IMG/VR virus record: IMGVR_UViG_3300033153_005776
Coordinates: 1-27,770 of that record
DNA from: a virus
Direction: 5' to 3' (one strand)
DNA: 27,770 nt
The notes beneath the pieces are model-generated. The model saw nothing but the letters and a program-made list of their open reading frames with translations. It was not told the DNA's origin and made no database searches. Positions 1 through 27,770 of this stretch are shown here, one piece after another; the stretch's first letter is position 1, and each line of letters begins with the position of its first letter. Both the position numbers and the translations under genes were made by a program.

Positions 1-683
1 CCGGTATTGGAAATAAGAAAATATATGAAAAACGTTATGTAGAATTAAATCCTTTACAGAAAAAGATATATAAAGAGATAGAAAAAACGTTTGAGTATGA
101 AGATAAAGATGGTAATTATATAATGACAAAATTTGTTCCGGTAAAATTAGGCTGGATGCAAAGAGTCTGTGGTGGATTTTCTCCTAAGGAAGAACATTTA
201 TCTGATGCAAAAATAATAGAAATTAATAATTTATTAAAATCAGAATTAAAAAATCAATCAATTGTAATCTGGTTTAAGCATACTTTAGAGATGGAAAGTG
301 CTTTACTTTATTTAGAAAATAGAAAATATAAGTGCGCATTTTATAATGCTAATAAGAAAGAAGGGGAAAAAGATTTCAAAGATGGAAAGAAACAAATTAT
401 GTTAGCTCAGCCAATGTGCGGAAAATACGGATTAGATTGGTCAGTAGCGAGTACAGCAATTTACTACAGTAATTGGTGGAGTACGGAAGTCAGAGCTCAA
501 ACGGAAAAAAGAATAGAACATCCGAAAAAGAAACAACCTCTTCTTTATATAGATCTACTTTGCCGCAAAACAATAGATGTTGATGTTCTTTCTGCAGTAA
601 GATCCAAACATAAAACCTCTAAAAACTTCTTAGAAAGCGTTTTAAAAAGCTGGAGGAAACGAAATGATATACGTACCAGGTAA
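1..683 (+). CDS. SNF2/DEAD-like helicase, C-terminal part (5' end outside window)
   Basis: The reading frame is open from base 3 to the stop at 681-683 with no upstream stop, so the start lies left of the window. The first residues contain an ELNPLQKKIYKEIE stretch, typical of the linker before the second RecA-like domain of SNF2-family helicases. Later motifs fit helicase C-terminal motifs: IVIWFKHTLEMESAL (strand and helix after motif IV), MCGKYGLDWSVASTAIYY (motif V-like) and STEVRAQTEKRI, a degenerate motif VI (the usual form is Q...GR..R). Phage proteins of this type are ATP-driven DNA translocases or remodellers used in replication or recombination. The ATP-binding N-terminal half is not visible, so activity cannot be judged. 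The downstream gene starts inside its last 20 bases, which suggests translational coupling. Confidence 0.8.
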   Translation, partial: GIGNKKIYEKRYVELNPLQKKIYKEIEKTFEYEDKDGNYIMTKFVPVKLGWMQRVCGGFSPKEEHLSDAKIIEINNLLKSELKNQSIVIWFKHTLEMESALLYLENRKYKCAFYNANKKEGEKDFKDGKKQIMLAQPMCGKYGLDWSVASTAIYYSNWWSTEVRAQTEKRIEHPKKKQPLLYIDLLCRKTIDVDVLSAVRSKHKTSKNFLESVLKSWRKRNDIRTR

Positions 684-1182
684 ATTTGTTTACTATCACA
701 TCCCAAAAACAGGCGGTAGTTGGTTTATTTTAAATTGCCAAGCTAATATTAAAGAAGAAATATATCTTGGTGATGATCCGCACTGGACGAAAGATATGTT
801 TAAAGAAGACAAAAATAAATCGTTATGGAATAATATTAAAGATCTTCCTTCTGTAGCATTCGTCCGCAATCCGATAGACTGGTATATGTCATATTGGTCT
901 CATAAATGCAAAGAAGGTTGGGCAAAAGATAGAAACGTTTGGTGGTATAATACATATTTAGGTAAAGATTTTAATGATATAAAATATATCTTAAGGCAAG
1001 AAGATTGTCGTAAACACTCAATGTGGCTTCTCGACTATACAGAAACAAAATACGATGTACAAAAATTTAGAAACTTCCCAAAGAATAACATAGGTAACTA
1101 TTCTAAAATAGCTTATCCGGAATACTTAAAACATGGAATCAGGTTTGCGGAAAGAAAAATTTTTGAAGCATTCAATTATTAA
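664..1182 (+). CDS. sulfotransferase-like P-loop protein
   Basis: This 172-residue protein begins with YYHIPKTGGSW (residues 10-20). That matches the 5'-phosphosulfate-binding loop of PAPS-dependent sulfotransferases. VAFVRNPIDWYMSYWSH (64-80) matches the 3'-phosphate-binding motif, with R68 and S76 as the expected contacts. Family members move a sulfuryl group from PAPS to a sugar, lipid or protein. At 172 residues it is short compared with the usual 220-300, so the acceptor-binding part may be reduced. The start is set by GGAGG at 651-655, inside the end of the helicase gene, and the resolvase gene follows 10 bases after its stop. Its place among replication genes is unusual and gives no substrate. 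The motifs support the fold well; the activity is inferred. Confidence 0.72.
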   Translation: MIYVPGKFVYYHIPKTGGSWFILNCQANIKEEIYLGDDPHWTKDMFKEDKNKSLWNNIKDLPSVAFVRNPIDWYMSYWSHKCKEGWAKDRNVWWYNTYLGKDFNDIKYILRQEDCRKHSMWLLDYTETKYDVQKFRNFPKNNIGNYSKIAYPEYLKHGIRFAERKIFEAFNY

Positions 1183-1192
1183 GGAGTATTAT

Positions 1193-1666
1193 ATGCACAA
1201 TTTATGTATTGATCCAGGAATTGCAGGAACAGGTTGGGCACTGTTCGATCATAAATGGAATTTACAAGATCACGGTAATATTCATTCTAAACAAATGTGT
1301 TGGGAAAATAAGATTGAAGATATTTTAAAACAGTTACAAACAATATCTTTTGGTTTACCTTTTAAAATCTATATTGAATTTCCTGCTAAATTTTCTGGAG
1401 TAAAAGGAGATATGGTTGCAGGGAAAGGGGATTTAGTTAAGCTTACTTATTTTGTAGGAATTCTTATCGGGCGTTTTACAGCTACAAAAAAATGGTGTAA
1501 AAGTTGGGAACTAATTGAAGTTGTAAAATGGAAAGGTCAAATGCCTAAGGAAGCGGTTATAAAAAGAATAAAAAGAATTTATTCTAAAAAAGTTTTAAAA
1601 AAAGAAATTACTAACCATGCCTGGGATGCAGTCGGCCTAGGGCTATATTTAAAAGGTGATTTTTAA
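1193..1666 (+). CDS. RuvC-like Holliday junction resolvase
   Basis: The protein is about 157 residues in the RNase H-like fold. The N-terminal strand carries LCIDPGIAGTGWALFD (first catalytic Asp, and the GxxxTGWA loop of RuvC). YIEFP holds the second acid, and NHAWDAVGLGLY near the C-terminus holds the final Asp and flanking His. The spacing and order are those of RuvC-type resolvases, which cut four-way or branched DNA. In phages they clear branches before packaging or act in recombination. The start at 1193 is preferred over an in-frame ATG at 1133 because AAGGAG lies at 1181-1186 and the upstream start would run 50 bases into the sulfotransferase gene. The next gene begins directly after its stop codon. 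Confidence 0.85.
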   Translation: MHNLCIDPGIAGTGWALFDHKWNLQDHGNIHSKQMCWENKIEDILKQLQTISFGLPFKIYIEFPAKFSGVKGDMVAGKGDLVKLTYFVGILIGRFTATKKWCKSWELIEVVKWKGQMPKEAVIKRIKRIYSKKVLKKEITNHAWDAVGLGLYLKGDF

Positions 1667-2644
1667 ATGAAAATTAAAAAACGAAAACAGTTTTATAATA
1701 TAGAGAAGCATGGAATTACTCAAAGTTTAATTTCTATGTGGCTGGAATGTAGGCAGAAAGCTAAATTTTATCTGCAAGGCTGGGATTCTATATACCATAA
1801 ATTGTGTTTAACCTATGGAACAGTTGGACATGAAGTTTTAGATCACGCTTATTCTGATATTATTATCAATAAAAATAAAGTTAATCCTGGGAAAAAAGAA
1901 ATAAAAAAATATGCAAAGCGTGTTGAAAAACAATGGCTAAAAGAAAATCCTCGTACAGATAGATATGGACTGGAGTATTTAGAATATTCACTAGCTTTAA
2001 TAGAGGTTATTCTTCCGCTTTATTTTGATTACTATAAAAAAGATTTAAAGAAAATTAAATGGTTAGGCTTAGAAGAAAAATTTAATCAGAAATTTGTATT
2101 ACCAGATGGTAGAAAGACACGTCTTACCGGGAAAAAAGACGGAGAATTTAGAAAACATGGCGGGTTGTGGTTATTCGAATCTAAATTTAAAAGTCAAATT
2201 AATGCTAATGATATAATAGATACTTTAGCAATAGATACGCAAGTTTTGTTTTACTTAAGAGCTTTAAAAAATATCTACAGCGAAGTACCTGAAGGAGTAA
2301 TTTATAATATTGTTAGACGTCCGTGTTTAAACCAGAAAAAAGGAGAAAGCTTATTAAAATTTTCTTTAAGAATTAAAAAAGATGTTGAAGACAGACCTGA
2401 TTTTTATTTCCAAAGATTTCCAAATGCCATAGTTGATTTTGATTTAAAGAAGTTTGAAAAAGATTTAGTTGGAATAATTAAAGATTTTTATGATTGGTGG
2501 GAAGGAAAAGTTCCGCATTATAAAAATACTTATTCATGTGTTGGAAAATACGGCCGATGTTTATTTCTTCCGACGTGCAGTTCTGGAGATTATTCATCTA
2601 TTAAAAAACGTAAAATATTATTTAAAGAATTAGAAATGTTTTAA
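1667..2644 (+). CDS. PD-(D/E)XK nuclease, Cas4/RecB-like, probable Fe-S cluster
   Basis: This 325-residue protein has the PD-(D/E)XK order: H55 in TVGHEVLDHAY, GKKDGEF (D158), LFESKFK (E171, K173), then Q192 and Y196 in TQVLFYLRAL. This is the RecB/Cas4/phage exonuclease (PDDEXK_1) arrangement. C28, C291, C298 and C304 form a one-plus-three cysteine set, with C-x5-C at the end, like the 4Fe-4S cluster that staples AddB and Cas4 nucleases. The likely role is a single-strand-specific exonuclease or end-processing enzyme working with the Sak4-like ATPase and SSB-like protein downstream. The ATG abuts the resolvase stop codon. There are no cas1 or cas2 genes nearby, so a CRISPR role is not suggested. 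Confidence 0.8.
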   Translation: MKIKKRKQFYNIEKHGITQSLISMWLECRQKAKFYLQGWDSIYHKLCLTYGTVGHEVLDHAYSDIIINKNKVNPGKKEIKKYAKRVEKQWLKENPRTDRYGLEYLEYSLALIEVILPLYFDYYKKDLKKIKWLGLEEKFNQKFVLPDGRKTRLTGKKDGEFRKHGGLWLFESKFKSQINANDIIDTLAIDTQVLFYLRALKNIYSEVPEGVIYNIVRRPCLNQKKGESLLKFSLRIKKDVEDRPDFYFQRFPNAIVDFDLKKFEKDLVGIIKDFYDWWEGKVPHYKNTYSCVGKYGRCLFLPTCSSGDYSSIKKRKILFKELEMF

Positions 2645-2655
2645 AGGAGAACGAA

Positions 2656-2889
2656 ATGTTGCCTATAAAATTTAAACAACAGAATAGAGTTTATGCGGAA
2701 AGTCAACCAGAATACTTACAACTTCCTGTTTACGAAGATGAGAAACAAGGAGGCCGTGTATTTCATTGTTGGCAATTATCCTTTCCAGAGAGAATAAAAA
2801 TTCTATTTACAGGAAAGTTATGGATTAATGTTCTCAATTTCGGTAAGCCATTACAACCAATAAAACCAACAGTAGACAATCCGTTTTAA
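2656..2889 (+). CDS. small conserved phage protein, function unknown
   Basis: This 77-residue protein carries a central VFHCWQLSFPERIKILFTGK stretch followed by a KPLQPIKP segment. I recognise this layout from many phage genomes: a small protein with a CW.LS..ER....TG core and a Pro-rich C-terminal end. The family has no assigned function that I know. It has no signal peptide, and its hydrophobic part is too mixed for a clear membrane helix. AAAGGAG sits at 2643-2649, 7 bases before the ATG. It lies between the PD-(D/E)XK nuclease and the Sak4-like ATPase, so a minor role in DNA metabolism is possible but not shown. Confidence 0.65.
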   Translation: MLPIKFKQQNRVYAESQPEYLQLPVYEDEKQGGRVFHCWQLSFPERIKILFTGKLWINVLNFGKPLQPIKPTVDNPF

Positions 2890-2921
2890 TAATATAAAAA
2901 AATTAATAAAAGGAAAACAAA

Positions 2922-3719
2922 ATGAAAAAAAAGAAAAAGAAAGAAAAATTAAGTTTAACTTTACCGGAAACAAAATCAATACCTTCATCAATTCTGCAGG
3001 ATTATTCTATGCTTATTTATGGTAAAAAGAAAATTGGAAAAACCAGTTTAGCCTCAGAATTTAAAGATACCTTATTTTTAATGTGTGAACCTGGCGGTAA
3101 AGCTTTAAAAATTTATCAAGTATCTGTTCAAAATTGGTCAGAATTTAAAGAGTATGTTAACCTTGCTATAAAAGATAAACGCTTTAAAACAATCGTAATT
3201 GACACGGCGGATTATTCATACGAATATTGCATGGATTACGTCTGCGAAAAATTAATAATAGAACATCCTGGAGATGAAGGATACGGTAAAGGTTGGAAAG
3301 CTGTGAGAAAAGAATACACAAAAGTAATCACTAAACTTTTACACTCAGGCAAAGGCGTAATTTTTATTTCACATTCCAGAGATGAAGAAATAAAAACAAG
3401 AAAAAATGAATCTTATCATAAAGTTAGTTCTTCTATGCCAGGACAAGCTAAAGATGTTCTTGAAGGTTTAATAGATATTTGGGTAAACTATGATTATGAA
3501 AATGAAGAAAGATATTTAGTTATACAGGGAAATAGTGAAATTGATGCTGGACATAGATTAAAAAATCATTTCAAATATGAAGATGGTAAAAGAATTAAAA
3601 AAATTAATATGGGTAAAAGTTCAAGTGAAGCTTATGCAAATTTCATTTCAGCTTTTAACAACACATTGAAAGGGGGAAAAAAGAAACTGAAGTTGAAGAA
3701 AAAGTTAAAGTTAAAATAA
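2922..3719 (+). CDS. Sak4-like RecA-fold ATPase (AAA_24 type), recombinase candidate
   Basis: The 265 residues hold a single RecA-like NTPase core. Walker A is YGKKKIGKTSLAS (33-45), Walker B is FKTIVIDTAD (88-97), and VIFISHSRDEE (146-156) is a sensor-type strand with His. This short RecA core is typical of phage Sak4 proteins, which are ATP-dependent or ATP-stimulated single-strand annealing recombinases, often encoded beside an SSB-like protein as here. Both ends are lysine-rich: the N-terminus is MKKKKKKEK and the last 16 residues contain ten lysines. The basic tails may bind DNA or the acidic block of the downstream protein; that is inference. A GGA-containing purine-rich site precedes the ATG. 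Confidence 0.8.
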   Translation: MKKKKKKEKLSLTLPETKSIPSSILQDYSMLIYGKKKIGKTSLASEFKDTLFLMCEPGGKALKIYQVSVQNWSEFKEYVNLAIKDKRFKTIVIDTADYSYEYCMDYVCEKLIIEHPGDEGYGKGWKAVRKEYTKVITKLLHSGKGVIFISHSRDEEIKTRKNESYHKVSSSMPGQAKDVLEGLIDIWVNYDYENEERYLVIQGNSEIDAGHRLKNHFKYEDGKRIKKINMGKSSSEAYANFISAFNNTLKGGKKKLKLKKKLKLK

Positions 3720-3748
3720 AGTAGTTAAATAATCTAAGGAGAATCAAA

Positions 3749-4663
3749 ATGGGTAAATCAAAATTTTTTAGTAGACTTAAAAAATTCAGTAAGACAGTTA
3801 AGAATGCACGGAAACGTGCTAAGGAAGGTTTTGAAGAAACAGAAATTGATGACGGAAGATATAAAGCTGAAGTTGTCAAATGTGAAATGATGGAATCAAA
3901 AAACAAAAATCTTAATATGATGTTTCAATATAAGATTATTGCGGGCGATTTTAAAGGAGAAAATCGTTGGAAGTATTTACCTGTTGAATCAGAAGATAAT
4001 CAAATGTGGTTAGGCAGAGAACTTAAAAAATACGGTTTTGAGTTGCCTGATGACTTAACCAAGCTTGAGGAAATTGCTGAGATTATCGACGAAGCAAATC
4101 CTGAAGTAAAAATTATCTTGAAAACAAAAGATGATAATCAATATCTTTATATTGATAAGCTTCTTTCAGAAATTGACCAAGGTGACTTTGGTGATGAAGA
4201 TGCTGAAGAGGAAGACGATGATGAAGATGATGATGAGGATTATGAAGGGGATGAAGATGACGAGGATGATGAAACTGATGGAGATGAAGACGCCGAGGAA
4301 GATGAGGAAGAAGACGACGATGAAGACTCTGAAGATGATTCTGAAGATGATGAAGGAGATGAAGACGAAGAAGAAACAGCCGAAATTAGTGTGGGCATGA
4401 CGGTTTGTTTTGAGAATAAAAAAGGTAAAATGGTTGAAGGTAAAGTTGTTAAACTTTTAGATGATGAAGAAAAAGTAAAAGTTAAACACGCAAAGAAAAC
4501 TTATACCTTAGGTATTGAAGATATTTCTTTACCTGAAGAAGATGAAGAAGAGGAAGAAGAAGCTCCTAAAAAGAAAAAGAAAGAAAAAAAAGAAAAGAAA
4601 ACTAAGAAAACTAAAAAAGAAAAAAAGACCAAGAAGAAAAAATCTTCTAAAAAGAAAAAATAA
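3749..4663 (+). CDS. DUF669-like single-strand DNA-binding candidate with acidic block, SH3-like segment and poly-Lys tail
   Basis: Residues about 28-142 resemble the DUF669 family, found beside Sak4-type ATPases and thought to act as a phage SSB (DDGRYKAEV, LNMMFQYKI and FKGENRW are typical turns of its beta-barrel). Residues about 141-212 are almost purely Asp and Glu. Residues 213-261 (VGMTVCFENKKGKMVEGKVV onward) look like a small SH3/Tudor-like barrel. A second short acidic run (262-272) leads to a C-terminal tail (273-304) made almost only of Lys. Classical SSBs end in an acidic tip; this one ends in lysine. The DNA of the acidic block is a run of GAT/GAA/GAG codons that opens false reading frames. 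AAGGAG at 3736-3741 sets the start. Confidence 0.65.
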   Translation: MGKSKFFSRLKKFSKTVKNARKRAKEGFEETEIDDGRYKAEVVKCEMMESKNKNLNMMFQYKIIAGDFKGENRWKYLPVESEDNQMWLGRELKKYGFELPDDLTKLEEIAEIIDEANPEVKIILKTKDDNQYLYIDKLLSEIDQGDFGDEDAEEEDDDEDDDEDYEGDEDDEDDETDGDEDAEEDEEEDDDEDSEDDSEDDEGDEDEEETAEISVGMTVCFENKKGKMVEGKVVKLLDDEEKVKVKHAKKTYTLGIEDISLPEEDEEEEEEAPKKKKKEKKEKKTKKTKKEKKTKKKKSSKKKK

Positions 4664-4699
4664 ATTATTAACCCTTTTAATTAATGTTTAATTATGTCC

Positions 4700-4746
4700 C
4701 TAGGGTGAAAGGCGCGAATAAAGTAAATTCAGCAGACTCACCCTAG
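4700..4746 (+). promoter_or_regulatory. inverted repeat (9-bp perfect stem, 29-nt loop) before the HNH gene
   Basis: CTAGGGTGA at 4700-4708 is perfectly complementary to TCACCCTAG at 4738-4746, enclosing 29 bases. It lies in the 95-base gap between the SSB-like gene and the endonuclease gene. It ends 4 bases before the AAGGA ribosome binding site at 4751-4755. There is no T-tract, so it is not a classic intrinsic terminator. It may be a translation or mRNA-stability element for the endonuclease gene, or the footprint of its insertion. Hairpins that restrain translation are known for some free-standing phage homing endonuclease genes. Confidence 0.55.
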
Positions 4747-4758
4747 TTTAAGGACTCT

Positions 4759-5148
4759 ATGAAAAGTTTAAAACAAAAAGAAGCTAATAAAAAATGTAAT
4801 TTAATATGGAATAAAAAATATCCTAAAAAAATAAAAGCTTATAAAAAAATTTCTATTAAAAACGGTAAAAATAAAGCAGCTCTTATAAAACATCGTTATG
4901 GACTAACTCCAGATCAATTTAAAAAATTACTTAAAAAACAAAAAGATAAATGTTTAATTTGTAAAAATATTTTTACTGTTAAAAGTTCTCCTGTTGTAGA
5001 TCATAATAGAAAATGTTGTCCAAGTAAAAAATCCTGTGGGAAATGTATAAGAGGCCTTTTATGTTTTAAATGTAATGTTGGGTTAGGCTTTTTTAAAGAT
5101 AACATTAAAATTTTAAAAAGTGCGATTTTATATTTAAAAAAGAAATAA
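4759..5148 (+). CDS. endonuclease VII-like HNH (His-Me finger) nuclease, probably free-standing homing type
   Basis: This 129-residue protein has the phage endonuclease VII core: YGLTPDQFKKLL (47-58), zinc pair C65/C68 in CLIC, catalytic D81-H82 in VVDHNRK, RGLLCFKCN with zinc pair C102/C105 and N106, then LGFFKDN. The CCPSKKSCGKC insert (86-96) also occurs in the branch of this family common in phages. Members nick or cut DNA; some resolve branches, others act as mobile homing enzymes. A RuvC-like resolvase is already present upstream, so a homing role seems more likely here. Lysine and AT content are higher than in the neighbours. It sits between two intact replication genes, consistent with insertion. 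The Shine-Dalgarno is modest (AAGGA, 4756 side). Confidence 0.8.
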   Translation: MKSLKQKEANKKCNLIWNKKYPKKIKAYKKISIKNGKNKAALIKHRYGLTPDQFKKLLKKQKDKCLICKNIFTVKSSPVVDHNRKCCPSKKSCGKCIRGLLCFKCNVGLGFFKDNIKILKSAILYLKKK

Positions 5149-5152
5149 AATT

Positions 5153-7033
5153 ATGTCGCTATCTTCACTTAAAGGAAACTTAATAGGTTACGACACAGAG
5201 ACTACTGGATTAAATCCGTGGGGAACTTACGGCCTCTACGGTTTTTATCCATCCCGGCCTTTTGCATTTTCATTCTGCGATCAGTATGAAAACACGGCAT
5301 ATGTGCGCTGGGAAGTAGACCCTAAAACACGAGAAGTTATTCCTGAGAGAAAAAGCTTACGTGCTATGAGTGAAATATTGAGTGATCCTGATATAGTGAA
5401 GATAGGGCATAATTTGATGTTTGATATTAGAATGAGTAGGAAATCTGGGATAAAATTTAACTGGAAAAATATTCACGATACTCAGATATTATCGCATATC
5501 TATACAGGTGGAAGTTTAAGACAATACGGCTTAAAACCGTTATGTAAAGAATTTTTTAATATGAATGATGATGACCAGAAAGATTTATTAAAATCTGTTC
5601 AAAAAGGAAGACGCGAAGCAAAGAAAAAAGGCTGGTGTATTGCTACCAAAGAAACACATGGCAAAGAACCTTTAAAAGCTGACTACTGGTTAGGGGATAG
5701 AAAATTATGTAAAGAATATGCTATCTTAGACGCTAAAAGAACATTGGGTATTTTCTTAATGTTACATCCCGAGCTTTTAACAATACCTGAAATGGTAGCT
5801 ATATATGCAAAAGAATTAAGATTGGCCAAACTAATATATCGTACAGAAAAAACCGGCATAAAAGTTTTTAAAGATCATCTTAAAGACTTAAAAATTTTCT
5901 ATAAAAGTTACAGTGAAGAGTGGTTAAAAAGAGCGCACAAACGTGGGGGTAAAGATTTAAATTTTAAAAGTCCAAAACAAATGGTTAAAAAATTCTGCGA
6001 TGAAAAAGGATATACTACAGCTAAATACTCAAAAAAAACAGGAGCACCTAGTATAGATAATGATGAACTTTGCAGGTTAGCTAAAAAAGATAAATTAGCT
6101 AAAGCTATATTAGAACATAAAGCCGGCGAAAGTATGTTAACTAAATTTATAAAACCCTATGAAAAATATATGGTTAAAGAAAATAATATCTGGACCTTAC
6201 ACCCTAACTTAAAACAAACGGGTACAGTTACGGGAAGATTTAGTTGTTCAGATCCAAATTTATTAGGAGTTGCGGCTGAAGATAATGCTAATAAAAAAGC
6301 AGACATAGGTTTAAAGCCGAGAGAAGCCTTAGGTCCCCGGAAAGGTTACATGTGGTATCTTCCAGATTATTCTCAAATGGAAGTTTGGATATTTGGTTTT
6401 AAAGCGCAAGACAAAATAATGATGAACGCTTTATTAAGCGGAGAAGATTTTCATGCTATAACAGGAAAGCATTGTTGGGGACAAATGCCTGACTGGGAAG
6501 AAAATAAAAAGTTGTATAGAAAAAAGGGAAAGACAATGATGTTTCTTAAGCAATATGGCGGTGGCGTTGGTGCCGCAAGCGATTTACTAGGATGTAATAG
6601 AAAAAAAGCTTTAGAGACAATAAGACAATTTGATGAAAGATTACCCGGTGTAAGCGATTTTGTACAAGAAATGATGGAAGAAGCTTCAGATTCAGAGTAC
6701 ATATGTAATGCGTTCGGTCGACGTTATTTAATTCCAGAAGGTCTTGAATATAAAGCGGTTAATTATTATGTTCAAGGGACTTGTGCTGATATTATGAAAA
6801 ATGCTATGCTTAAGCTTGAGTATCTTTTTAGAACAAAATGGATAGGTTGTAAAATATTATTACCGTTACATGATGAATTAATTTTAGAAATTCCACTACA
6901 GTTACACTGTAAAGAATTACAAAAAGATATAATAAGAATTATGCAGAAAGATTCAGCCTTAGTAGGTATCCCGGTAAAACTTCCAATAAGTATGAAATAT
7001 ACAACAACAAGATGGTCAGACGCGAAGGAATAA
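5153..7033 (+). CDS. DNA polymerase I-type (family A) replicative polymerase with 3'-5' exonuclease
   Basis: The 626 residues have a DnaQ-like proofreading domain followed by a complete polymerase domain. Exo I is YDTETTGL (D14, E16), Exo II is GHNLMFDIR (D91) and Exo III is EYAILDAKRT (Y189, D193). Polymerase motifs are TGTVTGRFSCSDPNL (356-370), motif A YLPDYSQMEVW (D405), motif B with R456-K460-F464-Y468 at the exact R-x3-K-x3-F-x3-YG spacing, and motif C PLHDELIL (H573, D574, E575). F464 aligns with E. coli Pol I F762. It lacks a 5'-3' exonuclease domain, as most phage replicative family A enzymes do. All catalytic residues are present. The ATG lies 4 bases after the endonuclease stop with only a weak purine-rich ribosome site. 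Confidence 0.95.
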   Translation: MSLSSLKGNLIGYDTETTGLNPWGTYGLYGFYPSRPFAFSFCDQYENTAYVRWEVDPKTREVIPERKSLRAMSEILSDPDIVKIGHNLMFDIRMSRKSGIKFNWKNIHDTQILSHIYTGGSLRQYGLKPLCKEFFNMNDDDQKDLLKSVQKGRREAKKKGWCIATKETHGKEPLKADYWLGDRKLCKEYAILDAKRTLGIFLMLHPELLTIPEMVAIYAKELRLAKLIYRTEKTGIKVFKDHLKDLKIFYKSYSEEWLKRAHKRGGKDLNFKSPKQMVKKFCDEKGYTTAKYSKKTGAPSIDNDELCRLAKKDKLAKAILEHKAGESMLTKFIKPYEKYMVKENNIWTLHPNLKQTGTVTGRFSCSDPNLLGVAAEDNANKKADIGLKPREALGPRKGYMWYLPDYSQMEVWIFGFKAQDKIMMNALLSGEDFHAITGKHCWGQMPDWEENKKLYRKKGKTMMFLKQYGGGVGAASDLLGCNRKKALETIRQFDERLPGVSDFVQEMMEEASDSEYICNAFGRRYLIPEGLEYKAVNYYVQGTCADIMKNAMLKLEYLFRTKWIGCKILLPLHDELILEIPLQLHCKELQKDIIRIMQKDSALVGIPVKLPISMKYTTTRWSDAKE

Positions 7034-7037
7034 TACA

Positions 7038-9227
7038 TTGGCTAAAGAACTTAAATTAGATAAAGCAGAGCTCAAAAAATTAAGAGCTTTTACGATGCAC
7101 AATGTTCATCTGCATAAGGTGAGTGGGAATCAGGTAATAGGTGATTGTCCTTTTTGTAATAAAGATTTTCATTTCTATATTAATAAAGAAAAACTTTTGT
7201 GGGATTGTAAAGTTTGTGGTGAATCTGGAAATTTATTTAAGTTTTTAGATTTAATCAATGAACGTAATAAGAAAAATTTAACTGATAAAGCTCTGCGTCG
7301 TTTAGCCCGGGATAGAAATTTACCTAAATCATCTTTTAGAAATTGGGAATTAGGTTTTCACGAAGGACAATATTCTATAGCAGTTAGAGATATTAAAGGC
7401 CAGGTCCAGGATTTACGTTTATTTAAAATCGGTCATAAAGTTATTTCAACATCCCAGGCTAAGACTGGTTTATTCGGTTTACATAATATAATAAAGGATC
7501 CTAAAGCACCTGTATATATTTGTGAAGGTGAATGGGATACTATAGCTATGCAGTATTTATTAAGAAAAGCTAAAGCAAAAGGTAACGCGGTTTGTTCTCC
7601 TGGAGCTAATGTTTTTAAAGTTGAATGGGTAGAATATTTTAAACAAAGAAAAGTTTATGTTTGTTATGACCATGATAAAGCCGGTGATAAAGGCCAAGAA
7701 ATGGTTGCTAAACGTTTAAACGGTATTACTTCAGGAGTTAGATTTTTACACTGGCCTCCAAAGTTTGAAATAGGTTATGACATTAGGGATTTTATAGTTA
7801 ATACGTTTTTAAAAACTAAAAAACCAAAAGCCGCACTACAGAAATTATTAGGTTATGTTCGTACTTCTGTTCCAGGAAAAGAAGAAACAGATGAATCAGA
7901 ACAAACTTTAGAAGCACCTACAATAGATCCGTCTATTACGATTGAAGATGCTTTTAGAGCTTTTGAAAGTAAAATGCACAACCCAGACCGTGGGGCAATT
8001 GAATTATGTTTTATTTCTTTAATCTCAAATTTATTCGGTACAAGACCGTTATGGTATTTTTTAGTCGCTCCTCCCTCTTCTGGAAAAACAGAAATAATAA
8101 ACGGTTTTAAATTTACCGGTGAACCGTATGATATACTCGCGCATTATACAAGTAACCTAACAAGTCATACTTTAATATCTGGGATGAAATTAAATCAAGA
8201 TCCAAGCTTACTTGCTACGTTTGAAAATTCTCCTAAAACATTATTTATAAAAGATTTTACTCCTATATTAAGCGGGAATGAGAATGAAAAGAATGAAATA
8301 TTCGGTCAGCTTAGAGATTCTTATGACGGTTATTCAGGAAAAGATTTCGGAAACGGTGTTAAACGGCGTTACAATAAACTTAACTTCTCTATCATATCAG
8401 GCGTTACATTTCAAATATACGATGAAGCTTCTTTATCAAATTCTTTAGGTGAACGTTTTGGAAAATACGTCCTGCCTTATAGTTCCGATTTAGAAGTTCA
8501 AATGAAAATGATGCACAAAGGTATGGATAATATCGGTAAAGAAGAAAATTTAGACGATCACACATCTCATATAGTTTACAGTGCTGTAAAAAATATAATC
8601 GCCAGGATAGAAAAAGAGGGAAAAAAATTACCTACATTACCCCATTGGGCAAGAGACCAAATAGGTGCAATATCAATGTATACAGCACATATGCGAAGTG
8701 GTGTTTCAAGAGATAGATTCAGAAGAGACTTTATAAAATCAAAGCCTACTGTTGAAATGCCTATGCGTCTTTGTACAATGCTTGCCACGACTGCGATTAT
8801 GAGAGCTTTAGTATACGGACGAAGTGAAGTAAACGAAGATGATTTAAAACTTATTAGAAAAATTGCATTAGATACGGTTAATCAAAGGGATGAAGAAATT
8901 TTAAGACAAACTTATAAATTAAATAAATCAGAAACCTTAGAACCTACAAAAAGAAATATCCAAAGAGCAAGCAGTTATACTTCATTTACGGTCGAGCAGG
9001 TTATACAGGATTTTGCAATGGTAGGCGTTTTAAAAGTAGTAAGAACTAAAAGAAAAATTTATTATGAGTTTACAGACAATATGAAAACTATTCTAGATAA
9101 AGCCTTTATTTATAAGACACAAGAAGAGTTAGATAGAGCTTCAATAGCATATCAACCACTAGAAAGAAAAGCTAAGAGGCAAAGTGGTAAACGTAAAAAG
9201 AAATTAGTTTTTAAAAAAGGAGATTAA
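7038..9227 (+). CDS. primase-helicase (CHC2 zinc finger, TOPRIM, AAA+ helicase)
   Basis: The 729-residue protein starts with a zinc ribbon, C37-x2-C40 and C57-x2-C60. A TOPRIM core follows: VYICEGEWDTIA (159-170, E163) and VYVCYDHDKAGDKG (206-219, D211 and D213). A nucleotide-binding helicase domain then has Walker A APPSSGKTE (344-352), a Walker B-like TLFIKDFTP (401-409) and an arginine-finger-like GERFGKY (471-477). The C-terminal part looks like a winged helix. It would lay RNA primers and unwind the fork for the polymerase encoded just upstream. The start codon is TTG at 7038, supported by AAGGA at 7025-7029 with an 8-base spacer; the first ATG would remove residues just before the zinc ribbon. 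The tail is lysine-rich. Confidence 0.88.
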   Translation: MAKELKLDKAELKKLRAFTMHNVHLHKVSGNQVIGDCPFCNKDFHFYINKEKLLWDCKVCGESGNLFKFLDLINERNKKNLTDKALRRLARDRNLPKSSFRNWELGFHEGQYSIAVRDIKGQVQDLRLFKIGHKVISTSQAKTGLFGLHNIIKDPKAPVYICEGEWDTIAMQYLLRKAKAKGNAVCSPGANVFKVEWVEYFKQRKVYVCYDHDKAGDKGQEMVAKRLNGITSGVRFLHWPPKFEIGYDIRDFIVNTFLKTKKPKAALQKLLGYVRTSVPGKEETDESEQTLEAPTIDPSITIEDAFRAFESKMHNPDRGAIELCFISLISNLFGTRPLWYFLVAPPSSGKTEIINGFKFTGEPYDILAHYTSNLTSHTLISGMKLNQDPSLLATFENSPKTLFIKDFTPILSGNENEKNEIFGQLRDSYDGYSGKDFGNGVKRRYNKLNFSIISGVTFQIYDEASLSNSLGERFGKYVLPYSSDLEVQMKMMHKGMDNIGKEENLDDHTSHIVYSAVKNIIARIEKEGKKLPTLPHWARDQIGAISMYTAHMRSGVSRDRFRRDFIKSKPTVEMPMRLCTMLATTAIMRALVYGRSEVNEDDLKLIRKIALDTVNQRDEEILRQTYKLNKSETLEPTKRNIQRASSYTSFTVEQVIQDFAMVGVLKVVRTKRKIYYEFTDNMKTILDKAFIYKTQEELDRASIAYQPLERKAKRQSGKRKKKLVFKKGD

Positions 9228-9228
9228 A

Positions 9229-9504
9229 ATGTCAACAGACGGAGCAGAAAAATTATCAGGACCTAGTTTAAAAGCTTTTTTACAGTTTATGAAAATGGAA
9301 AACATAGTTAAAAATTACGATTCAAACCTTAATTTTAAAAACACTTTACCGCGCAAGTTTCAAAAAACTATGAGTGCAAGAAAAAGATGGCTATCAATTA
9401 TGAAAGCCGTTACTAAAAAACATCACAACTACGAAGAAAACGAAAGGAGAGTACGTCAAATAGAAAAAGGAATGTTAACCGTATCAAGCGGAGTAAAGTT
9501 ATGA
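9229..9504 (+). CDS. hypothetical protein, 91 residues
   Basis: I do not recognise this protein. It is basic and mostly helical in composition, with no cysteine, no membrane segment and no signal peptide. The stretch LPRKFQKTMSARKRWLSIMK is strongly positive, so nucleic-acid binding is possible. It follows the primase-helicase gene by one base and has AAAGGAG at 9217-9223. Its stop overlaps the next start as ATGA (9501-9504), which shows that it belongs to the replication operon. Confidence 0.65.
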   Translation: MSTDGAEKLSGPSLKAFLQFMKMENIVKNYDSNLNFKNTLPRKFQKTMSARKRWLSIMKAVTKKHHNYEENERRVRQIEKGMLTVSSGVKL

Positions 9505-9770
9505 AACCGGACTGTTACCAATGTAAATATAGAAGAAACGTGGCAGGAGATTGTCATTCTAAATGTGCATATCCAGGACTGGAAGATTTCCCTATATACG
9601 TTAGAATGTTTAGTGTTTCAGAAAAACTTACCAACCAACAAGCAATTATTAACAAATTAAATATAAAAGCAAGTTCTCATGGAATAAGAAATGGTTGGTT
9701 TTGCTGGCCATGTAATTTCGATCCAGTATGGCTTGAAAACTGTGATGGCTTCAAACAAAAGGAGAGGTAA
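9501..9770 (+). CDS. small cysteine-rich phage protein, probable zinc binder
   Basis: The 89 residues hold DCYQCKYRRNVAGDCHSKC at the N-terminus and a GWFCWPCNFDPVWLENCDGF segment near the end. Seven to eight cysteines are arranged in CxxC-like pairs, which suggests one or two metal sites. I recognise the pattern of a Cys-rich N-terminus and a W-F-x-W-P-x-N-F-D-P-x-W end from small proteins in many phages, where its function is not known. It is translationally coupled to the gene before by an ATGA overlap and is followed 2 bases later by the next gene. Confidence 0.7.
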   Translation: MKPDCYQCKYRRNVAGDCHSKCAYPGLEDFPIYVRMFSVSEKLTNQQAIINKLNIKASSHGIRNGWFCWPCNFDPVWLENCDGFKQKER

Positions 9771-9772
9771 CA

Positions 9773-10102
9773 ATGGATTTAAAAGATTTAGAAAAAGAAA
9801 TTAAAGTTCTGGATGAAGAAGAGAAAAAATTTAAACATGGATTATTTTTTATATTTGCAGTCGTATGTTTAATCGGATTTTTTATGTTCGATCATTTCAT
9901 TGCAGGCGCGAAACCAAAATCTAAACCTAAAGTAGAAATTGAATTTGTAGATCCGATTCCTTCATTTAAAGTTCAACCGGAAACAAACAACTCTTTATTT
10001 AAAATGTTTGAAGAGATTTACTGTTCACGAAACGAATACGCAAAAGATTTAGTTAAGTCGTTTAAAATAAGAGGTGAAAATATAAACTGTGAAGCGTGGT
10101 AA
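9773..10102 (+). CDS. single-pass membrane protein, unknown function
   Basis: This 109-residue protein has a charged helical N-terminus of about 22 residues, then one clear membrane span from about residue 25 to 44 (LFFIFAVVCLIGFFMFDHF). A soluble C-terminal domain of about 60 residues follows, with two cysteines near the end. The positive and negative charges before the helix leave its orientation open. It has a strong ribosome site (GGAGAGG). A lysis accessory or superinfection role would be a guess; no lipobox or pinholin-like features were seen, and it lies in the early-type operon rather than beside a lysin. Confidence 0.65.
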   Translation: MDLKDLEKEIKVLDEEEKKFKHGLFFIFAVVCLIGFFMFDHFIAGAKPKSKPKVEIEFVDPIPSFKVQPETNNSLFKMFEEIYCSRNEYAKDLVKSFKIRGENINCEAW

Positions 10103-10105
10103 AAA

Positions 10106-10279
10106 ATGTCAAGTCATTATCACAAGCGCATTAATCAATTAATAAAAGAATCTGAAATGTTATCCGCAGCAGTACAGATGTATCATGAGCTAGGCAAAAT
10201 GAATTTAGAACGCCAAAGGTTGATTGTTGAAGAAGTAAACTTTTTAGTATCTATGGAAAAGGAAGAAAGAAATGGATAA
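10106..10279 (+). CDS. small helical protein, 57 residues
   Basis: This short reading frame fills the gap between the membrane protein gene and the next small gene. It starts with ATG at 10106, three bases after the upstream stop, and ends at 10277-10279, overlapping the next start by 8 bases. The product (MSSHYHKRINQLIKESEML at the start, many Glu, Lys, Met and Leu after) looks like one continuous helix, perhaps a coiled coil. There is no good ribosome binding site because the start follows the previous stop so closely; translation would rely on coupling. Support is position, tight packing and open frame only. Confidence 0.5.
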   Translation: MSSHYHKRINQLIKESEMLSAAVQMYHELGKMNLERQRLIVEEVNFLVSMEKEERNG

Positions 10280-10469
10280 AAATATTTACAAAATGAAATT
10301 ACATGAAACGCTACAACTAGAAGTACACGATGCGTTTGTTTTTAAAGTTCACAACGGATGGATTTATAAATTCTATAATATTAAAACTGCAGTGTATGAT
10401 AATCTAGTTTTTGTTCCTGACTCTAAACTTCAACATGCACGTATGATGATTTTAGAAACCAAACCCTAA
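10272..10469 (+). CDS. hypothetical protein, 65 residues
   Basis: I do not recognise this small protein. It looks like a compact beta-rich domain (LQLEVHDAFVFKVHNGWIYK, then IYKFYNIKTAVYDNLVFVPD) with no cysteine and no membrane segment. The start at 10272 is supported by AAGGAAGAAAG directly upstream, inside the end of the preceding small gene. It is followed by AAAGGAAAA and the next gene after 9 bases. Confidence 0.6.
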   Translation: MDKNIYKMKLHETLQLEVHDAFVFKVHNGWIYKFYNIKTAVYDNLVFVPDSKLQHARMMILETKP

Positions 10470-10478
10470 AGGAAAAAA

Positions 10479-10943
10479 ATGAGAACACAAAAGGAAATTC
10501 TGGAAAAACTAAAGGAAATAGAAGAAACAAAAACTGATCCGTTTAGAGTTCAGTTTGAAATTTTAGTTCATAAATTAACATGGGCAAACGCAAAAGATAA
10601 ATATGTAAATCCAAAATACCACGACACAGAACATAGGCAACGCTGGAGAAAAAGAGCCAAGCTGGATTTGAAGGCTCTGGAAGAAGAAATACAGGAACTT
10701 ATAGATTCTATGGCGTGTTCTTATTTTGATAAAGATTATCAAAAACTTTTAGCACAATTTCACTGTACCATTGCTTTTTTATGGTTGATGGGACCGAAGA
10801 AAGATACTTTTCTAAAATATATATTTAAGTCCATGCAGAATTTTCAAGAAGATGGAGGTTATGTACTTATGAGAATGTTATGTTATAACTTTGATGTCGA
10901 ATGGAAAATAATGGAACTCCGCTATGGAGGGTTAGGTAATTAA
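10479..10943 (+). CDS. hypothetical protein, 154 residues, helical
   Basis: I do not recognise this protein. It appears all-helical, with a charged N-terminal half (RTQKEILEKLKEIEETK, then HRQRWRKRAKLDLKALEEE) and a more hydrophobic C-terminal half (FHCTIAFLWLMGPKK, then YVLMRMLCYNFDVEW). The hydrophobic segment is short and interrupted, so it is probably buried rather than in a membrane. It is the last gene of the plus-strand operon. Its TAA (10941-10943) overlaps the TAA of the opposing minus-strand gene (10940-10942). Confidence 0.65.
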   Translation: MRTQKEILEKLKEIEETKTDPFRVQFEILVHKLTWANAKDKYVNPKYHDTEHRQRWRKRAKLDLKALEEEIQELIDSMACSYFDKDYQKLLAQFHCTIAFLWLMGPKKDTFLKYIFKSMQNFQEDGGYVLMRMLCYNFDVEWKIMELRYGGLGN

Positions 10944-10962
10944 GGAAGCCTACCCTCCCATA
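10923..10962. terminator. hairpin over the converging stop codons, possible bidirectional terminator
   Basis: TATGG/AGGGT/AGG (10923-10936, one base bulged) pairs with CCT/ACCCT/CCATA (10949-10962, one base bulged). This gives about 13 base pairs around a 12-base loop that contains both stop codons. It is the only structure between the two converging operons. Neither strand has a clear T-tract after it, so it is not a textbook intrinsic terminator. It may slow polymerases or protect 3' ends. Confidence 0.45.
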
Positions 10963-11662
10963 CTAATTCTATTCCTGGATCTGCTAAGATGGAAGCAGGG
11001 TAACATTTATTAGCTGCACCACCTCCGAAAAATCCAGGGTATATTTTTTGAATAGCCCAACACACACCTTCCGAACAAAAATATTTACGTTTACTATGGT
11101 GAAACCATCTAGATACAAAAGCTAAAATTCCTCTACCATCGTATCTTAAATTATTCAAGCTATTATAAAAACAGTTTATTTTGTATCGATATTTATTATC
11201 ATAGCCTTGATAAATGTCATTGTTTAACTTTACTATTTTAATGTACTTTCCAGAATAATATTTTGTAATGTCAATCCAGTTAGAACGCGGAGGGTTTATT
11301 CTTACGCTGTGAGGTCCACCACTTAGAATTTCAGCGTGTGTATACAGACAATTTTTTATGTTTAGTGAGGCGTTAAGTTGGGTACGGTAAATAGCTTTTC
11401 CAAAAAAATCATTTCCTTTGTGGGGTTCGTATTTACTTAAAAGTATATATCCCATCTTCGGCACGTCTAAAGTAAATTTTTCCATTTTTTTTAAGTCTCC
11501 TCTTAATTTAAATGCCATAGTTTCTGCCACAGCAAGATCAATACGTTTTGCTATTTTGCCTAAAAAATGTTCCGCGTTTTTTATATCCTGGGCTAATTTT
11601 ATTAAGTTTATATTAGCTATCTCAAAATCACCGCGTTCCCTACTAGGCTGATACTGGTTCAT
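10940..11662 (-). CDS. permuted papain-like (YaeF/YiiX- or NlpC/P60-related) cysteine enzyme
   Basis: The 240-residue protein has a helical N-terminal segment (1-65) and a C-terminal region resembling circularly permuted NlpC/P60 enzymes. MGYILLSKYEPHKGNDFFGKA (70-90) is the typical start strand, LYTHAEIL (106-113) holds H109, and YDGRGILAF (174-182) precedes KYFCSEGVCWAI (193-204) with C196 as nucleophile and E198. His before Cys is the order of the permuted fold. Known members are amidases, peptidases or acyltransferases. As the last gene of the tail operon it could be a cell-wall enzyme carried on the tail or used for lysis; there is no signal peptide and no clear holin beside it. Its start overlaps the end of the previous gene by 20 bases. 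Confidence 0.6.
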   Translation of the reverse strand: MNQYQPSRERGDFEIANINLIKLAQDIKNAEHFLGKIAKRIDLAVAETMAFKLRGDLKKMEKFTLDVPKMGYILLSKYEPHKGNDFFGKAIYRTQLNASLNIKNCLYTHAEILSGGPHSVRINPPRSNWIDITKYYSGKYIKIVKLNNDIYQGYDNKYRYKINCFYNSLNNLRYDGRGILAFVSRWFHHSKRKYFCSEGVCWAIQKIYPGFFGGGAANKCYPASILADPGIELVWEGRLP

Positions 11663-11909
11663 CCACTACCCCTAAGGATATCGCCAAATCTATCATTTCT
11701 TGAATTTCTAATATGTCTGCGTCTCGCTGTGCTAAAGCATTTAACAATTTGGCTACATGTCTTTCTTCAGCTTCTTTTCCTTTTTCAATAGCTCTTTTTT
11801 TCGCTTTAAGATCTTGAAGATTTAATTTGGTAATGATATCCTTAGCTGGAATTGTCTCTGTCAATTCTACTTGATTACCTATTTTTTTTACTTTAAACTT
11901 AACTCCCAT
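11643..11909 (-). CDS. small coiled-coil protein at the end of the tail operon
   Basis: The 88 residues begin with a short beta-like part (MGVKFKVKKIGNQVELTET). The rest is probably one long helix rich in Lys, Glu, Ala and Leu (LQDLKAKKRAIEKGKEAEER onward). This looks like a coiled-coil oligomer. A small helical protein after the fibre gene could be a fibre chaperone or attachment factor, but nothing proves this. It has a good GGAG ribosome site and overlaps the next gene by 20 bases. Confidence 0.6.
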   Translation of the reverse strand: MGVKFKVKKIGNQVELTETIPAKDIITKLNLQDLKAKKRAIEKGKEAEERHVAKLLNALAQRDADILEIQEMIDLAISLGVVDEPVSA

Positions 11910-11928
11910 TTTTTTCTCCTTGTTTTAT

Positions 11929-12696
11929 TTATGAACCAACTAAAACTATTCCTGAACAATACCCTGTTTGAGAGCTATTTTCATCTTTTAATTGAATTAT
12001 CCCATCATAAGTTGTTCCTGGGGTTAACCCTGAAACATCAATATCCGAGCCTGCTTGATACCATGCCGGAACATTAGATGTCACACTTGATACTGTTTGA
12101 GCTTGACCACCTATGTCTACATTACAAATACATTCTTGCGTTGCCCCTGCACTTTCTGCCCATAGCCTAGCATTTATAGTTACGTTAGCTATACCAGAAA
12201 TATGCGTATATTGGAAATCTAATACTGTTATAAACGATGTTCCACGAACAGCAACAAAACCATATCCTACATTATCCACGTTAATATCGGGCCCTTGCGT
12301 TGCCCCTGTATAAAGTCCATTGGCGGTTGCAGTAGATGCCCCTACTCCTGCCCATGAAAAAATAACATTACTTAAAGACTCTCCTAAAGAATCCCAAGTT
12401 GCCCCATTATAAATATGTGCCACATTTTGATCTGTACGATAAAAAAATTGCCCGTCTACTGGGGATCCGGGAAAAGAAGCCCCGTTTGCAATCGCCCCAT
12501 TTGTAGCCATCATAATAGAAAGACGTTCTAATAAATCTGTTCGCGTTCCGTGAACGTCATTTCCAATATTAGCCTCAAGAGCTAGTATAGCATTCTGCAT
12601 ATGGTTTATAATTTTATGAGATGCTTTATCTTTTTTAGGCTCTTGCACATTAAACGTATCGTCTACGGCTGGAAACGTGCTTGCTGGATTTACCAT
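11929..12696 (-). CDS. tail fibre or receptor-binding-type structural protein
   Basis: The 255-residue protein has an N-terminal part with short helices (INHMQNAILALEANIG, a frequent pattern in phage fibre N-termini). A common phage fibre linker follows, SPVDGQFFYRTDQNVAHIYN and GATWDSLGE (residues about 80-105), then about 150 residues of beta-rich, Gly/Ser/Thr-rich sequence ending in TPGTTYDGIIQLKDENS. The linker pairs with a C-terminal beta-sandwich head in many phages. It is encoded right after the hub gene, where host-binding proteins are expected. No enzymatic motif and no collagen-like repeat were seen. The AGGAGAAACC ribosome site fixes the start. Confidence 0.7.
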   Translation of the reverse strand: MVNPASTFPAVDDTFNVQEPKKDKASHKIINHMQNAILALEANIGNDVHGTRTDLLERLSIMMATNGAIANGASFPGSPVDGQFFYRTDQNVAHIYNGATWDSLGESLSNVIFSWAGVGASTATANGLYTGATQGPDINVDNVGYGFVAVRGTSFITVLDFQYTHISGIANVTINARLWAESAGATQECICNVDIGGQAQTVSSVTSNVPAWYQAGSDIDVSGLTPGTTYDGIIQLKDENSSQTGYCSGIVLVGS

Positions 12697-12704
12697 GGTT
12701 TCTC

Positions 12705-13817
12705 CTATCTTGCTTGAACTACTTGATCTAAATTAAATTGTAATTGTTTTAAGTCTTGTACTTGGCTTGGCAAGGGTTGCCCTACTTGCACGTTTAAAAT
12801 TAAATTTGACAAACTGTCTAATGTATATTTAATTTTTGATATTTGAAAGGCAGGCTCTCCTGCCCATAAAAAAGTATCCCATCCACGTTCATCCCAGTTA
12901 ATTTCCCGTGTTTGAATTTCTATTAAAGGTAGAGGGTTTTCATCTTCAAAATATACTTCATCTTTTAATGTAAATTTACCACGCCTAACCGCACCGTCTC
13001 CAAGAGCCTGAGCCGCGTCTGCAAACTGCTCAGCAACTTCGTCTGTTACGATAGCAGAATTATTTATTATTTTATCTCTCCGTTTATATTTATCTTGATT
13101 ACGCGTATAGTCTTTTTCAAATACAAACTTAGAACCTGCCACATCTCCACCTATGACTACTACGTGATTAATTATTTCTCTGGAAGAAGAATCAATATCG
13201 AAGTTCGATATCTTCCCTCCAGTAATAGGATAAAATAAATTAGTTTCTGCAGACTCTTGTTTAAAAAAGAATTTTCTTTCCGCGTTAACTCCCCACTCTC
13301 TGCTCCCTGTAATATCAGCAAGTTTAGACATAGCCTGCTGAGCAGTTACATAACTAAATTCTAAATTATTCGGCGTAAAACTTGTCGCAACTATGTCCGC
13401 AGTGTCATATGTAATATTTGTATTTGGGACTACAAATGTATCAAGTATGTCTTTAACAATTACACTTATTTCTGTCGAAGCATAATTTTTATTAAAAATA
13501 ATATCTTTTAATTCTGACTGGTATCCGAACCCCGTTACTCGAACAGACTCTTTTATTCCCGTTACATTAGATCCGATATTCTCTAACCGTCCTTGATATT
13601 TTAAATCATAGGTTCCCGTAACTAAATTTTTAGCTAATACACGTATGTTAAAGTTTGTACCTAAATCTACTTCTGAACAGTACCGACTTGGAGCTCTGAA
13701 AGAGATACCTGCGCATCCTCCGATACGATTATACCCCCAGCTTAAACCTTCTACGCGTTCATCAAGCGTGCGTATATATTCCAAATCTCTATCTCGTAAT
13801 TCAATTCTATATATCAT
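12705..13817 (-). CDS. tail hub / baseplate protein (Tal- or gp27-like)
   Basis: The 370-residue protein follows the Dit gene with an ATGA overlap (13814-13817). The N-terminus (MIYRIELRDRDLEYI, then SFRAPSRYC) and the repeated barrel-type stretches (GRLENIGSN, VTGFGYQSEL, TFTPNNLEFSYVTAQQAMS) match the layout of phage tail hub proteins with the gp27 fold. These form the trimer that closes the tail tube tip. It lacks the long C-terminal protease, lysozyme or fibre extension found in larger Tal proteins and has the size of the hub core alone. The C-terminal SNLILNVQVGQP is a usual closing strand. Family assignment rests on position and general pattern. Confidence 0.7.
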   Translation of the reverse strand: MIYRIELRDRDLEYIRTLDERVEGLSWGYNRIGGCAGISFRAPSRYCSEVDLGTNFNIRVLAKNLVTGTYDLKYQGRLENIGSNVTGIKESVRVTGFGYQSELKDIIFNKNYASTEISVIVKDILDTFVVPNTNITYDTADIVATSFTPNNLEFSYVTAQQAMSKLADITGSREWGVNAERKFFFKQESAETNLFYPITGGKISNFDIDSSSREIINHVVVIGGDVAGSKFVFEKDYTRNQDKYKRRDKIINNSAIVTDEVAEQFADAAQALGDGAVRRGKFTLKDEVYFEDENPLPLIEIQTREINWDERGWDTFLWAGEPAFQISKIKYTLDSLSNLILNVQVGQPLPSQVQDLKQLQFNLDQVVQAR

Positions 13818-15064
13818 AAGTATTTATCAAACCAATCAATTTGTAACGTGTGATCGGTTGTCCCTGTAACTTTAAGAAAATTAGTTCCTGGCACTAGTTT
13901 TAAATAATCCCCTGTAACATAAGATTGACCGTCTAAACCATCGTTCAAAACTTCTAGAGTATCTGTATCAATAAACAGAGTACCTCCATCAGCTACATTT
14001 TCACCGTATGAAAAATCTTCCCCTGTAGTTAAATTGTCTAATACTAAACTGGATATAATTTGACCCGCGGGAAGAATACGTATAATAGGAAAAGTCTCTA
14101 CGCTTCCAGCTACCTCTATCTGGAATGATTGAGGAGAAGTAACTATAGCCGTTGAGCTTCTTTTTCGAGATACATGCTGTTCAAACGGGGATAAAGATAT
14201 AAACTTTAAACGAAATGTATATACTCTTGCCTCTGCTTGATATTTTAAACTTGATACACCGCTTAGGCGTACCTTTAGTAATCTATCATCTGCAAATAAT
14301 AAATCCTTAACCCCATTCGATACAGCTCTGATTAGTACATCATAAAATCCTCTTGCTGTTTCAAAATCAGGATCATGTATCTGAACTCTAAGGGATAAAG
14401 TTTTCTGCTTTATTTTGGTGTCTTGTACAGCTGATCCTGCTTTTCTGGGAATAACAAAACTTGCAATGCTGAAAGATACTGAGGGCTGCCAATTTCTTTC
14501 TTGAACATATACGTTGTCATTTCTAAAATCTGTAAAGGTTAATTCACTTTCAGAAAATATACCTCCGTCAAAATAAGCTACTTCCGAAGTCGCGGCTACT
14601 TCACAACCGAATATCAATTCAGTAGGATCAGTTCCTATTTGTCTTTCAACAGTTAAAAATTCCCAATCTCCACCGCCTGTGTGAAAAGAAGAATCTGACC
14701 GCGCACCCGTTCCATCACTAATGTATATTCTAGCCTTTGAAGCAGTTGAAGCGTGAACCCAAACACCGTAGGTAATAGTCTTTCCACCCCAGTAAACTTC
14801 TCCTAATATTAATCCAGTCTTCGTTAGAATACTACGCGTCGTAATATCGTAATTGTATTCCAAAGCGTATACTCCAGACGCTCCTGAAGTTATTTTAGCT
14901 GAAAAACTACCAAACTTTTTTATTGTAGATTCCTGTGCAATACTCCCCGATACACCTGTAGCAATCCATCCATCTGGGGCTACTGACGTACCCTGAGACC
15001 AAGACTCAAAATATCCAAAGTCTCCCATTATATTTTCCGGACTAATTTTAAATGCCAATCCCAT
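13814..15064 (-). CDS. distal tail protein (Dit), with N-terminal carbohydrate-binding-like domain
   Basis: This protein has 416 residues. Residues about 10-175 look like a CBM4/9- or galactose-binding-type jelly roll: GYFESWSQG, PDGWIATG, FGSFSAKIT, ITYGVWVHAS, ARIYISDGTG, DWEFLTVE and AYFDGGIF follow the usual order of such modules. Residues about 190-416 fit a siphophage Dit/tail-adaptor module (TLSLRVQIHDPDFETARGFY, a two-domain beta protein ending in TDHTLQIDW). Dit forms a hexamer joining the tail tube to the tip. Dit proteins with inserted carbohydrate-binding modules are known as evolved Dits and help adhesion. Here the module is at the N-terminus. Its start shares one base (TAATG) with the tape measure stop. 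Confidence 0.7.
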   Translation of the reverse strand: MGLAFKISPENIMGDFGYFESWSQGTSVAPDGWIATGVSGSIAQESTIKKFGSFSAKITSGASGVYALEYNYDITTRSILTKTGLILGEVYWGGKTITYGVWVHASTASKARIYISDGTGARSDSSFHTGGGDWEFLTVERQIGTDPTELIFGCEVAATSEVAYFDGGIFSESELTFTDFRNDNVYVQERNWQPSVSFSIASFVIPRKAGSAVQDTKIKQKTLSLRVQIHDPDFETARGFYDVLIRAVSNGVKDLLFADDRLLKVRLSGVSSLKYQAEARVYTFRLKFISLSPFEQHVSRKRSSTAIVTSPQSFQIEVAGSVETFPIIRILPAGQIISSLVLDNLTTGEDFSYGENVADGGTLFIDTDTLEVLNDGLDGQSYVTGDYLKLVPGTNFLKVTGTTDHTLQIDWFDKYL

Positions 15065-17211
15065 TACGCACCTCTCAATTCATTTTCAGTTTGAATTCCT
15101 ATTTCTTCTACTATCTCAGGAACTGTATCAAGGTCAAGCGGACCTTCTGTTGTAATATTTATAGCTTCAATTATAATTGTTGACGGTTGATTTGAACGCT
15201 GAGCTCCTCCGCGTCCTTCAGGTCCCCCTAAAGTTAAATTACCCGTGCGTATAGCATCTGAGAACGACCTGGGAATAACCATTTCTCCCGGTGTTAAATT
15301 CGCAGGTACGCTGTCTGTTCCAGTAGCGAATCCTGTAGCTGCAATTGTTGCTACTTGAAGAGCGGTAGATATTTTTTGTTTCGTTACTAACGCTGCAGCT
15401 ACAGGAGGAATAGCAGCCCATTTAGCTTGGATAGTTGCTATCGCCGCCATTCCATCAATAATTACTTCTCCTATTCTAATAGCTTTTAGGGCTATTGCAG
15501 CCGATTTTGAATTTCCCACAAATGATGTTATTAGTGCTGAAGCAAGTGAAAACGATTGGGTTCGTATTGCTTGTTCTAATTGCGCTGCTTTTTCTTCTGC
15601 TGCGATACGTAGCTTTAATTGTTTTTTTAATTCAAGAGTTTTTTGTTCCTCAATTGATTTTTCCTGTGCTACCGTTCTATTTAATTCATCTAACCTACTT
15701 TGAAGCGCTGCAGCATTTAAGCCTAAAATCTCTTGTTGAAATACGGCTATCTCACTTACTACTGTAGCTGGATCTAATTGTTCTTCGTCTTCTTCTTCCT
15801 CTGGTGGGCCTGCGAAAATAGTACGCGTACCTATTAACTCTTTTAATTTTTGCTCTTGTAACTCTATAAGCCTAATTTCTTCCTCTAGTACCTTACGACT
15901 AAAAAAACTTCCTTCAGAATCTTTTTCTTTTATTAGTTTATTTCGTATTTCATTTAGTTCAACCAGTTTTAATTTAGCCGCTTGTAATACTTTATCATCA
16001 CCCTCAAAAGCTTTTTTAAGACCAAGAGCACCTTCTTGAAATGTACCGTTAAGAACACTAAAAGCTATATTAAGCGCTCTCACAGCTGGTAAAAGTTTAT
16101 CGCCCAGTTTAATAGCTACAAGATTAATATTATTTGCCATTATTTTTAACTGAGCATTTGCTGTGTCTATACGTTTAGCAGCTTCTAAAACAAGAGCATT
16201 ATTTACGGCTATTTGCGTATTAGACTTACTTAGAGCATCTCTTAAATCATCTGTTGAACTTGTAATTTTACCAAACTCTCGAATTAAACGCTGGTCAGCT
16301 AATCCTACAGAAGCTAAAGCTTGTTTAACACTTCCTCCAGCGTCTTCAATTCTTTTTAAACCTTCTATAAATTGAACTATAGCTTCGGTAGCATCGTCTC
16401 TAAATGTTTTTTGTACCTGCTCTCCAGTAGTACCGATAATTTTAGCGAAATCTTCAAGATCCGCACTACCTGTTATAACAGCATCTTTTAAAGTTAAAGC
16501 CACTTTCTGGAAAGCAGTACCCGCGGCTTGAGATTCACCACCTGATGCTTTAATTATTGTTGCGAAGGCTAAAACATCGCCAGCTGTTAAACCTATCTGA
16601 CGACCAAAAGAAGCTAAAGATAAACTTAACTGTAATATCTCGTCTTCACGTGCTGCAAAATTATTTCCTAATTCAACTAAAGCTGAACCAATTCTATCTA
16701 CATCACCCTGGTCTTCGCCGAGAATATTAATAAAGCGGCTTAACTGTAACGCGGCTTGTTCGCCTTGAATATTAGTAGTAAGACCTAAGAGAGCTATTGT
16801 CTTTGTAAACTTTGTTAAATTACTGACACCCTTAACCCCCAACTGACCGGCTATTTCTGTTATATTAGCAAGTTCTCCAGCTGACACAGGTATAGTTAAA
16901 GAAAGTTTTTTTAGATTAGCATCTAATTGTTCAAATTCTTTTTCTGTAGCATTTACAGTTTTACGTATACCGGCAAAATCTGATTCATAATTAGCCGCAG
17001 CTTTTCCTATTATACCTGCGGTAATTAAAAAAGCTGCACCTAAACCTAAAATTGCTTTGCCTGCTATTGCCGTTCTCTTCTCTATAAGACGAGTTGACGC
17101 GCTAACTTTAGCATCAGCTCTGGTTAAACCTGTTTGTAAACCTCTTAAGTCAGTAGTTATACTAACAACTAAAGCACCTAATGATTGTCCTCGACCCGGT
17201 ATTCCAACCAT
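15064..17211 (-). CDS. tail tape measure protein (TP901 type)
   Basis: The 715-residue protein has a hydrophobic segment near residues 50-75 (AGKAILGLGAAFLITAG). A TP901-type tape measure domain follows at about 90-300 (PVSAGELANITEIAGQLG, then TTNIQGEQAALQLSRF). There is a long helical coiled coil at 480-560, and the C-terminus has the common GFATGTDSVPANLTPGEMVIP motif. It sets the tail length and is threaded out on DNA injection. At about 0.15 nm per residue the tail would be near 105 nm, a modest siphovirus tail. It comes directly after the frameshifted chaperone gene, as expected. A small loop of sequence at the C-terminus is rich in Gly, Asn and Pro. Confidence 0.93.
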   Translation of the reverse strand: MVGIPGRGQSLGALVVSITTDLRGLQTGLTRADAKVSASTRLIEKRTAIAGKAILGLGAAFLITAGIIGKAAANYESDFAGIRKTVNATEKEFEQLDANLKKLSLTIPVSAGELANITEIAGQLGVKGVSNLTKFTKTIALLGLTTNIQGEQAALQLSRFINILGEDQGDVDRIGSALVELGNNFAAREDEILQLSLSLASFGRQIGLTAGDVLAFATIIKASGGESQAAGTAFQKVALTLKDAVITGSADLEDFAKIIGTTGEQVQKTFRDDATEAIVQFIEGLKRIEDAGGSVKQALASVGLADQRLIREFGKITSSTDDLRDALSKSNTQIAVNNALVLEAAKRIDTANAQLKIMANNINLVAIKLGDKLLPAVRALNIAFSVLNGTFQEGALGLKKAFEGDDKVLQAAKLKLVELNEIRNKLIKEKDSEGSFFSRKVLEEEIRLIELQEQKLKELIGTRTIFAGPPEEEEDEEQLDPATVVSEIAVFQQEILGLNAAALQSRLDELNRTVAQEKSIEEQKTLELKKQLKLRIAAEEKAAQLEQAIRTQSFSLASALITSFVGNSKSAAIALKAIRIGEVIIDGMAAIATIQAKWAAIPPVAAALVTKQKISTALQVATIAATGFATGTDSVPANLTPGEMVIPRSFSDAIRTGNLTLGGPEGRGGAQRSNQPSTIIIEAINITTEGPLDLDTVPEIVEEIGIQTENELRGA

Positions 17212-17212
17212 T

Positions 17213-17922
17213 TTACTTCTCCTCTACAGGTAATCCTCTTCTTTTCATATCATCAACAGTTTTTGACACATTAATATTCTTTTTAATTTTAATAGGTGCT
17301 AGCATATTTAAATACATATCATAAGTTTTTTTCTTAATAGCGCCTTGACTGTAGGCTGTCGCGTAAAAATTACTTTCTGTTATGTTACGTAAACTAATAT
17401 TATTTGCTTTTTGAATCCATTTAACATGCTGGCCTATTTCTTCTAGTGTTAAATTATCTAAAATATAATCTTGTGTCCAACTATAAGCGTTTGCCAAGGT
17501 CGAAATTAATTCTATTAATCCTATGCCTTCTTCTTTAGAATTCTTTGAACTTGGCTTATCAAAAAAGGGAGATCGTTCACTTCCATTACAGCTTCTATTA
17601 ACGCTATTTCTTCTTTCATTACTAAATTATCAAGAATAAACTCTTCAGTTTCTTCAAGAATTACAGCGTATATACCGATTAATTTATCCCCCGCTTCCTG
17701 GACAACCACAGTACCTATAGCTAAAGCATCATTGCTTTGAAGTATTTCCGGATTAGAATTTAATATACCTTTTAAAATACTTGTAATAGTTTTTACAACT
17801 ATAATCCTATTCCTAAGAACAAAGGGTTTTATTTCTTTTTTCTTACCGAATACTTCTACTTGTATACCTTTACGTGTAATAATATCTATATCACTTTTTT
17901 CTTTTTTAAGTTTTTCGGCCAT
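17213..17922 (-). CDS. tail assembly chaperone GT fusion made by -1 frameshift
   Basis: The downstream part (17213-17497) has only a weak TTG start, but its frame is open backwards to the slippery site at 17560-17569 in the upstream chaperone. A -1 shift there would join 121 residues of G to 115 residues of T, giving a fusion of 236 residues. The junction reads DKPSSKNSKEEGIGLIELIS, then ANAYSWTQDYILDNLTLEE. The T part is helical and charged, as in gpT of lambda-type systems. Fusion chaperones bind the tape measure and recruit tail tube protein. Both the gene order (tube, G, GT, tape measure) and the slippery heptamer are those of known cases. Frameshift efficiency is not known. Confidence 0.8.
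17521..17922 (-). CDS. tail assembly chaperone G
   Basis: The 133-residue protein lies between the major tail protein and the tape measure gene, the classic place of gpG-type chaperones. It has a beta-rich N-terminal half (IDIITRKGIQVEVFGKKKEI) and a helical C-terminal half (FILDNLVMKEEIALIEAVME). The end is VNDLPFLISQVQRILKKKA and the stop is at 17521-17523. It coats the tape measure during assembly and is not part of the finished virion in known systems. GGAAGGAG upstream gives a strong start. A slippery site near its end feeds part of the ribosomes into the GT product. Confidence 0.82.
   Translation of the reverse strand: MAEKLKKEKSDIDIITRKGIQVEVFGKKKEIKPFVLRNRIIVVKTITSILKGILNSNPEILQSNDALAIGTVVVQEAGDKLIGIYAVILEETEEFILDNLVMKEEIALIEAVMEVNDLPFLISQVQRILKKKA
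17560..17569 (-). promoter_or_regulatory. programmed -1 frameshift site (CCCTTTTTTG)
   Basis: On the minus strand the codons CTC CCT TTT TTG contain two overlapping X-XXY-YYZ heptamers in the right phase: C-CCT-TTT (17569-17563) and T-TTT-TTG (17566-17560). A GGAAG at about 13 bases upstream could act as an internal Shine-Dalgarno-type stimulator. No strong downstream hairpin was seen by eye. The -1 frame is open from here to 17213. Confidence 0.8.
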
Positions 17923-17947
17923 CTAAATGACTCCTTCCATATTTGGA

Positions 17948-18499
17948 TTAAACTCCAGTTCTTATAATTTTGAACTTTTTCTTACTTGCTGCTAAAGCAT
18001 TTCCTTCAAAATCCAACGAACCTTCTAGCACGTCAAATTCAAAAGGGAATTCATGCATGTCTGTTTCCTTTAACGCAATTGCCAACTCTCCTGAACCTTC
18101 AGCTTTAAAAATATGAAGGTCAATAGTTGAACCGTCTGGTTGGATATGAACAAACCTTAACGCGCGGTTGTTATTATCTACGTCTCCACCAAACTCAAAT
18201 ATTTCATCCGCTCCACTTATGGATGTAATACCTGCGCCTACAGCATATGCAATGTTGTCTAAATTCCACTCAATTCCAGTAATCTTTAGAGTAAGATTTT
18301 CTTCAACAGCATACTTTTTAATTAGCGTTTGAGGACTTCCCTGCTTAACTTCTAAGGGAACTCTTTGGATAAGGACTTCAACATCTCCTTTCACTGCTCC
18401 AATGTCCGTAGTTGGAGTTGTTCCTAATGCTCCAAGATATAAAATCCCTGGACCAAACGAAAAACGTCCTTCTTCATGTGCTGGTACATTTACTGCCAT
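17948..18499 (-). CDS. major tail (tube) protein
   Basis: This 183-residue protein is predicted to be mainly beta, with PGILYLGALGTTPTTDIGAV at the start, then VEVLIQRVPLEVKQGSPQTL and LTLKITGIEWNLDNIAYAVG. These match the tail tube layout of many siphophages, in which subunits form the hexameric rings of the tube. It lies between the tail terminator and chaperone genes, as expected. The ribosome binding site AAAGGAGG is the strongest in this region, in keeping with high expression. There is no Ig-like or other C-terminal extension. It would be a plausible acceptor if the phage's glycosyltransferases modify its own tail, but that is inference. Confidence 0.85.
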   Translation of the reverse strand: MAVNVPAHEEGRFSFGPGILYLGALGTTPTTDIGAVKGDVEVLIQRVPLEVKQGSPQTLIKKYAVEENLTLKITGIEWNLDNIAYAVGAGITSISGADEIFEFGGDVDNNNRALRFVHIQPDGSTIDLHIFKAEGSGELAIALKETDMHEFPFEFDVLEGSLDFEGNALAASKKKFKIIRTGV

Positions 18500-18525
18500 T
18501 TGATTATTCCTCCTTTCTTAGTATT

Positions 18526-18732
18526 TTAACTTTGAATATTTTGTACTTCTTCCGGTAAATCTTGTAACATATTCGGCTTCCCACATTTTGTACAGTTTAC
18601 TGTAACGTAGCAACCTGTCACAGTTCCTATTTCTACATACAAATCTTTTCTCTTAACACGTATTACTGTTTCATTTTCTACGTGTCCTAATGTCGCTTGA
18701 CAAGTAATACATTTCCATAAAATAGTTGCCAT
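18526..18732 (-). CDS. zinc-ribbon small protein in the tail operon
   Basis: The 68 residues contain C8-x2-C11 near the start and C47-x2-C50 further on, plus C41. The two knuckles are linked by about 35 residues that include the basic, beta-like stretch VIRVKRKDLYVEIG. This is a zinc-ribbon pattern. Its size and layout recall the phage Com family, whose best-known member (from Mu) binds RNA and controls translation, but the match is loose. It sits between the tail terminator and tail tube genes and so may regulate or help make tail proteins. It has a clean GAGGAA ribosome site. Confidence 0.6.
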   Translation of the reverse strand: MATILWKCITCQATLGHVENETVIRVKRKDLYVEIGTVTGCYVTVNCTKCGKPNMLQDLPEEVQNIQS

Positions 18733-18739
18733 AAATTCC

Positions 18740-19168
18740 TCACAAGGCTAAAAAGTTATATACCGCTGGAAAATGATATAGGGACGTATCGTCTTCGTAC
18801 ATTACTGGTCCGCTCGAAGTTTCCAGGCTATTTAACGCTGTTAAAGATAACGCTGTATCCGTTAATTTTTGCCTATGCAGCAAGGCCCTAATTTTACCAT
18901 AAGCCAGCATAACATCTTCAACTGTAAATTTATCAGAAGGAAACCATAAATCTACCTGTATATTTACAGCTATAAGGGTATCTAATGAGGACTGCGCTCC
19001 TCCTGACAAAATGTGTAATGAGACAGCAGGATAAACAGGTTCATGAATTAAAGAAATATACGCTCCATATACTCTTTTTTTAACGTACGTATTTAAATCC
19101 GTATCTGCTGTCAATACCTTTCTTATCTTCTCTACTATTTTTTGCTCTGCTGTAGGTGTGAATACCAT
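18740..19168 (-). CDS. tail terminator / tail completion protein
   Basis: The 142-residue protein fits the tail terminator family (gpU/DUF3168 style). It has an N-terminal helix (TPTAEQKIVEKIRKVLTADT), then beta strands (YPAVSLHILSGGAQ, AVNIQVDLWF), a helix (VEDVMLAYGKIRALLHRQ) and the final strand pair (TSLYHFPAVYNFLAL). Such proteins cap the tail tube and dock it to the head. It is directly downstream of the HK97 gp10-like gene, which is the usual order. Confidence 0.78.
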   Translation of the reverse strand: MVFTPTAEQKIVEKIRKVLTADTDLNTYVKKRVYGAYISLIHEPVYPAVSLHILSGGAQSSLDTLIAVNIQVDLWFPSDKFTVEDVMLAYGKIRALLHRQKLTDTALSLTALNSLETSSGPVMYEDDTSLYHFPAVYNFLAL

Positions 19169-19171
19169 AAA

Positions 19172-19660
19172 TTACCTCAATGTAAATGTTAAACCTTTTA
19201 ATTGTGTACGTATTAATACAAAAGCTATCGCGCGTACTTGATTCCCACTGCCCTGGAGAACAGGACGCGGTATCATTTTACTGGTACCAAAAATTACAGG
19301 TAACACATGTGCTGCTTTTGTTTCGTCCAATAGAACATTTGCAGAAGCTTGAAGTCTTCCCCCAGCAATAGAAGCTTTCGTAGTAAATGCTCTTTTAGCA
19401 GATAACAACTTACCAGACTGTTTATGTACTTGATAATTTGGGTTATGTAAACTCTTACCCGCTCTACCGTGCTTTGTAGCATAAGGATGGCCTAATATTT
19501 TTAAATCTTTTAAAGAGTGATCTGTTAAACTGATATTCTCAGTAACTTTCTTATCCAGAATTTTAAGTATACCCTCCATAACAACATTAGTATGGCGTAC
19601 AAATCCTCCGCCAAATCTAATTATATTCGCTGCTACTAATCTTTGTCCTGTTACGGGCAT
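19172..19660 (-). CDS. HK97 gp10-like neck / tail completion protein
   Basis: The 162 residues show the HK97 gp10 pattern: a helical start, then DHSLKDLKILGHPYA, the KQSGKLLSAKRAFTTKASI segment with the usual strand-turn (often SG.L..s), the HVLPVIFGTSKMIPRP turn, and a final helix (NQVRAIAFVLIRTQL). This fold bridges the connector and the tail. It comes directly after the large glycosyltransferase gene (start 2 bases from its stop), so the sugar gene and the neck gene share one transcript. Confidence 0.78.
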   Translation of the reverse strand: MPVTGQRLVAANIIRFGGGFVRHTNVVMEGILKILDKKVTENISLTDHSLKDLKILGHPYATKHGRAGKSLHNPNYQVHKQSGKLLSAKRAFTTKASIAGGRLQASANVLLDETKAAHVLPVIFGTSKMIPRPVLQGSGNQVRAIAFVLIRTQLKGLTFTLR

Positions 19661-19661
19661 T

Positions 19662-22082
19662 TTAAATTACCTTTTTACATCCTTCTGAATTTTCATTTAA
19701 ATAATCTAATATTTTTATAGCTTCATTTCTATATATATGATCTACTGGTATAGTATCAATAGTATGCTGTAAATATTTTTTAGCGCTCATAATATTTAGA
19801 GCAGCAAGTTGTTGATGAGCATGCCAAAAATTAGGATTAACTTTTACAGCTGTCTGTAAAGACTCTAAAGCTCTCTCTGTTTGATCGTCATTCAAATAGT
19901 GAAGAGCCAAATTATAATACGGTCTTGCATCCAATCCTTCAGTTATTTCAATTTGTCTTTTATTTAAATCTTCATAATAATCTAACTTAGTTCTTAAACG
20001 TTTTTTATCTTTTCTAAGGTATCCAAAATGCAATAAAGGAAAATTAGCCTGCCCAAAATGGCCTCGTATCTTTTCACCTCTTGCCGCAATTGCACTGTCC
20101 AAAGTTTCATGAATTACACCGGAATAATAATACTCAGGAATATTTTTAAACATACGTACAGATTCGGTAGACGCATATCTCGGCGGGGTATTTCCTGTAG
20201 GTCTTTCTAAATAATTAACCACATGAAATTTAATAAACTCATAGGAAGTTTCTGTTAACTTCGCCAGATTAATCATATCTTTAGGTCCAAACCGTTCATC
20301 CGCATCCATATGTAATATCCAAGGATGAGAAGCAAGAGACTTTCCAAAATTCCGAGGGATAGAGTAATTATTCACCCATGGATGCGTAAATAACTTAACT
20401 GTAACAGGGCTATACTTTCTAAACTCTTTTATAATTTCTAAAGTTTTATCCGTTGAGCCTGTGTCTATAATTACATACTCATCAACTAAATATTGCACAT
20501 GCTCTAAACAACCCTGTAAATATTCTTCCTCGTTTTTAATCATCATGACCAAAGATACTTTATTATTTTCTCTATATTCCTGTATTTCTGGATTAACAGA
20601 AATTAAATGAGAATAATCTTCATATCCAATATCGGCTTTTGATTTAAAATTGTCATTAGCTTGATAGAACTCATATTTTTTCTGACGTTGTTCTGGAGTA
20701 TCATATCCCATATGTTTTACTCGGATATTTAAGTGCTGTAAGTTCTCTTCTGAAAAAGCAGGCGCGCTTCCACAATGATGACCTTCGGGATGAGTAGAAG
20801 TAATCTCTTGATTCTTCAACAGCTTAAAGAATCGATAATTTGCAAACGTACCAAAAGTAGAATCTGTTCTATAATACTCCACACCTAATTCTTTCTTCCA
20901 GATAGTTCTCCACTGGCACCAGTAACCCATTATCTCAGGATTTCGAGGATTCATATATGATTGAACTCTTTCAGCAAACTTATCCTCGTAAAATTCATCA
21001 TCGTCAATCGATATACACCAGTCGGCTAATCCTTGTTCTTTTAATTTCAAAGCCTCTTGAAGTAACCAATTACGTTCATAATCCTCTTGAAATATCCCAT
21101 CATACCATTCTATTTTTATAAGCTTTGGAAATTTTAATTGTAAATATGTTTCGTAACTCGTTCTGTCAAGTTTAAGATTCCCTTTAAAACTCTCATTCGT
21201 ATCTAAATTTATATACCGTGAATCCAGAACAATAAACTCTTGAGGAGCTCTACAAAAATGAATAATAATATTGTCTGCAAATTTAGAAGTTTGTTCTAGG
21301 CTCTTCTCTAAATATTCTCCTCCGTTCGTACGATACAAAGCTACTAATTTTTTAGGTGTCGGCTTGTACCATTTATCATAATATCTTTGTCTATTTTCTT
21401 CACCCTTATCTTTATATTCCTCTGGTGTTAAAGTGTGTCGCAAAGTACCTTGTCCTTTATGATATATGTACGTATCGTATGCCACAATAAGTTTATAACC
21501 TGCATGCTGAATACGAAGGCATAGGTCATTATCTTCGTGACTGTTTTCGAATCGTTCGTCAAAACCCCCTACTTCGTCTAAGATCTTTTTAGGAATCATC
21601 ATACACCAACCGTATAAAATTCCCGCGTGAGACCATCTTCCTTTATATTGTTCATACCATTCAGCAGCGTTTTGATGACCAACGTATTGTTTACCGTTTG
21701 AAGCACAGGTTACTGGACCGACCATTCCAATATTGCTAAGTGGAACTTGGTTAAAATGTTCACACATATTGTCCAGCCAACCTTCGTATACTTCCGTATC
21801 GTTGTTTAAGAATACAACGTATTCACCTTCGGCTAGTTGTAGACCGATATTATTATTCACAGCAAACGTATTTATATTTTCACAAGTTACAACTTTAATT
21901 AAACCTTTCGAAGGTTGTGTCTCTAGTCCGACTAAATACTCTCGTGTCCCATCTGTAGAAGCATTATCAACTATAATAAACTCATAATCATTTGAATGTG
22001 CCTTAACACTCTTAATACATTTTATAGTATCTTCTAGCGAATTAAATGCGACTGTAATAATTGAAAACTTTGGTTTGGACAT
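19662..22082 (-). CDS. large multi-domain glycosyltransferase (GT2 + GT-like + GT2 + TPR)
   Basis: The 806-residue protein holds three glycosyltransferase-like units. Unit 1 (about 1-240) is GT2: FSIITVAFNS start, FIIVDNASTDGTREY, metal motif NNDTE (93-97), and the catalytic HEDND (182-186) with YHKGQGT. Unit 2 (about 245-490) is more divergent, with WCISIDDDEFYED (355-367). Unit 3 (about 508-700) is GT2: SLVMMIKNEEEYL, VIIDTGSTDKT, LHMDADERF. A TPR-like helical tail (about 720-790) includes ARPYYNLALHYLNDD and LESLQTAVKVNP. GT2 enzymes move sugars from nucleotide donors, so this single protein might build an oligosaccharide. It is embedded between head-tail genes, and GGAG precedes its ATG. 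The acceptor is unknown. Confidence 0.85.
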   Translation of the reverse strand: MSKPKFSIITVAFNSLEDTIKCIKSVKAHSNDYEFIIVDNASTDGTREYLVGLETQPSKGLIKVVTCENINTFAVNNNIGLQLAEGEYVVFLNNDTEVYEGWLDNMCEHFNQVPLSNIGMVGPVTCASNGKQYVGHQNAAEWYEQYKGRWSHAGILYGWCMMIPKKILDEVGGFDERFENSHEDNDLCLRIQHAGYKLIVAYDTYIYHKGQGTLRHTLTPEEYKDKGEENRQRYYDKWYKPTPKKLVALYRTNGGEYLEKSLEQTSKFADNIIIHFCRAPQEFIVLDSRYINLDTNESFKGNLKLDRTSYETYLQLKFPKLIKIEWYDGIFQEDYERNWLLQEALKLKEQGLADWCISIDDDEFYEDKFAERVQSYMNPRNPEIMGYWCQWRTIWKKELGVEYYRTDSTFGTFANYRFFKLLKNQEITSTHPEGHHCGSAPAFSEENLQHLNIRVKHMGYDTPEQRQKKYEFYQANDNFKSKADIGYEDYSHLISVNPEIQEYRENNKVSLVMMIKNEEEYLQGCLEHVQYLVDEYVIIDTGSTDKTLEIIKEFRKYSPVTVKLFTHPWVNNYSIPRNFGKSLASHPWILHMDADERFGPKDMINLAKLTETSYEFIKFHVVNYLERPTGNTPPRYASTESVRMFKNIPEYYYSGVIHETLDSAIAARGEKIRGHFGQANFPLLHFGYLRKDKKRLRTKLDYYEDLNKRQIEITEGLDARPYYNLALHYLNDDQTERALESLQTAVKVNPNFWHAHQQLAALNIMSAKKYLQHTIDTIPVDHIYRNEAIKILDYLNENSEGCKKVI

Positions 22083-22098
22083 CTTATGTCTCCTTGGA

Positions 22099-22719
22099 TT
22101 AATGTATTTTTACTATTTCTGATTCTGTGTGATGTGTCGCACCCGCAAAGTTTATTAACTTCTCTGACAGGTGAACTTGTCCTAATGTAAAACCTGACAT
22201 TCCAGATTGTACGTATACTAAATCATTTTCTTCAACGTCTGAATCTGGTTCACTTATCATGCCGTAATCTGCTACTTTTTCCTGTCCCTGTTTCATCATT
22301 TTAATAGCGATACGCCCTTGGCCTCTTGCGCTACCCTGGTATCTAAAAAACCGAACAGCCATACTATCTTGCACGGTTTTTTCCTGGTTTATAGATTGCC
22401 CCATTTTATCTACCGCGCGCACATCTACAAAACCATCATCAATACCGCTTAAACTTATCCCTGAAATAGTTGTAATGTTTTGTACGCCTATTTCTATTCC
22501 ATCAGCTGTAAAATTAAAACTCTCGTTCACATTTCCAGCTATATCTACAACCCCTGTTGTCGCAATCGTAGCTCCTACAATTGTAACTTCAAGTCTGGAA
22601 CTTTCAATCGGTTGACGATCCACTGTTGGATTTGGTGAAACCGCTACCTTCTCTAATAAGAACGATGTGTTCCGTTTAAGATTGACAACAGCTGTCAGTA
22701 TGTTGGTTACTTCGCTCAT
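22099..22719 (-). CDS. unknown beta-rich protein, possible virion component
   Basis: I do not recognise this 206-residue protein. The start is helical and the rest is Gly/Ser/Thr/Val-rich with alternating strands, for example LEVTIVGATIATTGVVDIAG, FTADGIEIGVQNITTIS and DGFVDVRAVDKM. A positively charged section (FRYQGSARGQGRIAIKMM) and a final strand (LVYVQSGMSGFTL) follow. It lies between the two glycosyltransferase genes in the head-tail region, where a head-tail stopper or small decoration protein might be encoded, so it could be either. It starts inside the end of the GT4 gene (44-base overlap) with only a weak Shine-Dalgarno, so translational coupling is likely. Confidence 0.6.
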   Translation of the reverse strand: MSEVTNILTAVVNLKRNTSFLLEKVAVSPNPTVDRQPIESSRLEVTIVGATIATTGVVDIAGNVNESFNFTADGIEIGVQNITTISGISLSGIDDGFVDVRAVDKMGQSINQEKTVQDSMAVRFFRYQGSARGQGRIAIKMMKQGQEKVADYGMISEPDSDVEENDLVYVQSGMSGFTLGQVHLSEKLINFAGATHHTESEIVKIH

Positions 22720-23725
22720 GTTTAATATCCCATTTTTTTAAAACTTCTTTATACACATCTTGATAATTTTGTGACATAACCGCTGCATCATATTTATCCT
22801 TTACCCAATCCCTGGAAATACCACTAAGTGCGTCTTGATAATTTGTATCTAGGGCCTTTAAAGTCCCTTTTACCAGACCTGCTATACTTCGATCTGTAAG
22901 AATTGAATATCCTGCTATAAGTTCCTGGTTAACTTCATTATCATATGAAACAACTACGCACCCGCTATACATAGCCTCAATTAACACTAATCCAAAGCCT
23001 TCTGTTGGGCTAGGATATAAAAATACTTCCATCAGCTGTAAATAATTAGCTATATCGTCCGTAGTATCAACCCACACAATATCCTTAACGGGAAGTGATG
23101 CAGCCAGCAATTTTAGCTTGCCTCTATACCCGTTACAGCCTCGAGCTTCTCCACCGATAACCATAGGAGTAAATATAACGCCCTGTTTCTGTAACTCGTA
23201 ACATGTTAAAATCCAATCCTCTAAACCTTTGTCTCTTCCCAATCTTCCCAGCCGTCCTACAATAGGTATTTCTGAATCAATACCTAATTCTTCAATAACT
23301 TCAGCAGGCGTTTTTGTAGGTATCATATCTGAAAAAGCAAGTCCATTGTGTATTGTTTTACAATTGCTGTTCATTCTGGATACCACATCTGTAACACCTA
23401 TTCTTTGCGTAATTGTCATATTACTCATAGGAGACCGCACTGGAGAGTGAATCGTTTCTACAATAGGAAACCGCGTACTTAATTGATGTGCCAATTGACT
23501 TATACCGCCTCCGGTATGAATATGAATTACATCCGCATCTACGCCTACGTCCTCATCACAAGCCAAAATTATTTTAGCCCCGGCGTCTTCTAGTTTCTTT
23601 TTATATGTGCCGTCTTTATAAGCTACAATCGTGTGTTCATTCTCAAGATCATATTCGATAATATTCTTGATTACTTTTTCCACACCGCCGTGATCGAGCT
23701 GAGTTAGTTCATGTACTATTTTCAT
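22676..23725 (-). CDS. GT4 family (GT-B) glycosyltransferase
   Basis: The 349-residue protein has the two-domain GT-B pattern. The N-terminus MKIVHELTQLDHGGVEKVI is the Gly-rich acceptor-side loop of GT4 enzymes. DVIHIHTGGG (65-74) and VETIHSPV (89-96) are the typical His strands. The second domain opens with IPIVGRLGRLGRDKGLE (153-169), and PSPTEGFGLVLIEAM (238-252) contains the E-x7-E signature (E242, E250) that binds the donor nucleotide sugar. It follows a methyltransferase gene and has a strong GGAGGG site. Like the large GT2 protein, it probably modifies virion proteins, the host surface or DNA; the substrate cannot be read from sequence. Confidence 0.88.
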   Translation of the reverse strand: MKIVHELTQLDHGGVEKVIKNIIEYDLENEHTIVAYKDGTYKKKLEDAGAKIILACDEDVGVDADVIHIHTGGGISQLAHQLSTRFPIVETIHSPVRSPMSNMTITQRIGVTDVVSRMNSNCKTIHNGLAFSDMIPTKTPAEVIEELGIDSEIPIVGRLGRLGRDKGLEDWILTCYELQKQGVIFTPMVIGGEARGCNGYRGKLKLLAASLPVKDIVWVDTTDDIANYLQLMEVFLYPSPTEGFGLVLIEAMYSGCVVVSYDNEVNQELIAGYSILTDRSIAGLVKGTLKALDTNYQDALSGISRDWVKDKYDAAVMSQNYQDVYKEVLKKWDIKHERSNQHTDSCCQS

Positions 23726-23740
23726 TTTCCCTCCAGTTTG

Positions 23741-23753
23741 TGGCTCTAAGCCA
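23741..23753. other. small hairpin between methyltransferase and GT4 genes
   Basis: TGGCT at 23741-23745 pairs with AGCCA at 23749-23753 around a 3-base loop. It lies in the 32-base gap just upstream of the GT4 ribosome site. A 5-bp stem is weak and may be chance; no T-tract follows. Confidence 0.25.
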
Positions 23754-23757
23754 TCGG

Positions 23758-24411
23758 TTATTTTTTAATTAAGATTCCCATTCCTGCATCTTCAAGTGAA
23801 TGAAGTTCCAAACTATAAAGTTTATGATACCCTTCTGGGGTAAAAGATGCCCACCATTCCCACATTTGAGGTCTTTTATTCCAACTAACCCCATCAAATA
23901 AAATAACACTATCTTTTAATAAATATTTTTCCCACGCTTTAAAAGCTTTTTCCATGCTTGCTGGTTCATGTTCTACGTCTATAAACAGCAGATCTAAAAA
24001 ATCATAGTCAGAATCTGAAGAAAGTAATACTGCATCTTCATATATATACGCTACGTTTGATTGTGCACAACGGCTATCTAATTTATTTACAATATCTAAA
24101 GAGTACACAAAACCTTCAGGATTTCCTTTTGCCATGCACATAGCTGACACACCTTCACACGTTCCAAGGTCTGCCATATATTTCATTTTAAACTCTTTAG
24201 CTAAAAGATAAAGCAAACGATAATACCCAGCATCTCTGGGAGTCGGTCCAGGAGAATCTAATCCTACCAACCAATCGTACATTGCAGTTTTGTTTGCCCC
24301 GTCAATTAATCTTTTAACGTCTTCAAGGCGTGTAGATTTTGGCGCGATTACTTTCTTAACTACTTTTTTAATCGCTTTTTTAATTGTTTTTTTTTCAACT
24401 TTCCGTACCAT
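23758..24411 (-). CDS. class I SAM methyltransferase (Methyltransf_24/CmcI-like) with basic N-terminal repeat
   Basis: The 217-residue protein has a Rossmann methyltransferase core with motif I MADLGTCEGVSA (79-90), VYSLDIV (102-108) and LLFIDVEHEPASM with a later VILFDGVSW. This is the layout of the CmcI/Methyltransf_24 group, which includes small-molecule and sugar O-methyltransferases. The N-terminus has four tandem KKxx steps (KKTI KKAI KKVV KKVI, residues 7-22), a highly basic tail that could bind DNA, RNA or an acidic partner. It overlaps the previous gene by one base (TAATG). Next to two glycosyltransferases, O-methylation of a sugar is the most likely job, but that is inference. Confidence 0.75.
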   Translation of the reverse strand: MVRKVEKKTIKKAIKKVVKKVIAPKSTRLEDVKRLIDGANKTAMYDWLVGLDSPGPTPRDAGYYRLLYLLAKEFKMKYMADLGTCEGVSAMCMAKGNPEGFVYSLDIVNKLDSRCAQSNVAYIYEDAVLLSSDSDYDFLDLLFIDVEHEPASMEKAFKAWEKYLLKDSVILFDGVSWNKRPQMWEWWASFTPEGYHKLYSLELHSLEDAGMGILIKK

Positions 24412-24917
24412 TATCTTCTCCTTATAAATTCTAATATGAATAAATGTTTCTCAGGTAGTTCCAGATTACCTGAATCATGTTCAATTACACCACCTTGAAT
24501 TTCCCACAAATGAGTTTTTTCACCCAACCAATATTCTCCAATGGGTAAAGAAATTATTACTTTCTCCTTAGCTACTCTAAATAGTTCCGTCCAACCCTTT
24601 CCAGGATTTGCAATGTGTTCTAATACTTCTGTACCAACTGCCACATCAAAATAATTATCTTCAAAAGGTAAATCATTTATATCAGCATTCAATACGGTTA
24701 ACCCAAACATATTTTTAGCTTTCTCTATCTGTACAGGGTCATTGTCCACACTTACTACTATATTCCCTGCCTCTTGCAATCCCCTGGAAACAAATCCTTC
24801 GTTGCAACCAGCCTCTATAACGTTTTTATTCGTACCAACTCGATCAATAATATCTTGTATCCTCGTACGCATGCAAGGAACTCCATGCCAAAAATGTTCT
24901 TTCCAACTCTTTTTCAT
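24411..24917 (-). CDS. class I SAM methyltransferase (Methyltransf_11-like)
   Basis: The 168-residue protein is a compact methyltransferase. Motif I is VIEAGCNEGFVS (33-44). The acidic loop is VVSVDNDPVQIEKA (54-67), NADINDLPFED (77-87) binds the adenine side, and DVAVGTEVLEHI (91-102) is the typical motif IV/post-IV. The C-terminal half is short, so it may lack a complete substrate domain. It resembles sugar or small-molecule methyltransferases encoded with glycosyltransferases. It begins just downstream of the head-tail adaptor gene with a strong GGGAGGAA site. Confidence 0.8.
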   Translation of the reverse strand: MKKSWKEHFWHGVPCMRTRIQDIIDRVGTNKNVIEAGCNEGFVSRGLQEAGNIVVSVDNDPVQIEKAKNMFGLTVLNADINDLPFEDNYFDVAVGTEVLEHIANPGKGWTELFRVAKEKVIISLPIGEYWLGEKTHLWEIQGGVIEHDSGNLELPEKHLFILEFIRRR

Positions 24918-24920
24918 TTG

Positions 24921-25295
24921 TTATTCCTCCCCTCTAAGGGCTCTATCTCCGACGATTGTTCGGTAATTAAAATCAGTTAATACTGTTTCTGTGAATGCTT
25001 CGGCTGGCGCATTAGCGGCGGTTTCTTCGTAGGTCTGTGCTAACTCTCGAAGCGTTTTTGACATACCCCTTGGATCTTCTTCGTAATTCCCGGCCTTAAT
25101 TTTCTTTTCGAGAATAGCTTTATCAGCTGCCATACGCCTAAGAGCATCTGCTGAAGATAAATAAATATCATTAATTCGCAAGTCCAGAAATACTTGAATC
25201 TCTTCATCGGTTAATATTACATTAGCCGAATCCGTATCTCCGATTAAAGTTCTTACTTTCCCTATATTTGTACTTGTATCAAAAGTAAATGACAT
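24921..25295 (-). CDS. head-tail adaptor/connector (HK97 gp6-like)
   Basis: The product is about 124 residues from the ATG at 25295, which is preceded by TGGAGAATAAA. A TTG upstream at 25316 would lie inside a hairpin and is disfavoured. The sequence shows FDTSTNIGKVRTLIGDTDS, ILTDEEIQVFLDL, and helices LSSADALRRMAADKAILEKK. This is the four-helix pattern of gp6-like adaptors that sit under the portal ring. It follows the major capsid gene, the usual order. Confidence 0.75.
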   Translation of the reverse strand: MSFTFDTSTNIGKVRTLIGDTDSANVILTDEEIQVFLDLRINDIYLSSADALRRMAADKAILEKKIKAGNYEEDPRGMSKTLRELAQTYEETAANAPAEAFTETVLTDFNYRTIVGDRALRGEE

Positions 25296-25308
25296 TTTAT
25301 TCTCCAAA

Positions 25309-25337
25309 ATATACAAGGGTGGTTAGCCCTTGTATAT
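25309..25337. terminator. 11-bp hairpin after the major capsid gene
   Basis: ATATACAAGGG (25309-25319) pairs perfectly with CCCTTGTATAT (25327-25337) around a 7-base loop. On the minus strand it lies after the capsid stop and before the adaptor start, followed by only a short ATTTTGG. On the plus strand it is followed by ATTTTTT. It may act as a partial terminator that lowers expression of the genes after the capsid, or as an mRNA 3'-end stabiliser. Confidence 0.6.
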
Positions 25338-25361
25338 ATTTTTTACGTTAAAGGATTAACC

Positions 25362-26327
25362 TTATCCCCCTCGAACAACACCTTGGTACATAGCGCGAGC
25401 CTTCGCCCAATCGTGCCGAACTTTAAAATTCAGGTCATCAAATTCATAACCCCACGGATCATCTCCGCCCCCAGCTGAAAATACTGCATCTGATTTTTGA
25501 ACTAACAAATCAGGCTCTTCTTTTCCATTCAAGAATCCCATTTCCCCTATCGGAGCATCTTCTGGAGTAGCCATCACGTAAAACTTGGTGGTACTCGTAA
25601 GGAATGGTTCTTTGACAACTTCAAGTCGAGTAACTTTTCCAACTTGAGTTGTACCGCCTGTCGTAGACACTGGGATAAACTGCTGTCCTTGTGTAATACG
25701 TAGTGCGGTGTCTTCCAAAGCCGAAGGAACAACAAGCATCTTTGCTTCAATGCCTAGCTTTTGACTTGCTTCATCTGTGGAATCTTCAACAGTTGTCATC
25801 ATTTCTGCAAGTAACGCAATACCAGCTGCATCATTTGTTAACGTTCCGGCAACTTTGTTACCGTGATCGTTATGAAATAACGTTTTACCATCATAACAAA
25901 AACCATCCGCTTCAAGAAGCTTTACAGCATCTTTTGCAATTGTGCGTCCAGTTGCTCGACCAAATCTTTCTGGTTGTTTAAGCAACTCTTTCGTATCATC
26001 GTTAATAATAGTTTCGCGGGTAATACTAAAAGTTCGTCCAAATGTTTCCAATTGGATAGCGTAAGATTGCTCTTCCACTGTTGAACCTTTGTAATTACCG
26101 CCTTCTGTTTTCTTAATAAGATCAGGAGCTTCTTCTAACCAATTTCTGTTGTGCGTTTTGAAATCAGCCATATCACCGCGCTCAAGATACTTACGCCAAG
26201 GTGAACTTACACCTTTAAACTTTCTAATTAACTTTTTGTGCATAACATCTGCTAAAAGTTTAGGAAAGTCTGAAGTAGAATGCGCTTCGTGTAGTTCCTG
26301 ATATATTTTAATTAATGATTTCCTCAT
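25362..26327 (-). CDS. major capsid protein (Mu gpT-like)
   Basis: The 321-residue protein fits the HK97-fold capsid of the Mu gpT family. FGRTFSITRETIINDDT (111-127) is the conserved block, followed by GRATGRTIAKDAVKLLEADG (141-160), FHNDHGN, the long central domain and a C-terminal KVRHDWAKARAMYQG. It forms the icosahedral shell. Whether a prohead delta domain is removed is not shown; the protease-scaffold gene is close by. GGAG before the ATG, the hairpin after the stop and the position after a decoration protein are typical of a highly expressed capsid gene. No transposase was found, so the gpT resemblance does not make this a Mu-like transposing phage. Confidence 0.88.
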   Translation of the reverse strand: MRKSLIKIYQELHEAHSTSDFPKLLADVMHKKLIRKFKGVSSPWRKYLERGDMADFKTHNRNWLEEAPDLIKKTEGGNYKGSTVEEQSYAIQLETFGRTFSITRETIINDDTKELLKQPERFGRATGRTIAKDAVKLLEADGFCYDGKTLFHNDHGNKVAGTLTNDAAGIALLAEMMTTVEDSTDEASQKLGIEAKMLVVPSALEDTALRITQGQQFIPVSTTGGTTQVGKVTRLEVVKEPFLTSTTKFYVMATPEDAPIGEMGFLNGKEEPDLLVQKSDAVFSAGGGDDPWGYEFDDLNFKVRHDWAKARAMYQGVVRGG

Positions 26328-26369
26328 TGTTTTTTACTCCAGTTTATGTATTTACATCATACACAGGGT

Positions 26370-26726
26370 TTATGATTGATCTTGTCCGACAGGTCGTGCT
26401 TGTGGAAGCAACAAACCGTCAAAAGAATTATCCGCTGCTTTCGCAGAAATTGCCTTAACTGCTGCGTAATCATCATTGGCCGAACCAATAGACAATGCTC
26501 CTGCAGTAGTATCCCAGTACAGAATCGTACCGGCATTTACAGTACCTTGACCACTAAATGTCATACCCCATACACCCTCTAGCGCGAACGCTACAGAAGC
26601 ACCAGCTAATCCATTTGTAATCGGGATACCGATAAATCCACGCTCTCTTTTTAATGCGCCTGAAGCTACATCATTTTCGATAGCTACGTGAACTCGTTTA
26701 CCTGAGAATTTAAAATTCTTTGCCAT
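26370..26726 (-). CDS. capsid decoration-like protein (DUF2190)
   Basis: The 118 residues contain FSGKRVHVAIENDVASGALKR (6-26), then GIPITNGLAGASVAFALEG, TVNAGTILYWDTTAGAL and VKAISAKAADNS. This is the layout of DUF2190 proteins, which lie next to the major capsid gene in many phages and are thought to stud or trim the shell. It has no enzymatic motif. It is separated from the protease gene by about 70 bases containing a weak hairpin and has an AAGGAAGG-type site. Confidence 0.78.
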   Translation of the reverse strand: MAKNFKFSGKRVHVAIENDVASGALKRERGFIGIPITNGLAGASVAFALEGVWGMTFSGQGTVNAGTILYWDTTAGALSIGSANDDYAAVKAISAKAADNSFDGLLLPQARPVGQDQS

Positions 26727-26749
26727 TTTGTTTACCTTCCTTTATAGTT

Positions 26750-26766
26750 CTCGGCTCTTTACCGAG
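26750..26766. other. 5-bp GC-rich hairpin between decoration and protease genes
   Basis: CTCGG (26750-26754) pairs with CCGAG (26762-26766) around a 7-base loop, in the gap between the decoration and protease-scaffold genes. The plus-strand side is followed by GGCTGTTTTTT; on the transcribed minus strand there is no T-tract. It may be a weak transcript processing or attenuation element. Confidence 0.3.
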
Positions 26767-26797
26767 CGAGGCTGTTTTTTAATTAATTAAATAAAGA

Positions 26798-27274
26798 TTA
26801 GTCTTCGTCTTTATCTTTCTTTTTTTCATCTAAACCTAATCGACCACTTAACTCATCTACTAAGTTTTCTCTTAAGTCTTTATCCCCTTTTCCATCTCCA
26901 GCACCTGCACCTGTATTAGTTTTAATTTTGCCTTTAGTGCTAAAAGAATTAATGTAACCTAATTCTTCTTTCATGCTGGCATTTACCGCTTCAACTAATT
27001 TTTCTTCTGATTCGAAAGTCTTTTCACAAAGATCTTTCTTAACTCTTTTCTTCCCAACTTCTGGAAGAGAAGATTTCTCTAACAGTTCGTCAATCTTTAT
27101 AGATTGCTTCTCTGTTTTTCCTGCTTCCTGCAAAGATTTTACCTTTGCTTGACTTTCCTTTAGCTGGTCTTCTGTTGATTTAGTATTCAAATCTTTCTTG
27201 ATACTTTCAATCAAACCGTTATAAGCCTCCGGATTTTCCTTCTTTAGATCTGCTACTTTAAAATTTTCGTACAT
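26798..27274 (-). CDS. nested scaffold protein from an internal start
   Basis: An in-frame ATG at 27274-27272 is preceded on the minus strand by AGAGGAG and a 6-base spacer, an excellent ribosome binding site inside the protease-scaffold gene. The product would be about 158 residues, starting MYENFKVADLKK and consisting only of the helical, charged scaffold half. The arrangement mirrors the lambda C/Nu3 genes, where the scaffold is also made from an internal start. Confidence 0.55.
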   Translation of the reverse strand: MYENFKVADLKKENPEAYNGLIESIKKDLNTKSTEDQLKESQAKVKSLQEAGKTEKQSIKIDELLEKSSLPEVGKKRVKKDLCEKTFESEEKLVEAVNASMKEELGYINSFSTKGKIKTNTGAGAGDGKGDKDLRENLVDELSGRLGLDEKKKDKDED

Positions 27275-27770
27275 TTCAATCTCCTCTCTTCTGGATTCGA
27301 GTAATCGAGGAATTCTTCCACGCGCGCCGGCTTCTGTCACCCAATCTACTGATGCTGGACCGTTTTTCCGTTGCGGTATGATTTTCTCGACTATTTGCAT
27401 TTCCTGACCGTTTACCTTACCATAAGATATACGACCACCCATATTTATAGAAAGACCGATGTTCTCCTTAAAAGTAGGATCAGTCAGTCTTTCACGTAAC
27501 CACGGATCGTGAACAGCCACCGTACCGACAGCTTTGCCATTTTCTCCGCGAGATTCCGTAATAGTTGATGCCCAGTCTCGTACATCTCTTTCTGGGCGTT
27601 CTTTTTCTTCTTTCTTTGTCGGATGATTAATATACATTTTCAAACCTGCAAAATCTCCTGCAGCGCTTTCGACTACCGAAGAAGGATAATGTCTACGTTT
27701 AACTGGGTTTGTTCCAGCTTCTATAAAGATAACATTCTTAAGTTCCCCTGTATCTGGGTCATAATTAGCT
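26798..27770 (-). CDS. capsid maturation protease fused to scaffold (5' end outside window)
   Basis: The frame is open from the right edge, so the start lies beyond the window; a TTG at 27643 is not a convincing start because the upstream residues (VIFIEAGTNPVKRRHYPSS) match the usual protease N-terminus. GLKMYINHPTKKEE follows with a conserved His. IGLSINMGGRIS and GPASVDWVTEAGARGR are typical of phage head maturation proteases fused to scaffolds. The C-terminal half is helical and charged (VADLKKENPEAYNGLIESI onward) and looks like scaffold. The protease would cut scaffold and capsid in the prohead. The catalytic residues are not proven by eye. Confidence 0.75.
   Translation of the reverse strand, partial: ANYDPDTGELKNVIFIEAGTNPVKRRHYPSSVVESAAGDFAGLKMYINHPTKKEEKERPERDVRDWASTITESRGENGKAVGTVAVHDPWLRERLTDPTFKENIGLSINMGGRISYGKVNGQEMQIVEKIIPQRKNGPASVDWVTEAGARGRIPRLLESRREEIEMYENFKVADLKKENPEAYNGLIESIKKDLNTKSTEDQLKESQAKVKSLQEAGKTEKQSIKIDELLEKSSLPEVGKKRVKKDLCEKTFESEEKLVEAVNASMKEELGYINSFSTKGKIKTNTGAGAGDGKGDKDLRENLVDELSGRLGLDEKKKDKDED

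Follow-up and report, generated by a model that had tools for sequence, protein, structure and literature searches.

Two glycosyltransferase genes occupy the same place among the neck genes of ten distinct phage genomes, and upstream of them lies a slot in which the tailoring enzymes change from one genome to another. The window, that is, the whole stretch of 27,770 nt analysed here, is a fragment of viral DNA (IMG/VR virus record IMGVR_UViG_3300033153_005776), in which the slot holds two methyltransferases. These genes probably encode a late-expressed cytosolic system which attaches a glycan to a virion protein and gives this glycan a variable cap. We favour this reading because of the position of the genes, their tight packing, the relationship of one enzyme to protein glycosyltransferases, the lack of membrane segments and the precedent of mycobacteriophage Corndog.

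On the minus (late) strand, the genes are ordered as adaptor, MT11, MT24, GT4, head closure (p206), 806-aa glycosyltransferase and Neck1 (Table 1). Upstream of this block, Pfam and PHROGs identify the head protease, the cement protein and the major capsid protein (MCP), and downstream of the large glycosyltransferase come Neck1/gp10-like, the tail terminator, a 68-aa Cys-rich protein, the major tail protein, a chaperone and the tape measure. The initial annotation had described the four enzyme genes on this strand as two SAM methyltransferases, a GT4 enzyme and a multi-domain GT2 protein, and the Pfam searches agree in each case. It had also regarded them as one tightly spaced and overlapping cassette between the adaptor and the gp10-like gene. 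The place and the packing are correct, the genes inside the adaptor-to-Neck1 block being spaced by -44 to +35 nt, but the ORF of p206 was overlooked. This ORF opens inside the GT4 gene, with a start backed by conserved first residues in relatives, and its product is a probable head-closure protein, since homologues match phrog_615 (head-tail adaptor, 4.8e-5) and phrog_501 (head closure, 0.015); p206 by itself had no match, and its PDB profile search returned nothing meaningful. As p206 sits between the GT4 and the 806-aa enzyme, neck genes and glycosyltransferase genes are interleaved, and the cassette is not uninterrupted. A minimal form of p206 with 115 aa occurs in one relative (L128). A relationship of p206 to the DUF6093 protein of MinS1 was considered and dropped, as hhalign shows no similarity.

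Table 1. Features of the window discussed in the text, in order of position
Feature	Position	Strand	Evidence or remark
Sulfotransferase adjoining helicase, early strand	664..1182	+	PF03567 2.5e-7
Major tail protein, candidate acceptor	17948..18499	-	phrog_2175 (protein with Ig domain) 4e-10; phrog_117 (major tail protein) 0.005
Tail terminator	18740..19168	-	phrog_78 0.007 and position
gp10-like / Neck1 tail completion protein	19172..19660	-	phrog_5 in homologues
Multi-domain glycosyltransferase, 806 aa	19662..22082	-	Pfam Glycos_transf_2 5e-44, Glyco_tranf_2_4, TPR
Middle domain of the 806-aa enzyme (residues 245-495)	20601..21350	-	DDDE motif
p206, 206 aa, probable head-closure protein, variable beta-rich N-terminal part	22099..22719	-	PHROG matches of homologues
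GT4 (GT-B) glycosyltransferase, Glycos_transf_1	22676..23725	-	PF00534 3e-17
MT24, Methyltransf_24 SAM methyltransferase	23758..24411	-	PF13578 8e-8
MT11, class I SAM methyltransferase, Methyltransf_11	24411..24917	-	PF08241 4e-16
Head-tail adaptor-like gene, start of neck block	24921..25316	-	phrog_1732 9e-9 (function unknown); relatives 43-65% identical
Strong RNA hairpin, MCP/adaptor interval	25309..25337	-
Major capsid protein (MCP), Phage_capsid_4 / gpT-like	25362..26327	-	PF25209 9e-39
Cement/decoration protein	26370..26726	-	PF09956 2e-9
Head maturation protease	26798..27769 (listed ORF 26798-27643; runs off window)	-	phrog_15531 4e-11

The adaptor role is assigned from position, as the protein matches only PHROGs of unknown function. 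Its true start is probably an ATG near 25295 and not the TTG at 25316, because the proteins of relatives begin with MSFTF or MSFSF. The hairpin between the MCP and adaptor genes also occurs in seven relatives, without conservation of its sequence. At the other end of the block, the Neck1 protein by itself had no match, and five of its eight homologues match phrog_5 (tail completion or Neck1), at best with 1e-7.

A DNA-level search of named phages found no near relative of the window, and scans of viral contigs with single proteins (the 806-aa enzyme, MCP, DNA polymerase, GT4) likewise gave nothing. Only alignment-based scans found relatives, namely L006 (MCP 54% identical), L087, L125, L126, L127, L128, L133, L134 and L135, together with L136 in a genome contig. 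L135 ends just past the adaptor, at the beginning of a match to the MptE-like gene of L087, and two further records, L088 and L132, seem to duplicate L006 and L133 and were left out of the count, so that the ten distinct genomes are the window, eight IMG/VR phages and the prophage L136. All ten share the layout of capsid, adaptor, variable slot, GT4, head closure, multi-domain glycosyltransferase and Neck1. L126 and L127 were at one time taken to have a different capsid, which was wrong; their MCP gene lies further upstream, with extra genes inserted before the adaptor, which in L126 encode an MptE-like/methyltransferase fusion and a radical SAM protein.

The arrangement is not a chance one, because it is repeated in nine other distinct genomes with the two glycosyltransferases at 43-59% identity (GT4 43-59%, 806-aa enzyme 50-59%), in comparison with 44-61% for the MCP. 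The best conserved virion proteins are the major tail protein (57-72%) and the cement protein (57-67%), and the tail-tip genes are poorly conserved. Between L133 and L134, dN of the cassette genes is 0.13-0.18 at dS 1.4-1.9 and that of the MCP 0.12 at dS 1.6, with dS near saturation; the cassette genes are thus under purifying selection like the MCP. The initial annotation had proposed a search for phages with and without the cassette: the core glycosyltransferases are present in 10/10 close genomes, and 0/42 more distant MCP relatives, each with at least 6 kb of sequence downstream, have a glycosyltransferase-, MT11- or pyruvyltransferase-like match within 9 kb downstream, as judged by models built from the family itself, which very divergent enzymes could escape.

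At least one member of the lineage is an integrated prophage in Candidatus Omnitrophota. L136 lies in a 71.5-kb contig of a metagenome-assembled genome of this group, whose left part carries hisG, glmU, dnaB, lpxC-fabZ and lpxA. The LpxC-FabZ gene of the contig is 92% identical to its counterpart in a related genome. At 30-33 kb come genes for a repressor and a tyrosine recombinase. Directly before the integrase lie 43 nt from the start of a tRNA-Arg, at the point where homology to two related genomes stops, and both of these carry an intact tRNA-Arg(TCG) at the insertion place; the integration follows from this split tRNA gene and the break in homology. The host assignment covers L136 and not the phage of the window. 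Among 285 genomes from the same phylum, a search revealed no second prophage and one weak fragment match.

The 806-aa enzyme consists of a GT2 domain (residues 1-240), a middle domain (245-495), a GmaR/SunS-like GT2 domain (505-715) and TPR (about 716-762). Judged by eye, its catalytic-type motifs FLNNDTE, SIDDDE and HMDADER are intact, as is EGFGLVLIEA in the GT4. The profile of the C-terminal domain matches GmaR (1e-30 to 3e-32) and SunS (4e-19) above other solved glycosyltransferases, and the succession of a homologous GT2 catalytic domain and a TPR/helical region, typical of these two, is present as well. As far as sequence comparison can tell, this part is closest to protein and peptide glycosyltransferases, the relation being one at the family level. 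The middle domain is the most conserved part of the enzyme, with 100 of 250 positions invariant over eight genomes and a mean identity of 69% vs 51-53% in the other parts, and it has no Pfam or PDB match. Its weak alignment with the C-terminal GT2 domain (hhalign probability 32%, E 5e-4) means that it could plausibly be a third GT-A domain. AlphaFold models of p206 and of the 806-aa enzyme were of too low quality for use, with a mean pLDDT of 40 and 39.

The slot between the adaptor and the GT4 gene turns over between relatives, and methylation is just one option in it. The window has MT11 and MT24 and no pyruvyltransferase; L133 and L134 have both methyltransferases and a pyruvyltransferase, L127 has MT24 and MT11, L126 has MT11, the prophage L136 has MT11 and a pyruvyltransferase, and L125 has a polysaccharide pyruvyltransferase. 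L087 and L128 combine an MptE-like protein, a radical SAM-SPASM protein and MT24, and L006 has two MT24-like ORFs, the first of which is short (121 aa) and has no Pfam match. Where it is common to the relatives (L126, L127, L133, L134, L136), MT11 is 48-54% identical, and MT24 is fast-evolving, with 28-39% identity. The pyruvyltransferases match PF04230 in L125 and L133 (1e-13, 3e-12), with homologues in L134 and L136; neither for them nor for the MptE-like protein did PDB searches find a match. Enzymes of the PF04230 family use polysaccharides as substrate, and therefore the slot is best read as one for glycan capping. Outside the block, the sulfotransferase on the early strand is a possible extra carbohydrate tailoring enzyme, of which no counterpart was found in the fragments of the relatives.

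From the gene content, gene order, conservation and domain relationships described above, we infer the substrate, the order of reactions and the role of the glycan as follows. The 806-aa enzyme would bind an unassembled virion protein by its TPR region and the conserved middle domain; the GT-A domain that adds the first sugar to a side chain would most likely be the C-terminal, GmaR/SunS-like one. Lengthening of the glycan would then fall to the GT2 domain at the N-terminus and to the GT4, a separate protein, and the chain would be capped by the slot enzymes, here two methyltransferases and elsewhere a pyruvyltransferase or the MptE-like and radical SAM proteins. The acceptor would likely be the major tail protein, which is abundant, or else the cement or the capsid protein. 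The initial proposal of a methylated glycan on a virion protein is thereby partly kept: glycosylation of a virion protein is the reading best supported by the late neck position in 10/10 genomes, the GmaR/SunS-like GT2 with TPR, the pyruvyltransferases and the lack of membrane segments, methylation is reduced to one of several caps, and a role of the glycan in host adhesion or in evading surface defences of the host stays a suggestion. The substrates of GT2 and GT4 enzymes are not readable from sequence, and proteins of the GT2 and TPR type may act on other targets. No sugar-nucleotide genes were noticed in passing in these records, which are fragments.

Another explanation is that the cassette modifies a host surface polysaccharide, such as LPS or capsule, in the course of infection or in the lysogenic state, with superinfection exclusion or seroconversion as the outcome. 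PHROGs groups phage GT2s with O-antigen conversion genes, and the bacterium that carries L136 has lpxA and lpxC, which makes lysogenic conversion conceivable. However, the cassette proteins tested contain no segments like those of a membrane glycosyltransferase, flippase or polymerase, as no 19-residue stretch has a Kyte-Doolittle mean above 1.53 and hence none is TM-like. Nor is there room for a moron-like promoter/terminator unit: the intergenic gaps in the block are all too small to hold an obvious promoter of its own, and promoter-like sites are about as frequent as expected by chance (33 vs 30 +/- 6). Interleaved with neck genes, the enzymes are presumably expressed only late, and the C-terminal domain of the large one resembles protein/peptide glycosyltransferases, which makes this explanation unlikely. 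The same resemblance raises the question of a protein on the host cell surface, flagellin, pilin or S-layer, since the closest solved relative, GmaR, works on flagellin; yet the genes stand in a late operon beside virion genes in every genome, and there is no reason for modifying appendages so late, so that such a target is quite improbable.

Two further explanations have very low probability. The genes might be passengers, horizontally acquired cargo without a virion role, as the turnover of the slot would allow, but the core glycosyltransferases are kept in 10/10 genomes at capsid-like conservation and constraint, and we give this hardly any credence. Least probable of all is a T4-like hypermodification in which phage DNA would be the target of glycosylation or methylation by the cassette, in the way that T4 glucosylates its DNA: MT24 does weakly match a phage 'DNA methyltransferase' PHROG (3.5e-4), but pyruvyltransferases and radical SAM proteins swap into the same slot, the glycosyltransferases belong to the general GT2 and GT4 families and lie at a late neck-gene position, and nine records, one of 95 kb, contain no gene of the thymidylate synthase/hydroxymethylase family (PF00303), a weak point as all are fragments.

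Taking glycosylation of a virion protein as the working explanation, we tentatively suggest a broader scenario, which is possible but by no means assured. A lineage at least partly of Omnitrophota would have made protein glycosylation a core virion function, in which a stem glycan is made by a fixed core, the GT4 and an enzyme with up to three catalytic glycosyltransferase domains, and then receives alternative caps from an exchangeable slot (methyl, pyruvate or a radical-SAM product). The unmatched middle domain would recognise a conserved virion protein, and the virion surface would become chemically diverse in the way that O-antigens and flagellin glycans vary among bacteria. Virion glycosylation is known from only a few phages; in this uncultured lineage the glycosyltransferase core is a fixed trait throughout, accompanied by exchangeable capping enzymes. 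If the scenario is true, virion glycans evolve like bacterial surface glycans, and the lineage offers a candidate for a new protein-glycosyltransferase domain. The prophage is in addition documented in Candidatus Omnitrophota, a group for which the literature searched holds little phage biology.

Several known systems can be compared with this one. Unlike the gtrABC modules of O-antigen conversion, the cassette has no TM flippase or glycosyltransferase and no transcription unit of its own. PF04230 pyruvyltransferases, absent from the window, sit in relatives within a phage neck-gene operon. SunS of SPbeta, a phage/prophage-borne peptide S-glycosyltransferase, has a similar GT2 domain and following helical region, but it has a single glycosyltransferase domain and is not located among virion genes; it modifies a bacteriocin cysteine. 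GmaR is the O-GlcNAc transferase of Listeria flagellin, in which a GT2 domain is followed by TPR (PMC9638930). It is the best solved match and shares this order with the C-terminal part of the 806-aa enzyme, but GmaR has one glycosyltransferase domain and an antirepressor domain, whereas the phage enzyme has further glycosyltransferase-like domains and no antirepressor match. As for the actinophages, some of which the initial annotation had described as glycosylating their capsid or tail proteins, the precedent is real, but the sequences showed no link to these phages, and one relative of the window is a prophage of Candidatus Omnitrophota. In Corndog, gp35-gp38 comprise an O-methyltransferase and glycosyltransferases between portal and protease, for which the authors proposed capsid modification (PMC4351075), and glycosylated proteins of Che8, Corndog and Myrna are mentioned by citation in PMC12363180. 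Both cassettes embed methyltransferase and glycosyltransferase genes in the virion structural operon, the methyltransferase substrate here being a predicted one; they differ in that ours lies in the neck genes, and that neither a multi-domain glycosyltransferase of the 806-aa type nor an exchangeable pyruvyl/radical-SAM slot is described for Corndog, which was compared by its description only. By this analogy, the cassette, known here from its genes, may be regarded as a variant of the virion-glycosylation cassette of Corndog.

Between the stop codon of the major capsid protein (MCP) gene and the start of the head-tail adaptor-like gene, a strong RNA hairpin was found in all eight genomes examined, namely the window, six related phages sharing its gene layout (L006, L087, L125, L128, L133 and L134) and the related Omnitrophota prophage L136, with z from -1.9 to -5.0 across these gaps and a different hairpin sequence in each genome. 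This element is perhaps an attenuator or an mRNA processing element, which would split high MCP expression from low expression downstream. In two further related phages, L126 and L127, the same interval holds additional genes. Those of L126 include one for an MptE-like/methyltransferase fusion and one for a radical SAM protein; those of L127 include a pair of large ORFs for which the Pfam search gave nothing over the cut-off.

The last late gene of the window encodes a product that by eye resembles the YiiX/permuted NlpC-P60 type, for which the family search gave nothing beyond weak PHROGs matches, and which is possibly a lysis or cell-wall enzyme. On the early strand, a sulfotransferase-family gene adjoins the helicase gene, and no counterpart of it was seen in the genome fragments of the relatives. 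In the Omnitrophota MAG a tRNA-Arg(TCG) gene is interrupted by the prophage, and two related genomes (loci L144 and L145) carry the gene intact at the corresponding position.

Coordinates of the features discussed
Feature	Location	Strand	Remark
Sulfotransferase-family gene	window 664-1182	+	PF03567, 2.5e-7
YiiX/permuted NlpC-P60-like protein	window 10940-11662	-	by eye, HAEI ... FCSEG motifs
RNA hairpin	window 25309-25337	-	strong; MCP-adaptor gap
Additional genes	L126 266-5059		MCP-adaptor interval
Additional genes	L127 436-4245		MCP-adaptor interval
tRNA-Arg(TCG) gene	L139 9893-9935 (G011:C62, about 29.9 kb)		split by prophage
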